Positions 1 through 64,000 of a stretch of 64,000 nt of DNA are shown here, one piece after another. Under the pieces are notes generated by a model that had not been told where the DNA came from, ran no database searches, and worked only from the letters and a program-made list of their open reading frames with translations. The DNA is taken from positions 1 through 64,000 of the forward strand of contig NZ_JAMOHY010000014.1 of NCBI RefSeq assembly GCF_024448695.1, in the 5' to 3' direction. This stretch comes from Stutzerimonas stutzeri. GTDB taxonomy: Bacteria > Pseudomonadota > Gammaproteobacteria > Pseudomonadales > Pseudomonadaceae. Position 1 is the stretch's first letter. Every line of letters starts with the position of its first letter. Made by a program: the position numbers and the translations under genes.

Positions 1-277
1 GCACTTCAATTTGTGCTGAACACCTTGCTCGTATGGCGGTCGGAATTGCTGCTGGATCGCAGTAGCCCCTGCTCCTCTTGGAAAGGTTTGTCGAATCAGG
101 CCCCTGTGTGTGATCCCGAGCCTGTCCGGTTAGTGCGAGGCTTTATTCCAGCTGCTTTCACGTAGACTGTGACGGCGATAAGCCGGTGGTGTTTTTTGGG
201 TTGCGGACAGGGATTCCAATGTCATTCTATGATGTCAACAATCCTCCTTGGGACGGCTTCTAGTGAATGGAGGCATG
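1..277. other. Leading edge, no confident gene
   Basis: No convincing gene lies before the phospholipase D gene. A forward frame entering from the left edge is open to a TAG at 63-65 and could be the last 20 codons of a gene outside the window. A second forward frame stays open to about 165 but its translation looks like non-coding sequence. I cannot choose between them. Nothing resembling a tRNA or a strong terminator is visible. Confidence 0.3.
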
Positions 278-1438
278 ATGCTGGCCGGCGAAGTGTTCCC
301 ATGGCGCGAAGGCAATCAATTTCAGTTAATAATCGATGGCCCCCGCTTCTTTCCGCGTCTCCTGCAGTGCATTGATGCTGCCGAGCGGCGCGTTGATGTT
401 GAACTGTATCTGGTGGAGGACGGCCAGTGTGCCGAGCGTCTGGTTGCTGCGCTGGTTGCTGCGGCCGTTCGTGGCGTGCGAGTACGCTGTCTGTTTGATG
501 GTTTTGGTTGCCTTAAGCTCGGACCAAAGGCGCGTAAGCGCCTGACCGATAGCGGCGTGGAGTTGCGGCTGTACAATCCGCTGAGATTTCGCCTGAAGTT
601 CCGCAACTTGCATCGCGATCATCGCAAGCTGATCTTGATCGATGATGTCTGCTGTTTCGTCGGTGGCACAGGTGCGACTGACGAGTTCTGGAACCCGGAA
701 AAACCGGAAGAGCATTGGCATGAAGCCATGGTTGAGATCCGCGGGCCATTGATGCATGACTGGCGTCGCTTGTTCGATGCTCAGTGGGCTTTATGCCTAA
801 AGCGGAGAATCTGGCAGCTTCCCCTGCCGCAGAGTTTGCCGAAAATTCCGGAGAACCCGGAACCCGGCAATGGCATGGGGCGGGTAGCGTACTCTGCGGC
901 GCGCCAACATCGTGACATCCTCCAAAGCCTGATCCGGAACTTGCGCCATGCGCGAACACGGGTCTGGTTCGCCACACCTTATTTCCTGCCGACCGGACGG
1001 GTACGACGCGAGTTGCTGCGTGCGGCGCGTCGAGGCGTCGAAGTGCGCTTGTTGCTGACCAGTCGCAACACAGACCACCCCCCCATTCGGTACGCAGGCC
1101 AACGCTATTATCCTCGCTTGCTGCGTGCAGGCGTGCGCATTCATGAATATCAGCCACACTTTCTGCACTTGAAGATGGTATTGATTGACGACTGGGTAAG
1201 TATCGGCTCGTGCAACTTCGATCACTGGAATCTGCGCTGGAATCTGGAAGCTAACCTCGAAGCTGTCGATGCCAGCCTCAGCGCGAGTGTTGCGGAGAGT
1301 TTCGAGCAGGACTTTTCACGCAGCATTGAAATCGATTTGTGCAAATGGCATGCACGCCCGTTGCGCATGCGCATTTACCAGAGAATGTGGGGGCTGCTGG
1401 ACCGCCTGGCGATCAATATCCTCAACCGAAGTGGCTGA
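278..1438 (+). CDS. Phospholipase D family protein, cardiolipin synthase B-like
   Basis: The protein has 386 residues and two HKD motifs, the mark of the phospholipase D superfamily. The first is HRKLILIDD, with its His near residue 115, followed by a GGTGATDEFW stretch. The second is HLKMVLIDD, with its His near 297, followed by GSCNFD. Spacing and length fit ClsB/YbhO-type cardiolipin synthases, which transfer a phosphatidyl group between phospholipids at the inner membrane. The N-terminal membrane helices of ClsA-type enzymes are missing, as expected for ClsB. I chose the ATG at 278 because TGGAGG lies just upstream; the ATG at 275 and a more distant one at 248 are alternatives. A non-synthase phospholipase D role cannot be excluded. 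Confidence 0.85.
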   Translation: MLAGEVFPWREGNQFQLIIDGPRFFPRLLQCIDAAERRVDVELYLVEDGQCAERLVAALVAAAVRGVRVRCLFDGFGCLKLGPKARKRLTDSGVELRLYNPLRFRLKFRNLHRDHRKLILIDDVCCFVGGTGATDEFWNPEKPEEHWHEAMVEIRGPLMHDWRRLFDAQWALCLKRRIWQLPLPQSLPKIPENPEPGNGMGRVAYSAARQHRDILQSLIRNLRHARTRVWFATPYFLPTGRVRRELLRAARRGVEVRLLLTSRNTDHPPIRYAGQRYYPRLLRAGVRIHEYQPHFLHLKMVLIDDWVSIGSCNFDHWNLRWNLEANLEAVDASLSASVAESFEQDFSRSIEIDLCKWHARPLRMRIYQRMWGLLDRLAINILNRSG

Positions 1439-1476
1439 TCGGCTACTGATTATTCACCTGACAGGAGAACGACCCA

Positions 1477-2058
1477 ATGGCTGCAAAGAAGATTCTGATG
1501 CTGGTTGGTGATTATGTCGAAGATTACGAAACCATGGTCCCGTTTCAGGCGCTACAAATGGTTGGTCACACTGTTCATGCGGTGTGCCCGGACAAGAAAG
1601 CCGGAGACAGCGTGCGCACTGCGATCCATGATTTCGAGGGCGATCAAACCTACAGTGAAAAGCCGGGGCATAATTTCGCCCTGAATTTTGACTTCGATGC
1701 TGTGCGTGCCGAAGACTATGATGCTCTGCTGGTTCCCGGTGGTCGTGCGCCCGAGTATCTGCGTTTGAACGAGCAGGTACTGGATCTGGTCCGCGCCTTC
1801 GATGAGATGAAAAAGCCGATCGCTGCGGTCTGTCATGGGGCTCAATTGCTGGCGGCTGCCGGTGTGTTGAAGGGGCGTGATTGCAGTGCCTACCCTGCGT
1901 GTGCGCCCGAGGTGAAACTGGCAGGAGGTAATTACGTGAATATCCCGGTTGACCAGGCACACAGCGAAGGCAATCTGGTCACGGCACCTGCTTGGCCTGC
2001 GCATCCAGCCTGGCTGGCAGGTTTTCTCAAGCTGCTGGGTACCGAGATAACGTTGTAG
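1477..2058 (+). CDS. DJ-1/PfpI family protein
   Basis: This 193-residue protein has the DJ-1/PfpI (class I glutamine amidotransferase-like) fold. The N-terminus reads [15 protein letters not shown], and the glutamate there matches the conserved acid of the family. The nucleophile elbow is AVCHGAQLL with Cys119 followed by His. [13 protein letters not shown] is also characteristic. Family members include glyoxalase/deglycase-like enzymes, chaperones and putative proteases, so the substrate is unknown. AGGAG sits about 10 bases before the ATG. It follows the phospholipase D gene by 38 bases on the same strand and may be co-transcribed with it. Confidence 0.85.
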
Positions 2059-2135
2059 GATAACGTCCATCCACGTCAGGTCCGTGTTTGCGTGCCTGAC
2101 GAGCCCTGCCTCAAACGCACCCTGAGAGATCCCTC

Positions 2136-2360
2136 GTGACTGTTGCTCCGAAAAATCCGCTGCATGGCGTCACCCTTGAAGCGATGCTGATTGAGTTGCA
2201 CGCTCACTATGGTTGGGAGGGGCTGGCCGAGCGAGTCGATATTCGCTGCTTCAAGAGTGAACCGAGCATCAAGTCGAGCCTGACCTTTCTGCGTCGCACT
2301 CCCTGGGCGCGGGAGAAGGTCGAGGCGTTGTTCCTCCGCTTGCGTAAAGGGCGCGCATGA
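2136..2360 (+). CDS. VF530 family (DUF2132) small protein
   Basis: A 74-residue basic protein matching the VF530 / DUF2132 family, with the characteristic [20 protein letters not shown] start and [17 protein letters not shown] end. The family is named after a Vibrio protein of solved structure and is annotated as DNA-binding; its biological role is not established. It starts at GTG 2136, with GAGAG about 8 bases upstream. A strong hairpin follows the stop codon, so it probably ends the transcript begun by the phospholipase D or DJ-1 gene. Confidence 0.8.
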
Positions 2361-2377
2361 GATTTCCCCGCTTCAAA

Positions 2378-2408
2378 CAGAAAGCCCGGCACTAGGCCGG
2401 GCTTTCTG
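2378..2408. terminator. Bidirectional terminator hairpin
   Basis: A perfect 13-bp stem (CAGAAAGCCCGGC paired with GCCGGGCTTTCTG) around a 5-base loop lies between the convergent VF530 and fumarase genes. Both arms end in short T-rich stretches, so it can serve both directions. Confidence 0.8.
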
Positions 2409-2425
2409 CATTCAGTTCAGCGCTA

Positions 2426-3949
2426 TCACTGTACTTCAACAGCCAGGCTGTCGCTGATCTTCTGCTGCCAGATCGCCGGGCCGGTGATGTGCACCGACTC
2501 ACCGTTGGTGTCGACGGCGACGGTCACGGGCATGTCCTTCACCTCGAACTCGTAGATGGCTTCCATGCCCAGCTCGGCAAACGCCAACACTTTTGATTTC
2601 TTGATCGCCTGGGCGACCAAATAGGCAGCGCCGCCAACAGCCATCAGGTACACGGCCTTGTTATCCCTGATCGCATCGATGGCAATCGGGCCGCGCTCGG
2701 ATTTGCCGATCATGCCCAGGAGACCAGTGCTTTCCAGAATCTGGCGGGTGAACTTGTCCATGCGCGTTGCGGTGGTCGGGCCGGCGGGACCAACCACTTC
2801 GTCACCAACCGGGTCGACTGGACCGACGTAATAGATGAAGCGCCCCTTGAGGTCCACTGGCAGCTCTTCGCCCTTGTTCAGCATGTCGACCATGCGCTTG
2901 TGTGCGGCGTCACGCCCGGTGAGCATCTTGCCGTTGAGCAGGACGGTTTCGCCCGGCTTCCAGCTCTGCACGTCTTCCGGGGTCAGGGTGTCGAGATTGA
3001 CGCGGCGTGCGCTCGGGCCGGCTTCCCAGACGATTTCCGGGTAAGCGTCCAGATCTGGTGCTTCCAGCACGGCCGGACCGCTGCCGTCGAGCACGAAGTG
3101 TGCGTGACGGGTGGCGGCGCAGTTGGGGATCATGCACACCGGCAGGGAGGCGGCGTGGGTCGGGTAATCCATGATCTTGACGTCGAGCACGGTGGTCAGG
3201 CCGCCCAGGCCCTGGGCGCCGATACCCAACTGGTTGACCTTGTCGAACAGCTCCAGGCGCATCTCTTCGATGCGGTTCTGCGGGCCGCGGGCTTTCAGCT
3301 CATGAATGTCGATGGACTCCATCAGCACTTCCTTGGCCATTACTGCCGCCTTCTCGGCGGTGCCGCCGATGCCGATGCCGAGCATGCCTGGCGGGCACCA
3401 GCCGGCGCCCATTTCCGGGACGGTCTTCAAAACCCAGTCAACGATGGAGTCGGACGGGTTGAGCATGGCCATCTTCGATTTGTTCTCGGAGCCGCCGCCC
3501 TTGGCTGCCACATCCACTTCCACCTTGTCGCCGGGAACGATGGAGTAATGGATGACCGCCGGGGTGTTGTCCTTGGTGTTTTTGCGGCTACCTGCCGGAT
3601 CGGCCAGGATCGAAGCGCGCAAGACGTTTTCCGGCAGGTTATAGGCGCGGCGAACGCCTTCGTTGATCATGTCGTCGACGCTCATGGTGGCGCCGTCCCA
3701 GCGTACATCCATGCCGACACGGATGAACACGGTAACGATGCCGGTGTCCTGGCAGATCGGCCGGTGGCCGGTGGCGCACATGCGCGAATTGATCAGGATC
3801 TGCGCCATAGAATCGCGCGCCGCCGGTGATTCTTCACGCAGGTAGGCTTCGTGCATCGCCTGGATGAAGTCGACGGGATGGTAATAGGAGATGAACTGCA
3901 AAGCGTCTGCAACGCTTTGTATCAGGTCGTCTTGCTTGATCACGGTCAT
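2426..3949 (-). CDS. fumA: Class I fumarate hydratase (4Fe-4S, homodimeric)
   Basis: This 507-residue protein is an oxygen-sensitive class I fumarase, which interconverts fumarate and malate in the TCA cycle. Three cysteines spaced like the cluster ligands of E. coli FumA are present: Cys66 in RPICQDTG, Cys185 in GAGWCPPGML and Cys277 in MIPNCAATRH. The N-terminal hydro-lyase domain is followed by the C-terminal beta domain (TTATRMDKF, GAAYLVAQAIK). The start is ATG 3949 (MTVIKQDD); the frame remains open upstream but lacks family similarity there. A TATACT -10-like box reads leftward at 4029-4034, without a clear -35. Tartrate dehydratase-type relatives are possible but the length and motifs favour fumarase. 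Confidence 0.93.
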   Translation of the reverse strand: MTVIKQDDLIQSVADALQFISYYHPVDFIQAMHEAYLREESPAARDSMAQILINSRMCATGHRPICQDTGIVTVFIRVGMDVRWDGATMSVDDMINEGVRRAYNLPENVLRASILADPAGSRKNTKDNTPAVIHYSIVPGDKVEVDVAAKGGGSENKSKMAMLNPSDSIVDWVLKTVPEMGAGWCPPGMLGIGIGGTAEKAAVMAKEVLMESIDIHELKARGPQNRIEEMRLELFDKVNQLGIGAQGLGGLTTVLDVKIMDYPTHAASLPVCMIPNCAATRHAHFVLDGSGPAVLEAPDLDAYPEIVWEAGPSARRVNLDTLTPEDVQSWKPGETVLLNGKMLTGRDAAHKRMVDMLNKGEELPVDLKGRFIYYVGPVDPVGDEVVGPAGPTTATRMDKFTRQILESTGLLGMIGKSERGPIAIDAIRDNKAVYLMAVGGAAYLVAQAIKKSKVLAFAELGMEAIYEFEVKDMPVTVAVDTNGESVHITGPAIWQQKISDSLAVEVQ

Positions 3950-4095
3950 GCAGCGCGTCCTCTTGGCGGGGCGGAGACGAGGCGCGTCGAGAATGCAACC
4001 GGCGCGCTCAGGTTGAAAAATGCGCGGCAGTATAACCCGCTGTGCAAGCGCATACACAGACGGACCAAAGGCGAAGGGATGGAGCCGGAATTGAA

Positions 4096-4120
4096 AAGGC
4101 GGGGCTGAGTTCCCCGCCTT
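4096..4120 (-). terminator. Rho-independent terminator of pykA
   Basis: A 9-bp GC-rich stem (AAGGCGGGG with CCCCGCCTT) and 7-base loop just past the pykA stop. On the minus strand it is followed by TTTTCAATT. Confidence 0.8.
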
Positions 4121-4135
4121 CTTCGCAGGGTCTTG

Positions 4136-5587
4136 TCAGCTCAGTGAGTCGCCTGCTCGCAGGATCTTCATGGTGTTGGTCCCGCCAGTGCCGTGATAGC
4201 GGTCACCTTTGGTCAGGATGACCCAGTCGCCGGGCTTGACGATGTCGCGCTTGAGCAGTTCATCCACAGCCGCCTGACTGACTTTCTCCGCCGGCAGTGC
4301 GGCCGGATCGAAAGGGATCGTCTGCACGCCGCGGAACAGCGCCACACGGGCCTGGGTTGCACGATGGGGCGAGAAGGCGAAGATGGGTACCGAAGAGCGA
4401 ATGCGCGACATGATCAGCGGGGTGTAGCCGCTTTCCGTCAGGGCAATGATGGCCTTGACTCCCGGAAAATGGTTGGCGGTGTACATCGCTGCCAGCGCCG
4501 CGCTTTCGTCGCTGCGCTCGAAGCTGTGGCCAAGGCGGTGGCCGGAGCGGGTGCTGGTCGGGTGTTTCTCGGCGCCCACGCAGACACGCGCCATTGCGGT
4601 GATCGCTTCGACCGGATAGTCGCCTGCGGCACTTTCTGCCGAGAGCATGACCGCATCGGTGTAGTCGAGCACGGCGTTGGCTACATCGGACACTTCGGCC
4701 CGGGTCGGCATCGGGCTCTGGATCATGGACTCCATCATCTGAGTCGCAGTGATCACCACCTTGTTGTAGCGGCGCGCATGCAGAATGATTTTCTTCTGGA
4801 TGCCCACCAGCTCGGCATCACCAATTTCGACGCCCAGGTCGCCGCGTGCAACCATCACACCGTCGCTGGCGCGGATAAGGCCATCCAGGGCTTCGTCATC
4901 GGCAACTGCTTCGGCGCGCTCGATCTTGGCGATCAGCCAGGCGCTGGAGCCGGCTTCGTCACGCAGGCGGCGCGCCAGTTCCATGTCGGCGGCGTCGCGA
5001 GGAAAGGAGACGGCCAGATAGTCCAGGTTCATTTCGGCGGCGAGCTTGATGTCGGCCTTGTCTTTTGCGGTCAGCGCCGGTGCGGTCAGGCCACCGCCGC
5101 GACGGTTGATGCCTTTGTTGTCCGACAGCGGGCCACCGATCAGCACCGTGCAGTGCAGCTCGTCGGCAGTAGCGTTATCGACGCGCATGACTACGCGGCC
5201 ATCGTCGAGCAGCAGCTCATCGCCCACGCTGCAGTCCTTGATCAGGTCGGGGTAGTCAATGCCCACGACTTCCTGGGTTCCGGCATCGCGGGGGTGCGTG
5301 ACAGAAAAACGGAAGTGATCGCCCTCGGCCAGCTCGATACGTTTGCCGGTGAATTTTGCGATACGGATCTTGGGTCCCTGCAGGTCGCCCAGAATGGCAA
5401 TGAAGCGGCCATGGCGCGCGGCGATGTCACGCACCAGTTGTGCCCTGGCGCGGTGCTCGTCTGGCGTACCGTGGGAAAAATTCAGTCGAGCGACATCGAG
5501 ACCGGCCAGGATCATTTTTTCCAGCACCTGCGGCGAGCTGCTGGCAGGACCAAGGGTGGCAACGATTTTGGTGCGACGCGGGATCAT
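4136..5587 (-). CDS. pykA: Pyruvate kinase
   Basis: The 483-residue enzyme converts phosphoenolpyruvate and ADP to pyruvate and ATP, the last step of glycolysis. The N-terminus has RRTKIVATLGPASSS and VARLNFSHGTPDEH. The active-site signature is LIAKIERAEAV, with the catalytic Lys, followed by GVMVARGDLGVEIG and ITATQMMESMI, which are all highly conserved. A C-terminal allosteric domain is present. I chose the ATG at 5587, which has AAGGA about 8 bases upstream, rather than the ATG seven codons earlier. Sequence style is that of PykA (pyruvate kinase II). Confidence 0.95.
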   Translation of the reverse strand: MIPRRTKIVATLGPASSSPQVLEKMILAGLDVARLNFSHGTPDEHRARAQLVRDIAARHGRFIAILGDLQGPKIRIAKFTGKRIELAEGDHFRFSVTHPRDAGTQEVVGIDYPDLIKDCSVGDELLLDDGRVVMRVDNATADELHCTVLIGGPLSDNKGINRRGGGLTAPALTAKDKADIKLAAEMNLDYLAVSFPRDAADMELARRLRDEAGSSAWLIAKIERAEAVADDEALDGLIRASDGVMVARGDLGVEIGDAELVGIQKKIILHARRYNKVVITATQMMESMIQSPMPTRAEVSDVANAVLDYTDAVMLSAESAAGDYPVEAITAMARVCVGAEKHPTSTRSGHRLGHSFERSDESAALAAMYTANHFPGVKAIIALTESGYTPLIMSRIRSSVPIFAFSPHRATQARVALFRGVQTIPFDPAALPAEKVSQAAVDELLKRDIVKPGDWVILTKGDRYHGTGGTNTMKILRAGDSLS

Positions 5588-5768
5588 CCGATCTTCCTTC
5601 TTCTTCACAGAGTGGCCCGGAGGCTACTACGCCCCGTGGCTGTAGTCATTGTTGGGCAGCACTACTCTTTGCGGGTGGCTGAAGCAGGCTCGAAATGCCG
5701 CTTCGATAGCCGAATGGATTGCAGTTTTTGCCATAGTGGTCGATAAGCCGGAATCGGAGGATTTACCC

Positions 5769-6146
5769 ATGCGCACTCTTGTGATTCTTTTTCTGGTCAC
5801 CCTCAGCGTAGGCTGCAGCAGCAGAAGCGCACTCGATCGTCATCTCGACAATGCTTACAGGCATTACGCACAGGGCGATTGCGCCAAGGTGATGCTTGAG
5901 CTGTCCCAGGCCGAGCGTCGCAGTCACCCACGCGACAATCTGCAGCCGGAAATTTCCCTGCTACGCGGTCAGTGTCTGGAGCGCCAGGCGCTGTTTGTCG
6001 ATGCGGTGGAAACCTATCGCTTCATCCAGTCCCGCTACCCGGCCAGCGAATATGCCTTCCGTGGTCGGGCTCGGCTGGAGACCTTGCGCCAGCTGGGGCA
6101 TTATCAGCCGGCTGAACAGGCTGTGGCTCATGCCGCCAGGCCCTGA
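5769..6146 (+). CDS. Small lipoprotein with TPR-like repeat
   Basis: A 125-residue predicted lipoprotein. The signal ends in a lipobox LSVGC with Cys16, so it should be processed by Lsp and anchored in a membrane facing the periplasm. The rest is helical and resembles tetratricopeptide pairs (LDNAYRHYAQGDCAKVMLELSQ; QALFVDAVETYRFIQ SRYPASEYA), suggesting a protein-interaction scaffold. CGGAGG precedes the ATG. It is first of three closely spaced forward genes, followed by a DUF4124 protein and a PilZ protein, so a shared surface or signalling role is possible but not shown. Confidence 0.75.
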   Translation: MRTLVILFLVTLSVGCSSRSALDRHLDNAYRHYAQGDCAKVMLELSQAERRSHPRDNLQPEISLLRGQCLERQALFVDAVETYRFIQSRYPASEYAFRGRARLETLRQLGHYQPAEQAVAHAARP

Positions 6147-6180
6147 GCGGCACTGAAACTGGCGGAACGGGAAGGAGTCC

Positions 6181-6606
6181 ATGCGGGTCACATTACTGTT
6201 GCTCATGCTGTCGTTGTCGTCGCCGGTGGTGGCTCAGATCTATCGCTGGATCGATTCACATGGAAACGTGCATTTCGATTCGCGATCGCGCCCGGGAGCC
6301 GAGCAGGTCGACGTCAGGCCGCAGGTTGTCGAACGTGATGATGCAACCCGTGACCGGGAGGCGCGTGCCGAGCGTTTTTTCAATGCGCGCCGGCAGGAGC
6401 AGCAGCAAGCTGATCAAGCGATGCGCGAGCAACAGGCACAGCGTGAACATGAGTGCCGGTATTGGCGTGAGGAGCTGGCGAGCCTGTCCCGAGGCGGTCG
6501 CTACTTTCGCATCGATGCAAAGGGCGAGCGGGTCTACTACAGTGAAAAAGAGATAGACGCGGCGCGGCAGCAGTTGACCGGTCGTATCAATGCAGGCTGC
6601 GGCTGA
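6181..6606 (+). CDS. DUF4124 domain periplasmic protein
   Basis: A 141-residue exported protein. A signal peptide (MRVTLLLLMLSLSSPVVA, cleavage before Gln19) is followed directly by the DUF4124 motif IYRWIDSHGNVHFDSRS. The middle is a Gln/Arg/Glu-rich, probably coiled-coil stretch. The end has YFRIDAKGERVYYSEKEID. DUF4124 proteins are common in Pseudomonas and have no agreed function. It starts 34 bases after the lipoprotein gene; GGAAGGAG gives a strong ribosome-binding site. Confidence 0.78.
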   Translation: MRVTLLLLMLSLSSPVVAQIYRWIDSHGNVHFDSRSRPGAEQVDVRPQVVERDDATRDREARAERFFNARRQEQQQADQAMREQQAQREHECRYWREELASLSRGGRYFRIDAKGERVYYSEKEIDAARQQLTGRINAGCG

Positions 6607-6643
6607 AGCGGCGGCAGCCATCTTCGCGGCAGGGCAGGAACCC

Positions 6644-7078
6644 ATGAACATGCTCAATCAGCGAAGTATCCAGCGGCACCAGCTGCCGTATTACCTCAGT
6701 GTATTCAACCGTTTAACGGACAAGCCGCTGGGTTTCATCGGCAACCTTTCGGAAACCGGGCTGATGCTGATCAGCCGTTATCCGATGATGACCGGTGTGC
6801 GTTTCGATATGCGCCTGAAAATTCCCGCTCAGCATGGCGAGTTGCGCTGCGTCGATATCGGCGCGACCTGTCTCTGGTCACGCGAGGACGTGACACCAGG
6901 CAGTTTCGACTCAGGCTTTGTTCTGCTTTCGCCGCCCGATGACATTCGGGTCATGATTGATGCATTGCAGCGATACTTCAGCTTCCGCCCGGCAGCACAA
7001 ATTCCTCCGGCTCGTTTGCCGCGTTCCGGCTCGTCACCCAGCAGGGCTGCTGACGAGGATTGTTGTCGGGGGAGCTAG
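6644..7078 (+). CDS. PilZ domain protein (c-di-GMP receptor)
   Basis: A 144-residue single-domain PilZ protein. Both c-di-GMP-binding elements are intact: RxxxR at residues 7-11 (RSIQR) and the N-x-S-x-x-G motif at 34-39 (NLSETG). It should therefore bind c-di-GMP and pass the signal to a partner. I chose ATG 6644 with CAGGAA upstream, because an earlier in-frame start gives an Ala-rich tail overlapping the previous gene. The C-terminal 25 residues are low-complexity. It is the third gene of the lipoprotein/DUF4124/PilZ group. Confidence 0.85.
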   Translation: MNMLNQRSIQRHQLPYYLSVFNRLTDKPLGFIGNLSETGLMLISRYPMMTGVRFDMRLKIPAQHGELRCVDIGATCLWSREDVTPGSFDSGFVLLSPPDDIRVMIDALQRYFSFRPAAQIPPARLPRSGSSPSRAADEDCCRGS

Positions 7079-7087
7079 AGTCCCCCG
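7067..7087. terminator. Hairpin over the PilZ stop codon
   Basis: CGGGGGA and TCCCCCG form a 7-bp stem with a 7-base loop that includes the TAG stop. It sits between convergent genes. There is no T-run, so its termination strength is uncertain. Confidence 0.4.
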
Positions 7088-7107
7088 CTCTGGGTCCTTG
7101 CCACTGG

Positions 7108-8439
7108 CTAAAGCATTCCGCCTCTTTTCCAGGCCAGATAACGACTGATCAGCTGCGGACCGAGTTCATGGGGCAAGGTTTCGAGCACCGGGACGCCCCG
7201 TGCCTGCAGACGGTCATGCAGCCTGTTGCGGGCATTCAGGTAATCCAGCGTGCCGCAATAGCCCAACGCGTCCTGAAAGCCGCTTATCGGCTGCTGACGC
7301 AGACTGTCGAGAACGGGTTCGCGCAAGCTCGCCACCAGTACCCTATGCCGACTTGAAAGGCGGCGCACTGCATCGAGCAGTTCTTCATCGTCCTCATCGC
7401 GCAGATTGCTGAGGATGATCACCAGTGCACGGCGCTTCTGCCGTTCGAGGACTTCCTTGGCTGCGCTTGAAAAGTCGGCGGGCTGCAGGGTTGCGTCCAG
7501 GTCGTAGACGCCGTTGAGCAAGGTATTCAGCTGCTCCCGGCCCTTTGCGGGGGCGATGAAACGGTGCTGTTCGGTGGCGAAGCTGAGCACTCCCAGCGCA
7601 TCACCCTGGCGCAGGGCGACATAGCTCAGCAGCAGGCTTGCATTCAGCGCATGGTCGAAGTGCGACAGGGCGCCGTCCTGGCTGCGCATTCGCCGGCCAC
7701 AGTCCAGCATCAGCAGCACCTGCTGGTCGCGTTCGTCCTGATATTCACGGGCGATGGGCGTGCGCTTGCGGGCCGTGGCCTTCCAATCGATCTGGCGCAA
7801 GGTATCGCCTTCGCGAAAGTCTCGTAACTGATGAAAGTCCAGGCCAAGCCCGCGACGGGGCAGCTGGCTGACGCCCAATCGGCTCAGCCAGCTGTCTACC
7901 GCCATCAGTGGTGCGCCATGCAGGCGGGTAAAGTCCGGATAGACCCGTGTCTGCGATTCCAGCGGCAACACGCGACGCTGGCGGCACAAGCCCAGCGGAC
8001 CGTACAGGCGAACTTCACAATGGCTGGCGCTGAAGTGGCCGCGACGTTCCGGGCGCACGCGGTAGGTCAGTTCGGCATGCTCTCCGGGTGCCAGCCGCAG
8101 GCTGCGCGGCAAATGCTCGAATTCCAGGCCGGTCGGCAGGTGATCAAAAATATCCAGATGCAATGGCCGAGGCAGCGCGTGTCGTATCTGTAGACGAACG
8201 TCGTGCCAGCGGCCCAGTGCCAGGTTGCCGGGCAGGCTGCGTTGCAGATCAGGCGAAGGCATGCGGCGCAGGGCCAACGCATCGAGCAGCATCGCAAGAC
8301 CCAGGCAAAGCAGCAGGCCCCACCAGGCGTTGCTGATTGCCGGGTGTGTGGCTCGCTCCAGAGCAGAAAACAGCCCCAGCAGCACAGCCAGGCCGAGCAG
8401 CAGGAGCAGCGCATGGAGCAGGCGCCGGGTCGGGTTCAT
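7108..8439 (-). CDS. DUF58 domain membrane protein
   Basis: A 443-residue protein with two N-terminal membrane helices (about 7-25 and 37-55) and a C-terminal DUF58 domain with its signature DFHQLRDFREGDTLRQIDW followed by KATARKR. The domain continues into a von Willebrand factor A-like fold (LLMLDCGRRM, resembling a degenerate MIDAS). DUF58 proteins are almost always encoded beside MoxR AAA+ ATPases and are thought to act with them in assembling or activating partner proteins. It is the last gene of a six-gene reverse operon. ATG 8439 fits the family start. Confidence 0.87.
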   Translation of the reverse strand: MNPTRRLLHALLLLLGLAVLLGLFSALERATHPAISNAWWGLLLCLGLAMLLDALALRRMPSPDLQRSLPGNLALGRWHDVRLQIRHALPRPLHLDIFDHLPTGLEFEHLPRSLRLAPGEHAELTYRVRPERRGHFSASHCEVRLYGPLGLCRQRRVLPLESQTRVYPDFTRLHGAPLMAVDSWLSRLGVSQLPRRGLGLDFHQLRDFREGDTLRQIDWKATARKRTPIAREYQDERDQQVLLMLDCGRRMRSQDGALSHFDHALNASLLLSYVALRQGDALGVLSFATEQHRFIAPAKGREQLNTLLNGVYDLDATLQPADFSSAAKEVLERQKRRALVIILSNLRDEDDEELLDAVRRLSSRHRVLVASLREPVLDSLRQQPISGFQDALGYCGTLDYLNARNRLHDRLQARGVPVLETLPHELGPQLISRYLAWKRGGML

Positions 8440-8464
8440 CGGGCGTCTCGCGTCTGTGGTTGGG

Positions 8465-9460
8465 TCAAAGACGTGGCGCCGTGATCTGCTCGAGTAACTG
8501 CTGCAACAGCTGATCCACCGAAACGCCGTCCATTTCCAGTTCCGGCGAGAGCCGGACACGATGCCGCAGTACGGCCAGTGCACATTCCTTGACGTCGTCC
8601 GGGGTGACGAATTCGCCACCTCGCAGCAGCGCCCGAGCGCGAGCGCAGCGCACCAGGGCGATGGATGCACGCGGGCCGGCGCCCAGGGTCAGGCCGGGCC
8701 AGTTGCGCGTCGAGCGTGCCAGGCGCACGGCATAGTCGAGCACCTGATCGTCGAGAGGCATGTCGCTGGCGATCTTCTGCAGGGCCTGGACATCCTTGGC
8801 TTGCAGCAGCACGCGCAGCCCGCTGATGTCGAGAATGTCGGTACGCGCCGAGCGCGTGACCTGACGGACCAATTCCAACTCTTCGTCAGCTTGCGGATAG
8901 TCCATGCGCAGCATCAGCATGAAACGGTCGAGTTCGGCTTCGGGCAGCGGATAGGTTCCTTCCTGTTCGATGGGATTCTGCGTAGCCATTACCAGAAAGG
9001 GCTGTGGCGCTGCCAACGCGCGGCCTTCGAGGGTGACCTGGCGCTCCTGCATGACCTCCAGCAGTGCAGCCTGGGTTTTCGCCGGGGCGCGGTTGATTTC
9101 GTCAGCCAGCAGCAGGTTGGTGAACACCGGCCCCTTGCGCAGCTTGAACTGCTCGCTGGCAATGTCATAGACCGCGTGGCCGGTGATGTCACTGGGCATC
9201 AGGTCAGGGGTGAACTGGATTCGCGAGAACTCACCGCCGAAACAGCGCGCCAGCGCACGCACCAGCAGGGTCTTGCCCAGCCCCGGAACGCCTTCGACGA
9301 GCACATGGCCACCGGCGATGAGTGCGGTCAGCACACCCTCGACAATTTCCTGCTGACCGATGACGGCCTTGTGCAATTCCAGACGCAGCGCCTGTGCCAA
9401 CTGGCTGGCGCGCTGGCGCTGGAGGTCGGCATGACTGGACTCACTGGGCGCATCGTTCAT
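8465..9460 (-). CDS. MoxR family AAA+ ATPase
   Basis: A 331-residue MoxR-type AAA+ protein. Walker A is GVPGLGKT (57-64), Walker B is in LLLADEINRAPAKTQ, and sensor 1 lies near VMATQNPIEQEGTYPLPEAE, a MoxR signature. The C-terminal lid has GAGPRASIALVRCARA. MoxR ATPases are chaperone-like motors, often linked to metal-cofactor insertion or stress responses, and work with VWA-domain partners. Its ATG overlaps the stop of the preceding DUF4350 gene as ATGA, and the DUF58 gene follows after about 25 bases. The natural client is unknown. Confidence 0.92.
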   Translation of the reverse strand: MNDAPSESSHADLQRQRASQLAQALRLELHKAVIGQQEIVEGVLTALIAGGHVLVEGVPGLGKTLLVRALARCFGGEFSRIQFTPDLMPSDITGHAVYDIASEQFKLRKGPVFTNLLLADEINRAPAKTQAALLEVMQERQVTLEGRALAAPQPFLVMATQNPIEQEGTYPLPEAELDRFMLMLRMDYPQADEELELVRQVTRSARTDILDISGLRVLLQAKDVQALQKIASDMPLDDQVLDYAVRLARSTRNWPGLTLGAGPRASIALVRCARARALLRGGEFVTPDDVKECALAVLRHRVRLSPELEMDGVSVDQLLQQLLEQITAPRL

Positions 9461-10614
9461 AGTGCATTCCTGAGGCTTTGCAGGCACGAGACCTGACGGG
9501 TGAATTCGGCAGCGCTGACGGGTTTTTCTGCAGCAGGCCGCAGCGCTTGATGGATGGTTTCGTCAGGCAGGTGACTGAGTTTTGCCAGCAGCTGACATTG
9601 TTCGCTGTGTGACAGGCTGTCGAAGGTGCTGTGGCGGCGCCGCGCCTGCCGGCGGATATCGTTCTGCAGACTGCTCAGCAGGTGCTGTTGACCGGCATGT
9701 CGATAGAGAAAGTCTGCGCTGCCGCGCAAGTGTTCCTGCAGCTGACGCTGACTGGGCGCCACCGGACTCTGTAAGGGACCGTGGCGTTGGGCGAAATGCC
9801 AGGTCGCCAGCAGCACGCTCAGCAGCAAGGCGGCCAGTGCCTCGGGGAAATGGCGTAGCAAAAGCTGCAGCAGGTTGTCATGTCGAGCGTTGTAAACCAG
9901 GGTCACGTCGCGATCCTGGGTGAGATACCACAGCAGCCAGGCATGGTCGTACTGGCCGATATTGCCGTTCTGCCAGATCCAGCTGTCGGTGAGCGCAGTG
10001 ATCAAGCCGTCGCCGTGACGCAGTTGCAGCATATGCGTGGCGCCGGGGCTGTTGGCCCAGGCGTGGGCCTGGCTGCCAGCATCGTAGAGATGGAAACGGG
10101 TATCGAAAGCCAGATAGGCCGGCGCTTCTTCGTTTTCCAGATACAAGCGGGTCAGCTGTGAGAGTTGTTCTCCCTTGGTAACCGCCGTATCCGTCTTGTC
10201 ATCTTCGCGGGCGTCGTACTGCTGCAGGTTCAGCATGTCCAGCAGCAGATCGCCGCTGGACTTGGACTGTTCATTCCAGAGTTGTTCGGCGACAAAGACC
10301 ACGTGCGCGCCTCTCTCGGCCCAGTCCAGCAGGCGTTGTGCCTGCTGCGGCGTCATCGCCTGGCGTGGACCCAGAAGCAGCAGAATCTGGTCCTGAGGTG
10401 GTGTGGCGAACAGGCCGGCAAGCCCTTCCACATGACTGACAGTACGGCCCTGGGTGCTGAGAAACAGCCCGGCTGCCAGATAGGGATTGTGCTGCACCTC
10501 AGGTGCCGGTCCATGTTCGATCACTTCTTCGTAAGGCTTTGCCTTGCTGGCGACGAACAGCAGGGCGCTGAGCAACAGCGCTGCTGCCAGATAGAGCGCA
10601 TGACGTCGATTCAT
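9457..10614 (-). CDS. DUF4350 domain membrane protein
   Basis: A 385-residue protein with one N-terminal membrane helix (about 6-22) and a second near 265-285. The periplasmic segment between them matches DUF4350 (NPYLAAGLFLSTQGRTV, then QILLLLGPRQAMTPQQAQRLLDWAERGAHV), which has a ThuA/glutamine amidotransferase-like fold. The C-terminal cytoplasmic part is Gln/Arg/His-rich. Both ends overlap neighbours by ATGA, so translation is coupled. Function is unknown; context ties it to the MoxR/DUF58 module. Confidence 0.82.
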   Translation of the reverse strand: MNRRHALYLAAALLLSALLFVASKAKPYEEVIEHGPAPEVQHNPYLAAGLFLSTQGRTVSHVEGLAGLFATPPQDQILLLLGPRQAMTPQQAQRLLDWAERGAHVVFVAEQLWNEQSKSSGDLLLDMLNLQQYDAREDDKTDTAVTKGEQLSQLTRLYLENEEAPAYLAFDTRFHLYDAGSQAHAWANSPGATHMLQLRHGDGLITALTDSWIWQNGNIGQYDHAWLLWYLTQDRDVTLVYNARHDNLLQLLLRHFPEALAALLLSVLLATWHFAQRHGPLQSPVAPSQRQLQEHLRGSADFLYRHAGQQHLLSSLQNDIRRQARRRHSTFDSLSHSEQCQLLAKLSHLPDETIHQALRPAAEKPVSAAEFTRQVSCLQSLRNAL

Positions 10615-12164
10615 GCGCTCACCTGCGGCTCGAACAACGTGCGCCATCGGTTGCAGAGTTCGTCTCGTGCGGCATCCGGTGGCAGGCGATGGCCATAGGC
10701 GAGGTTGAGCCAGTGTTCGGTGAGGTATTCGGCATAGTGGGTGAGTTCTGTCTGAGCGGTTGCGCGCACCAGTTGCAAAACTTCACCTTCGGTATGAGCG
10801 CCAGTCAGCGGCAGCCGGTACTCATGCAGCAGGCGACTTAGAAACGCCCGGTAAAGCAGCCCCAGCGCCGCGCGCGGCTGTTCGTTCCAGAGCTGCATGA
10901 CTTCGCCGATCACGTCCGCTGGCAGGCTTTCAGGGGCCACTTCGAGGCCGAACAACAGGTCCGGGGCTGCCTGGCGAGTGGTCTGCACGTTACGCCAGCG
11001 CCCTGCATGCAGCCTGATCCACTCCCTGTAGCGCCACAGTGCCAGACCGATCAGGCTGAACAGGCTGCTCCACAGCAGAATCTCCAGCGCGCTTGCCAGG
11101 TTGTCCAAAACACGGCGGAAACTGTCGAAGCCCGACACATTTTCGAGCAGGCGTGCCAGCCAGCCGGGCTCCTTGTTCGTCTGCTCTTCGCCAAAGCGCC
11201 AGTGCGTAACCGTTTCGCTGTTCCTGAATGGCGGTTTGTCCAGCAGTTCGGCAATCGCTGCGCTGGCGGCCTGGCTGCTCAGGGGCTGGTTGAGCAGGCG
11301 CTCGCTGTCAGGGCTTGGTTCGGACACTGTGGATGCAGGGGGTGCATCAGCCCAGACCGTTGCTGTTGGTGTGACGAACACCAGGCCGAGACCGAGCAGT
11401 ATGATCGGCAGCAGCGTTTTCAAACGATCGCGCAGGCGTCTGAAGCTCAGTTCCAGGTCCCAGGCTTCCAGGTGGGTGCGGCGGTTCAGGTAGAGGCTGA
11501 AGCCACTGGCCACATAGATCGGTTCCCAGATCATCAGGACCAGCACATAGAGCAGGTTGGACAGGTGTTCGAGCCAGAGCAGATCATCGTTGACGTGCAG
11601 AAGATCCTGCCAGCGCCAGTCACTGAGCAGCTGTGCAGGAATGAGTAGATAGAGCAGCGCCAGTGCGCCCAGCCACAGGGCGAGTTCCAGGTGCATGCCG
11701 ACGATGGTCAGCCAGGTCGCGGTGCCGGTGTCGCGCTGCCCCAGCACGATCAGCCGCTGCCTGCGGGCGGGGCCGGCCAGCTGTTCAAGCTGCAGCACCG
11801 GCAGGTCGAAACTGCGCGTAAGGCTCAGGCGTCGCCAGGTCAGGCTGGCCAGCCATTGCGGGCGCAGCAGGCCAGGCAATGCTCTGAAGCATTCAGATAG
11901 CGAGGGTGTGTCGCCAAACAGTGCGCGCGAGAGGATGAACAACGGCAGGCGCTCATAGAGCGGCTTGAGCCACCAGAACAGCAATATTGAGACGCTCGGG
12001 TGCTGCCAAAAGATCAGGCTGAGAAGCGCGAAGATCGGCAGCGTCAGCAGCGCCCAGGTGAGCATCAGCAGGCCGGCATGGCGGCGCGCCAGCAGAGTAC
12101 CGATGTCCAGCGCTTCCCAGGCACTGCGTGGGCGGATGGCTACACTGGCATCATTCAGATGCAT
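10611..12164 (-). CDS. DUF4129 domain membrane protein
   Basis: A 517-residue integral membrane protein with several hydrophobic segments in the first 270 residues, a Ser/Pro-rich soluble loop, another helix near 355-375, and a C-terminal DUF4129 domain with LLYRAFLSRLLHEYRLPLTGAHTEGE-type sequence. In transglutaminase-like membrane proteins DUF4129 is found at the C-terminus; here no transglutaminase core is visible, so it is a stand-alone version. It starts at ATG 12164, overlapping the SpoIIM-like gene by 14 bases, and ends by ATGA overlap with DUF4350. Confidence 0.8.
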   Translation of the reverse strand: MHLNDASVAIRPRSAWEALDIGTLLARRHAGLLMLTWALLTLPIFALLSLIFWQHPSVSILLFWWLKPLYERLPLFILSRALFGDTPSLSECFRALPGLLRPQWLASLTWRRLSLTRSFDLPVLQLEQLAGPARRQRLIVLGQRDTGTATWLTIVGMHLELALWLGALALLYLLIPAQLLSDWRWQDLLHVNDDLLWLEHLSNLLYVLVLMIWEPIYVASGFSLYLNRRTHLEAWDLELSFRRLRDRLKTLLPIILLGLGLVFVTPTATVWADAPPASTVSEPSPDSERLLNQPLSSQAASAAIAELLDKPPFRNSETVTHWRFGEEQTNKEPGWLARLLENVSGFDSFRRVLDNLASALEILLWSSLFSLIGLALWRYREWIRLHAGRWRNVQTTRQAAPDLLFGLEVAPESLPADVIGEVMQLWNEQPRAALGLLYRAFLSRLLHEYRLPLTGAHTEGEVLQLVRATAQTELTHYAEYLTEHWLNLAYGHRLPPDAARDELCNRWRTLFEPQVSA

Positions 12165-13131
12165 TTTGGCTCCTGCCGCCAAGTGTGAAATACAGGCCCA
12201 CCAGCAGCCACAGCAGCGCTCCCACAGCGTACTTGACCGATGCCGAAGTGAAGGTCATGGAGGACCAGTAAGCCTCGATGAAGGCGGCAATCAGCAGCAT
12301 CAGCGCGGCCCCGGCGATCAGGCGCACGGCGCGTGCAGCGGCCAGTCGCAGCGCCTCGCCACGGCCCAGGCGCCCCGGTGCGATGAGCGCAGTGCCCAGC
12401 TTCAGCCCGGCGGCGCCGGCCAGGGTTATGGCGGTCAGCTCGAAGGCGCCATGACCGATGACGAACGACCAGAACGGCTGGTGATAGCCAATGCCGGTGA
12501 GGTGACCGGCGATTGCGCCAATCATCAATCCGTTGAACAGCAGGTAGAAGAGGGTGCCAAGCCCGAACAGCAGGCCGCCGGCAAAGGTCTGAAAGGCGAT
12601 GCCGATGTTGTTCATCACGTAATAGCCGAACATTACCCAGTCTTCACCAGAGCCACGGGTGCCGAATTCGCCCAAGCGGCGGGCCTCGGGGTTGTACATG
12701 GCTTCCATCTGCTCGACCTGGCTTGCGCTGACGAGGCTGTAGACCAGCTCGGGAAAGGCCAGAACCAGCGCAGCCATGCCCAGCAGACACAGGTAAAAGA
12801 GCAGGCTGGCGGCCAGCACATGGCGCCATTCCTCGCGCGCCAATCGGGGGAAGCCACCGAGCATGAAGCCCAGCAGGCGACCACCCAGTGGGCTGCGGTG
12901 ACGATACAGTTGCTGGTGGCCGCGCTGGGCCAGCTGCTGCAGGTAATCGACCGAATGGCTGCTGTAGCCGCGTGAGCGGGCCAGGGCCAGGTGCTGGCAG
13001 AGGCGTCGATAGGCGGTGGGAAAGTCACGGGCGGTGGGTGAACCTTTCCGGCCTTTTTCGAGAGCGTCGAGGGTGTCGCCGAAGGTGCGCCACTCGGCCT
13101 GATGGCGGGCTTCGAAGCGGCTCTGCTTCAT
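12151..13131 (-). CDS. Stage II sporulation protein M-like (DUF95) membrane protein
   Basis: A 326-residue protein with a soluble N-terminal 110 residues and then about five or six membrane helices. The conserved core includes NNIGIAFQTFAGGLLFGLGT and FVIGHGAFELTAI, features of the SpoIIM/DUF95 family. In Bacillus SpoIIM acts in the engulfment complex; in non-sporulating bacteria such as this one it must have another role. Here it is second in the RDD-SpoIIM-DUF4129-DUF4350-MoxR-DUF58 operon, a conserved association. Its ATG overlaps the RDD stop by ATGA. Confidence 0.85.
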   Translation of the reverse strand: MKQSRFEARHQAEWRTFGDTLDALEKGRKGSPTARDFPTAYRRLCQHLALARSRGYSSHSVDYLQQLAQRGHQQLYRHRSPLGGRLLGFMLGGFPRLAREEWRHVLAASLLFYLCLLGMAALVLAFPELVYSLVSASQVEQMEAMYNPEARRLGEFGTRGSGEDWVMFGYYVMNNIGIAFQTFAGGLLFGLGTLFYLLFNGLMIGAIAGHLTGIGYHQPFWSFVIGHGAFELTAITLAGAAGLKLGTALIAPGRLGRGEALRLAAARAVRLIAGAALMLLIAAFIEAYWSSMTFTSASVKYAVGALLWLLVGLYFTLGGRSQNASE

Positions 13132-13823
13132 GCCGGGCCTACCAGGCTGCGGGCAATGCCGTTGAGACGCGCCTGCGCCTGTTCTGGCGAGACCTGAAGT
13201 GGCTCTGCCAGGATCGCAGCCAGCTCCTGGCAGCGCTCAGGCGAGAGGGCGGCCTGGCGTTCGGCGAAGGCGATCAGTGCGCGCTGCTCCTCAAGTTCCA
13301 GCGCGAAGGGCGCAGCCAGGGGCTCGGCCTCCGGCAGTTGCGGCTGCTGGAAACCTCGGGTGTCGTAGATCACCAGAGTGCCACCGGCAAGATCACCCAG
13401 TCGCTTGAATGACGGGTTCCACAGGCAACAAAGTGCGCCGATGAAATAACCGAACGGCAGCATATCCACGAAGCGCAGCAGGTTGCGCGTCAGCGACGAG
13501 GCCCAGCCGACCGGCGTGCCGTCGTCATGCACGACCTTCAGTCCCAGCCAGCGCTTGCCGGGTGTCCGCCCCTGGTTGAACACCTCGAACAACACCATGT
13601 ACCACCACTGCACGAGAAACAGCAGCAGCGCACCGGTACCCAGCCCGAACTGGCCCAGCAGCCCCAGACCAAGCCCCAATACCAGCAACAGCGCAGCGCG
13701 AATCAGCAGGTCCACGGCGAAAGCCAGCGCGCGCGGCACCAATCCCGCCGGGCGCAGCAGCAGGTCGATGCCTTCCGGTGTCTCGATCCGGTGGGTGTTG
13801 TCCAGTAGCGCTGTGCGACTCAA
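13128..13823 (-). CDS. RDD family membrane protein
   Basis: The protein has an RDD domain with about three membrane helices. Features include GLVPRALAFAVDLLIRAALL (the first Arg and Asp of RDD), NQGRTPGKRWLGLKVV and SLTRNLLRFVDMLPFGYFIG. A soluble C-terminal tail of about 75 residues follows. I place the start at TTG 13823 (231 residues, MSRTALLDNTHRIETPEG), because homologues begin with this type of sequence and residues further upstream look non-coding. An ATG at 13886 is the alternative. RDD proteins are proposed transporters, some linked to Na+/H+ exchange, but this is not general. It is the promoter-proximal gene of the six-gene operon. Confidence 0.8.
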   Translation of the reverse strand: MSRTALLDNTHRIETPEGIDLLLRPAGLVPRALAFAVDLLIRAALLLVLGLGLGLLGQFGLGTGALLLFLVQWWYMVLFEVFNQGRTPGKRWLGLKVVHDDGTPVGWASSLTRNLLRFVDMLPFGYFIGALCCLWNPSFKRLGDLAGGTLVIYDTRGFQQPQLPEAEPLAAPFALELEEQRALIAFAERQAALSPERCQELAAILAEPLQVSPEQAQARLNGIARSLVGPA

Positions 13824-13990
13824 TGGATTGTCCGAACAAATGGCTGAATGCGGCCCGTTCCGGTTCGCAAGCGCGCATGTAAGCATTGAATGCGGCGTTC
13901 GACCAGAACCCGACAGGCATTTTTGGGCACAATGTTGCGATGCGGCCTCGGACATGCCTGCGCCGCCCTTGCACAGTGAAGGAATCCGCC

Positions 13991-15415
13991 GTGGCATCCA
14001 GCATCTTCTGGTACGACTTCGAAACAACCGGCATCTCGACGCGCCGAGACCGGCCCTTGCAGGTCGCGGGCATTCGGACCAACGAGGCGCTGGAGGAGAT
14101 CGGCGAACCGCTTAACATCTATTGCCGACCTGCCGATGACATTCTGCCGCATCCGGCGGCCTGTCTGGTCACTGGCATCACGCCGGCGACTCTGCTCGAA
14201 AAGGGGCTGTGCGAGGCCGACTTTATCGAACGGTTACATCGCGAGTTGGTGCAACCGGGCACCTGTGGAGCTGGCTACAACAGCCTGCGTTTCGATGACG
14301 AAGTGCTGCGTCATAGTCTGTATCGCAACTTCTTCGATCCCTATGCGCGGGAGTGGCAGGGCGGCAACAGTCGTTGGGATCTGATCGATCTGGTGCGCAC
14401 TGCTTATGCGCTGCGCCCGGAGGGCCTGGTCTGGCCGCAGGAAGACGGACGCGTGACGCTCAAGCTGGAGCGCCTGAGCCAGGCCAACGGACTTGAGCAT
14501 CTGCAGGCGCACGACGCCTTGTCCGATGTACGGGCCACCATCGCTCTTGCAAGGCTGATACGCGAGCGACAACCGAAACTCTATGACTATCTATACGGCT
14601 TGCGTCGCAAGGATGCGGTGATTGAGCAGATTGAACTGTTGAAACCGCTCGTACATGTATCCGGTCGTTTCTCGGCGTCCCGTCATTATTTGTCGGTGGT
14701 ATTGCCGTTGGCCTGGCATCCGCGCAACCGAAATGCATTGATCGTGTGTGACCTGAACGCCGACTGCTCGCCCTTGCTGGAAGCGTCTGCCGAGGATCTG
14801 CGTGAGCGACTATATACCCGCCGGGAAGCTCTGGACGGGAAACTTCCAGTTCCTCTGAAACTTGTGCAGATCAACCGCTGCCCGGTACTGGCCCCGATAA
14901 AGGTCTTGCGTGAAGCGGATATTGATCGGCTGGGACTGGATATGCAGTCTTGTGAAGCCAGGGCGAAAGAACTTCAGGGTCGGCAGGCGCAGTGGCGTGA
15001 AAAACTAACGATCATCTATCAGCAGGAGGCATTCGAAGCTACGTCAGACCCGGAGCAGCAACTCTACGATGGTTTTCTCGGTGAGCGGGATCGCAGACTC
15101 TGTGATCAGGTTAGAAATCTGGCCTCTTCGCAGGAAATGTTTGCCTTTGATGATGAGCGTTTGCCGGAACTCTACTCTCGTTACCGTGCGCGAAATTATC
15201 CTGAATCCTTGTCGGTAGCGGAAAAAATGCAGTGGCAGACGTTTTGCCGACAACGCCTGAGCGACCCTCAATACGGTGCTCCCAATACGCTGGAGCAGTT
15301 CGAGAGCAGCCTGCAGGAAGTGATGACGTCGGCAAGCCCGGCACAGATCAAGCTATTGCGCCAGTGGGCGCAGCATGCGCAAGTGTTGCGTAAGCGCTAT
15401 CTACCAGACAGTTGA
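13991..15415 (+). CDS. sbcB: Exodeoxyribonuclease I
   Basis: A 474-residue 3'-5' single-strand DNA exonuclease of the DEDDh superfamily, acting in recombination and mismatch repair. Motif Exo I is FWYDFETTG with Asp9 and Glu11. The ExoIII motif is AHDALSDVRATI with the general-base His and the last Asp. The SH3-like and C-terminal helical extensions of the family follow. The length matches E. coli ExoI (475). The start is GTG 13991, preceded by AAGGA at 13979-13983; the frame is open further upstream but without similarity. It is divergent from the RDD operon across 167 bases. Confidence 0.94.
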   Translation: MASSIFWYDFETTGISTRRDRPLQVAGIRTNEALEEIGEPLNIYCRPADDILPHPAACLVTGITPATLLEKGLCEADFIERLHRELVQPGTCGAGYNSLRFDDEVLRHSLYRNFFDPYAREWQGGNSRWDLIDLVRTAYALRPEGLVWPQEDGRVTLKLERLSQANGLEHLQAHDALSDVRATIALARLIRERQPKLYDYLYGLRRKDAVIEQIELLKPLVHVSGRFSASRHYLSVVLPLAWHPRNRNALIVCDLNADCSPLLEASAEDLRERLYTRREALDGKLPVPLKLVQINRCPVLAPIKVLREADIDRLGLDMQSCEARAKELQGRQAQWREKLTIIYQQEAFEATSDPEQQLYDGFLGERDRRLCDQVRNLASSQEMFAFDDERLPELYSRYRARNYPESLSVAEKMQWQTFCRQRLSDPQYGAPNTLEQFESSLQEVMTSASPAQIKLLRQWAQHAQVLRKRYLPDS

Positions 15416-15427
15416 AAGCTGTCTGGT
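15403..15427 (+). terminator. Hairpin across the sbcB stop
   Basis: ACCAGACAG and CTGTCTGGT form a perfect 9-bp stem with a 7-base loop that contains the TGA stop. No T-run follows, so it may protect the 3' end of the message rather than terminate. Confidence 0.45.
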
Positions 15428-15475
15428 GGGACCTGGTCTGTGTTTTCAGTGATCTGATACCCGTACCAAAACGAA

Positions 15476-15508
15476 AAAGCCATCTGGCGCAATGCACCAG
15501 ATGGCTTT
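15476..15508 (-). terminator. Rho-independent terminator of mvaT
   Basis: AAAGCCATCTGG and CCAGATGGCTTT form a 12-bp stem around a 9-base loop. On the minus strand the stem is followed by TTTTTCGTTTT. It lies 22 bases past the mvaT stop. Confidence 0.88.
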
Positions 15509-15529
15509 GGGAGATGCGGCGAAGAAGAA

Positions 15530-15907
15530 TCAGTCGAGCAGAGTGGCCCAGCCTTCAACTTCTGCGGAGCCCCATTTGGCTTTCCATTCTTTCAGCGTCT
15601 TGTGATTGCCGCCTTTGGTTTCAATCACATCGCCATTGTGTGGGTTCTTGTATTGCTTGACACGACGAGCGCGTTTGGCAGTTACGGGTGCGCGGCTCAT
15701 GCGTTGTGTCTTGATGTTGCGAGCATCCGGATCAAGCAGGGCAATAATGTCGCGCAGCGACTTCTGATATTCGCCCATGAGTTCGCGCAGTTTGCCTTCG
15801 AACTCAAGCTCCTTTTTCAGCTTGTCGTCTGCGGAAAGAGACTTCAGACGCTCCTGAAGTTCCTTGATGGCTTCTTCGGTGGCGCGGTATTCATTGATCA
15901 GCGACAT
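15530..15907 (-). CDS. mvaT: MvaT-family H-NS-like xenogeneic silencer
   Basis: A 125-residue nucleoid protein. The first 60 residues form an oligomerising coiled coil (EEAIKELQERLKSLSADDK). The C-terminal DNA-binding domain carries the MvaT-type element KGGNHKTLKEWKAKWG, which reads AT-rich minor grooves. MvaT and MvaU silence horizontally acquired and phase-variable genes in Pseudomonas. The ATG at 15907 has AAGGAAG upstream. The position next to sbcB and purU is the same as I recall for P. aeruginosa mvaT, which favours MvaT over MvaU. Its own promoter lies in an AT-rich stretch, compatible with autoregulation. Confidence 0.93.
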   Translation of the reverse strand: MSLINEYRATEEAIKELQERLKSLSADDKLKKELEFEGKLRELMGEYQKSLRDIIALLDPDARNIKTQRMSRAPVTAKRARRVKQYKNPHNGDVIETKGGNHKTLKEWKAKWGSAEVEGWATLLD

Positions 15908-15946
15908 GTCACTTCCTTGGGATAGGTTTGAACGCAAGTGTTGGCA

Positions 15947-15975
15947 ATCATAGACAGCTGCAATGCACAAGTAAA
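15947..15975 (-). promoter_or_regulatory. Sigma70-type promoter of mvaT
   Basis: On the minus strand TTTACT (15970-15975) and TATGAT (15947-15952) are separated by exactly 17 bases. The box matches are 4/6 and 5/6. The start of transcription would fall about 33 bases before the ATG. Confidence 0.6.
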
Positions 15976-16303
15976 TATAGTAGCGAATGAAAGAGTAAGC
16001 ATTTTTTATAATGTCGATGTTTGAGACCTGGATAACTCCCTCGGCTTTTTCTCAACGGCTACGCATGCGCGACTGTCAGGCGGGAGGTCAATAAACTCGC
16101 CAATATGATGCTGGTGACCATGGTCTTTATCAGGCCTGGTCAGCGCACGAGGCTGCAGAGTGTCAGTTTATGTTCAGGCTTCGTAAGTACTGCGCAGTCT
16201 ACTGTCATGGATTGACTGCCTTTTGGCGTCCAATCAACTGGTTGTGCTTTTCTCCGCTGGGATAGAATGGCGCGTCTTTTTTTGCAAGCCGGAGTTAACT
16301 TTA
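15976..16303. other. mvaT-purU intergenic region
   Basis: No gene seen. The part next to mvaT (about 15960-16020) is conspicuously AT-rich for this genome and could be a binding region for MvaT itself. Near purU a TAGAAT box at 16263-16268 is followed by a T-run, and may be the purU -10 element, but no good -35 is placed at the right distance. Confidence 0.5.
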
Positions 16304-17155
16304 ATGCGCACATTCAGGCTGGTCATTGCCTGCCCCGATGGTGTTGGTATCGTTGCCAAGGTCAGTAATTTTCTGGCGACCTACAACGGCTGGATTACCG
16401 AAGCCAATCACCACTCCGATCACCAGAGTGGCTGGTTCTTCATGCGCCATGAAATTCGCGCGGACTCGTTGCCCTTCGATCTGGATGGCTTTCGCCAGGC
16501 ATTCGCCCCCATTGCCCGGCAGTTCTCCATGGAGTGGCGCATCACCGACTCGCAGGAACGCAAGCGCGTCGTATTGATGGCCAGCCGCGAGTCCCACTGC
16601 CTGGCCGACCTGCTGCACCGCTGGCACAGCGGCGAGCTGGATTGCGACATTCCCTGTGTGATCTCCAATCACAACGACCTGCGCAGCATGGTCGAGTGGC
16701 ATGGCATTCCCTATTTTCACGTGCCGGTTGAGCCGGGCCGCAAGGAAGAGGCCTTTGCCGAGGTGGCGCGACTGGTCCGCGAACAGCACGCCGATGTCAT
16801 CGTGCTGGCGCGCTACATGCAGATTCTGCCGTCCGAACTTTGCGAAGAATTTGCGCAGCGTGTGATCAATATCCATCACAGCTTCCTGCCCTCGTTCGTT
16901 GGTGCCAAACCCTATCACCAAGCGTCCCTGCGCGGCGTGAAGCTGATCGGCGCGACCTGCCACTACGTGACCGAGGAGCTGGATGCCGGCCCCATCATTG
17001 AGCAGGACGTGGTGCGCGTCAGTCACCGTGACAGCATCGAAGACATGGTGCGCCTGGGCAAGGACGTGGAAAAGATGGTGCTCTCGCGCGGTCTGCGCTA
17101 TCACTTGCAGGACCGTGTGCTGGTTCACAGCAACAAGACGATGGTGTTCAACTGA
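16304..17155 (+). CDS. purU: Formyltetrahydrofolate deformylase
   Basis: A 283-residue enzyme that hydrolyses 10-formyl-THF to THF and formate, balancing one-carbon pools and supplying formate to PurT. An N-terminal ACT domain (RLVIACPDGVGIVAKVSNFL) is followed by a formyltransferase domain with SNHNDLR, INIHHSFLPSF and ELDAGPIIEQD, which carry the catalytic Asn, His and Asp. I chose ATG 16304 (MRTFRLV), preceded by CCGGAG; the frame is open 27 codons upstream without similarity. It is a single gene transcribed away from mvaT. Confidence 0.94.
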   Translation: MRTFRLVIACPDGVGIVAKVSNFLATYNGWITEANHHSDHQSGWFFMRHEIRADSLPFDLDGFRQAFAPIARQFSMEWRITDSQERKRVVLMASRESHCLADLLHRWHSGELDCDIPCVISNHNDLRSMVEWHGIPYFHVPVEPGRKEEAFAEVARLVREQHADVIVLARYMQILPSELCEEFAQRVINIHHSFLPSFVGAKPYHQASLRGVKLIGATCHYVTEELDAGPIIEQDVVRVSHRDSIEDMVRLGKDVEKMVLSRGLRYHLQDRVLVHSNKTMVFN

Positions 17156-17239
17156 GCCACGCACGGACGAGGTAGGGTAGATCCATTGGTGAAACCGGTT
17201 GGTCTGCAACCGGTTCGCCGCCGCCATGTCGGAGGCCGA

Positions 17240-18700
17240 ATGTCATACAGCGATCGCCTGGTGCTGGGTGCGGATGCTACGGGCGCCGCCAATACTCATT
17301 CATTGCGTCTGGCCAACCGGCATGGACTGATTGCCGGTGCCACAGGCACGGGCAAGACAGTCACCCTGCAGCGCCTTGCCGAGCAGTTCAGCGATGCCGG
17401 CGTTGCGGTGTTCGCCGTCGACGTCAAGGGTGACCTGTGCGGTCTGGGCGCGGCAGCGACGCCCAAGGGCAAGATTGCCGAGCGCATCGCCAGCATGCCC
17501 TGGCTCGACTATCAGCCGCGTGCCTGTCCGCTCACGCTGTGGGATGTGCAGGGCCGGAGTGGGCATCCCTTGCGCACGACGCTGACCGAGATGGGGCCGC
17601 TGCTGCTGGGTAATCTTCTGGAATTGACTGACAGCCAGCAGGCAGCGCTTTATGCGGCCTTCAAGATTGCTGATCGTGATGCGCTCCTGCTACTGGATAT
17701 CAAGGACCTGAAGGCACTGCTCAATCACCTCCGGCAGAACCCCGAAGTGCTGGGCGAGGATGCCGCGTTGCTGACTGGAGCATCGGCCCAGGCATTGTTG
17801 CGGCGGCTTGCGACGCTGGAGCAGCAGGGCGCAGAAGCCCTGTTTGGCGAGCCGGCACTGGCCATCGAGGACCTTTTGCGCGGGGACGACGAGCGCGGGC
17901 AGATTCACCTGCTCGATGCCAGTTCGCTCGCGCATCAGGCCCCCAAGGTCTATGCGACCTTTCTGCTCTGGTTGCTGGCCGAGTTGTTCGAGCAGTTGCC
18001 CGAGCGTGGTGATGCGGATCGTCCGCTGCTGGCGCTGTTCTTCGACGAGGCTCATCTGCTGTTTCGCGGCACGCCACGTGCCTTGCAGGAGCGGCTGACA
18101 CAGGTTGTCCGGCTGATTCGCTCCAAGGGTGTCGGCGTCTATTTCGTCACCCAGTCGCCCTCGGACCTGCCGGACGAAGTCCTGGCGCAGCTGGGGTTGC
18201 GTATTCAGCATGGCCTGCGGGCTTATACGGTCAGGGAGCAGAAAGCCTTGCGTGCAGTAGCGGAAGGTTTTCGGGCCAACCCGGATTTCTCTGCGCTGGA
18301 GACCCTGGTCGACCTGGGTATCGGCGAAGCGCTGGTCGGCGGGCTGGAGGACAACGGTACGCCGGCCATGGTGCAGCGCGTGGCGATCGCACCGCCACAA
18401 TCGCAAGTGGGGCCGCTGGATGAGCAGAGCCGACGTGAGCTGATTGCCCGTTCTGCGCTGCGGGGTCGTTATGACAAGGCCATCGACCGTGAGTCGGCCT
18501 ACGAGATCCTGCTTGAACGCGCCAAACAGGCTGCCGAGCCCGAAGCGCCAAAGGCGTCGAAGGCGAGCAGCAAGGAGAGCGATATGCTCGGTGATCTGGC
18601 CGGGCGGGCATTCAAGAGCGCCATACGCCAGGCAGCCAGCCAGCTCGGCAGGCAGTTGGCGCGTGGCTTGATGGGGTCGTTGCTGGGCGGCAAACGCTGA
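17240..18700 (+). CDS. HerA-like ATPase (DUF853, YjgR family)
   Basis: A 486-residue P-loop ATPase of the HerA/FtsK superfamily. Walker A is GATGTGKT (33-40), preceded by HGLIA, and Walker B is LLALFFDEAHLLF. Further motifs are VYFVTQSPSDLPDEVLAQLG and the helical C-terminus with GSLLGG. DUF853 proteins are annotated as putative helicases and are widespread in proteobacteria; function is unproven, and no nuclease partner such as NurA is adjacent. I chose ATG 17240 because CGGAGG lies about 8 bases upstream. It has no obvious operon partner. Confidence 0.87.
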   Translation: MSYSDRLVLGADATGAANTHSLRLANRHGLIAGATGTGKTVTLQRLAEQFSDAGVAVFAVDVKGDLCGLGAAATPKGKIAERIASMPWLDYQPRACPLTLWDVQGRSGHPLRTTLTEMGPLLLGNLLELTDSQQAALYAAFKIADRDALLLLDIKDLKALLNHLRQNPEVLGEDAALLTGASAQALLRRLATLEQQGAEALFGEPALAIEDLLRGDDERGQIHLLDASSLAHQAPKVYATFLLWLLAELFEQLPERGDADRPLLALFFDEAHLLFRGTPRALQERLTQVVRLIRSKGVGVYFVTQSPSDLPDEVLAQLGLRIQHGLRAYTVREQKALRAVAEGFRANPDFSALETLVDLGIGEALVGGLEDNGTPAMVQRVAIAPPQSQVGPLDEQSRRELIARSALRGRYDKAIDRESAYEILLERAKQAAEPEAPKASKASSKESDMLGDLAGRAFKSAIRQAASQLGRQLARGLMGSLLGGKR

Positions 18701-18721
18701 GCAGGAAGATCGGCGGTCAGG

Positions 18722-18931
18722 TCACTCGGTCCGGGCTGTCTGTTGCGACAATTCCTTTTCCATCTTCTGCAGTTCTGCTTCAAATACCTGATCGTGAACG
18801 GTTGGCTTCTTGCGCCAGGGTTTTCGTTCAGGGTCGGGTTGTGCTGCGTAAGTGATTATTTCCCCGCCATATATATTCTGAAAGCGGCTGGCCTGTCGCT
18901 CGAGTTCAGCGCGTAGTTGCTCTTTTGTCAC
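18722..18931 (-). CDS. Conserved small hypothetical protein
   Basis: A 69-residue hydrophilic, charged protein with GTG start (18931) and AGGA about 11 bases upstream. It has no signal peptide or membrane segment and no domain I recognise; its C-terminal third (VFEAELQKMEKELSQQ) is predicted coiled coil. It ends 21 bases from the convergent HerA-like gene. Its codon use resembles the neighbours, so I regard it as real, but function is unknown. Confidence 0.6.
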   Translation of the reverse strand: MTKEQLRAELERQASRFQNIYGGEIITYAAQPDPERKPWRKKPTVHDQVFEAELQKMEKELSQQTARTE

Positions 18932-19130
18932 GTAGTCGTTTTTCCTGATGTTGTTTCAGCAGTGCAAGGCAGATAAAACAGCTGCGTATGCGCCTGCATT
19001 CGTGTGCAGGCTGCTATGCGGATGTGGCTTATTTAATGAGGGTGATCGCCGATATTGCAAGCCTTTTGCCCGAAGTAAATGCTAATAATTGTGTTGCGTC
19101 GCGGATTGGCGTTTTCCCTCTCGCCAAACT

Positions 19131-19156
19131 AAAAAACCGCGCTCGAAGGCGCGGTT
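19131..19156 (-). terminator. Rho-independent terminator of the GDP-mannose gene
   Basis: AACCGCGC and GCGCGGTT form an 8-bp stem with a 6-base loop. On the minus strand it ends in TTTTTT. It lies 20 bases after the stop at 19176. Confidence 0.85.
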
Positions 19157-19175
19157 CTTTCTTTACCTCAGATCA

Positions 19176-20621
19176 TCAGCGCACGGACTGTTTTGTCTTG
19201 TCCTCGTGAGCACGGCCATAGACATCTTCCAGCCGTTCGATATCGTCTTCGCCCAAATAGCTTCCTGACTGCACCTCAATGATTTCCAGAGGAATCTTGC
19301 CGGGATTGGCGAGGCGGTGAATGGATGTCACCGGGATATAGGTCGACTGGTTTTCGGTGAGCAGGAAGGTCTTGTCATTGCAGGTCACCTGCGCAGTGCC
19401 CGACACCACGATCCAGTGCTCGGCACGGTGGTGGTGCATCTGCAACGACAGCGCGGCGCCGGGATTGACGCAGATGCGCTTGACCTGGAAGCGACCGCCC
19501 ATGTCCACGGAGTCGTACCAGCCCCAAGGGCGGTAAACGGCGCAGTGATTGCGGGTTTCGGTGCGGTTTTGCGCATCCAGCCTGGACACCAGCTTCTTGA
19601 CGTCCTGCACCTTGTCCTTGTGAGCGACCATCATGGCGTCCTTGGTTTCCACCACGACGATGTCGTCCAGCCCCAGCACGGTCACCAGCTTGCCGTTGCC
19701 ATGCACCAGACAGTTGCGGCTGTCTTCGGCAATCACGTCGCCCTTGATGACGTTGCCGTTGGCATCCTTTTCCAGAACATCCCAGATCGAGGACCATGAG
19801 CCGACATCGCTCCACTCGGCGGACATGGGCACCACGCAGGCCAGTTCGGTTTTCTCCATCACGGCATAGTCGATGGAGTTGTCCGGGCAGCAGGCGAAGG
19901 TCGCAGGATCGATCAGCACTTCGTCACCGTTATGGGCGCTGCGTTCGAGCGCGAGCTTGCAGGTGTCGTAGATGTCCGGGTCGTGCTTTTTCAGCTCTTC
20001 CAGGAAAACGCTGGCGCGGAACAGGAACATGCCGCTGTTCCAGTAGTAATCGCCCGATTCGACATATTGCTGCGCGCTGGTTTCGTCCGGCTTTTCGACG
20101 AAGCGGGTGACGCGGCTGATGCCTTCGGGTAGCCCGTTGCGCTCGGTAAGGTCGCACTTGATGTAGCCGTAGCCGGTTTCCGGGCTGGTCGCAGGAATGC
20201 CGAACAGCACCATTTCGCCGTTTTCTGCCGCGTTAGTGGCCAGAGCAAGGGAGCGCTGAAAGGCTTTCTGATCCTTGATGACATGATCCGCCGGCAGGAC
20301 CAGTAGCAGTTCGTCACGGCCATCCTCAACCAGCTTCATCGCCGCAAGGGCGATGGCCGGTGCGGTATTGCGTCCGAAGGGTTCGAGGATAAGGCTCTGG
20401 ATGCTCAGTTTGCGCGCAGCCAGTTGCTCCTTGACGATAAACCGGTGCTCCTGATTACACACCAGCAGCGGCGGTTGCATGCCTTCGAAGGCGAGGCGCT
20501 CGATGGTCTGCTGGAACAGGGTCTGCTCACTGGTGAGGGCAAGAAACTGCTTCGGAAACAGCTTGCGCGAAAGTGGCCAGAGCCGGGAGCCGCTGCCACC
20601 AGAGAGGATGACCGGGATCAT
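19176..20621 (-). CDS. Mannose-1-phosphate guanylyltransferase / mannose-6-phosphate isomerase
   Basis: A 481-residue bifunctional enzyme of the AlgA/ManC/PslB type that supplies GDP-mannose for polysaccharides. The N-terminal nucleotidyltransferase has the pyrophosphorylase signature GGSGSRLWPLSRKLFPKQF, and VEKPD follows. The C-terminal isomerase cupin has LQMHHHRAEHWIVVSG and EVQSGSYLGEDDIER. Sequence is closest in my memory to P. aeruginosa AlgA (481 residues). No alginate, Psl or A-band LPS genes flank it, so I leave the symbol open. It is a single gene with its own terminator. The ATG at 20621 is followed by the typical MIPVILSGG start and preceded by AGGAG. Confidence 0.92.
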   Translation of the reverse strand: MIPVILSGGSGSRLWPLSRKLFPKQFLALTSEQTLFQQTIERLAFEGMQPPLLVCNQEHRFIVKEQLAARKLSIQSLILEPFGRNTAPAIALAAMKLVEDGRDELLLVLPADHVIKDQKAFQRSLALATNAAENGEMVLFGIPATSPETGYGYIKCDLTERNGLPEGISRVTRFVEKPDETSAQQYVESGDYYWNSGMFLFRASVFLEELKKHDPDIYDTCKLALERSAHNGDEVLIDPATFACCPDNSIDYAVMEKTELACVVPMSAEWSDVGSWSSIWDVLEKDANGNVIKGDVIAEDSRNCLVHGNGKLVTVLGLDDIVVVETKDAMMVAHKDKVQDVKKLVSRLDAQNRTETRNHCAVYRPWGWYDSVDMGGRFQVKRICVNPGAALSLQMHHHRAEHWIVVSGTAQVTCNDKTFLLTENQSTYIPVTSIHRLANPGKIPLEIIEVQSGSYLGEDDIERLEDVYGRAHEDKTKQSVR

Positions 20622-20838
20622 GTTGTTTCTCCTGAATCGTTGAGAAGGATGGGTTCTTCTTGTTCCATGTGAGCGTGCAGGCTACCTGCCTGAGTGCGTC
20701 TGGCATTGCCGGTACGGGCTTATGATTGTGGGTGGCTCGGGTAAGTTCCCCGGCAGACAGCCGCTGATCGGAGCGCTATGGCAGGTGGCTTGGGCGGTCT
20801 GGGTCAGGCAGGGATATGCAAAGGACAGGCGGCAGGGC

Positions 20839-20905
20839 AGAAGCTTCGTGGCTGAAGCCACTCCCACGGGGGCGTGAAATTTCCCGGGGGGGGCTCCAGC
20901 CGCGA
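20839..20905. repeat. REP-like palindromes, inverted pair
   Basis: The segment contains GTGGCT-GA-AGCCAC near 20848-20861, flanked by TTCG and CTCCCAC, which is the reverse of the common Pseudomonas REP core (GTGGGAG, GCTTCAGCC, CGAAG). A second, degenerate copy in the other orientation (GGCTCCAGCCGCGAAGG) follows within 35 bases. Together they form a BIME-like pair in the 295-base gap between the GDP-mannose gene and yaaA. No gene is seen in that gap. Confidence 0.65.
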
Positions 20906-20916
20906 AGGGGCCGTAG

Positions 20917-21693
20917 TCAGGCGGGTGTGTCGCGCAGGAATACCAGGTGATCGTTCGATGAGTCGTCAGGGCTGAAGCGGTAGCCTTCGCTGTCGAAGGC
21001 CTTGAGCTGCTCGGGGTTCGCGATGCGGTTGCGGATTACGTAGCGCGCCATCAGCCCGCGCGCTTTCTTGGCATAGAAACTGATGATCTTGTACTGACCG
21101 TTTTTCAGGTCCTTGAAGTCGACGCTGATGAGTCGCGCGTTCAGCGCCTTGCGTTTGACCGCACCGAAGTACTCGTTGGAGGCCAGGTTAAGCAGTACGT
21201 CGTCGCCCTGGGCTTCGAGCGCTTCGTTCAGCCAGCCGCTGATCCTCTCGCCCCAGAAGGCGTAAAGGTCCTTGCCGCGGGGGTTGGCCAGCCTGGTTCC
21301 CATTTCCAGGCGGTAGGGCTGCATCAGGTCGAGGGGGCGAAGCACCCCGTACAGGCCGGACAGCATGCGCAGATGATGCTGGGCGAAGTCGAAATCCTCC
21401 TCGCAAAAGTCCTCGGCATTAAGCCCGGTGTAGACGTCGCCCTTGAAGGCGAGCAGCGCCTGTTTGGCGTTGTCCGGGGTGAAGTCTGGAGTCCAGCTAC
21501 CGTAGCGCGCGACGTTCAGTGCCGACAGCTTGTCGGACAGATGCATCAGTTCGCCAATCTGCAGTGGGGAAAGCTCGCGCAGCTGTTCAATCAGTCGTTC
21601 AGCGTGATCAAGGTGTTGGGGTTGCGTGTATCGCTGGGTCGCCGGCGGCGTATCGTAGTCGAGCGTTTTGGCCGGTGAAATCACCATCAGCAT
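20917..21693 (-). CDS. yaaA: Peroxide stress protein YaaA family
   Basis: A 258-residue YaaA/DUF328 (UPF0246) protein. The conserved start [17 protein letters not shown], the central [14 protein letters not shown] and [12 protein letters not shown], and the end [16 protein letters not shown] all match. In E. coli YaaA is OxyR-induced and limits free intracellular iron during peroxide stress; a DNA-binding helix-hairpin-helix fold has been described. AGGAG is about 8 bases before the ATG. It is a single gene, with no OxyR site that I could identify. Confidence 0.92.
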
Positions 21694-22130
21694 GGGTAGT
21701 CTCCTGTCCGTGTGCGGCGATTCTAGGCGTTATCCGGGTGCAGGCTCCAGCTATCGGCCTGTTTGCTGCGCTCAATCAGGCGTGCTGGCGGATGAGGGTT
21801 TCGGGAGAAGGGCAGGCGGAGCAGGGGAGAAGCGGGTGTGACGAAAGCGCACAGGCTGATTGGCGACTCTAGCGCTGCAGTGTGAGGTCCGCCAAGGGCT
21901 ATTCGTCGAGATGCAAAATAAACGTGCGATCGCGCGAAAAGACTTTTTCCTGTCATCTCTTTTGCGGTATTACCGATACACAGACCGCCGAACCCTGCAG
22001 CACAGGTGGCGGCCGATGGGTGGCCCCGGACCTCTGCTACCCACGTCTGCTGGCCTCGCAGCCGGTGGTCCCAAAATGGCGGTGCGCTCAGACGCTCCGT
22101 CGTCCGTCTCTACGGAAAAGGTGACCGCGA
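21694..22130. other. yaaA-phoH intergenic region, no gene seen
   Basis: This 437-base gap between divergent genes has only short overlapping frames with non-coding composition. No hairpin terminator or REP core is visible. Promoters for both neighbours presumably lie here; an AT-richer patch around 21905-21975 is the best place, but I could not assign a box pair with confidence. Confidence 0.4.
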
Positions 22131-23522
22131 ATGGATGACTACGGCAGACCCCGCGCTACTCAGCCCACCCTCTACGTTCTGGACACCAACGTCCTGCTTC
22201 ACGACCCCAACGCACTGCTGAACTTCGAAGAGCATCAGGTCGCCATTCCCATGACCGTGCTGGAGGAGCTGGACAAGCTCAAGAGCGGCAAGCACAGCGT
22301 GGCTGCTGAATGCCGGCAGGTGATCCGGCTGATCGACAAGGTGCTGGGCAACGCGACACCGGAGCAAGTCGAGCTCGGCGTGCCCATCCAACGCGAGACG
22401 ACGGGTGGCTTCTGCGGCAGTCTGTCGATCCTGATGAGCAAGAGCGCCGACGCCAGGGGACTGCCGGAGGATCTCAACGACAACAAGATCATCAACCAGG
22501 TGGTCGAGCTGCAGCAGCGCAATGCCGGGGTGCCGGTGGTGCTGGTGACCAACGACATCAACATGCGCCTGAAGGCGCGCGCCTGCGGTGTGGCCGCCGA
22601 GGACTACCAGACCGACAAGCTGGTCGATGACGTCGGCCAGTTGTCGCGTGGTTATCACAGCCTCAGTGGTTCCTTCTGGGACCGTGTCAGCAAGGTGGAA
22701 ACCCAGCAGGGGCACGGTCGGACCTGGCACCGGGTGCAACTGATCGACAACCTGCCGGCGGTGCATGTCAACGAGTTCATTCTCGACGAGCAGGGCTTCG
22801 TCGGCTGGATCAAGGGCATCAAGTCGGACGAGCTGTTATTGCTGGACATGCATCAGGAACCCCTGCTGCATCAGGAAGCCTGGGGCCTGCGCCCGCGTGA
22901 TATCCACCAGGCGCTGGCGTTGTACGCGCTACTCGATCCGGATATCCACCTGGTCAACCTGTCCGGCGCTGCAGGTTCCGGCAAGACCATCCTGGCACTG
23001 GCGGCGGCCATCGAACAGACGGTCGTGAGCAAGCGTTACCGGCGCATCATCGCCACGCGCAGCGTCCAGGGGCTGGACGAGGACATCGGCTTCCTGCCCG
23101 GTACCGAGGCGGAAAAGATGGAGCCCTGGCTGGGAGCCATCACCGACAACCTCGAAGCGCTGCACATGGACGACGAGAACACCCACGGCAGCGTCGACTA
23201 CATCCTGCAGAAGGTGCCGTTGCAGTTCAAATCGCTCAACTACATCCGCGGCCGCAGCTTCCAGCAGAGCCTGATCCTGATCGATGAGTGCCAGAATCTC
23301 ACGCCGCACCAGATGAAAACCATCATCACCCGGGCCGGAGCCGGCTCCAAGGTGGTCTGCCTGGGCAATCTGGCGCAGATCGATACGCCTTACCTTTCGG
23401 CCACCAGTTCCGGGCTGACCTATCTCACCGAGCGCTTCAAGGATTTCCCGCATGGCGTGCACATCACCTTGCAGGGTGTGCCGCGATCGGTGCTGGCGGA
23501 ATATGCCGAGGCGAATATGTAG
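22131..23522 (+). CDS. PIN domain-PhoH ATPase fusion protein
   Basis: A 463-residue PhoH2-type protein. Residues 12-150 form a PIN ribonuclease domain (LYVLDTNVLLHDP with Asp18; TVLEELDKLK; VTNDINMRLKA with a further acidic residue). The C-terminal PhoH ATPase has Walker A GAAGSGKT (279-286) and Walker B LILIDECQN. PhoH2 proteins in mycobacteria are RNA helicase/ribonucleases. In the latter an antitoxin-like gene precedes it; none is seen here. A REP-like hairpin follows the stop. AAGGTGA precedes the ATG. Confidence 0.9.
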   Translation: MDDYGRPRATQPTLYVLDTNVLLHDPNALLNFEEHQVAIPMTVLEELDKLKSGKHSVAAECRQVIRLIDKVLGNATPEQVELGVPIQRETTGGFCGSLSILMSKSADARGLPEDLNDNKIINQVVELQQRNAGVPVVLVTNDINMRLKARACGVAAEDYQTDKLVDDVGQLSRGYHSLSGSFWDRVSKVETQQGHGRTWHRVQLIDNLPAVHVNEFILDEQGFVGWIKGIKSDELLLLDMHQEPLLHQEAWGLRPRDIHQALALYALLDPDIHLVNLSGAAGSGKTILALAAAIEQTVVSKRYRRIIATRSVQGLDEDIGFLPGTEAEKMEPWLGAITDNLEALHMDDENTHGSVDYILQKVPLQFKSLNYIRGRSFQQSLILIDECQNLTPHQMKTIITRAGAGSKVVCLGNLAQIDTPYLSATSSGLTYLTERFKDFPHGVHITLQGVPRSVLAEYAEANM

Positions 23523-23537
23523 CAGCCGCAAGCCGAA

Positions 23538-23571
23538 GCAGGGCGAATGTCATCTTTTACATCCGCCCTGC
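23538..23571. repeat. Imperfect palindrome of the GGATGT repeat family
   Basis: GCAGGGCGAATGT pairs with ACATCCGCCCTGC (12 of 13) across an 8-base loop. The core is the same type as the repeat cluster at 33085-33175. It lies in the 116-base gap between the PhoH gene and moaC and could also act as a transcript end for phoH. Confidence 0.65.
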
Positions 23572-23638
23572 GTGAGGCCAAAGCAGTTTCAAGCTGGGCT
23601 AAACTGCCTGTCTTTCACATAGACCCGGCAGGATTCCC

Positions 23639-24109
23639 ATGCTTACTCATCTCGATTCACAAGGTCGCGCCAGTATGGTCGACGTGACCGACAAGGCCGT
23701 CACTGCGCGAGAGGCGGTGGCGCAGGCGCGGGTGCGGATGCTGCCGCAGACCTTACAGATGATCGAGCAGGGTGGTCACCCCAAGGGCGATGTGTTCGCG
23801 GTGGCGCGTATCGCCGGCATTCAGGCGGCAAAGAAGACCCATGAACTGATTCCGCTCTGCCATCCCCTGCTGCTGACCAGCATCAAGGTCGAGCTGCAGG
23901 CGGACGGCTCTGACGTAGTGCTGATTCGCGCCACCTGCAAACTGGCCGGACAGACCGGCGTTGAAATGGAAGCGTTGACTGCTGCCAGCGTGGCTGCGCT
24001 GACCATCTACGACATGTGCAAGGCCGTGGACAAGGGCATGATTATCGACGGTGTACGGTTGCTGGAAAAACGCGGCGGCAAAAGCGGTGACTGGCAGGTG
24101 CAGGCATGA
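23639..24109 (+). CDS. moaC: Cyclic pyranopterin monophosphate synthase
   Basis: The 156-residue MoaC completes the first step of molybdenum cofactor synthesis, making cyclic pyranopterin monophosphate from the MoaA product. Conserved sequence includes [50 protein letters not shown] and [17 protein letters not shown], with the catalytic Lys and Asp regions intact. Its stop overlaps the moaD start by ATGA. It is first of a moaCDE operon; no moaA is in the window. Confidence 0.96.
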
Positions 24110-24354
24110 TTTCTATCCAGTATTACGCCCGCTACCGGGAAAGCCTCGGCAGCGACGGCGAGCATCTGCCGTGGGATGCAACCTTTGCCACTGTGGATGA
24201 CGTGCGCCGGTATCTGCTGGCGCGTGGTGACGACTGGGCCGTGCTGGGCGAGCAGAATCTCATGTGTGCGCGCAACCAGGAGCTGTGCAGTCTCGACGAG
24301 CCGGTGAGTGACGGCGACGAAGTGGCCTTCTTCCCGACCGTGACCGGAGGCTGA
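24106..24354 (+). CDS. moaD: Molybdopterin synthase sulfur carrier subunit
   Basis: An 82-residue ubiquitin-fold protein ending in TVTGG, the C-terminal double glycine that is thiocarboxylated and inserted into MoaE. It carries sulfur to convert cyclic pyranopterin monophosphate to molybdopterin. The sequence has the typical [11 protein letters not shown] tail. It overlaps moaC by 4 bases and is followed by moaE after 2 bases. Confidence 0.95.
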
Positions 24355-24356
24355 CA

Positions 24357-24809
24357 ATGGGTGTTCGTGTTCAGCAGGCAGCCTTCGATCCCGGCGCAGA
24401 ACTCAATGCCCTGCATGCGGCCAATCTGGGTATCGGTGCGGTGGCCGGATTCGTCGGCTACGTCAGGGATTTCAATGATGGCGAGGAGGTCGCCGGAATG
24501 TTCCTGGAACATGCGCCGGGCATGACCGAAAAAGCCCTGATGAAGATTGTCGAAGAGGCCGAGCAGCGTTGGCCGCTGTTGCGACTGGACGTGCTGCATC
24601 GGGTCGGGGCGCTGGAGCCTGGCGAGCCCATCGTCTTTGTGGGCGCTGCCAGTGCGCATCGCGAAGCGGCGTTCGATGCCTGCCGCTTTGTCATGGATTA
24701 CCTGAAAACGCGCGCGCCTTTCTGGAAGAAGGAAACCACGCCTCAAGGTCCGCGCTGGGTCGAGGGTCGTGAGAGTGACCAGAGTGCCGCCCGGCGCTGG
24801 AGCGAATGA
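24357..24809 (+). CDS. moaE: Molybdopterin synthase catalytic subunit
   Basis: A 150-residue MoaE, the catalytic half of molybdopterin synthase. Typical motifs are GAVAGFVGYVRDFNDG, LEHAPGMTEKAL, HRVGALEPGEPIVFVGAASAHR, and the C-terminal DYLKTRAPFWKKE, with the active-site Lys pair. It is the last gene of moaCDE; the tail beyond RWVEGRESD is short as in other Pseudomonas. No terminator was found directly after it. Confidence 0.95.
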   Translation: MGVRVQQAAFDPGAELNALHAANLGIGAVAGFVGYVRDFNDGEEVAGMFLEHAPGMTEKALMKIVEEAEQRWPLLRLDVLHRVGALEPGEPIVFVGAASAHREAAFDACRFVMDYLKTRAPFWKKETTPQGPRWVEGRESDQSAARRWSE

Positions 24810-24819
24810 AGCGCTCGAG

Positions 24820-24987
24820 TCAATAGTTGAAGGTGATGTAAAGCTTGAAGGAGAGGGTGGAGAACATCATCAGCACACCGATGGTGAGCAGGGCGATGCC
24901 CCAGCTCTGGTCCCGATAGTTGTAGCCGAGGCCCAGTAGAACAAAGCCTGTTCCGATCAGGATGATCAACCAATCGATATGCTGCAT
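24820..24987 (-). CDS. Small two-helix membrane protein (55 residues)
   Basis: A short reverse reading frame not covered by longer genes. It encodes MQHIDWLIILIGTGFVLLGL followed by a charged loop (YNYRDQSW) and a second hydrophobic helix (GIALLTIGVLMMFSTLSF), ending in a Lys/Tyr-rich tail. GGAG lies 8 bases before the ATG. Two clean membrane segments with a polar turn, and no other gene on either strand, argue that it is translated. Function is unknown. It is convergent with moaE and upstream of rhlB's 3' end. Confidence 0.6.
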   Translation of the reverse strand: MQHIDWLIILIGTGFVLLGLGYNYRDQSWGIALLTIGVLMMFSTLSFKLYITFNY

Positions 24988-25117
24988 GAGCGGACTCCGT
25001 TTCTTCAGGGGATGTACTGACTGTAGGGCTTTTGCCCCTTGAGGTGATGACCTCTGTCAGTGGAAGTGGGACGGCTGTGATGCAGGAAGGCAAAGGCGCC
25101 TTCCTGCAGGCGTGCCG

Positions 25118-26533
25118 TTAGCGAGAGCGAGGCGCGGGTGTCAGCAGTTCAGCAGGCGGCATCTCGCAGCTGATCTTGCGCCCGAGCAGCGCCTCGATGG
25201 CGGGCAGGGCGAAGGCGTCATCCTCGCCGGCAAAGCTGATGGACGTGCCGCTGGCGCCGGCACGTCCGGTTCGCCCGATGCGGTGTACGTAGTCGTCCGG
25301 CACTTCCGGCAGGGTGAAATTGATCACGTGGCTGATGCCATCGACATGAATGCCACGCCCGGCTACATCGGTGGCCACCATCACGCGAATCTTGCCTTCG
25401 CGGAAGCCTTCCAGCGCGCGGATGCGCTTGTGCTGGGGCACGTCGCCGGACATCTGCACGGCACTGATGCCATCGCGGGTGAGGCGCTCCTCGATGCGGC
25501 GTACTTCATCCTTGCGGTTGGCGAAAACCATCACCCGACTCCAGTCGTTCTGGGTGATGAGGTTGTAGAGCAGCTTGTATTTGTCGCTGCCTGCTACGGC
25601 ATAGACGTGTTGCTCGACGCTGTCGCTGGCAACGTTGATAGCCTCGATCTCGACGATGGCGGGGTCGGTGGTCCACTGCTTGGCCAGGTTCATCACGTCC
25701 TCGGTAAAGGTCGCGGAAAACAGCAGCGTCTGGCGCTCGCTCTTGGGCGGCGTCTGCCGGATGATCTGGCGAACCTGTGGAATGAAGCCCATGTCGAGCA
25801 TGCGATCCGCTTCGTCGAGCACCAGCACCTCGACCATGTCCAGATGCGCTTCGCCGCGCTGGTTGAAGTCCAGCAGTCGCCCCGGTGTCGCCACGAGAAT
25901 GTCGCAATAGCGGGACTCCAGCGCCTTAAGCTGCTTGTCGAAGTCCATGCCGCCGACGAAGCTCATGACGTTGAGGTTGGTGTATTTGGTCAGGTCCAGT
26001 GCGTCGTTGGCGATCTGGACCACCAGCTCACGGGTCGGCGCGATGATCAGCGCACGCGGTTCACCCATGTAGCGTTCCTTGGGCGGTGGGGTTTCCAGCA
26101 GCTGGGTGATGGTGGAAATCAGGAACGCGGCGGTTTTGCCGGTGCCTGTCTGGGCACGCCCGATGGCATCGCGCCCCTTGAGGGTGAAACCCAGCACTTG
26201 CGCCTGGATCGGGGTGCAGTAGGGGAAACCCAGATCCTGTATCGCATGCATCAGTTCGGGAGAAAGCTTGAAGTCATGAAAGCGTGTCTTGCCTTCTGCT
26301 GGCTCGACTACGAAATCTTCCAGCTTCCAGGCCGGGGGAGGTGGCGCAGCGGGTTTGCGGGTGCGCTCGCGGCGCGGCTTGGTGACGGCCGGCGTATCGC
26401 TGTGCTGGGGCGCCTGCGTTTCACGCGGCTCGCTGTAATGGGGCGCGGCTTCACTTGGGGCGTCGCTGGCAGGTTGCGCAACGGAAAGCTCGGTCGGGCT
26501 TTTACCAAAGATTTTCTTGAGTGCTTTGAGCAC
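25118..26533 (-). CDS. rhlB: DEAD-box ATP-dependent RNA helicase
   Basis: A 471-residue DEAD-box helicase of the RhlB type, which in gammaproteobacteria works with the RNA degradosome. After a basic, Pro-rich N-terminal extension of about 75 residues come the Q motif ([10 protein letters not shown]), [33 protein letters not shown] and the C-terminal [13 protein letters not shown] and [10 protein letters not shown]. The length of the extension and lack of a long C-terminal tail favour RhlB over RhlE. The start is GTG 26533. A role in degradosome or ribosome biogenesis is inferred from the family. Confidence 0.88.
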
Positions 26534-26677
26534 GGTCTTCTCGTCTGGTTGTCAAAATTCGCCCGCCAGTGTAATGCATGTAGCAGACAGGGCGAAGACT
26601 TGCACCTGCCGGGCGCAGCGGTTCGTGCGGCTGCGCGGGTTCTGGCGATAGGATGAGGCTTTCAGTGCCGCCATGAC

Positions 26678-27613
26678 TCAGCCGCAAACGCGGTTTCGTC
26701 CGTTCTGCTTGGCCTCGTAGAGGGCATGATCGGCCTTGTGAATGAGGCCTTCCAGATTGTCTTTTGGCTGTCTCAGGGCTACACCGATGGAAATCGTCAC
26801 GCCCGGCAGCGTACCCAGCGGTGAGCGGAACGAGCGCAGCCGGGCCAGACGCAAGCGCAGGCGCTCTCCCACTTTCCGGGCTTGCGCCAGGGCCATGCCG
26901 GGGAGCAGGACCACGAATTCCTCGCCACCGTAGCGCACCAGGCTGTCAGCCGGTCGCAGCAGTTTCCCCAGCGTATCGACGACAAGACAGAGCGCGTGAT
27001 CGCCGGCCAGGTGGCCGTGCAGGTCGTTGTAGTCCTTGAAGTGGTCGACATCCAGCATAAGGATCGAAAGGGGCCGTCCGCTGAAGGCGCAGCGGGTGCT
27101 TTCACGGTTGTAGATATGTTCCAGCCGGCGTCGATTGAAGGCGCCGGTGAGGGTGTCGATATTGGCGTTCTGCTCGCTGTTGATGATCAGCCGGTCGCTC
27201 AGGCGGACACGCTGGCAAAACAATTCGACCAGGTTCTGCATCAGCTGCGGTGAGCGCGAAAGCAGGGACATTGAGCGGCTATGCAGGCGCAGCATCAGCG
27301 AAGACTCAAGGCTGACGACCCAGGCGGACGGCAGCTGGTTGTCGATGAAACTGATCTCGCCGGCGCAGTCGCCGGGACCAATGATCCGCACCGGCTGGCT
27401 GTCGAGCGAATCCAGGTGAACCGCCAGCTCGCCATCCAGGAGCAGGTAAAGATAGTGGTTGGGTTTGAGGGGTGAAAGCAGTACCTCGCCGGTACCGACC
27501 AGACAGGGTTCGCAGATTTCCTGCAGCATGCGCAGGCAGGGTTCGTCGAGATGATCGAACAGACGCACCTGCTGCAGGTGCTTCCATTCGGCCCGCCAGT
27601 CGGCGGTTTTCAT
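26678..27613 (-). CDS. Diguanylate cyclase with cyclic-nucleotide-binding-like domain
   Basis: The 311-residue protein has an N-terminal cNMP-binding (CAP-like) domain at about 15-115 and a C-terminal GGDEF domain. The catalytic motif is GGEEF (229-233), with the product-inhibition I-site RPAD (220-223) at the exact five-residue distance. It should make c-di-GMP from GTP. In the phosphate-binding cassette GE is present at 85-86, but the conserved Arg of the consensus is replaced around LPSA (94-97), so cNMP binding may be lost. I chose ATG 27613 because it matches the domain boundary; an earlier ATG at 27721 is possible. No membrane segment is seen, so it is cytoplasmic. Confidence 0.88.
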   Translation of the reverse strand: MKTADWRAEWKHLQQVRLFDHLDEPCLRMLQEICEPCLVGTGEVLLSPLKPNHYLYLLLDGELAVHLDSLDSQPVRIIGPGDCAGEISFIDNQLPSAWVVSLESSLMLRLHSRSMSLLSRSPQLMQNLVELFCQRVRLSDRLIINSEQNANIDTLTGAFNRRRLEHIYNRESTRCAFSGRPLSILMLDVDHFKDYNDLHGHLAGDHALCLVVDTLGKLLRPADSLVRYGGEEFVVLLPGMALAQARKVGERLRLRLARLRSFRSPLGTLPGVTISIGVALRQPKDNLEGLIHKADHALYEAKQNGRNRVCG

Positions 27614-27759
27614 GACGTCCACATGCGTCTGGATGAGAATTTCGCCATGGCAGCTCGCGCGTCTCGTGACGCAGATCGGTGGTTGCTTCCGGCCGCGATG
27701 AGCGCTGCCAGACAGGTGCATCGGGTTTTTGGTACTCCTGCTTCAAGCGTAGCCGTAAA

Positions 27760-27785
27760 CCGCCGTTCGGATAGCTGAACGGCGG
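27760..27785 (-). terminator. Terminator-like hairpin after the esterase gene
   Basis: CCGCCGTTC and GAACGGCGG form a perfect 9-bp stem with an 8-base loop, 34 bases past the esterase stop. On the minus strand only TTTACGG follows, so termination is likely but weak. Confidence 0.55.
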
Positions 27786-27819
27786 GAATATTGCGTGAAG
27801 ATGTCGCCTTGCCGAAGGC

Positions 27820-28843
<1,024 letters not shown>

Positions 28844-29872
28844 ATGATCAGAGCTAAATCCACACTGACCGTGCTGGGCGCCGCGATGCTTTTGAGTGTT
28901 GGCGGCCAGGTGCAGGCAGGGGCGACTCTGGATGCGGTGAAGAGCAAGGGTTTCGTGCAGTGCGGTATCAGCGATGGGTTGCCGGGCTTTTCCTACGCAG
29001 ACGCCAAGGGTCAGTACAAGGGAATCGATGTGGATATCTGTCGCGCGGTTGCGGCTGCAGTCTTCGGTGATGCCGAGAAGGTCAAGTACAGTCCGTTGAC
29101 CGCCAAGGAGCGTTTCACCGCGCTGCAGTCCGGCGAGGTCGATATGTTGTCGCGCAACACCACCTGGACCAGTTCGCGTGACGCGGCCATGGGGCTGAAC
29201 TTCACCGGTGTCACCTACTATGACGGGCAGGGCTTCCTGGTCAACAAGGAGCTGGGCGTGGCCAGCGCCAAGGAGCTTGATGGGGCGACTGTCTGTATTC
29301 AGGCCGGCACCACCACTGAACTGAATCTTTCCGACTATTTTCGCAGCAACAGCCTCAATTACACGCCCATTACCTACGACACCTCGGACGAGAGCGCCAA
29401 GTCGCTGGAATCCGGTCGTTGCGACGTTCTCACATCCGACCAGTCACAGCTCTACGCCCAGCGCATCAAGCTGGCGAAGCCGGATGAATACGTGGTGCTC
29501 CCGGAAGTCATCTCCAAGGAGCCGCTCGGCCCGGCGGTTCGCCAGGGTGACGAGGAGTGGTTCGATATCGTGCGCTGGACACTGTTCGCCATGGTCAACG
29601 CCGAGGAGCTCGGGGTGACAGCGGCGAATGCAGAAGAGACCGCAAAAAACACCAAGAACCCGGATGTGGCGCGCCTGCTCGGTGCGGAAGGCGAATACGG
29701 CAGGGACCTGAAACTGCCCAAGGACTGGGCGGTGCAGATCGTCAAGCAGGTCGGCAACTACGGTGAGGTGTTCGAGCGCAACGTCGGTGCTGGCAGCGAG
29801 CTGAAAATCGAGCGCGGCCTGAATGCACTCTGGAACAACGGAGGTTTGCAGTACGCACCGCCAGTGCGTTGA
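28844..29872 (+). CDS. aapJ: General L-amino-acid ABC transporter, substrate-binding protein
   Basis: A 342-residue periplasmic binding protein. The signal peptide (MIRAKSTLTVLGAAMLLSVG, cleavage near QVQA-G) is followed by the family-3 solute-binding fold: LDAVKSKGFVQCGISDGLPGF and KGIDVDICRAVAAAVFGD. It captures polar amino acids for AapQM. ATG 28844 has CTGGAGG upstream. The gene is followed by a hairpin, then the permease genes; the usual order J-Q-M-P is kept. Confidence 0.93.
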   Translation: MIRAKSTLTVLGAAMLLSVGGQVQAGATLDAVKSKGFVQCGISDGLPGFSYADAKGQYKGIDVDICRAVAAAVFGDAEKVKYSPLTAKERFTALQSGEVDMLSRNTTWTSSRDAAMGLNFTGVTYYDGQGFLVNKELGVASAKELDGATVCIQAGTTTELNLSDYFRSNSLNYTPITYDTSDESAKSLESGRCDVLTSDQSQLYAQRIKLAKPDEYVVLPEVISKEPLGPAVRQGDEEWFDIVRWTLFAMVNAEELGVTAANAEETAKNTKNPDVARLLGAEGEYGRDLKLPKDWAVQIVKQVGNYGEVFERNVGAGSELKIERGLNALWNNGGLQYAPPVR

Positions 29873-29877
29873 TCGAG

Positions 29878-29902
29878 CAGGGCCGGCATTCAGCCGGCCC
29901 TG
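29878..29902 (+). terminator. Intercistronic hairpin between aapJ and aapQ
   Basis: CAGGGCCGGC and GCCGGCCCTG form a perfect 10-bp stem with a 5-base loop, six bases after the aapJ stop and followed by TTTCAAGG. As in many ABC operons, it probably lowers permease expression relative to the binding protein or protects the aapJ message. Confidence 0.7.
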
Positions 29903-29961
29903 TTTCAAGGATGAGCGATGCCGGTGAGTGTGTGCCGGCGCCTCCGTATTGAGGTTTCCTG

Positions 29962-31146
29962 ATGCGAACCATCGCCAAATCGGGAGCAGCGCGTGGTTCG
30001 CTGCTCAGGGATCCGCAGGCGCGTGCCTGGCTGTTTCAGATCATCGCCGTCATCACCGTTGTTGCAATCGGCTGGTTTCTGTTCCACAACACCCAGGCCA
30101 ACCTGGCACACCGGGGCATTAATTCGGGCTTTGGATTTCTCGATAATGCCGCTGGCTTCGGCATCTCCCAGCACCTGATTGACTACAGCGAAAGCGACTC
30201 CTACGGTCGGGTGTTCTGGGTCGGCCTGCTCAATACGCTGCTGGTCAGCGTGATCGGCATCATCCTGGCGACCATCATCGGCTTCACCCTAGGAGTAGCG
30301 CGACTGTCGCCGAACTGGCTGATCCGTCAAATCAGCACTGTCTATATAGAGATCTTCCGCAACATCCCACCGCTGTTGCTGATCTTCTTCGTCTACTTCG
30401 CCGTGCTCAGCCCCTTGCCCGGTCCGCGCAACAGCCTGAGCCTGTGGGACATCATCTTCATCAACAATCGCGGTGTACAGATGCCCGCGCCCCGTGCGGG
30501 TGAAGGTTTCTGGGCGTTCTGGATTGCGCTGTTTCTGGCGCTGGTAGCCATCGTCCTGCTCAACCGCTGGGCACGCGCCCGGCGTCATGCCACCGGACGT
30601 CCCTTTCCGGTGTTCTGGATCAGCCTGGTTCTGTTTGTCGGGTTTCCCTGGCTGGGTTCACTGCTGTTCGGCGGGCCGTTTCTCTGGGAGATTCCCGAGC
30701 TGCAGCGCTTCAACATTCGCGGCGGCTGGGTGGTGATTCCCGAGCTTGTGTCCATCGTGCTGGCGCTTTCCATCTATACCGCAGCCTTTATTGGCGAAAC
30801 CGTGCGCGCCGGCATCCAGTCGGTGAGCCACGGCCAGACCGAGGCAGCGGCCTCGCTGGGGTTGCGGCCGGGACGGGTGCTGCGGCTGGTGATCGTGCCG
30901 CAAGCGCTGCGCGTGATCATTCCGCCTCTGACCAGCCAGTACCTCAACCTTGCGAAGAATTCCTCGCTGGCAGCGGCCATTGGCTACCCGGACATGGTTT
31001 CGCTGTTCGCCGGGACGGTACTCAACCAGACCGGCCAGGCGATCGAAACCATGGCCATCACCATGAGCGTATACCTGGCCATCAGCATCAGCATTTCGCT
31101 GTTGATGAATTGGTACAACAAGCGCATCGCGCTGATCGAACGGTGA
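29962..31146 (+). CDS. aapQ: Amino-acid ABC transporter permease AapQ
   Basis: A 394-residue inner-membrane permease with about eight hydrophobic segments. It has the HisMQ-type motif ETVRAGIQSVSHGQTEAAASLG (EAA loop) near residue 275, facing the ATPase. A long periplasmic loop (PRNSLSLWDIIFINNRG) is typical of AapQ/BztB-like permeases. It starts at ATG 29962 after GAGG and is followed by aapM within 11 bases. Confidence 0.93.
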   Translation: MRTIAKSGAARGSLLRDPQARAWLFQIIAVITVVAIGWFLFHNTQANLAHRGINSGFGFLDNAAGFGISQHLIDYSESDSYGRVFWVGLLNTLLVSVIGIILATIIGFTLGVARLSPNWLIRQISTVYIEIFRNIPPLLLIFFVYFAVLSPLPGPRNSLSLWDIIFINNRGVQMPAPRAGEGFWAFWIALFLALVAIVLLNRWARARRHATGRPFPVFWISLVLFVGFPWLGSLLFGGPFLWEIPELQRFNIRGGWVVIPELVSIVLALSIYTAAFIGETVRAGIQSVSHGQTEAAASLGLRPGRVLRLVIVPQALRVIIPPLTSQYLNLAKNSSLAAAIGYPDMVSLFAGTVLNQTGQAIETMAITMSVYLAISISISLLMNWYNKRIALIER

Positions 31147-31156
31147 GGGCGCGCAC

Positions 31157-32254
31157 ATGACGACTCATGCTTTCAAGCCGGACCTGCCAGCACCTTCACG
31201 CAGCATCGGCGTGGTCGGTTGGCTGCGAGCCAATCTGTTCTCCAGCTGGCTCAATACGCTGCTGACCCTGATGGGACTCTATTTGATCTGGTTGATCGTG
31301 CCGCCGATCATCGACTGGGCGATTATCAAGGCCGACTGGAGCGGCGAAAGTCGGGACGATTGCAGTCGGGAGGGCGCGTGTTGGGTGTTCGTGCAGACGC
31401 GTTTCAGCCAGTTCATGTATGGCTTCTATCCGGCGGAGTTGCGCTGGCGTGTGGATGCCGCTGCCTGGTTGGCGGTTCTCGGTGCCGCGCCGTTGTTCTT
31501 CCGGCGGATGCCGCACAGGGTGCGTTACGGCATCGCCTACCTGCTGCTGTATCCATTGCTGGCCTATTGGTTGCTGCATGGTGGCTTCTTCGGTCTGGAA
31601 ACGGTGCCGACCTCGCGCTGGGGCGGCTTGATGCTGACCATAGTGATTGCCGCCGTGGGCATCGCCGGAGCCTTGCCACTGGGCATTTTGCTGGCGCTGG
31701 GACGCCGCTCGGACATGCCGGCGATCCGCGTGCTGTGCGTTACCTTCATCGAGTTCTGGCGCGGCGTGCCGCTGATCACCGTGCTGTTCATGTCCTCGGT
31801 GATGCTGCCGCTGTTCCTGCCCGAGCAGATGAACCTCGACAAGCTGATGCGCGCCATGCTGATGGTGATCTTCTTCGAGGCCGCCTATATCGCCGAAGTA
31901 GTGCGCGGCGGCTTGCAGGCGATACCCAGAGGCCAGTACGAGGCGGCTGCGGCAATGGGTCTGGGCTACTGGCGCAGCATGATCCTGGTGATCCTTCCGC
32001 AGGCGCTGAAGATGGTCATTCCCGGCATCGTCAACACCTTTATCGCGCTGTTCAAGGACACCAGCCTGGTGATCATCATCGGCCTGTTCGACTTCCTCAA
32101 CAGCATCAAGCGCGCCACATCCGACCCAGCCTGGCTGGGCATGTCCACCGAAGGCTACGTGTTCGCGGCGCTGGTCTACTGGATGTTCTGTTTCGGCATG
32201 TCGCGCTACTCCATCCACCTGGAACGCACGCTTGATACCGGTCACCGGACTTAG
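31157..32254 (+). CDS. aapM: Amino-acid ABC transporter permease AapM
   Basis: A 365-residue inner-membrane permease, partner of AapQ. The EAA loop is [23 protein letters not shown] near residue 250. The N-terminal extension and long soluble segment ([20 protein letters not shown]) are usual for AapM. It lies 10 bases after aapQ and 11 before aapP, so the three are co-translated. Confidence 0.93.
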
Positions 32255-32265
32255 GAGGGGGCAAT

Positions 32266-33036
32266 ATGAGCGACATGCAATCCGAACAATCTGAAAGAGC
32301 CGCTGAGCCGGTTATCCAGATGCAGGGCGTGAACAAGTGGTTCGGTCAGTTCCATGTGCTCAAGGACATCGACCTGAATGTCAGTCAGGGTGAGCGCATC
32401 GTACTGTGCGGCCCCTCGGGCTCGGGCAAGTCGACCACCATTCGCTGTCTCAACCGGCTGGAGGAGCACCAGAAGGGACGTATCGTGATCAACGGTGTGG
32501 AGCTGACCAGCGATCTCAAGCAGATCGAGGCGATTCGCAGTGAAGTCGGCATGGTTTTTCAGCATTTCAATCTGTTTCCGCACCTGACCGTGCTGCAGAA
32601 CTGCACGCTGGCGCCGATGTGGGTGCGCAAGCTGCCACGCCGCGAGGCCGAGGAAATTGCCATGCACTATCTGGAGCGCGTGCGTATACCGGAACAGGCT
32701 GAGAAGTTTCCGGGTCAGCTTTCCGGTGGCCAGCAGCAGCGCGTGGCCATCGCCCGTGCGCTGTGCATGAAGCCGAAGATCATGCTGTTCGATGAGCCCA
32801 CCTCGGCGCTGGACCCGGAAATGGTCAAGGAAGTGCTGGACACCATGGTCGGCCTCGCCGAAAGCGGCATGACCATGCTTTGCGTGACCCACGAAATGGG
32901 CTTCGCCCGTACCGTCGCCGACCGGGTGATCTTCATGGACAAGGGTGAGATCGTCGAGCAGGCCGATCCGGAAGTGTTCTTCAGTAATCCGGTCAATGAG
33001 CGGACCAAGCTGTTTCTCAGCCAGATCCTGCATTGA
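32266..33036 (+). CDS. aapP: Amino-acid ABC transporter ATP-binding protein
   Basis: A 256-residue ABC ATPase. Walker A is GPSGSGKST, the Q-loop is in [11 protein letters not shown], the signature is [16 protein letters not shown], and Walker B is [15 protein letters not shown]. The H-loop is [11 protein letters not shown]. It energises AapQM import of general amino acids. AGGAGGGG gives a strong ribosome-binding site before ATG 32266. It is the last gene of aapJQMP. Confidence 0.95.
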
Positions 33037-33084
33037 GCTTGAAGGCTGGGGAACCTGGTAAGAGAACAGTGCCTGTTTGTGGTG

Positions 33085-33175
33085 CGTAGGGTGGATGTCG
33101 CTTTTTACATCCACCGTGACTTCGCTCGGTGGATGGCCACCCCGTGGATCGGTGAAGCGTGATCCACCTGCACCC
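33085..33175. repeat. Cluster of three alternating palindromes
   Basis: Three inverted repeats follow each other: GGTGGATGT with ACATCCACC (33090-33115), ATCCACCG with CGGTGGAT (33109-33134), and GTGGATC with GATCCAC (33144-33167). The first is preceded by GTAG. The motif resembles the abundant GTAGGGTGGAT repeats of the genus and shares a core with 23538-23571. It lies between aapP and purL. Confidence 0.7.
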
Positions 33176-33265
33176 TGGTCTGCGCTTGCGTAGCCTTAGC
33201 CTCGAACGCCGTCATGGGCTAGAATACGCGCCCCGACTGCTCCCCTCTTCGAGGCTGTTCCGACG

Positions 33266-36200
33266 ATGTTGATCCTGCGTGGCGCTCCCGCTCTTTCCGC
33301 CTTCCGTCACGGTAAGCTCCTGGCACAACTGACCGAGAAGGTCCCCGCCGTGAGCGGGTTGTACGCCGAGTTTGCCCATTTCGCCGAAATATCCGGCACG
33401 CTGGACGCCGACGAGCAGCAGGTTCTTGCCCGGTTGCTGAAATACGGCCCGAGCGTATCCGTGCAGGAACCGGTGGGTCGGTTGTTCCTGGTGGTGCCGC
33501 GTTTCGGCACCATTTCTCCCTGGTCGAGCAAGGCCAGCGATATCGCCCACAATTGCGGACTGAGCAAAATCCAGCGACTGGAGCGTGGTATTGCCTTCTA
33601 CGTGGAAGGCGAGTTCGACGATGCCGATGCACGATTGATTGCCGCCGCACTGCATGACCGCATGACCCAGCTGGTGCTGGGTCGCTTCGAAGACGCCGCC
33701 GACCTGTTCAGCCATGCCCAGCCCAAGCCGCTCACAGCAGTGGATGTACTTGACGGTGGCCGTGGCGCGCTGGAAAAGGCCAACGTCGAGCTGGGCCTGG
33801 CGCTGGCCGACGATGAGATCGATTACCTGCTGACCAGCTTCACCGAGCTGGGACGCAACCCGCACGACATCGAGCTGATGATGTTTGCCCAGGCCAACTC
33901 CGAGCATTGCCGGCACAAGATCTTCAACGCCAGCTGGGACATCGACGGCGAGAGCCAGGACAAGTCCCTGTTCGGCATGATCAAGAACACCTATCAGCTG
34001 CATTCCGAAGGCGTGCTATCGGCGTACAAGGATAACGCCTCGGTGATCGTCGGGCATGAAGCTGGACGGTTCTACCCTCATCCCGAGACCGGCGAGTACG
34101 CGGCGACCCGCCAGCCGGTGCATATCCTGATGAAGGTGGAAACCCATAACCACCCGACGGCCATTGCGCCATTCCCCGGTGCTGCCACCGGCTCGGGCGG
34201 CGAGATCCGTGACGAAGGCGCTACCGGTCGCGGCTCCAAGCCGAAGGCCGGGCTGACCGGCTTTACCGTCTCCAACCTGAATATTCCCGGCTTCGAGCAA
34301 CCCTGGGAAAAGCCCTACGGCAAGCCCGAACGCATCGTCACACCGCTGGATATCATGATCGAAGGCCCGCTGGGCGGCGCGGCGTTCAACAATGAATTCG
34401 GGCGTCCGGCGCTGGCCGGTTATTTCCGTACCTTCGAGCAGCGCATCGAAACGCCGCGCGGCGAGGAAGTGCGCGGCTACCACAAGCCGATCATGCTGGC
34501 GGGTGGCCTGGGCAATATTCGTGAAGATCATGTGCAGAAGGGCGAGATCTCGGTCGGCGGCAAGCTGATCGTGCTCGGTGGCCCGGCGATGCTGATTGGT
34601 CTGGGCGGCGGTGCAGCATCCTCGATGGCCACTGGTTCAAGCTCGGCGGACCTGGATTTTGCCTCGGTGCAGCGCGAAAACCCGGAAATGGAGCGTCGCT
34701 GCCAGGAGGTGATCGACCGCTGCTGGCAGTTGGGCGAACACAACCCGATCAAGTTCATTCACGACGTAGGCGCTGGCGGCTTGTCCAATGCCTTCCCGGA
34801 ACTGGTCAACGATGGCGGTCGCGGTGGTCGTTTCGAACTGCGCAACATTCCCAACGACGAACCCGGCATGGCGCCACACGAAATCTGGTGCAACGAGTCC
34901 CAGGAGCGCTACGTGCTCTCGGTCGATTCTGCCGATTTCGTGCGTTTCAAGGCCATCTGCGAGCGTGAGCGCTGCCCCTTCGCCGTGGTTGGCGAGGCCA
35001 CCGAAGCGCTGCACCTGACCGTCGCCGACAGCCATTTCGGTAACAACCCGGTGGACATGCCGCTCAACGTGCTGCTCGGCAAAACCCCGCGCATGCACCG
35101 CAGTGCCAGTCGTGAAGCCGAGCTGGGCGATGACTTCAATGCCGCAGCGGTCTACCTCGATGAAGCCGTTGGCCGTGTACTGCGGCATCCGGCGGTGGCC
35201 AGCAAGAGCTTCCTGATTACCATCGGCGACCGCAGCATCACCGGCATGGTGGCGCGCGACCAGATGGTCGGGCCCTGGCAGGTGCCGGTGGCCGATTGCG
35301 CCGTGACCACCACCAGCTACGACGTCAATACCGGCGAAGCCATGGCGATGGGCGAGCGCACGCCCCTGGCGCTGCTGGACGCACCTGCATCAGGTCGCAT
35401 GGCTATCGGCGAAACGCTGACCAACCTTGCTGCTGCACGTATCGAAAAGCTCTCCGATATCAAACTGTCCGCCAACTGGATGGCCGCCGCCGGTCATCCG
35501 GGTGAAGACGCACGGCTGTACGACACCGTCCGCGCCGTCGGCATGGAACTCTGTCCGCAGCTGGGCCTGACCATTCCGGTAGGCAAGGACTCGATGTCGA
35601 TGAAAACCCGCTGGGACGAAGAGGGCGCCGAGAAAAGCGTGACCTCGCCCATGTCGCTGGTTGTTTCCGGCTTCGCTCCGGTGCTCGACGTACGTCAGAC
35701 TCTCACGCCGCAACTGCGCATGGACAGGGGCGCTACTGACCTGATCCTGATCGACCTGGGCCGCGGCCAGAACCGCATGGGCGGCTCGATCCTGGCTCAG
35801 GTATACGGCAAGCTCGGTCGCCAGGCACCGGACGTCGACGATGCCGAAGACCTGCAGGCCTTCTTCACGGTGATTCAGGGGCTTAACGCTGACGGCCTGT
35901 TGCTGGCCTATCACGACCGTTCCGACGGTGGCCTGCTGACTACGGTGCTGGAAATGGCCTTCGCCGGTCATTGCGGCCTGAACCTGAACCTCGACGGCCT
36001 GCTGGACGATGCCGACGAGGTCCCGGCTGTGCTCTTCAACGAAGAGCTGGGCGCTGTCATCCAGGTGCGTCAGGACGATACCGAAATCGTTCTGGCCCAG
36101 TTCAGTGCGGCAGGTCTCGGCGATTGCGTCGCAGTGATCGGCCAGCCGGCCAATAACGGCTACATTTCGCTACGCCTTGCCGGTAGTGAAGTCTTTAGCG

Positions 36201-37162
36201 GTGATCGCCGCCTGCTGCAGCAGCAATGGGCCGAAACCAGCTACCGCATCCAGCGTCTGCGCGACAACGTCGAGTGTGCCGATCAGGAATTCGATGCGCT
36301 GCTTGAGGAAGACAATCCCGGCCTCAATGCCAAACTCAGCTTTGACGTCAATCAGGACATCGCTGCACCCTACATCAAGCGTGGCGTGCGCCCGAAGGTG
36401 GCGGTGCTGCGCGAGCAGGGCGTCAATGGTCAGGTGGAAATGGCGGCGGCCTTCGACCGTGCCGGCTTCGCTGCGGTGGACGTTCACATGAGCGACATCC
36501 TCTCCGGTCGCATCAGCCTGGAAGACTTCAAGGGTCTGGTGGCCTGTGGCGGTTTCTCCTACGGCGACGTGCTCGGCGCCGGTGAAGGCTGGGCCAAGTC
36601 GATCCTGTTCAATGCTCGTGCGCGGGATGGCTTCCAGGCCTTCTTCGAGCGCAGCGACAGCTTCTCCCTTGGCGTATGCAACGGTTGCCAGATGATGAGC
36701 AACCTGCATGAGCTGGTGCCTGGCAGCGAGTCCTGGCCGCACTTCGTGCGCAACCGCTCCGAGCAGTTCGAGGCGCGTGTGGCCATGGTCCAGGTGCAGG
36801 AATCGCCGTCGATCTTCCTCCAGGGCATGGCCGGCTCGCGCTTGCCGATTGCTATCGCCCACGGCGAAGGTCATGCCGAGTTCTCCAGCGAAGTGGCGTT
36901 GCAGGCTGCGGATCTCTCCGGCACCGTGGCCTTGCGCTACGTGGACAACCACGGCAGGGTCACTGAACGCTACCCGGCCAACCCCAACGGCTCGCCGCTC
37001 GGGATTACCGGCATGACCAGCCGTGACGGTCGCGTGACCATCATGATGCCGCACCCTGAGCGGGTATTCCGCGCCGTAACCAACTCCTGGCGCCCGGATG
37101 AGTGGCAGGAGGATGGCGGCTGGATGCGCATGTTCCGCAATGCACGAGTCTGGGTGGACTGA
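33266..37162 (+). CDS. purL: Phosphoribosylformylglycinamidine synthase
   Basis: A 1298-residue large-type PurL, the fourth step of purine synthesis, converting FGAR and glutamine to FGAM with ATP. The N-terminal domain starts [19 protein letters not shown]. The FGAM synthase core has [27 protein letters not shown] and [11 protein letters not shown]. The C-terminal glutaminase has the nucleophile in [11 protein letters not shown] (Cys near 1138) and the His/Glu in PHPERVFRA. The length equals that of related Pseudomonas enzymes. A TAGAAT box lies about 45 bases upstream of the start. It is a single gene ended by a terminator. Confidence 0.97.
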
Positions 37163-37182
37163 GGTCGGCGCCTGCTGCAAAC

Positions 37183-37217
37183 AAAGCCCGGACGCGTGCA
37201 AATGCTCCGGGCTTTTT
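37183..37217 (+). terminator. Rho-independent terminator of purL
   Basis: AAAGCCCGGA and TCCGGGCTTT form a 10-bp stem around a 13-base loop, followed by further Ts to give TTTTT. It starts 21 bases after the purL stop. Confidence 0.88.
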
Positions 37218-37373
37218 CATGCGCGCGCGAGCAGGTCGTTGCGCTGAACCAGGCGTTGGCTGCAGCGTCTGATATTGATCCTGGGCAAAAATGCCGCCGC
37301 TGTTTTTGGGACACTTGCGCCTTTTTGAGCAGGCTGCCTGTTTCGTCTCGTTGTGATTCTTGTGGAGATGCCG

Positions 37374-37691
37374 ATGTACAAACTGTGCTTCTACGTACCG
37401 GAAAGCCATCTGGAAGAGGTCAAGGATGCGGTATTTGCCGCAGGTGGCGGGCGTATTGGCGATTATGATCGCTGCAGCTGGCAGGTGCTCGGGCGTGGCC
37501 AGTATCGACCGCTGGAAGGCAGTCAGCCGTTTATCGGTCAGGAGGATCAGGTGCAGCTTGTGTCGGAATGGCGGGTGGAGCTGGTGGTCGCCGACGAGCT
37601 TATCCACGACAGCGTCAAGGCACTCAAGCGGGCACATCCCTATGAAACCCCGGCCTTTGACGTCTGGCGGCTGTCGGATATGGTTTTCTAA
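37374..37691 (+). CDS. NIF3-like / YqfO C-terminal domain protein
   Basis: A 105-residue protein equal to the insert domain of NIF3-family proteins such as YqfO (structural PII-like fold), here stand-alone. Conserved features are MYKLCFYVPESHLEEVKDAVF, GAGGGRIGDYDRCSWQ-type sequence, and the C-terminal KRAHPYETPAFDVWRL. The role is unknown; related proteins bind metals or small ligands. I chose ATG 37374, which has GTGGAG 6 bases upstream. It is a single gene downstream of purL. Confidence 0.85.
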   Translation: MYKLCFYVPESHLEEVKDAVFAAGGGRIGDYDRCSWQVLGRGQYRPLEGSQPFIGQEDQVQLVSEWRVELVVADELIHDSVKALKRAHPYETPAFDVWRLSDMVF

Positions 37692-37810
37692 AAAGCAGGC
37701 AGCCAGGGCTTGTTCGCCCTTACCACGCATCACGCCTGCAGCCCGCTACGGCCTGGCTTCGGGCCAAATGTGTTCGGTTGTTTATCAATGCCTGGCCGAA
37801 TGAATTCGGT

Positions 37811-38311
37811 TTACGGCCTGATTTCGATCAGCGTGCCGTCTTTCACCAGGTTCCACACTTCGCGCATATCGTCGTTCTTCAAGGCGATGCAGCCTTCGGT
37901 CCAGTCAAGGGTGTGGAAAAACCACTCGGGGTATTCCTCGTCCAGCGGCGTGCCATGAAGCATGATCATGCTGCCCGGAGAGGCGCCTTCGGTGCGGGCG
38001 CGTGCCAGGTCCCTGGCGTTCGGGTAGGAGATGTGCATCGCCAGGTTGAACTTGTCCGAGGTCTTGCGCCAGTCGATCCAGTACAGCCCTTCCGGAGTGC
38101 GCTGGTCGCCTTCGCGTTGCTTGGGGCCGGGTTGCTTGCCCAGCGAGATGCGGTAGCTTTTCAGCGTGGTGCCGCGACTGATCAGGTGCAATTGGCGTTC
38201 CGATTTGACCACCAGGACCTTGTCGATAAAGGCTCCGTTCAAATTCGGCGATGCTGTCGCGTGTGACAGCGAGGCCAAGGTGAGGCAGAAAATCGTTAAC
38301 AACCATCGCAT
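37811..38311 (-). CDS. L,D-transpeptidase family protein (YkuD/YafK type)
   Basis: A 166-residue exported protein with a signal peptide (MRWLLTIFCLTLASLSHATA). The YkuD catalytic region reads MIMLHGTPLD and then DWTEGCIALKNDDM, with the active-site Cys in EGC. This TEGCI form is like YafK/DpaA rather than the HGxN-type cross-linkers, so an amidase-like or murein-processing role is possible. The start is ATG 38311. It is convergent with the NIF3-like gene. Confidence 0.88.
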   Translation of the reverse strand: MRWLLTIFCLTLASLSHATASPNLNGAFIDKVLVVKSERQLHLISRGTTLKSYRISLGKQPGPKQREGDQRTPEGLYWIDWRKTSDKFNLAMHISYPNARDLARARTEGASPGSMIMLHGTPLDEEYPEWFFHTLDWTEGCIALKNDDMREVWNLVKDGTLIEIRP

Positions 38312-38559
38312 TCGGTATTTCCCAGGAATTGGTGCTACATCAGGCCTTTATCCGGCGGCATGCAGGTTGGCTGCAGCCGCTCGACGAGCGCGTATTCTAG
38401 GAGCTTTTCCCGCTTTGCTGCGAGCCGTGCGGCGCTGACGCCAGCAAGATGTGCGGCTTTCGGTAGTGAGTGCTGTCGTTGCGTATTTTGGCTTTGCCTG
38501 TCTTGGGCGCCTCGGTGATCCATGCCATGATGTTGGTCAAATACGCAAAGAGATTTTTC

Positions 38560-39168
38560 ATGCTGGACACAATTCTCCGACGGGTGCGTGACTACTCACC
38601 GCACCTTCTGGAGCCGGAAGGACGGTTGCCCGAAGCAGCAGTGCTGATGCCGGTTACCCGCAGTGAATCGCCCGAACTGGTGCTCACGTTGCGCGCCAGC
38701 GGCCTGTCTACTCATGGGGGGGAGGTTGCGTTTCCTGGCGGGCGTCGCGACCCCGAAGATCGCGATCTGGCGCATACCGCCTTGCGTGAGGCCGAGGAAG
38801 AGGTGGGCCTGGCGCCGGGTATGGTGGAGATCGTCGGGCCGCTCAGCAGCCTGATTTCTCTGCATGGCATCCATGTCACCCCCTATGTCGGCATCGTGCC
38901 GGATTATGTCGAGTACCGCGCCAACGATGCGGAAATCGCCTCGGTGTTTTCCGTACCCCTGGATTTCTTCTGCCACGATCCGCGTGAGTTCACCCACCGT
39001 ATCGATTACCAGGGCGGCGCCTGGTATGTCCCTTCTTACCGTTATGGCGAATACCAAATCTGGGGGCTGACGGCGATCATGATCGTCGAGCTGGTCAACT
39101 TGGTGTGCGACGCCGGAATCGAGATGCGTCGGGCTCCGACTTCCTATATCCATCTGAACAAAAAATAG
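38560..39168 (+). CDS. Nudix hydrolase, CoA pyrophosphatase type
   Basis: A 202-residue Nudix protein. The NuCoA region [22 protein letters not shown] leads into the Nudix box (GGRRDPED...REAEEEVGL). This pattern is that of NudL-like CoA pyrophosphatases, which cleave CoA to 4'-phosphopantetheine and 3',5'-ADP. I chose ATG 38560 (MLDTILRRV), preceded by AAAGAGA; upstream in-frame ATGs are less similar. It begins a group with the gamma-carbonic anhydrase and DUF1289 genes. Confidence 0.85.
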
Positions 39169-39173
39169 AGGTG

Positions 39174-39704
39174 ATGGCTGTGAAATATCGTCTGGGCGAG
39201 TCTCGTGTTGAAACGCACCCGCAAAGCTGGGCTGCACCGGGCGCCATGCTGATTGGCAAGATTCGTCTGGATGCCGGCGCCAGTGTCTGGTTCGGCGCGG
39301 TGCTGCGTGGCGACAACGAACTGATCCACATCGGCGAGAACAGCAACGTTCAGGATGGTAGTGTGCTGCACACCGACATGGGTCATCCGCTGACGCTGGG
39401 TACCGGTGTTACCGTGGGCCACAACGCCATGCTGCATGGCTGCAGCGTCGGCGACTACAGCCTGATCGGTATCAATGCGGTGATCCTCAACGGGGCGCAG
39501 ATCGGCAAGTACTGCATCATCGGCGCCAATACGCTGATTCCCGAGGGCAAGATCATTCCCGATGGCTCGCTGGTGGTCGGCTCGCCCGGCAAGGTAGTGC
39601 GCGAGCTGACCGAAGAGCAGAAGAAGATGCTCGAAGCCAGCGCCGCGCATTACGTGCAGAACGCCCAGCGTTATGCACGTGATTTGGTAGAGCAGGATGA
39701 TTGA
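39174..39704 (+). CDS. Gamma-carbonic anhydrase family protein
   Basis: A 176-residue left-handed beta-helix protein of the CaiE/PaaY/YrdA type. Hexapeptide repeats run through most of it ([41 protein letters not shown]), and the three zinc-ligand histidines are in HTD and GHNAMLHG. Activity as a carbonic anhydrase is not certain; many members are inactive or act as thioesterase partners. ATG 39174 has AGAGGTG upstream. It overlaps the DUF1289 gene by one base. Confidence 0.9.
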
Positions 39705-39898
39705 TGTCTGAGCCGGCCGAGAAACCGATTGCTTCGCCCTGTGTGAGCATCTGCGCGCTGGACGAGACGGATGTCTGCACCGGTTGCCAGCGTAACGTCG
39801 ACGAGATCATTCGCTGGAGCCGGTTGAACAACAGCGAGCGGCGGGAAGTGCTGTTGCGTTGTCATGAGCGGGCCCGCGAGCGCGGCCAGCTGTTGTAA
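39704..39898 (+). CDS. DUF1289 small cysteine-rich protein
   Basis: A 64-residue protein with the DUF1289 pattern SPCVSICALDETDVCTGCQR, that is a C-x3-C and C-x2-C arrangement suited to a zinc or iron-sulfur site, followed by a basic helix. The family function is unknown. Start ATG 39704 overlaps the TGA of the gamma-carbonic anhydrase gene (TGATG), indicating translational coupling. The two genes often travel together. Confidence 0.85.
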   Translation: MSEPAEKPIASPCVSICALDETDVCTGCQRNVDEIIRWSRLNNSERREVLLRCHERARERGQLL

Positions 39899-39924
39899 TC
39901 ATTCAATCGTAAACGAGGGAAACC

Positions 39925-41106
39925 ATGCCACGTATCGGCACTCCGCTGTCTGCCAGCGCTGTTCGAGTCCTGCTGTGCGGTTCTGGCGAGCTGGGCAAGG
40001 AGCTGGTGATCGAACTGCAACGTCTGGGCGTCGAGGTGATCGCCGTGGATCGCTACGCCAACGCGCCGGCCATGCAGGTTGCGCATCGTCACCACGTTAT
40101 CGATATGCTCGACGGCGCTGCGTTGCGCGCGATCATAGAGCGGGAAAAGCCGCACTATATCGTCCCCGAGATCGAGGCCATCGCCACGGCGACGTTGGTC
40201 GAGCTGGAGGCCGAAGGCTTCACCGTGATTCCCACCGCGCGTGCTGCGCAGCTGACCATGAACCGTGAGGGTATTCGTCGTCTGGCTGCCGAAGAACTTG
40301 GGCTGCCGACTTCGCCGTATCGCTTTGCCGACTCGCTGGAAGACTGCCGCAGCGCCGCACTGGCCATCGGTTTTCCCTGTCTGATCAAGCCGGTGATGAG
40401 TTCGTCGGGCAAAGGGCAATCGGTGTTGCGCAGTGAAGCGGATATCGATGCGGCCTGGAGCTATGCCCAGGCGGGCGGTCGTGCCGGTAAGGGGCGAGTG
40501 ATCGTTGAGGGTTTTATCGACTTCGATTACGAAATCACGCTGCTGACGGTGCGCCATGCGGGTGGGACCACATTCTGTCAGCCGGTGGGGCATCGCCAGG
40601 AGAGGGGCGACTATCAGGAATCCTGGCAGCCGCAACCAATGAGTGCGGGTGCCATGGCCGAGGCCGAACGCATTGCGCTGGCCGTCACCGAGGCGCTTGG
40701 TGGGCGTGGTGTGTTCGGCGTTGAATTGTTTGTTAAAGGGGATCAAGTCTGGTTTTGCGAGATATCGCCACGGCCACACGATACCGGCCTGGTGACACTG
40801 GTTTCCCAGGATCTGTCCGAGTTCGCCCTGCATGCGCGGGCCATTCTTGGTCTGCCGATCCCGACCATTCGCCAGTTCGGCCCATCGGCGTCTGCCGTAG
40901 TGCTGGTGGAGGGTGAGAGCGAGCAGGTCAGCTTCGGCAATCTGGCCGCCGCAATGGCTGAGCCGGATACTGCGCTGCGCCTGTTCGGCAAGCCAGAGGT
41001 CAGTGGTCAGCGGCGCATGGGCGTGGCGCTGGCGCGCGATGAGTCCATCGAGGCAGCACGCGCGAAGGCGTTGCGGGTCGCAACGGCTATCGATACGCAG
41101 TTGTAG
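39925..41106 (+). CDS. purT: Formate-dependent phosphoribosylglycinamide formyltransferase
   Basis: A 393-residue ATP-grasp enzyme that makes FGAR from GAR, ATP and formate, an alternative to folate-dependent PurN. The N-terminal domain has [20 protein letters not shown], the ATP-grasp region has [18 protein letters not shown] and the Mg site [33 protein letters not shown] precedes the ATG. Its stop codon directly abuts the stop codon of the convergent CorC-type gene. Confidence 0.96.
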
Positions 41107-42399
41107 CTATGGCTGTTCGGTGTCGTCGGAGGCTGCTATGCCATCTTCGGCGACCCAGGCGCGCACGCTTTTCACCCGGTTGTCGGCGGCCTGGAGGATT
41201 TCCAGTCGGTATGCGCCGATCTGCAGGCAGATGCCGCTGTCGGGGATATGTTCTAGGGCTTCGGTGATCAGGCCGTTGAGTGTCTTGGGGCCGTCGCAGG
41301 GCAGTTGCCAGCCGAGGGCACGGTTGATCTCGCGCAGGTAGGCTGCGCCATCGATGACCAGCGTGCCGTCGTCCTGGGGATGAATGTCGGGGCTGCGCAG
41401 GGCATCCTGGTTGCTGAATTCTCCGACGATTTCTTCGAGGATATCTTCCAGGGTGACGATGCCCAGCACGTCACCGTACTCGTCGACGACGATGCCGATT
41501 CGTCTTTTCTGCTTCTGAAAGTTCAGAAGCTGGGTTGAAAGCGGCGTGTTCTCCGGGACGAAGTAGGGCTCGCTGCAGGCTTCAAGCAGGCTTTCCCTGG
41601 TCAATTGGTCGTGGCTGAGCAGGCGGGCAATCTGCCGCATGTGGACAATGCCCAACACCTGATTGATGTCTTTCTCGAACACCGGCAGGCGAGTGTGTGG
41701 CGTGGTGCGCAGTAGGCTGATGATGGTTTCAAGGTTGTCTTCGAGATCGATGCCGGTGACTTCGTTGCGCGGAATCATGATGTCATCGACGGTGACGCGT
41801 TCCAGATCGAGAATGCCGAGCAGCATGCTCTGGCGATTCATCGGCAGATCGCTGCCGGATTCGCGCACCACGCTGCGCAGCTCTTCAGTAGACAGGCTGT
41901 CGGTGCCTTTCTTGGACGGGTCCACACCGAGCAATCTGAGCAGTCCGTTGCTGATCCAGCCAAGCAATGCGACCAGCGGATACAGCACTTTCTGCAGCAT
42001 CAGCAGCGGCAGGCTGACTGGGTAGGCGATCAGCTCGGGACGCAGTGCTGCCAGCGTCTTGGGCGTTATTTCGCCGAAGATCAGCAGGGCGATTGTCAGG
42101 CCGATAGTGGCAATGGCGATCCCGGCTTCGCCCCAGAACTGCATTGCCAGCACCGTGGCAATCGAGGATGCGAGGATATTGACGAAGTTGTTGCCCACCA
42201 GGATGGTGCCGAGCATGCGGTCGGGTCTGGACAGCAGTTCGATGGCGCGCCTGGCTCCGCGGTGACCTTCTCTGGCCTGATGCCGGAGGCGATAGCGGTT
42301 GAGGCTGAGCATTCCGGTTTCCGAGCTGGAAAAGAATGCGGAGCACAGCAGCAGGAAAACCAGTAAACCGAGCAAAAAGCCGGGGTGTAAACTTTCCAC
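41107..42399 (-). CDS. CNNM/CorC-type (DUF21-CBS) transporter
   Basis: A 430-residue membrane protein. The DUF21 domain with about three helices holds SAFFSSSETGMLSLNRYR and GEITPKTLAALRPE. Two CBS domains (around 205-320; VDDIMIPRNEVTGID and GIVVDEYGDVLGIVTLEDIL) and a C-terminal CorC_HlyC domain follow. CNNM-like proteins are tied to Mg2+/Co2+ export and homeostasis. It starts at GTG 42399 with GAAGG upstream and lies 10 bases after the CcsA-like gene in the same direction, so they are probably co-transcribed. Confidence 0.9.
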   Translation of the reverse strand: MESLHPGFLLGLLVFLLLCSAFFSSSETGMLSLNRYRLRHQAREGHRGARRAIELLSRPDRMLGTILVGNNFVNILASSIATVLAMQFWGEAGIAIATIGLTIALLIFGEITPKTLAALRPELIAYPVSLPLLMLQKVLYPLVALLGWISNGLLRLLGVDPSKKGTDSLSTEELRSVVRESGSDLPMNRQSMLLGILDLERVTVDDIMIPRNEVTGIDLEDNLETIISLLRTTPHTRLPVFEKDINQVLGIVHMRQIARLLSHDQLTRESLLEACSEPYFVPENTPLSTQLLNFQKQKRRIGIVVDEYGDVLGIVTLEDILEEIVGEFSNQDALRSPDIHPQDDGTLVIDGAAYLREINRALGWQLPCDGPKTLNGLITEALEHIPDSGICLQIGAYRLEILQAADNRVKSVRAWVAEDGIAASDDTEQP

Positions 42400-42409
42400 A
42401 AGGCTGCCT

Positions 42410-43210
42410 TCAGATGTGCAGGATGAATTCGCGGACCAGCTTGCTGCCGAAATACGCCAGCATCAGCAGACAGAAGCCGGCGAGGGTCCAGCGAATGGCT
42501 TTGTAACCGCGCCAGCCGAGCCGGTGGCGGCCCCATAGCAGCAGGCCGAAGACGATCCAGGCTATGAACGAAAGCAGCGTCTTGTGCACCAGATGTTGCG
42601 CGAACAGGTTGTCCAGAAACAGCCATCCGGTGATCAGCGAGGCCGACAGCAGCAGCCAACCCGCCAGCAGAAAGCCGAACAGCAGGCTTTCCATGGTTTG
42701 CAGCGGCGGGAAGTTCCTGATCACGCCTGACGGATGCTTGTGTTTCAGGTGGTGGTCCTGCAGGAGCAGAAGCAATGACTGGAATACGGCGATGGTCAGC
42801 ATCCCGTAGGCCAGGATTGAAAACAGGATATGCGCCAGTATTCCGGGTTGTTCGCTGATGGCGGGCGCTGTTCCGGAGGGGGCGAACTGGGCGAAAAGCA
42901 CCGTCAGGCAGCTCAGCGGGAATAACAGCAAGAGCAGGTTCTCGACCGGCATGCGGTACAGGGCTAGCAGGATCAGGAGTGTCACGGCGGCGGCGATCAG
43001 GCTTGATGCCGTGAAAAAATCCAGATGCAGACCGCTGGGCGAGAGCAGCTGGATGAAGAGGCTCACGCTGTGGGCGATCAGTGCCAGTACGCCCAGAAGG
43101 GTCAGTATGCGTTTATCCGGCGCGCAGCGTTGTGCCAGGCGCAGGCCTTGATATCCGGTTACGCCAGCGTAGAGACAGGCCGCAGCCAGGCTCGGTAGCA
43201 AAGGGTGCAT
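42410..43210 (-). CDS. CcsA/YpjD-like cytochrome c assembly membrane protein
   Basis: A 266-residue protein with about eight membrane helices, matching the CcsA/HemX-like (YpjD) family of cytochrome c assembly proteins. Histidines within the membrane (ILAHILFSILAYG and NLFAQHLVHKTLLSFIAWIVF) could bind heme. The WGWRG-like tryptophan-rich motif of true heme-handling CcsA proteins is not obvious, so the role is uncertain. It is first of a two-gene unit with the CorC-type transporter and is divergent from ffh. Confidence 0.82.
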   Translation of the reverse strand: MHPLLPSLAAACLYAGVTGYQGLRLAQRCAPDKRILTLLGVLALIAHSVSLFIQLLSPSGLHLDFFTASSLIAAAVTLLILLALYRMPVENLLLLLFPLSCLTVLFAQFAPSGTAPAISEQPGILAHILFSILAYGMLTIAVFQSLLLLLQDHHLKHKHPSGVIRNFPPLQTMESLLFGFLLAGWLLLSASLITGWLFLDNLFAQHLVHKTLLSFIAWIVFGLLLWGRHRLGWRGYKAIRWTLAGFCLLMLAYFGSKLVREFILHI

Positions 43211-43424
43211 AGTTTTTCAACGGGCTCGAAAGTTGCTGAGTGTGGCACAAACCCCTGACGTGCAAAAGCATGTGCAGCACAGTGGTTGGTCCTCTCGTTG
43301 TGCGGAGGCGGTTGTAACAGGATGGCACATACGCGCCGGTCTTCAGTGGCGACTGCTGCGGGTGGCTTGGCCATCTGCAGCAATAGCGGCGATGATGGGG
43401 TACCGGCATAGAGCTCGCAGCTTC

Positions 43425-43430
43425 TATAAT
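43425..43430 (+). promoter_or_regulatory. Perfect -10 box upstream of ffh
   Basis: TATAAT is present 37 bases before the ffh ATG. The -35 position at 16-18 bases upstream shows no good match, so strength is unclear. Confidence 0.45.
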
Positions 43431-43466
43431 CGCTCCCCTTAACCACATTCAGCGTGGAAATGGCTC

Positions 43467-44843
43467 ATGTTTGAAAACCTAACCGATCGCCTCTCGCAAA
43501 CGCTACGCCATGTCACCGGCAAGGCCAAGCTGACCGAGGACAATATCAAGGACACCCTGCGTGAAGTGCGAATGGCGCTGCTTGAGGCGGATGTCGCGCT
43601 GCCGGTGGTCAAGGATTTCGTGGCTCGGGTCAAGGATCGGGCCGTGGGTACCGAGGTTTCCAAGAGCCTGACGCCGGGCCAGGCGTTCGTGAAGATCGTC
43701 CGTGCCGAGCTGGAAGAGCTGATGGGCGCGGCCAACGAAGACCTCGATCTGAGCGTGGTGCCGCCGGCGGTCGTGCTGATGGCTGGCTTGCAGGGCGCGG
43801 GCAAGACCACCACGGTCGGCAAGCTCGCGCGCTTCCTGCAGGAGCGCAAGAAGAAGACCGTGCTGGTGGTGTCGGCGGATGTCTATCGTCCGGCGGCGAT
43901 CAAGCAGCTGGAAACGCTGGCGGCAGAAGTCGGCGCGACCTTCTTCCCCTCCGATATCACCCAGAAGCCGGTAGAGATCGCGCAGGCGGCAATCCGTGAA
44001 GCCAAGCTGAAATTCATCGATGTGGTGCTGGTGGATACTGCCGGTCGCTTGGCCATCGATGCCGAGATGATGGCTGAAATCCAGGCCGTACACGCGGCGA
44101 TCAACCCTGCGGAAACCCTGTTCGTGGTCGACGCCATGACCGGTCAGGATGCGGCCAACACTGCCAAGGCCTTCGGTGAGGCGCTGCCGCTGACCGGCGT
44201 GGTGCTGACCAAGGTCGATGGTGATGCGCGTGGGGGTGCGGCGCTTTCGGTGCGGCAGGTTACCGGCAAGCCGATCAAGTTCCTCGGCATGGGCGAGAAG
44301 AGCGATGCGCTCGAACCCTTCCATCCGGACCGTATCGCCTCGCGGATTCTCGGCATGGGTGACGTACTCAGTCTGATCGAGCAGGCCGAGCAGACGCTGG
44401 ATCGGGAAAAGGCCGAAAAACTTACCAAGAAGCTGAAGAAGGGCAAGGGCTTCGATCTTGAAGATTTCCGCGACCAACTGCAGCAGATGAAGAGCATGGG
44501 TGGCCTCGGTGGTTTGATGGACAAACTGCCTTCCATCGGCGGCATGAATCTGTCCCAGATGGGCAATGCCCAGGGCGCAGCCGAGAAGCAGTTCAAGCAG
44601 ATGGAAGCCATCATCAATTCGATGACGCCCGTTGAGCGACGCAACCCGGACATAATCAGTGGCTCGCGCAAGCGCCGCATCGCCATGGGGTCGGGCACCC
44701 AGGTGCAGGACATCGGGCGGCTGATCAAGCAGCACAAGCAGATGCAGAAAATGATGAAGAAGGTCGCCGGCAAGGGCGGCATGGCCAAGATGATGCGCGG
44801 CATGGGCGGTATGTTTCCCGGTGGCGGGATGCCGAAGTTCTGA
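43467..44843 (+). CDS. ffh: Signal recognition particle protein (SRP54)
   Basis: A 458-residue SRP GTPase that with 4.5S RNA targets nascent membrane proteins to FtsY. The N domain is followed by the G domain with GLQGAGKTTTVGKL, VLVDTAGRLAIDAEM and TKVDGDARGGAALS, and the Met-rich M domain (QQMKSMGGLGGLMDKLP; GSRKRRIAMGSGTQVQD) that binds RNA and signal sequences. The tail is GMGGMFPGGGMPKF. It is a single gene upstream of rpsP, as in other gammaproteobacteria. Confidence 0.97.
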   Translation: MFENLTDRLSQTLRHVTGKAKLTEDNIKDTLREVRMALLEADVALPVVKDFVARVKDRAVGTEVSKSLTPGQAFVKIVRAELEELMGAANEDLDLSVVPPAVVLMAGLQGAGKTTTVGKLARFLQERKKKTVLVVSADVYRPAAIKQLETLAAEVGATFFPSDITQKPVEIAQAAIREAKLKFIDVVLVDTAGRLAIDAEMMAEIQAVHAAINPAETLFVVDAMTGQDAANTAKAFGEALPLTGVVLTKVDGDARGGAALSVRQVTGKPIKFLGMGEKSDALEPFHPDRIASRILGMGDVLSLIEQAEQTLDREKAEKLTKKLKKGKGFDLEDFRDQLQQMKSMGGLGGLMDKLPSIGGMNLSQMGNAQGAAEKQFKQMEAIINSMTPVERRNPDIISGSRKRRIAMGSGTQVQDIGRLIKQHKQMQKMMKKVAGKGGMAKMMRGMGGMFPGGGMPKF

Positions 44844-44918
44844 TGGCGCTGCAAGCCTCACACAGCGCATGCAAGTGATCCACTCGATTCAGGTTTTGCA
44901 TTTACTTGTAGCTGCGGC

Positions 44919-44947
44919 TTGATGCCTGCCGCTTTTACTCGTAAAAT
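44919..44947 (+). promoter_or_regulatory. Sigma70 promoter of the rpsP operon
   Basis: TTGATG and TAAAAT are separated by exactly 17 bases (matches 4/6 and 5/6). A GC-rich discriminator (GCGCGGCC) follows, as in growth-rate-regulated genes. A short leader of about 70 bases with the hairpin GGGCC-ATA-GGCCC (44960-44972) precedes rpsP. Confidence 0.65.
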
Positions 44948-45022
44948 GCGCGGCCTTTCGGGCCATAGGCCCAATTTAAGTGTGTGCCTTAAGCTAGCAC
45001 CGACTACAGGAACGATGTTCAC

Positions 45023-45274
45023 ATGGTAACTATTCGTCTCGCCCGTGGCGGCTCCAAGAAGCGCCCTTTCTATCACCTGACCGTGACCAACAGCCGCAAC
45101 CCGCGCGATGGCCGCTTCGTTGAGCGTATCGGCTTCTTCAATCCGGTTGCTGCAGGTGCTGAAATCAAGCTGTCCGTGAATCAGGAACGTGCCACCTACT
45201 GGCTGAGCCAGGGTGCACAGCCGTCTGAGCGCGTTGCTCAGCTGCTGAAGGAAGCTGCCAAGGCCGCTGCCTGA
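45023..45274 (+). CDS. rpsP: 30S ribosomal protein S16
   Basis: An 83-residue S16 with the canonical start [21 protein letters not shown] and the sequence [14 protein letters not shown]. It is needed for 30S assembly. It opens the operon rpsP-rimM-trmD-rplS, and rimM follows after 5 bases. The C-terminal Ala-rich tail is usual in Pseudomonas. Confidence 0.98.
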
Positions 45275-45279
45275 ATCGC

Positions 45280-45816
45280 ATGAACACAACGTCAGCCCCG
45301 GCCGAAGATTTGATCGTAATCGGCAAGATCGTTTCGGTGCATGGCGTGCGTGGTGACGTGAAGGTCTATTCCTTTACGGATCCCATCGACAATCTGTTGG
45401 GCTATCGCAACTGGACGCTCAGGCGAGGTGGCGAGGTCAAGCAGGTCGAGCTGGTCAAGGGACGTATCCAGGGCAAGATTCTGGTGGCTACGCTCAAAGG
45501 GCTGGATGATCGGGAAGAGGCGCGTACCTACGCGGACTTCGAGATCTGCATTCCCCGCAGCGAATTGCCCTCATTGACCGGTGATGAGTATTACTGGTTC
45601 CAGCTTCAGGGTTTGACGGTCATCAACCAGCTCGGGCAAACGCTCGGAAAGGTCGACCATCTGCTCGAAACCGGCGCCAACGATGTCCTGGTGGTCAAGC
45701 CGTGCGAAGGCAGCCTGGATGATCGTGAACGTCTGCTGCCCTACACCGACCCCTGTGTATTGAAGGTCGATCTGGAAGCGGGCGAGATGCAGGTCGAATG
45801 GGATGCGGACTTCTGA
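45280..45816 (+). CDS. rimM: Ribosome maturation factor RimM
   Basis: A 178-residue protein that helps the head domain of the 30S subunit mature. The N-terminal RimM domain has [20 protein letters not shown] and the C-terminal PRC-barrel has [31 protein letters not shown] and [12 protein letters not shown]. It binds S19. It is placed between rpsP and trmD as usual. Confidence 0.97.
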
Positions 45817-45821
45817 GCGAT

Positions 45822-46574
45822 ATGTCCGGTCTCCGTGTAGAAGTCATCAGTCTGTTCCCGGACATGTTTGCTGCTGTGTGTGACTACGGTATTACCAGTC
45901 GCGCCGTGAAGCAGGGGCTGCTCCAGCTGCGATGCTGGAATCCGCGAGCCTATACCGAAGATCGCCATCAGACGGTGGATGATCGTCCTTTCGGTGGTGG
46001 TCCAGGCATGGTGATGAAGATCAAGCCGCTGGAGCTTGCGCTGGCCGATGCCAGGCAGGCCGCAGGCGAGAAGGCGAAGGTGATTTACCTGTCGCCGCAA
46101 GGACGTCAGCTGAAACAGGCCGATGTCCGCGAACTGGCGAAGGAGGAGGGACTGATCCTTATCGCCGGGCGTTACGAAGGCATCGACGAGCGCTTTATTC
46201 AGGCGCATGTCGATGAAGAATGGTCGATTGGCGATTACGTGTTGTCCGGCGGTGAATTGCCGGCCATGGTGCTGATCGATGCGGTGACTCGATTGCTTCC
46301 CGGAGCACTGGGTCATGCTGATTCTGCCGAGCAGGATTCGTTTACCGACGGCCTGCTCGACTGCCCGCATTACACGCGACCGGAAGTGTATGCGGATAAA
46401 CGTGTTCCAGAGGTGCTGCTCAGCGGTAACCATGAACACATCCGGCGCTGGCGCTTGCAGCAGTCCCTCGGAAGGACCTGGGAACGCCGTGCCGATCTTC
46501 TGGATAGCCGCTCGCTTTCTGGGGAAGAACAGAAGCTGCTGAAGGAATATATCCGTCAGCGGGACGATAGTTAA
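45822..46574 (+). CDS. trmD: tRNA (guanine-37-N1)-methyltransferase
   Basis: A 250-residue SPOUT methyltransferase that makes m1G37 in tRNAs with G36, preventing +1 frameshifts. The deep trefoil knot region has [14 protein letters not shown] and [21 protein letters not shown]. Upstream [14 protein letters not shown] and downstream PHYTRPEVY and [14 protein letters not shown] are conserved. The start is ATG 45822, 5 bases after the rimM stop. Confidence 0.97.
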
Positions 46575-46619
46575 CGTATCGATGGCAGGCCGAAAGGGTT
46601 TGTCTCAGGAGCACACAGC

Positions 46620-46970
46620 ATGACCAACAAGATTATCCAGGCGCTCGAAGCTGAGCAGATGACCAAAGAACTGCCTCCGTTCGCCCCTGGCGATACCGTG
46701 ATCGTTCAGGTCAAGGTCAAGGAAGGCGACCGTGAGCGTCTGCAGGCCTTTGAAGGTGTTGTAATCGGCAAGCGCAACCGCGGCCTGAACAGCGCCTTCA
46801 CCGTGCGCAAGATCTCCAATGGCGTAGGTGTGGAGCGTACCTTCCAGACTTACAGCCCAATGGTTGACAGCCTCAGCGTCAAGCGCCGCGGTGACGTGCG
46901 CAAGGCCAAGCTGTACTACCTCCGCGCGCTGTCCGGTAAGGCAGCCCGTATCAAGGAAAAGCTGTCCTGA
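46620..46970 (+). CDS. rplS: 50S ribosomal protein L19
   Basis: A 116-residue L19, located at the 30S-50S interface. Conserved sequence includes [29 protein letters not shown] and [14 protein letters not shown]. It is the last gene of the operon; a strong terminator follows. AGGAG is placed before the ATG. Confidence 0.98.
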
Positions 46971-46993
46971 GAACCGCTTCCCTTGCAAGAAAG

Positions 46994-47017
46994 AGCAGCC
47001 TTCGGGCTGCTTTTTTT
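46994..47017 (+). terminator. Rho-independent terminator of the rpsP operon
   Basis: AGCAGCC and GGCTGCT form a 7-bp stem closed by a stable TTCG tetraloop, followed directly by a run of seven Ts. Confidence 0.92.
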
Positions 47018-47167
47018 ATGGATGTCTGGCGGGTATCGCCTGACCTGCAATGTGGGCGGTCAGATGCTGCAGGTTGCTCGATGACCGCCTGTCACTTTCT
47101 TTCGGCGACTGCGCAATCCTTGAACTAAGGTGGGTTCTCAACTCCTGAAATAACAAGAGTTTGCGCT

Positions 47168-47398
47168 ATGAAGCTTGAAGTCGCTCGAGGACTGTTTCTG
47201 CTGGGTGCGCTGGGTGTCGCCTCGTTGTGCGCGGCAGCCTGGAGCGAGCCCAATGCCAGGGTCGTGGCGCGCAGTGTGTCAGCTGACTACTGTCCGGTGC
47301 CGCGCCTGGTCCAGGCTTCTGCCGTTGAAACGCGACCCGACGAGGACCTGCTGTTGTTCCTCTACGGGATGTCGCAAAGCCTGGTGGGCCGAGGCTGA
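47168..47398 (+). CDS. Small exported protein of unknown function
   Basis: A 76-residue protein with an N-terminal signal or anchor (ARGLFLLGALGVASLCAAAW) and a short hydrophilic rest that ends LLLFLYGMSQSLVGRG. It has three Cys including one in the signal region, but no proper lipobox. AAGAG lies about 9 bases before the ATG. It is flanked by the rplS terminator and the convergent DUF1513 gene. I do not recognise the family. Confidence 0.5.
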   Translation: MKLEVARGLFLLGALGVASLCAAAWSEPNARVVARSVSADYCPVPRLVQASAVETRPDEDLLLFLYGMSQSLVGRG

Positions 47399-47448
47399 GG
47401 CAGGCATAACGAATCAGCGGAGACGGAGATTACCCTTGGCCGCGCTCC

Positions 47449-48543
47449 TCAGATCAAACGCAGATGGTTGTCCCAGAGACCCGCAGGCAATTCCAGCGGC
47501 GTGCTGACAACGCGTTTGCCGCTGCAATCGAGCAGTCTGCAGCGGCCCTGCCCGGCGCTGACCACAAAGCCCTGTTTCGTCGCCGCCACCCCGGCACAAT
47601 CCGGCAGATGAATTTCCTGGCGCAACTCGGTACTGTCCAGATCCCAGAGCAATACCTTGTTGCCGCGTGGCGCAGTCACCGCCAACAGGCGAAGTTCATC
47701 ATTGATCGCCAGGCTGGCGGTGTATTGGTTCATTGACTGGCGCTGTGCTTCGCCCAGCGGGAAGGGCTGGAAAGCCTGACCAGGGCGTTTGATCGCTAGC
47801 AGCGGCACCTGATCCAGAGGATCGCCTTCATATTGCTGGCCGGACACCACCGTGCCATCAGCCGCGACCGCGAGGTGGCGCACGCTGTTCATCCGCTGCG
47901 GAAGTTGTTCCTTGCTGACCAGGGTGCCGTCGCGGCGCAACAGCACCAGGCTCGGTTCCATGGCATCGAGGTTCATCATTTCGCGGCTGTCGGCCTCGGT
48001 GCGAATGCCGCCATTGGCGATCACCAGGGTTTCACCATCGGGCATCCACAGCAGCTGATGCGGGCCTACGCCGTGCGTCGAATGTTCGCCGGCGCGAATC
48101 AGTTGTCGCTCTGCAACACGATAAATGCCGAGTACGCCACGGCCGGCATCGCGGGTATCGTTCTCGGTGGTGTAGAACCACTCGCCGCTGGCGTGAAACA
48201 CGCCGTGGCCGTAAAAGTGGCGATCCTCGGGCGATACGAGGGTCTGCAACAGGCTGCCGTCGCGGCTGTCGATCAGGTAGCTTTCACGGCTTGGTCTGCG
48301 CCCGACGAAAACCGCCAGCGGCAGATAGGGATGGGTATGCACGTCATGACAGCGTTCGTTCACCGGCGTGGCAAAGGCGCGGCTGCCATCGAGCCGATAG
48401 CCGACTGCATAGTGACCGCCGTCGGCATCGTTGCGCGCCGAGAGCAGCAACGGCTGCCCGCTATTGCGCGAGTACGTCCAGCCGCCGATGGCGGTAGCAG
48501 TGGCCAGGACGCCGCCCAGACCGAGAAAGATGCGACGTTTCAT
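47449..48543 (-). CDS. DUF1513 beta-propeller protein
   Basis: A 364-residue protein of the DUF1513 family. The N-terminus MKRRIFLGLGGVLATATAIGG resembles a twin-arginine signal, so folded export to the periplasm is likely. The rest has propeller-like repeats (YLIDSRDGSLLQTL; HLAVAADGTVVSGQQ; KVLLWDLDSTELRQEI). DUF1513 genes are often found at the end of imelysin operons linked to iron. It lies 2 bases after the second imelysin gene. No enzymatic function is established. Confidence 0.85.
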   Translation of the reverse strand: MKRRIFLGLGGVLATATAIGGWTYSRNSGQPLLLSARNDADGGHYAVGYRLDGSRAFATPVNERCHDVHTHPYLPLAVFVGRRPSRESYLIDSRDGSLLQTLVSPEDRHFYGHGVFHASGEWFYTTENDTRDAGRGVLGIYRVAERQLIRAGEHSTHGVGPHQLLWMPDGETLVIANGGIRTEADSREMMNLDAMEPSLVLLRRDGTLVSKEQLPQRMNSVRHLAVAADGTVVSGQQYEGDPLDQVPLLAIKRPGQAFQPFPLGEAQRQSMNQYTASLAINDELRLLAVTAPRGNKVLLWDLDSTELRQEIHLPDCAGVAATKQGFVVSAGQGRCRLLDCSGKRVVSTPLELPAGLWDNHLRLI

Positions 48544-48545
48544 GC

Positions 48546-49619
48546 TCAGTCACCGTCGTGGGCATTGAAGCCGATTTGCACGCCCAAGGCTCTGGCCAGT
48601 TCGCTCTGATGTAGGCGATGCAAGGCGTCGATATTGCGGTACAGCGTATCGAGCTGTTGGCGCCCGGTTTCGTCGGCAAGCAGCACGCTGAACGGTTGGT
48701 CGAGGCTGCTCAGCTGCTGGCGAGTCGCTGTATAGGCTGTATCGATACGCCCGGCCAGATCGGCCTGTTCGGCTGGAATCAGTTGCTTCAGGCCATTGTC
48801 ATTCTTGCCCTGCCATAGTTGCTGGGCGCCGGCGAGGGCGGCATCGAGGCTGCCGAGGGTGGTATCGCTGCGCCAGGCTTCAGCTTGAAAGGGTTGCGGA
48901 TGGCCCTTCGTCTGCCGGCCAAGCGGAGCACCCAGTTTTTTCTTCAGGCCATCAAGCGCCGTGACCTGCACGCGCAGCATGTCGGCTATGGCTTCTGCCG
49001 ACTCGGCATAGCGCTCATTGGGGAAGTGACCGAGCTGCGAGGCCATGCCGTCTTCGGCCTGCCAGGCGTCAAGCATCTCGGCGCCAAGCTGTTGCTGGTG
49101 CTCGCCGATCGCCTGCAGCAGTGAGCAATGGCGCGCCTTGACCTCAGGGGCGGTGAGGTCGACGGCCTGGTCGTAGAGGATGTATTCGTAGGCTGAAAGA
49201 CCCTGCAACACGACACTGGCATTTTCCAGGTCGACCTGGGTCAGGTCGGGCGTGTTTTTCAGCAGAGCGCCGACCTGGCGCCCGACCAGGTTTTTCTTGT
49301 CGGGCCAGAACTGTACCTGCCAGGCACGATTGCCTTCGCCCATGGGGCCGACCAGTAGTGGCTGCAGCCCGGCCCAGGCAAGTTGCGCCTGCACGTAGAT
49401 CTGGCGAGTATCTTCCAGGTCTTCGTTGCCTGCGCAGAAGGCAATGCTGCTGGCGGCCAGGCGCCGGTTGGCCTCGGCCCAGTGGCTATAAGCGGGCAGC
49501 AATACATCAGCCGTCAGGGTTTTGCTGGTTTCGGTGAACGGATCGGAGGGCGTGCAGGCACTCAGCAGCAGACCCAGTGCAGCGGCAGTTGCCGTGCGGA
49601 AGAATGGCTTGGCGAACAT
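48546..49619 (-). CDS. Second imelysin-family lipoprotein, degenerate metal motif
   Basis: A 357-residue imelysin (peptidase M75-like) lipoprotein. The lipobox is LLLSAC. Two-domain helical features include ANRRLAASSIAFCAGNEDL and FWPDKKNLVGRQ. The GxHxxE motif of imelysins is replaced by G-L-S-A-Y-E (QGLSAYEYILYD), where Ser takes the place of the His. It may therefore bind metal differently or act as a structural partner of IcmP. I chose ATG 49619 with AAGGA 6 bases upstream; an ATG at 49646 would overlap the upstream stop. Confidence 0.87.
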   Translation of the reverse strand: MFAKPFFRTATAAALGLLLSACTPSDPFTETSKTLTADVLLPAYSHWAEANRRLAASSIAFCAGNEDLEDTRQIYVQAQLAWAGLQPLLVGPMGEGNRAWQVQFWPDKKNLVGRQVGALLKNTPDLTQVDLENASVVLQGLSAYEYILYDQAVDLTAPEVKARHCSLLQAIGEHQQQLGAEMLDAWQAEDGMASQLGHFPNERYAESAEAIADMLRVQVTALDGLKKKLGAPLGRQTKGHPQPFQAEAWRSDTTLGSLDAALAGAQQLWQGKNDNGLKQLIPAEQADLAGRIDTAYTATRQQLSSLDQPFSVLLADETGRQQLDTLYRNIDALHRLHQSELARALGVQIGFNAHDGD

Positions 49620-49645
49620 GGGGTTCCTTGGCGGGTAACGGGTCA

Positions 49646-51061
49646 TCAGAGCGATTCGAGAAAGGCCAGCAGGTCGCTGCGCTGCTCGGCGTTGAAGCCC
49701 AGCACGACTTGTCGTGAGCGCTCGGCCTCACCACCGTGCCAGAGTATGGCTTCGAGCAGGTTGCGTGCGCGCCCGTCGTGCAGGAACTGGGTGTGACCGC
49801 TGACGGTTTGTGTCATGCCGATGCCCCAGAGCGGTGGCGTGCGCCATTCGCTGCCGCTGGCTTCGAATTCCGGTCGGTGATCGGCCAGGCCTTCGCCCAT
49901 GTCATGCAGCAGCAGGTTGGTATAGGGGCGAATCAGCTGGTTGGCCAGTTCGGGTTCGGCGGCATCACCTGTGGTGAAAGAGGGCGTGTGACAGCTCTGA
50001 CAGCCGGCCTGATGGAACAGCGTCTTGCCGGCAAGCACCTGCGGATCGTCCACCTTGCGCCGTGCCGGTACGCCGAGGTTGCGGGTGTAGAACAGGACCT
50101 GGGCCAGGATGTGGTCGCTTACCTCGGGTTCGCCTCCGTCGGGCAGTGCGCGGCAGTCGGGCTGCCGATCCGTGCAACTGCTGCCGCTGAACAGACTGGT
50201 GCTCAGACCCATGTCGTTGAAGAAGGCATCGGCGTTCTGCTGGTTGAGGCTGGGCTGACCGGCCTTCCAGCCGAAACGACCGATCACCGTTTCGCGTGTG
50301 AGCTGATCAAAGACCCGGTTGGGGCGACCGGAAATGCCGTCGCCGTCACGGTCGTCCGGGTCGGCGTTGGCCAGCAGTGCGGCTTCGGGAATGGCTTCCA
50401 GCAGCCCGAGGCCAATCATCTGTGGTGCCACGCGGATGGAAAACAGGGTGTCCGGATGCAGCGCGCCGTAGCCCGGTTCGCTGATGGCCAGGTGCGGTGT
50501 GCGCAGCTCCACTTCAAAGCCGTCGGCGAAGCGTTGCGTATGGGTGCTGTAGCTGAGGCGGACCTTGCCCTCGGGGGCTGCGCCGGGGATTGCCATGTCC
50601 TGCAACTGGCCGCCGTAAGTGGGTTCCGGGGCGATGCCTCGCTGTCTGACCACTTCGACATGTTCCGGGCCGGCTGGAATGGACAACCGCACCAGCATGG
50701 AAACGGCATTGCCATTGCCTACGGGAGCAGGATGGCCGCGGCCATCCTTGATATGGCAGTTCTGGCAGGCATTGGTGTTGAGCAGCGGACCGAGGCCGTC
50801 ACGGGCGGTAGTTGAGGCCGGAGCGATGACCCAGGGATTCCTGAAGAAACTGTTGCCGACGCTGAAGTCCAGTCGCCGCACCGGCGAGAGATTGGCCGAA
50901 GGCATGGAAAAGGCGTTCTGGTCGAACTTCATCACGGTGGTGGTGCCAGCGGACAGTGACTCCCCCGGCTCGGCTTGCTCGAAGCGCGGTGCCTGCTCTT
51001 TACAGGCGACAAGGCCCAGCGCCAGAAGCAGGGCGGTGGTAGAGCGTAAGAGCGGGCGCAT
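49646..51061 (-). CDS. Di-heme c-type oxidoreductase (DUF1111) lipoprotein
   Basis: A 471-residue protein with a lipobox (LGLVAC, Cys20) and two c-type heme motifs, CQNCH (99-103) and CQSCH (354-358). The family (DUF1111, often called thiol oxidoreductase) resembles MauG/cytochrome c peroxidase proteins. Conserved sequence includes DGDGISGRPNRVFD and RTPPLWGIG. It is the second gene of the imelysin operon and likely acts in the periplasm together with IcmP. Substrate and metal chemistry are unproven. Confidence 0.88.
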   Translation of the reverse strand: MRPLLRSTTALLLALGLVACKEQAPRFEQAEPGESLSAGTTTVMKFDQNAFSMPSANLSPVRRLDFSVGNSFFRNPWVIAPASTTARDGLGPLLNTNACQNCHIKDGRGHPAPVGNGNAVSMLVRLSIPAGPEHVEVVRQRGIAPEPTYGGQLQDMAIPGAAPEGKVRLSYSTHTQRFADGFEVELRTPHLAISEPGYGALHPDTLFSIRVAPQMIGLGLLEAIPEAALLANADPDDRDGDGISGRPNRVFDQLTRETVIGRFGWKAGQPSLNQQNADAFFNDMGLSTSLFSGSSCTDRQPDCRALPDGGEPEVSDHILAQVLFYTRNLGVPARRKVDDPQVLAGKTLFHQAGCQSCHTPSFTTGDAAEPELANQLIRPYTNLLLHDMGEGLADHRPEFEASGSEWRTPPLWGIGMTQTVSGHTQFLHDGRARNLLEAILWHGGEAERSRQVVLGFNAEQRSDLLAFLESL

Positions 51062-51172
51062 CGGGTTGTACCTGGCCTTTGGGGGCCGGCATTTTAGCAG
51101 CTCAAAGAAATCTTAATAAGAGGGATTTGCATTTGCTGCGAGGCGAGCAGAACAGGTCCTGCTTTGCGCCAG

Positions 51173-51197
51173 AAGGGGCGGCATTGCGCCGCCCCTT
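51173..51197 (-). terminator. Hairpin between icmP and the di-heme gene
   Basis: AAGGGGCGGC and GCCGCCCCTT form a perfect 10-bp stem with a 5-base loop in the 151-base gap. No T-run follows on the minus strand, so it may attenuate rather than end transcription, giving more icmP than downstream product. Confidence 0.6.
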
Positions 51198-51212
51198 TAC
51201 GACGCGTGCGAA

Positions 51213-52553
51213 TCAGAATTGGTGATCGGCTGTGTCGGGGTTGAGGTCTGTGATGCCCAGTGCGGCTGCAGCCTTCTCGATTGAGACGGTCTGCTGGACC
51301 AGTGCGGCGATGGCGGCGCGGACCTTGTCCTGGCCTTCGCGGTTGTCCGGTGCGATCAGCTGGTCGAAGGCTTCGCCATTCTCGGCGCTGACCACCAGCA
51401 CCTGCAGCTTGGCATCGGTGGTTTCCAGATCGGTCTTCAGCGTGACGTTGACCTCTGGGTCGATGCCATCGACCAGCGAAGCCAGGCTAGGGCCGCTGAG
51501 CGTGCTGCCGTCCACGCGCTGGTATTCGCCGAGGTAGACGTTGCGGATGCCTCGGGCATTGAAATAGTGGGAGTTGTGCGTGTTGTCGCTGAAGCAATCG
51601 TGTTCGTCTTCCGGCGAGTTGGCTTCCAGGGCGACTTTCATGCGTTCGCCAGCCAGCTCTCCAAGGGACAGGCTGCCCATGCCGAAGAACATCTTGCGCA
51701 GGCCGTTTTCGCCGGATTCGCTCTCCAGGCTGGTGCGGTAGTTGCCAGCAGTGCCGGGCGCCCACTCGCCGACCATCTTTTCGAGATCGCTGACCAGCAG
51801 GTCGGTGGCGGCTTTCAGATAGGCGCGACGACGGTCACAGTTGCCGCCCGTGCAGCCTTCGCCTTCGAGGTAATCGCTGGCCGGGCGCGTGCCGGCGCCG
51901 GCCTCGGTGCCGTTCAGATCCTGGCCCCACAGCAGAAATTCGATTGCGTGGTAGCCGGTGGCGACATTGGCCTCGGAACCAGCCAGTTCGTTGAGACTGG
52001 CGAGCAGCTCGCCGGTGATCTTGCTGACATCGATGCTGTCTTCGCCAATCTGCAGCTGCTGGTTGGCGATGATGTTGGCGGTCGCGCCAGGGTTGCCCAA
52101 GGCGTGCTGATAGTCGCCCTCGACGTAGTCGATCATGCCTTCGTCCAGCGGCCAGGCATTGAGCTGGCCTTCCCACTCGTCCACCACCGGGTTGCCGAAG
52201 CGGAATACTTCACTCTGCATGTAGGGCACGCGAGCGGCCAGCCAGGCTGCCTTCGCGGTCTGCAACGTTTCATCGCTGGGGCTGGCGAGCAGGGCGTCGA
52301 TGGCTTCCTGCAGCTGCAACGCAGTTGTGTGGGCATCGCTGAAGATCGCATGCGCCATATCGGCGTAATGGCTGACCACCGCCTGAGCCGCTTCCTCGTT
52401 CAGGGCTTTTGGCGCGCTGACTGCCGGTTCGCTCTGGGTCGTGGTTTGCGGCGCTGCAGCCTGTTGCGCGGGCGCGTTGTCGTCACCGCAACCTGCGAGT
52501 GATATGGCGGCAGCCAGAAGGCTGGCGGTGGCCCAGAGAGGAGTACGTGGCAT
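51213..52553 (-). CDS. icmP: Imelysin family lipoprotein (insulin-cleaving metalloproteinase type)
   Basis: A 446-residue imelysin, peptidase M75 superfamily. Its lipobox is SLAGC (Cys22). The GxHxxE motif is intact in GYHAIEFLLWGQD. Other conserved parts are VFRFGNPVVDEWEGQLNAWPLDEGMIDYV and NSHYFNARGIRNVYLGEY. It resembles P. aeruginosa IcmP; imelysins are iron-regulated periplasmic or outer-membrane proteins related to the iron-binding EfeO M75 domain, and protease activity is disputed. A promoter with an overlapping Fur-like box lies about 70 bases upstream of ATG 52553. Confidence 0.92.
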   Translation of the reverse strand: MPRTPLWATASLLAAAISLAGCGDDNAPAQQAAAPQTTTQSEPAVSAPKALNEEAAQAVVSHYADMAHAIFSDAHTTALQLQEAIDALLASPSDETLQTAKAAWLAARVPYMQSEVFRFGNPVVDEWEGQLNAWPLDEGMIDYVEGDYQHALGNPGATANIIANQQLQIGEDSIDVSKITGELLASLNELAGSEANVATGYHAIEFLLWGQDLNGTEAGAGTRPASDYLEGEGCTGGNCDRRRAYLKAATDLLVSDLEKMVGEWAPGTAGNYRTSLESESGENGLRKMFFGMGSLSLGELAGERMKVALEANSPEDEHDCFSDNTHNSHYFNARGIRNVYLGEYQRVDGSTLSGPSLASLVDGIDPEVNVTLKTDLETTDAKLQVLVVSAENGEAFDQLIAPDNREGQDKVRAAIAALVQQTVSIEKAAAALGITDLNPDTADHQF

Positions 52554-52619
52554 GGCGGGTTCCTTTGCGTGCGAGAGAGGTGGAAACGATGGCCGGAGCG
52601 CGACAATCGGAAGCGGATC

Positions 52620-52648
52620 ATAATGCGAAAGATTTTCATTTGGTACAA
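52620..52648 (-). promoter_or_regulatory. Promoter with overlapping Fur box for the icmP operon
   Basis: On the minus strand TTGTAC (52643-52648) and CATTAT (52620-52625) are 17 bases apart. Between and over the -10 lies AATGAAAATCTTTCGCATT (52622-52640), which matches the Fur consensus AATGATAATCATTATCATT in 15 of 19 positions. Fur-Fe2+ bound here would block RNA polymerase. Confidence 0.68.
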
Positions 52649-52741
52649 AGAAATTGCGTGCTGTGCTTCGCGCATCGTTTCGTTTCGGCTGGCACCGCTA
52701 GAATGCCGGCTTTACAAATCCGGACTTCATGGAGAAGCCTG

Positions 52742-53314
52742 ATGAGCCTGAGCGCTGTGGTTGTACTGGTCGTGTTGTTCCTCGTTGCTGCCTATGCAGT
52801 GGTTCTCTACAACGGCCTGGTGCGCCTGAAGCACGGCGTGAGCAAGGCCTGGGCGAATATCGATGTGCTGCTGCGCCAGCGCCATGAAGAGCTGCCCAAG
52901 CTGGTCGAGACCTGCAAGCAGTACATGCAACACGAACGCAACACGCTGGAACAGGTGATCAGCGCCCGCAATGCGGTGTCCGATGCTCGGCAGCAGGGTG
53001 ATATCGGCGCCCTGGGGCAGGCCGAAACGGGTCTGCGTGCAGGGCTGGGGCGCCTGTTCGCCCTCGCCGAGAACTATCCCGAGCTGCGCGCCAACGAGAG
53101 CTTTCGCCATCTGCAGCAGCGCATCAGCGGGCTGGAAAGTGGTATCGCCGACCGCCGTGAGCTTTACAACGAATCTGTCAATCTGAACAACGTGCGCATC
53201 GAGCAGTTCCCCGACGTGCTGCTGGCGCGGACCTTCGGCTTTGGTTCGGCTGAGCTGCTGCAGTTCAGCGAGGCGGAAAAGGCTGACGTCGATCTCAAGA
53301 CCCTGTTTGGTTGA
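52742..53314 (+). CDS. lemA: LemA family protein
   Basis: A 190-residue protein with one N-terminal membrane helix (about 5-24) and a long helical soluble region. LemA features are YNGLVRLKHGVSKAWANIDVLL, RHEELPKLVETCKQY, FRHLQQRISGLESGIADRRELYNE and FPDVLLARTFGF. The family is widespread and often associated with membrane proteases or GIDE proteins; its function is unclear. This LemA is not the GacS sensor once called LemA. GGAG precedes the ATG. Confidence 0.9.
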   Translation: MSLSAVVVLVVLFLVAAYAVVLYNGLVRLKHGVSKAWANIDVLLRQRHEELPKLVETCKQYMQHERNTLEQVISARNAVSDARQQGDIGALGQAETGLRAGLGRLFALAENYPELRANESFRHLQQRISGLESGIADRRELYNESVNLNNVRIEQFPDVLLARTFGFGSAELLQFSEAEKADVDLKTLFG

Positions 53315-53321
53315 GCTGAGC

Positions 53322-54206
53322 ATGGACAGTGGAGCACTGTTGCTGGCTGGTGCGGGCGCCGCGCTGTGTCTGACCGGCGGCTGGTTATGGGTGAGCCGCT
53401 GGTCGAAAGTGCGCCATTTGCTGGATACACCGACCTCGCGGATTCGCTCGGCGGCGCAGGGCTATGTGGAGCTGACGGGAATCCTGCATGAGCTGGCCGG
53501 GGTTCCGCGGGTCATGGCGCCGCTGACGGGCAGCCCCTGTCTCTGGTGGCGCTATCGTATCGAGGAATATCGCTCCAACGGCAAGAACGGAAGTTGGCGC
53601 GTTGTCGAACAGGGCAGCAGCGAGCACCTGCTGCGTCTGGCCGATGCCACGGGAGAATGCCTGATCGACCCACGCGGTGCCGAAGTGCTGCCGGCGAGGC
53701 GACAGCGCTGGAGTGGCAGTCAGCGTCATCCCAGGGGGCTTCCGCCCACTGGCATGCTCGCCTGGTTCAGCGGAGCTCGCCGCTACCGCTACACCGAGGA
53801 GCGCCTGCACGCGGGCGAGCCGCTGTATGCCATCGGTGATTTCCGGACTGCGGGCGGTGGCAGGCAAGGGTTTGATCGGCAGGCTGCCAAAGGGCAGGTA
53901 CTCAGGGAGTGGAAAGGGAATTACGCCGGCCTGCTGCAGCGTTTTGACAGCAATGGTGATGGCCAGATCGACCAGGCCGAATGGCATCGTGTGCGTCTGG
54001 CGGCCGGCTTTGAAGCGGAAGATCGTCATCGGCTCGCCAGCGCCCGGGCTGCGCAGCACCGGCTGGTGCGTCCGGAGCAGAACCTGCCTTTCGTGTTGTC
54101 CAGCCATGGCGAGGAAGTGCTTGCCCGGCGTTATCGCTGGCAGGCCGCTGGCGGCGCCTTGTTGTGTCTGTGCGGCGCACTGCTGCTGGCTTCCCGGCTG
54201 GCTTGA
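53322..54206 (+). CDS. GIDE domain membrane protein with EF-hand
   Basis: A 294-residue protein with a membrane helix at each end (about 5-25 and 272-292). The middle is a GIDE domain, named from eukaryotic MUL1-type E3 ligases (LTGILHELAGVPRVMAPLTGSPCLWWRYRIEEY, GECLIDPRGAEVLPA, GDFRT). A canonical EF-hand loop DSNGDGQIDQAE is at 209-220, with all oxygen ligands and the position-12 Glu. No RING finger is seen, so ubiquitin ligase activity is not expected. It follows lemA by 7 bases; the pair recurs in bacteria. Ca2+ sensing is an inference. Confidence 0.85.
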   Translation: MDSGALLLAGAGAALCLTGGWLWVSRWSKVRHLLDTPTSRIRSAAQGYVELTGILHELAGVPRVMAPLTGSPCLWWRYRIEEYRSNGKNGSWRVVEQGSSEHLLRLADATGECLIDPRGAEVLPARRQRWSGSQRHPRGLPPTGMLAWFSGARRYRYTEERLHAGEPLYAIGDFRTAGGGRQGFDRQAAKGQVLREWKGNYAGLLQRFDSNGDGQIDQAEWHRVRLAAGFEAEDRHRLASARAAQHRLVRPEQNLPFVLSSHGEEVLARRYRWQAAGGALLCLCGALLLASRLA

Positions 54207-54225
54207 TCCGCTTTTCAGCAGATGC

Positions 54226-56286
54226 TTACAGTATTTCGGAACTGACTGGGTGGCCGCACTGCAGTGAATGCTGCAGCAGGCTGAGCAGCTCCGCCGCGGG
54301 CAGGGGTTTGCTGTAGTGATAGCCCTGGCCTTCGTTGCAGCCTTCGTCGATGAGATAGCGCTCCTGCTCCGCCGTTTCCACGCCTTCGGCGATGACCAGC
54401 ATGTCCAGGCTCTTGCCCAGTTGGATAATGGCTCGGACGATGCTGGCATCGCCCTCGTCGACGCCCATGTCGCGCACGAAGCTCTTGTCGATCTTGATCT
54501 TGTCCAGTGGCAGGTTCTTCAGATAGCTGAGCGAGGAATAGCCGGTGCCAAAGTCGTCGAGGGCAATCAGTGCTCCGGAGCGGCGCAAGCTATGCAGGTT
54601 GCGGGTGGCCGCGGCGATATCTTCAATCAGGCCGGTTTCGGTGACTTCCAGTTCAAGGCTTTGCGCGGGAAGACCATATCTGTCGAGCAGGCCGCTGATG
54701 ATGGCTGGCAGCTCGGCATGGTGAAGTTGCACGGCAGAAAGGTTGACGGCCATGCGCAGATCGCTGAAGCCCAACTGGTGCCATTCGCGCAGTTGCCGGC
54801 AGGCCTGGTCCAGCACCCATTCACCAATGGCGATGATGCTGCCGCTCTGTTCGGCGAGTGGAATGAAGATATCAGGCCCGATGAACTTGCCGCTTGGGTG
54901 CGACCAGCGCAGCAGCGCTTCGACGCCAGTGATGCGCTTGAGGCGATAATCGATCTGCGGCTGGTAGACCAGGTGAAACTCGCCTCGCTGGACGGCTTCG
55001 CCAAGATCCTTCTGCAGCTCACGGCGCTCTCGCATCTCACTGTCGATGCTGGCTACATAGAACTGGTAACGATTGCGCGAACGGGTTTTCGCCAGGGTCA
55101 TGGTCTGTTCGGCTTTCTGCAGCAGTTTTTCCGTACTGGCCCCGTCTTCGGGGTAAAGGGTAATGCCGATGGTTGCCCGCAGACGAATGCGCTGCTGGTC
55201 GAGATTGAAGGGCTGTTCCAGGTCATCGAGAACCTTTTGTGCCAGTTCGGCGACTGCGTAGGGCTCCTCGAAGCCCGATAGTACCAGGACGAACTGGTCG
55301 CCCCCGAGGCGCGCCAGTGCGCTGGTACGTCCGCTCTGGTTGCGCAGGCGATCAGCCATGGCCATCAGCAGCTTGTCGCCACTCTGGTAGCTGTACTGCT
55401 CGTTGATGCCCTTGAAGTCATCCAGACCCAGACAAAGCACCGCCACACGGCGCTGCAGGCGTTCGGCTTCGCTGAGGATATGGCCGAGCTGCTGCTGCAG
55501 TTGCAGACGGTTAGGCAGGCCGGTGAGAAAGTCGTACTGCGTCATACGCTGCAGGCTGTTTTCCGCGGCATGGCGCAGCTGCATATTGCGCTCGATGGAC
55601 GTGAGCAGGCTGTTGGCGGTTTCGACCCAAAGCCCCAGCTCGTTTTGCTCGTGGCCCTTGAGCATGGGCAATTTGTATTCGCCGGGTTGGTCCGGGTTGA
55701 TCTGCGACAGGTGCTCGATGAGCTTGGTCAGTGGCCGCGTCAGCAGCCATTCATAGATCAGGTAAAGCACCAGCCCCAGAGTCAGGGCACGCATAAGGCC
55801 GATAAAGAAAATCACCACAGAGGCGTCGATGAGGTCTTCGCCATAGGGAGCGGTATCAAGGGTGATATGCAGGTCACCGTAGTACTCATTGTGGGGTGGA
55901 CGCCCCACCAGCGCTATGGAGAACTCCTGCTCGCTACCCAGGATCGGGTCAGTCAGCCAACGCGATGACGACTTCAGTTGCGGACGGATCTTGTAAGCCA
56001 GGCTTTCGTCGTCGGGATGGCCGATATAGGCCTTGCGAATCGACTCGTGCTCGAACAGGCCTTCCATGACCTGAGCGCCCATCTCTTTGTCCAGGCTGTA
56101 AATCGCCTGGGTGGACGGGTCGCGGGTCATGCGCAGGATGCGCTGCGCTTCGGCTTCGATCAACTGGCGGGTCTTGTAGGCCTCGAAGACGATCTGTGCG
56201 CTACTGAGTACCAGCCCAACGGCCAGGGCAGACAGCAAGACTACACGTAGCAGCTTTCGCGACAGTCTGTTGCGCAATTCGGTCAA
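54226..56286 (-). CDS. bifA: Inner-membrane c-di-GMP phosphodiesterase BifA
   Basis: A 686-residue protein with two membrane helices (12-34 and 153-178) around a periplasmic sensor, a HAMP-like linker, a GGDEF-like domain whose motif is GGDQF (328-332), and an EAL domain with EAL (456-458) and DDFGTG (577-582). This matches BifA of P. aeruginosa (687 residues), in which the same GGDQF motif is found; BifA degrades c-di-GMP and controls biofilm and swarming. The altered motif makes cyclase activity unlikely, but GTP binding may stimulate the EAL domain. It is convergent with the GIDE gene. Confidence 0.93.
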   Translation of the reverse strand: MTELRNRLSRKLLRVVLLSALAVGLVLSSAQIVFEAYKTRQLIEAEAQRILRMTRDPSTQAIYSLDKEMGAQVMEGLFEHESIRKAYIGHPDDESLAYKIRPQLKSSSRWLTDPILGSEQEFSIALVGRPPHNEYYGDLHITLDTAPYGEDLIDASVVIFFIGLMRALTLGLVLYLIYEWLLTRPLTKLIEHLSQINPDQPGEYKLPMLKGHEQNELGLWVETANSLLTSIERNMQLRHAAENSLQRMTQYDFLTGLPNRLQLQQQLGHILSEAERLQRRVAVLCLGLDDFKGINEQYSYQSGDKLLMAMADRLRNQSGRTSALARLGGDQFVLVLSGFEEPYAVAELAQKVLDDLEQPFNLDQQRIRLRATIGITLYPEDGASTEKLLQKAEQTMTLAKTRSRNRYQFYVASIDSEMRERRELQKDLGEAVQRGEFHLVYQPQIDYRLKRITGVEALLRWSHPSGKFIGPDIFIPLAEQSGSIIAIGEWVLDQACRQLREWHQLGFSDLRMAVNLSAVQLHHAELPAIISGLLDRYGLPAQSLELEVTETGLIEDIAAATRNLHSLRRSGALIALDDFGTGYSSLSYLKNLPLDKIKIDKSFVRDMGVDEGDASIVRAIIQLGKSLDMLVIAEGVETAEQERYLIDEGCNEGQGYHYSKPLPAAELLSLLQHSLQCGHPVSSEIL

Positions 56287-56483
56287 AAGGCTTTCCTTGT
56301 TCCAGGCCGGTGCTCATCGAAAGCATTGCAAGTATTGGTAGTCACGAAAGATACGTCAAAGTCACTAAAGCGGACATTAGCAGATGCCTCCGGCCTGTGT
56401 AGCCGGTACTGATGGCATTTACATGTCGCGGCTGCTCGGGGAGCGATGCAGCCGCCTCGTTTCAGGGCTTGCGGGCCTTGTTG

Positions 56484-59213
56484 CTACACCTGCGAAAAGC
56501 GAGCGGCGAGCGGCGTACGGCGAATCACCAGCTTCTCGAGTTCGGCTACGCAAAACACCAGCAGGCCGGCGCCAAGCACTTTCAGCCACTCCAGCGGCGA
56601 CAGGCCGGTGGAGCCGAACAGCCCCTGCATCACCGGGGCGTAGGTAAAGGTCAGTTGCAGCACGATGCAGGTGGCGATGGCCATCAGCACATAACGATTG
56701 CCGGTCAGGCCGGCGCGGTTGGTCACCGGGGCGAAGATCGAGCGACTGTTGAGCAGGTAGAACATCTCGGCCATGACCACGGCATTGACTGCCAGGGTGC
56801 GCGCGGTGTCCAGATCGCCACTGCTGTTCATTTCCCAGAGAAACAGGCCCAGGGCGCCGGTCATCATCAACAGCGACACCATCAGCACGCGCCAGACGAA
56901 AAAGCCCGAGAGCAGTGCCTGCCCGGGCGGGCGCGGAAGGCGGGTCATGATGCCGCGCTCGGCGGGCTCGAAGGCCAGCGCCAGGCCGAGGGTGCTGGAG
57001 GTCACCATGTTGATCCACAGTACCTGCGCAGGGGTCAGCGGCAGGGTCAGCTCGAAGAGGATGGCGGCGATGATCACCAGTGCTTCGCCGCCGTTGGTGG
57101 GCAACATGAAGAGGATGAATTTCTTCAGATTGTCGTAGACCGCACGCCCCTCGCGCACGGCTGCAGCGATGGTGGCGAAATTGTCGTCGGCCAGTACCAT
57201 GTCGGACGCTTCCTTGGCCGCCTCGGTGCCTTTCAGGCCCATGGCGACGCCGACATCGGCACGCTTGAGTGCGGGGGCATCGTTCACGCCGTCACCGGTC
57301 ATCGCCACCACGTGCCCGGAGTCCTGCAGTGCCTGCACCAGACGCAGCTTGTGCTCGGGGCTGGCGCGGGCAAATACATCGACCTGCTGGACCGCCTGAC
57401 GCAGGCTGGCGTCATCCATCAGGGCCACCTCGGCGCCAGTGATGGCGGGCTTGCCGACACCGATGTCGAGGGCGGCACCAATGGCCCGTGCCGTCTCGGC
57501 ATGATCGCCGGTGATCATCTTCACGCGAATGCCGGCCAGGTGGCAGTCGTTCACGGCTGCAATGGCTTCCTCGCGTGGCGGATCGATGATGCCCACCAGG
57601 GCCAGCAGGCAGTAGCCGTCCTGCATGTCGTCCATGCCGAGAGGGCCGTGGACCGGTTGTGCGCGTTTGAAGCCCAAGGCCAGCAGGCGCAGCCCGCGGG
57701 CAGCAATATCAGTGGCCATGCGCCGCCAGTAATCGGGGTCCAGTGGCTGCTCGCCCTGGTTGCCAAGCTGGCTGGCGCACATGTCCATGACGCGTTCGGG
57801 CGCGCCCTTGACGAAAATCCAGGGCTCGCCGTCGCTGTCATGGTGATGGGTCGCCATGAAGCAGTGTTGGGACTCGAAGGGGATGGAATCCAGGCGTGGC
57901 CAGGCAGCCTCGGCGAGATGCTGGGTGAAACCGGTCTTGCCTCCGAGCACCAGCAGCGCGCCCTCGGTGGGATCGCCGTCGATGCGCCATTGCCCGGCTT
58001 CCTCGTGCAGGCGCGCATCGTTGCACAGCACGCCGCTGCGAATCGCCAGCGCCAGCGGGGGGTAATGCTCGGGGTCGATCAGGCGGCCATCGAGGCTGCA
58101 CTCACCCAGGGGGGCATAGCCGACGCCGCTCACCTCGAAGCGGTGTTCAGCGCAGACCACGCGCTGCACGGTCATCTCGTTGCGGGTCAGGGTGCCGGTC
58201 TTGTCCGAACAGATCACGGTGACCGAGCCCAGGGTTTCCACTGCCGGCAGACGGCGGATGATGGCGTTGCGCTGGGCCATGCGCTGTACGCCCAGGGCGA
58301 GGGTGACGGTCATGATCGCCGGTAGCCCTTCGGGGATCGCCGAGGCGGCCAGTGCCACGGCCATCATGAACATGTCCGCTGCCGGATGGCCACGCCACAG
58401 GGTGCCCAGCACGAAGGTGGCGACGCACATGGCAAGGATGATCAGGGCCAGGATGCGCCCGAAGCCGTCTACCTGGCGCAGCAGCGGCGTGGCGAGCTGG
58501 CGGATGCCGCTGAGCATCTGGTTGATCTTGCCGAGTTCGGTGGCAGCGCCGGTAGCGACGACGATGCCGGCGGCCTGGCCGAACACTACCAGCGTGCCGG
58601 AGTAGGCCATGCCGTAGCGGTCCCCCAGGGCTGCGTTGTCGGCGACCGCTGCGACATGCTTTTCAACCGGCAGGGATTCACCGGTCAGGGGGGCCTCGTC
58701 GACCCGCAGTTCCTTCACCGAAACCAGGCGCAGATCGGCTGGGACACGATCCCCCGAAGCCAGCAGCACGCGGTCGCCGGGCACCAGATCGATGGCGTCG
58801 ATCTGCCGCCGAGTACCTTCGCGGATCACCGTGGCATGGGTGGAGAGCATCGCGCGAATGGCATCGAGCGCGGCCTCGGCCTTGCCTTCCTGGATAAAGC
58901 CGATGATCGCGTTGATCACGACGGCGGCCAGCAGCACGCCGGTATCGACCCAGTGACCCAGCGCAGCGGTGACCACCGCGCTGCCGAGAATCACGTAAAG
59001 CAGGATGTTGTGGAACTGCGCCAGCAGGCGCATCAACGGGCCTCGCGTCTTCGCCGGCGCCAGACGGTTCGCACCATACAGCCCGAGCCGTGCGGCGGCC
59101 TCGGCCTCGCTCAGGCCTCTGGCAGCCGTCTGCAGCCGTTGCTCGACCTCGACCGCCTCCAGTGTGTGCCAGTCCGGTTGGGGCTGTACGCCGGCGTCTG
59201 TACGGTCGGTCAT
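56484..59213 (-). CDS. P2-type cation-transporting ATPase
   Basis: A 909-residue P-type ATPase. It has an N-terminal cation-ATPase domain, the phosphorylation loop DKTGTLT (Asp near 337), LTGES of the actuator, and MTGDGVNDAPALKRADVGVAMG of the hinge. M4 carries AIPEGLPA, typical of PacL/SERCA-type pumps. In M6 the usual Asp of the Ca2+ site is not present (NMVTSSTLGLALAFEP), so the ion is unclear; Na+, K+, Mg2+ or Ca2+ are options. About ten membrane helices are predicted. It is a single gene. Confidence 0.9.
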   Translation of the reverse strand: MTDRTDAGVQPQPDWHTLEAVEVEQRLQTAARGLSEAEAAARLGLYGANRLAPAKTRGPLMRLLAQFHNILLYVILGSAVVTAALGHWVDTGVLLAAVVINAIIGFIQEGKAEAALDAIRAMLSTHATVIREGTRRQIDAIDLVPGDRVLLASGDRVPADLRLVSVKELRVDEAPLTGESLPVEKHVAAVADNAALGDRYGMAYSGTLVVFGQAAGIVVATGAATELGKINQMLSGIRQLATPLLRQVDGFGRILALIILAMCVATFVLGTLWRGHPAADMFMMAVALAASAIPEGLPAIMTVTLALGVQRMAQRNAIIRRLPAVETLGSVTVICSDKTGTLTRNEMTVQRVVCAEHRFEVSGVGYAPLGECSLDGRLIDPEHYPPLALAIRSGVLCNDARLHEEAGQWRIDGDPTEGALLVLGGKTGFTQHLAEAAWPRLDSIPFESQHCFMATHHHDSDGEPWIFVKGAPERVMDMCASQLGNQGEQPLDPDYWRRMATDIAARGLRLLALGFKRAQPVHGPLGMDDMQDGYCLLALVGIIDPPREEAIAAVNDCHLAGIRVKMITGDHAETARAIGAALDIGVGKPAITGAEVALMDDASLRQAVQQVDVFARASPEHKLRLVQALQDSGHVVAMTGDGVNDAPALKRADVGVAMGLKGTEAAKEASDMVLADDNFATIAAAVREGRAVYDNLKKFILFMLPTNGGEALVIIAAILFELTLPLTPAQVLWINMVTSSTLGLALAFEPAERGIMTRLPRPPGQALLSGFFVWRVLMVSLLMMTGALGLFLWEMNSSGDLDTARTLAVNAVVMAEMFYLLNSRSIFAPVTNRAGLTGNRYVLMAIATCIVLQLTFTYAPVMQGLFGSTGLSPLEWLKVLGAGLLVFCVAELEKLVIRRTPLAARFSQV

Positions 59214-59429
59214 CGGGCACCTCTGGTTTCTGAGCGCAGCCGCTTCGACTGCCAGGCTTTATCAGCCTAGCCAAGTCACGCCCGGGAAGGTTGATATCAA
59301 ACAGGAAAGGCGTGGCTTGAAGATGGCAATTGCCTCTGGTTTTGTAACAAAAAACACCGCTGGCCTGGCGACTGGCAGGGGGAGAGGCCCTGTGAAAGAC
59401 TAGGCACCTCATTCAGCCGATAGTTGCCC

Positions 59430-60326
59430 ATGCCCGCACTTGATGACCCTGTGATCGACCGCTTCCTCGATGCCCTGTGGCTGGAAAAGGGCCTGTCGGA
59501 CAATACCCGTGCCGCTTATCGCAGCGACCTGGCGTTGTTCAACGGCTGGCTCGACGAGCGCGGTGTGCGGCTGGTGGAGGCAGGCCGCGAGGTGATTCTT
59601 GATCATCTTGCCTGGCGGCTGGCCAACGACTACAAGGCGCGCTCGACCGCACGCTTGCTGTCGGGGTTGCGCGGGTTTTATCGGTTTCTGTTGCGCGAGG
59701 GGGCGATTGCGGTCGATCCGACCCTGCGCGTTGAAATGCCGCGTCTTGGTCGTCCACTGCCCAAGGCTCTTTCCGAGGCGGATGTGGAAGCCCTGCTGGC
59801 CGCGCCGGATACCGGCGATCCGCTGGGCCTGCGTGATCGCGCCATGCTGGAAGTGCTTTATGCCAGCGGGTTGCGCGTGACTGAGCTGATCAGTCTGCGT
59901 CTTGAGCAGATCAACCCACGCCAGGGCGTGCTGCGCACCTTCGGCAAGGGCAACAAGGAGCGGCTGGTGCCGCTGGGTGATGAGGCCATGCACTGGCTGG
60001 AGCGCTACCTGCGCCAGGGGCGTGGACTGCTGCTGGGCGACAAGGTCAGCGATGTGGTGTTTCCCAGCCTGCGCGGCGACCAGATGACGCGCCAGACCTT
60101 CTGGCACCGGATCAAGCTGCACGCCAGGACGGCAGGGGTCGCCTCATCGATCTCGCCGCACACGCTGCGTCATGCCTTCGCCACACACTTGCTCAACCAC
60201 GGCGCGGACCTGCGCACCGTGCAGCTGCTGCTTGGTCATGCCGACCTGTCCACCACGCAGATCTACACCCATATCGCCCGTGCGCGACTGCAGGAACTGC
60301 ACGCGAAGCATCACCCGCGCGGGTGA
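59430..60326 (+). CDS. xerD: Site-specific tyrosine recombinase XerD
   Basis: A 298-residue tyrosine recombinase. The N-terminal SAM-like domain (FLDALWLEKGLSDNTRAAYR) precedes the catalytic domain with Arg149, Lys173, His244, Arg247, His270 and Tyr279, all in place (SGLRVTEL, SPHTLRHAFATHLL, LLGHADLSTTQIYTH). With XerC it resolves chromosome dimers at dif under FtsK control. The length equals that of housekeeping XerD. ATG 59430 is used. No attachment sites or phage genes flank it, so it is not a mobile-element integrase. Confidence 0.95.
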   Translation: MPALDDPVIDRFLDALWLEKGLSDNTRAAYRSDLALFNGWLDERGVRLVEAGREVILDHLAWRLANDYKARSTARLLSGLRGFYRFLLREGAIAVDPTLRVEMPRLGRPLPKALSEADVEALLAAPDTGDPLGLRDRAMLEVLYASGLRVTELISLRLEQINPRQGVLRTFGKGNKERLVPLGDEAMHWLERYLRQGRGLLLGDKVSDVVFPSLRGDQMTRQTFWHRIKLHARTAGVASSISPHTLRHAFATHLLNHGADLRTVQLLLGHADLSTTQIYTHIARARLQELHAKHHPRG

Positions 60327-60327
60327 T
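60310..60327. repeat. Perfect 18-bp palindrome at the xerD stop
   Basis: ATCACCCGCGCGGGTGAT is its own reverse complement and contains the TGA stop codon. It can form a hairpin at the xerD 3' end. No T-run follows. Confidence 0.7.
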
Positions 60328-60339
60328 ATGCAGGGTGCG

Positions 60340-60426
60340 GTGGGAGCGGATTTGGCCGCGATCTTTGTTCTTCTGCTCCATACATGAGGGCTGTCGCTAA
60401 GAGCTTCGCGGACAAGTCCGCTCCTA
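60340..60426. repeat. BIME: two REP elements in opposite orientation
   Basis: A forward REP (GTGGGAGCGGATTTGGCCGCGA) starts at 60340. A reversed one follows at 60401-60426; read on the minus strand it is GTAGGAGCGGACTTGTCCGC then GAAGCTC, the standard Pseudomonas REP. The core GCGGAC-AA-GTCCGC is a perfect hairpin. It fills the gap between convergent xerD and mksB and is the probable terminator for both. Confidence 0.88.
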
Positions 60427-60455
60427 CAAAAGCGCTTTGCATCGGTCCGATGCGT

Positions 60456-63287
60456 TCAGGCGGGCTCGCCGATGACCGCCGATTTCTGGCTTGTTGAGAC
60501 TGATGCTTCCCGGCGCTCGATGAATTTCCAGTCCGCCTCGTCGATATAGATGCCGGAGGGTCCGCTGCCGCCTTCCAGGTCGATGGCCACGTGCGCCGAG
60601 ACCTGAGGCTTCACCGAGGCGAGAATCGGCACGAAGCCCAGCTGCAGGCTGGTTTCGATCAGCGCCTGCTGGTTGCGCTCGTCGATGTCCGCCGCCTCGT
60701 CGAGGTAGTAGGGCAGGCGGATGCGCCCGGCCTGCTCGCGGTCCATCAGGTGCAGCAGCAGGTACATGTTGGTCAGCGCCTTGATGGTCATGGTGGTGCC
60801 GTTGGACGCCGCGCCGTCGATGTCGGTGTGGATCACCGGCTGACCGCCGACCTTGGTGATTTCGAACGCCAATTCGAACAGGTCCTTCAGGCCCAGTTGG
60901 TTGTTGTTCGCCGCCACCAGCCGCGCCAGGTACTCCTTGGCTTCCTCGTTCTTCGCATCCTGCTCGACCGATTGCGAGAGGTCGAACACCGACAGCGTTT
61001 CGCCTTCCTCGTACTGGCCGGCGCTGTGGATGATCTGGTCGATGTGCTTGAGCGCATCCTTGTTCGGCGCCAGCACGATGCGGAAGCTCGCCAGGTTGGA
61101 AACCTGGCGCTTGTTGATCTCGCGATTGAACAGCGCGAGCTGGTGTTCCAGGCTCTCGTAGTCGCTGCGGATATTGCGCAGCGTCCGGGCGATGTCGGTG
61201 ACCGCGGCGCGACGGGCCTTGGCCAGGGTCAGCGCCTCGTCCTGGCGATGGGCGTAGGCGTTGACCAAGAGCTGCAGGCGGCGCTCGGGATCTTCCTCGC
61301 TGTCGAACTTGGCCACGCCTTTCAGGCGCACCTGGGCATACAGCGCCTCGATCTGGCCATCGACGCGCTGCAGCGCCTGCCAGCTGTCCTGGTAGTCGTT
61401 GAGCAGCGGCAGCAGGTTGTCCAGCGAGTCGTCCACCGGGTCCATGAACGGCGTGCCGAACGGCAGGTTGGCCGGCAGCAGCTGGCGACGACGTAGGGCG
61501 TCTTCCAGCGTGCGCTCCTTGGCTTCCAGGTCGGCTAGCTGACGGCCGACCAGCTGCAGCTTGGCGGACAGGTGCTGCACGCGCTCGGCGAAGGCGTCAC
61601 TGGTGCGCTTGAGTTCTTCCTGGGCGGCTTCGGCCTGGGCCAGCTGTTCCAGCTTGGCCGGCTCCTCGGCGGCCAAAGTCTGGCTGCGGCGGAAGTCTTC
61701 CAGCGCTTTCTGCGCATCGAGTACGGCCTGATACAGCGCCTCGGCCTGGGCCTTGCTCGCGGCGCGGTCGACGGCCACCGCATGCTGGGTCTTGAGCTGC
61801 TTGAGTTCGCGTTCGAGGCGGTCCTTCTGGTCACGCAGGGCGGCACGGTCGGCCAGTGCCTGCAGGGCCGGCGGCTCGATCTGCGAAAGGTCGATGGACA
61901 AGCCGGGTACGGAGAAGGTGTCGCCCTTGAAGCGATCCAGCACCACCTCCACGGCCTTGACCCAGTCATCGCCTTCGGCAGTGATGCCTTTTTCGCCTAG
62001 CGGCAGGCTGAACAGCTGGCCATTGAACAGGCGCATCAGGCGGTCGACGTCGGCCTGGGAGAATTCCTCGCGCAGCCGCGAGTAGCTGTTGTTGTCGGCG
62101 TGATCGAGCTGCTGCTTGACCGACTTCAGACGCTTCTCCAGATCGCGCAGGCGCTCATCCAGATCCTCGCTGGAGAACTGCCGCGACTGCGCCAGCGCAC
62201 CGGCCAGCTCGTCGTGGGCGTCCTTGGCGGCGAGCAGCTGCTGCTCCAGCACGCGGGCGTCCTCGACCAGGGCAAAGCGGTTCTTCAACACCGCCAGCTC
62301 GCCGAGCCAGCGCTGGGCTTCGCTGATCTCGCGTTCCAGGCGCATCAGCTCGGACGTGCTGCCGCGCTGCTCGTGCTGCAGGCCATCCTGCTCGCGGCGG
62401 TAGTGCTCGGCCTGGATCACCAGCTCTTCCTTGCGCGCATCGGCGTAGTCGTGCCAGGTGCCCAGCAGGTTGTCGAGCAGCGGCGAGAGGCGATGCAGCT
62501 TGCCGCGCAGCAGCTCGCGCTGGGCTACGCCAGCGGCCAGGGCCTCGACCAGCGGGCCGGCGGCCACCAGCGCCTGGTAGTCCTGCTCCATGCGGCGCAC
62601 GTCGCGGAAAGCTTCCTCGGTAGCGGCGATGTAGTCGACGCTGCCCGAGCGCAGGCTGTGTTCGAAGGCGTCGAGGAACAGCTGCTTCAATTTGGCAGCC
62701 GTGATCTCCCTCATATGCAGCAGGTTGATAAACAGCGCGCGGAAGGTCTTCAGGCTCTGCTCGCTGGTCGAGCGCAGCGGGATCAGCGTCATGTCCAGCG
62801 GAATCGAGGTATGCCCGCCGACCAGCAGCCGGCGCAGCTCATCCGGCTTGGCCTCGTAGGCCTTGATGCCGGCACGTTCGAGGTTGGCGAACAGCTCGCG
62901 CTGGCGCAGGCAGGTGCCGTTCTGCTGGTAATGATCCAGATCCAGCGCACCCTGGTAGACGAAGAACTGGTGACCGAAACCGCCGCCGGGGCCGCGCCCG
63001 GCCACACCGATCACATGCGGGCCGTGGGGCAGCATCACCTCGACGAGGATGTAGCTGGTGTCGCTGGCGAAATAGAACTTGCGCGACTGCTCCAGGCTGT
63101 ACTTGCCGAAGCTCATGTCCGACATGCGCGCCAGGATCGGGAACTGCAGCGCGTTGATCGAGGCCGACTTGCCGAGGTTGTTGGCGCCATAGACCGACAG
63201 CGGGTTCTCCAGCGGGAAGATGCCGAGGCTGTAGCCGGCGGTGTTCAGCAGGGCGAAGCGGCGGATGCCGTAGCGTTCCTGGCTCAT
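60456..63287 (-). CDS. mksB: MksB, SMC-like ATPase of the MksBEF condensin
   Basis: A 943-residue SMC-like ATPase. Walker A is GANNLGKS (34-41), and Walker B is YYLDEAADID (860-869), with a signature-like SNGTTMTIK before it. Long heptad-rich coiled coils with a central part of about 60 residues (hinge) lie between. This architecture, shorter than MukB (about 1,486), is that of MksB in Pseudomonas, which condenses and helps segregate the chromosome with kleisin MksF and MksE. Its ATG overlaps the mksE stop by ATGA. The gene order mksF-mksE-mksB is standard. No MksG/JetD gene follows. Confidence 0.9.
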   Translation of the reverse strand: MSQERYGIRRFALLNTAGYSLGIFPLENPLSVYGANNLGKSASINALQFPILARMSDMSFGKYSLEQSRKFYFASDTSYILVEVMLPHGPHVIGVAGRGPGGGFGHQFFVYQGALDLDHYQQNGTCLRQRELFANLERAGIKAYEAKPDELRRLLVGGHTSIPLDMTLIPLRSTSEQSLKTFRALFINLLHMREITAAKLKQLFLDAFEHSLRSGSVDYIAATEEAFRDVRRMEQDYQALVAAGPLVEALAAGVAQRELLRGKLHRLSPLLDNLLGTWHDYADARKEELVIQAEHYRREQDGLQHEQRGSTSELMRLEREISEAQRWLGELAVLKNRFALVEDARVLEQQLLAAKDAHDELAGALAQSRQFSSEDLDERLRDLEKRLKSVKQQLDHADNNSYSRLREEFSQADVDRLMRLFNGQLFSLPLGEKGITAEGDDWVKAVEVVLDRFKGDTFSVPGLSIDLSQIEPPALQALADRAALRDQKDRLERELKQLKTQHAVAVDRAASKAQAEALYQAVLDAQKALEDFRRSQTLAAEEPAKLEQLAQAEAAQEELKRTSDAFAERVQHLSAKLQLVGRQLADLEAKERTLEDALRRRQLLPANLPFGTPFMDPVDDSLDNLLPLLNDYQDSWQALQRVDGQIEALYAQVRLKGVAKFDSEEDPERRLQLLVNAYAHRQDEALTLAKARRAAVTDIARTLRNIRSDYESLEHQLALFNREINKRQVSNLASFRIVLAPNKDALKHIDQIIHSAGQYEEGETLSVFDLSQSVEQDAKNEEAKEYLARLVAANNNQLGLKDLFELAFEITKVGGQPVIHTDIDGAASNGTTMTIKALTNMYLLLHLMDREQAGRIRLPYYLDEAADIDERNQQALIETSLQLGFVPILASVKPQVSAHVAIDLEGGSGPSGIYIDEADWKFIERREASVSTSQKSAVIGEPA

Positions 63288-63985
63288 GCTTCAAGCTCCT
63301 TTTCAGCGGCGATGGCGCGAGCCAGGGCGTCTTCTTCGGATTCTTCGGTGGGGTCTTCGGTGGGTTCGTCGATGAGGATGATTTCGTCCTCGTCTTCTTC
63401 CTCGGCAATCAGCTGCGGCGTCGGCAGCGGCAGGTCGCTGCTGTGCAGGCTGGCGGCCAGATCCCGGTCCTGCTGCACCGACAGGCAGACATCGAGGAAG
63501 CGATGCATCGGCGGCAGGAAGCGGTAGACGCCGTTGCTGTCCTCGGCGAAGCCCAGCTGCGTCAGGCGGCGGATGACTTTCTCTTCCAGTTCTTCCTGGG
63601 TGGTGACTTCGGCCTGCAGGAACAGGTCGCGGTACTTGTCCAGCAACGCCGGCAGTTCATCGCGACCGAGGCTGCCACCGTCGAGCACGGCCAGCGGGTC
63701 GCGGCCCTGGTCCGCCAGGTGCTCGACGAGGATGAAGGTGAACAGCGCCAGGCGCTGGGCGGTCTTGTTCACCTGCGCGCCCATCTGCTCGGGGACGAAG
63801 TAGTAGAAGCCGCGCGGATCGCAGACCAGCTCGAAGCCGAGCGCCTTGAACAGTGCGCGGTACTGGTCCTGCATGTTCGACAGCTGCGCGTAGGGCTCCG
63901 GCTCGCTGCGCGACAGGTGATAGCCCTTGAACAGCTCGCGGAAGATCGGCGCCAGCTGGGTCATTTCCTTGAGGTCTATGTTCAT
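63284..63985 (-). CDS. mksE: MksE, accessory subunit of the MksBEF condensin
   Basis: A 233-residue protein resembling MukE/MksE: two winged-helix-like domains (LAPIFRELFKGYHLSRSEPEPYAQLS; LTQLGFAEDSNGVYRFLPPMHRFLDVCL) and a very acidic, disordered C-terminus (EEEDEDEIILIDEPTEDPTEE). MksE binds the kleisin MksF and shapes DNA interaction. The start ATG 63985 overlaps the stop of the upstream gene (ATGA). It is directly coupled to mksB. Confidence 0.87.
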   Translation of the reverse strand: MNIDLKEMTQLAPIFRELFKGYHLSRSEPEPYAQLSNMQDQYRALFKALGFELVCDPRGFYYFVPEQMGAQVNKTAQRLALFTFILVEHLADQGRDPLAVLDGGSLGRDELPALLDKYRDLFLQAEVTTQEELEEKVIRRLTQLGFAEDSNGVYRFLPPMHRFLDVCLSVQQDRDLAASLHSSDLPLPTPQLIAEEEDEDEIILIDEPTEDPTEESEEDALARAIAAEKELEA

Positions 63986-64000
63986 AGATATGGCTCTGTC
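63982..64000 (-). CDS. Partial: last codons of upstream gene, presumably mksF
   Basis: On the minus strand one frame reads ...TEPYL followed by a TGA that overlaps the mksE ATG as ATGA. Only five codons are inside the window, so sequence alone cannot identify it; mksF is expected from the conserved order. Position and coupling are consistent with the kleisin MksF. Confidence 0.45.

Follow-up and report, generated by a model that had tools for sequence, protein, structure and literature searches.

Genes of the locus

The window analysed here, a stretch of 64,000 nucleotides, corresponds to bases 1-64000 of a contig that extends to 76925, within a draft genome of 3.70 Mb in 63 contigs. Near its end lie mksB and mksE, which overlap by 4 bp, followed after a gap of 219 bp by mksF directly upstream on the same strand (Table 1). 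The preliminary description, made from the window, had recognized a MksBE(F) condensin without an adjacent nuclease and had pointed to the bases beyond 64000. These hold mksF as a complete gene on the minus strand, which in the extracted region L001 of the same contig occupies L001:4206-5447(-), and no nuclease gene lies beside the three mks genes.

Table 1. Features of the Mks locus and its flank, in window positions unless indicated.
Feature	Position	Strand	Description
mksB	60456-63287	(-)	SMC-like ATPase subunit, 943 aa, open frame
mksE	63284-63985	(-)	KITE-type subunit, 233 aa, open frame
mksF	contig 64205-65446, beyond window end	(-)	413 aa, complete
mksB Walker A	63165-63188	(-)	GANNLGKS; position derived from residue numbers
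mksB Walker B	60696-60716	(-)	LPYYLDE; position derived from residue numbers
BIME	60341-60426	(.)	two REP-like sequences in inverted orientation, located between mksB and xerD
xerD	59424-60326	(+)	convergent neighbour, outside the Mks system; TIGR02225 382 bits, cut-off 330

All three proteins exceeded the NCBIfam equivalog cut-offs: MksB with 1991 bits for NF040859 (cut-off 1900), MksE with 448 bits for NF040858 (cut-off 400), and MksF with 856 bits for NF040857 (cut-off 750). MksE additionally matched PF21980 in Pfam (E 5.8e-42). NCBIfam swaps the names relative to the literature, calling the ATPase of 943 aa "MksF" and giving the name "MksB" to the third subunit; in the accessible part of one study, MksB is treated as the protein expected to bear the Walker A motif (PMC10123090). 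The alignment to NF040857 begins at residue 40 of the longest mksF frame, so the likely start was placed there; in 79 of the best 80 loci (out of at least 586), an ortholog matched from that start and covered no less than 85% of the length.

The whole genome contains a single MksE, as well as a full SMC (1178 bits) and ScpA (114 bits). Pfam assigned no Muk family to MksB, MksE or MksF. Searching PDB chains with phmmer returned no solved relative of MksB and nothing useful for MksF, and AlphaFold models of these two proteins were poor, with a mean pLDDT of about 56 each (56.2 and 55.9).

Flanking sequences

That mksB is the last gene of the operon, followed by a BIME and a convergent xerD, had been described before and was borne out. 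For the BIME, a 21-base pattern taken from one REP-like copy was counted against shuffled sequences or the reversed pattern. In the window, the pattern found its source copy and a second one with 3 mismatches, where shuffles predict 0.00; genome-wide there were 23 copies at ≤2 mismatches, source copy included, and none with the reversed pattern. The xerD assignment exceeded its TIGR02225 cut-off. As a neighbour of mksB, xerD recurred in only one of 80 other loci (the best 80 of at least 586, 75 of them with at least 1 kb downstream).

On the other side, no jetD/mksG gene precedes mksF; a divergent nspC homolog lies there, followed by a carboxynorspermidine synthase homolog, both scoring under the NCBIfam cut-offs for those names. 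Further upstream are a LeuA-type gene, a GNAT acetyltransferase, a gene of the glycosyltransferase-20 (trehalose-phosphate-synthase) family and a carbonic anhydrase. Among the best 80 of at least 586 loci, flanks of at least 3 kb upstream were available in 78 and of at least 1 kb downstream in 75, and 69 loci stop 2.5-5.5 kb past mksB. An rRNA operon was considered as the cause of these contig ends but could not be established as such: among the four scanned loci with 10 kb downstream, it occurred about 3.9 kb downstream in one (L056) and was absent from the other three (L004, L040, L050).

Searches for a nuclease

No nuclease gene was found next to the Mks genes on either side, neither after mksB nor upstream of mksF. 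In the whole genome, JetD_C and DUF3322 gave no match, with Corynebacterium glutamicum matching as positive control in both cases; DUF7281 gave none either, in a search that was positive for 16 of the 28 genomes or records covered. The model of DUF2399, the nuclease of some Wadjet types, matched neither the genome nor any control genome, which made this search uninformative. The preliminary description had named a jetD/mksG gene upstream of mksF, recognizable by DUF3322/DUF2220, as the finding that would speak against it. No such gene is there, but the test left a gap, since this subfamily's likely partner belongs to the DUF7281 family (see below). A search confined to JetD, DUF3322 and DUF2220 was abandoned as too narrow, since plasmid-borne relatives carry a DUF7281-type gene.

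Profile searches were extended to the window, L001 and the 80 orthologous loci (the best 80 of at least 586). Among their 11,560 frames a JetD HMM found no match at E≤10, and neither a DUF7281-type HMM (E≤0.1) nor a combined EN/DxD/LEQE motif found any in the same sequences. The JetD HMM was built on 19 ORFs, including a short one (L104) and one picked from two frames (L092). It strongly recovered 17 of 20 fetched JetD loci, 14 of these 17 being from training genomes; of six untrained loci, three were strong, two weak and one missed, so that distant forms escape it. With PADLOC models, no JetA or JetC match was obtained for the locus subunits at E≤0.001, while MksE matched JetB models only at E 1e-4 to 6e-4 and MksB matched LmuB/mad3 models (E 2e-4 to 6e-4).

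Mks and Wadjet systems in the Pseudomonadaceae

MksE was detected in 229 of 298 Pseudomonadaceae genomes, counting 10 with weak matches only (E above 1e-35) and with a model that also meets some other Mks/Wadjet operons; JetD_C was detected in 53. For the 56 genomes of the same genus, the numbers were 51 and 8. JetD_C and MksE were within 10 kb on one contig in 0 of 19 genomes (of the 53 JetD_C-positive ones, with MksE places taken among the matches listed), although draft assemblies could hide such adjacency at contig ends.

JetC frames adjoining JetD measured 1105-1166 aa in 15 Pseudomonadaceae Wadjet loci, a set chosen from 20 by leaving out L118 (no Walker A in the frame), L128 (no frame picked) and the divergent L135-L137. 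Against the 20 fetched JetD loci, phmmer searches from MksB or MksF returned nothing at E≤0.01, and those from MksE gave three matches (E 7e-7 to 8e-4). Their separate places, the size of JetC and the missing phmmer matches make the Wadjets of this family look like distinct systems, and the core MksBEF looks, from these sequence comparisons, like a system that did not recently lose its nuclease from a family Wadjet. A direct relationship between MksB and JetC was not supported by hhalign, which gave 60% probability, mostly over coiled coil and with a shallow MksB profile (Neff 1.1), vs 40% for the reversed control.

A probable DUF7281-type partner gene in distant relatives

Class-wide, the MksB model matched 10 of 369 genomes, own genome included, and a plasmid search with MksB yielded seven records. 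Six plasmid relatives (L138-L143) encode a full-length MksB at 24-27% identity, preceded by two genes of mksF and mksE size and followed by a further gene, here termed X. MksE was confirmed by PF21980 in all four tested plasmid loci (L139, L140, L141, L143); the proteins in mksF position matched no family over cut-off and were assigned by position and size. Two small extra genes precede mksB in L141. In L139, L141 and L142, the last part of X overlaps with an additional gene.

Together with these plasmids, the ingroup comprised 12 distant relatives (L138-L143, L145-L149 and L169, the last fetched for its DUF7281 match), with MksB frames of 922-962 aa that were 24-29% identical over 902-920 positions. 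By our own HMM, X follows mksB directly in 11 of the 12, all except L145, and six of these are on plasmids; leaving out L169, the count is 10 of 11. This HMM was trained on 8 of the 11 positives, and the independent ones (L146, L148, L169) matched at E 1e-80 to 1e-105. At E≤0.001, PF23947 was found in 9 of the 12 relatives and was absent from L139, L141 and L145.

X proteins are 231-336 aa long. Among five that were scanned, Pfam DUF7281 was over the cut-off in three, below it in one and absent from one (L141). The Salinibacter protein came close to the JetD_C cut-off (21.8 vs 22 bits) and was the only one of the five called JetD by PADLOC. An alignment of nine X proteins (A3) contains invariant residues including E-N, D-Y-D, G and a C-terminal E, and hhalign related X to the C terminus of JetD with 73-87% probability, reversed controls reaching 0.2-1%. 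These conserved motifs and weak Top6A matches of related Stutzerimonas DUF7281 proteins are the grounds on which we label X as TOPRIM. A PDB profile search with alignment A3 produced chance matches to alpha-glucosidase only. The natural partner of this Mks subfamily is likely, judged by sequence, a compact TOPRIM-like protein of the DUF7281 family, not DUF3322/DUF2220, and a putative nuclease. In the literature searched, we found nothing on DUF7281, on a Stutzerimonas condensin or on DUF3584 with Wadjet.

Three outgroup loci (L150-L152) have an X-like gene before mksB. Its hhalign probability was 91-93% against X (reversed 0.1%) and 30% against JetD; PF23947 gave a weak match to it in one of these genomes and none in the others.

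Phylogeny and probable loss of the partner

Core Pseudomonadaceae MksB, represented in the tree by 14 of 81 core sequences, and the 47.5% identical MksB of genome G537 formed one clade with support 100. No DUF7281 was found in the G537 genome, and this clade was the only one without X among the sampled loci. The best tree nested it among X-bearing relatives, with inner-node support of 23 and 45; this placement was not adopted, as the AU test keeps the basal alternative (p 0.218). Nested or basal, a single loss is the simpler account because X also occurs in the outgroup. A caveat to a single loss is the different position of X in the outgroup operons. The partner was probably lost once, before the split of the Pseudomonadaceae and one sister lineage.

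Conservation and selection

In the 13 nearest named loci, 11 from Stutzerimonas and two titled Pseudomonas, MksB is 97-98% identical. The wider orthologous set was drawn from at least 586 related loci, of which the best 80 were kept, an ortholog being counted when its match began at residue 1 and spanned 85% of the length or more. Over the matched stretch, no internal stop occurred in the 80 mksB, 80 mksE and 79 mksF orthologs of this set. Median dN/dS vs the window was 0.13 for mksB, 0.19 for mksE and 0.13 for mksF, values for which synonymous sites may be saturated at greater distances; neighbouring metabolic genes had lower medians of 0.05-0.09, from smaller sets of 21-54 loci. All 81 aligned MksB sequences were identical in Walker A, in Walker B and in the signature-like motif. 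Hence, mksB, mksE and mksF are under purifying selection.

Function of the nuclease-free MksBEF

The system belongs to an already known type, the P. aeruginosa-type MksBEF without nuclease. It shares with that system the three equivalent subunits according to the NCBIfam equivalogs, the lack of a detected nuclease gene and the co-occurrence of SMC and ScpA, and differs in its Stutzerimonas-like genome and in having xerD beside mksB, a neighbourhood seen in one of 80 other loci (the best 80 of at least 586). With Wadjet type I, or MksBEFG (JetABCD), it has the SMC-kleisin-KITE architecture and the gene order F-E-B in common, whereas no JetD/MksG was found here and MksB, with 943 aa, is shorter than the Wadjet JetC (1105-1166 aa). 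It belongs to the same Mks subfamily as the MksBEF + DUF7281 operons of plasmids, scattered Gammaproteobacteria and Salinibacter, which have X after mksB, where none was found at the present locus. MukBEF of E. coli is likewise a KITE-type condensin, its MukB being about 1500 aa long.

We consider it probable (roughly 0.85) that the locus encodes a complete, nuclease-free MksBEF condensin of the P. aeruginosa type that acts on the cell's own chromosome beside SMC-ScpAB. A dimer of the MksB ATPase with the MksF kleisin and the MksE KITE subunits would load onto DNA and, driven by ATP, bridge or extrude loops of the chromosome in parallel to SMC-ScpAB. Plasmid cutting is not expected, as the TOPRIM-like partner of the subfamily is gone; chromosome binding, loop extrusion and a lack of anti-plasmid activity are predicted properties. 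According to the accessible part of one study, both condensins of P. aeruginosa organize and segregate the chromosome, with MksB taking part, and joint inactivation of SMC, MksB and ParB is lethal (PMC7485682). By analogy with these genetics, and from the conservation described above, we infer a chromosomal housekeeping role in Stutzerimonas, the role that the preliminary description had favoured.

Besides a chromosomal role, the nuclease-free MksBEF might compact or silence extrachromosomal DNA, as has been proposed for Smc5/6, for which the accessible part of one article mentions compaction of circular viral DNA (PMC10586767). The JetD-like fourth gene in distant MksB relatives suggests a defence ancestry; however, the sequence offers no support for such silencing, and all six plasmid-borne relatives carry the fourth gene, which makes this extension improbable. 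Still less probable is plasmid defence by a nuclease that is encoded elsewhere and joins MksBEF in trans. A 63-contig draft and nuclease families beyond those searched leave some room for it, and in the relative G537 a SNase-like gene lies about 480 bp past mksB, but JetD_C, DUF3322 and DUF7281 gave no match genome-wide, and JetD_C and MksE were on different contigs or more than 10 kb apart in 19 of 19 genomes, among the matches listed. That a former Wadjet operon is decaying here, as the nuclease missing relative to the distant relatives might suggest, is scarcely credible: every ortholog examined has an open frame, dN/dS is far under 1 and the ATPase motifs do not vary.

The condensin of the P. 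aeruginosa type may also have a history that joins these observations. We lean slightly towards regarding the Pseudomonadaceae MksBEF as a domesticated defence machine, whose ancestral nuclease would have been a compact TOPRIM protein of the DUF7281 family (about 230-340 aa, with EN / DxD / G / LEQE) and not a two-domain JetD, lost once on the stem of Pseudomonadaceae and G537. In the same tentative reading, the MksBEF-DUF7281 operons would represent a Wadjet-like type not yet described, with which plasmids fight competing plasmids; some of these operons are on plasmids or megaplasmids, and the PADLOC models used miss most of them. The condensin label keeps the present locus from being filed as plasmid defence, and what is new is a candidate identity, DUF7281, for the lost partner of this Mks subfamily. 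Since the likely lost partner can be named and living relatives keep DUF7281, the switch from defence to housekeeping becomes testable by comparing systems with and without it.

Stutzerimonas genomes without MksBEF

Within the genus, 56 genomes were sampled, and four of them (G110, G172, G225 and G231, all 99-100% complete) had no match to either MksB or MksE, so that MksBEF is not indispensable. In G249, a fifth genome without MksE, completeness is 73% and MksB is partial. Each of the four genomes lacking both proteins has a strong DUF7281 match (169-180 bits); among seven MksE-positive genomes of the genus, five had none and two a weak one (28 and 20 bits). The finding hints that one system was replaced by the other in these genomes, which is only a suggestion. 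Of the four SMC-like proteins encoded beside DUF7281, three share 94-96% identity, against about 65% for the fourth, and the four genomes therefore represent few independent events. In each, a large SMC-like frame (1246-1272 aa) and two smaller genes cluster with the DUF7281 gene, which occupies the fourth place. By Pfam, the SMC-like protein of one such cluster (L167) belongs to DUF3584, the second protein has a sub-threshold MksE match and the third matches no family over cut-off.

Junctions and naming of the mks locus

Convergent xerD adjoins mksB in only one of the 80 other best-matching orthologous loci (L003; at least 1 kb downstream present in 75 of the 80), and there, judged by eye, a different repeat lies in the xerD-mksB gap. 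Because of this rarity and the differing repeat, the xerD-mksB boundary of the window appears to stem from a rearrangement at this site in recent times. Within the operon, the mksF-mksE gap varies in length across orthologs; here it contains an inverted repeat, and units resembling repeats can also be made out on visual inspection. The NCBIfam labels are swapped relative to literature usage: NF040859, named MksF, fits the SMC ATPase, and NF040857, named MksB, fits the third, kleisin-position subunit.

Coordinates of features discussed (L001, stretch of the same contig that extends past the window end; L145, distant relative in genome G537)
Feature	Location	Remark
xerD	window 59424-60326	directly convergent with mksB
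SMC ATPase	window 60456-63287	
mksF-mksE gap	L001:3987-4205 (contig 63986-64204)	219 bp
Third subunit	L001:4206-5447	
SNase-like gene	L145:5448-6311	~480 bp 3′ of mksB

Candidate partner genes of related systems

In eleven distant relatives (L138-L143, L146-L149, L169), a DUF7281-type TOPRIM-like gene lies 3′ of mksB within the MksBEF operon, and six of these operons (L138-L143) are located on plasmids or megaplasmids. PADLOC recognised one of the five DUF7281-type proteins scanned from them; the term DUF7281 was not found in the literature searched. Four genomes of the same genus in which MksBEF gave no match (G172, G225, G231 and G110; L165-L168) carry a cluster of a DUF3584-type SMC, a weakly MksE-like protein, a protein of ~407 aa and DUF7281, its families being checked on L167 and in part on L165. 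Its flanking genes resemble pabB on one side and thrH/cysH/cysB on the other.

The locus with the SNase-like gene, L145, is the closest nuclease-free relative. A thermonuclease-family gene also occurs, on the opposite strand, near the Salinibacter plasmid copy.
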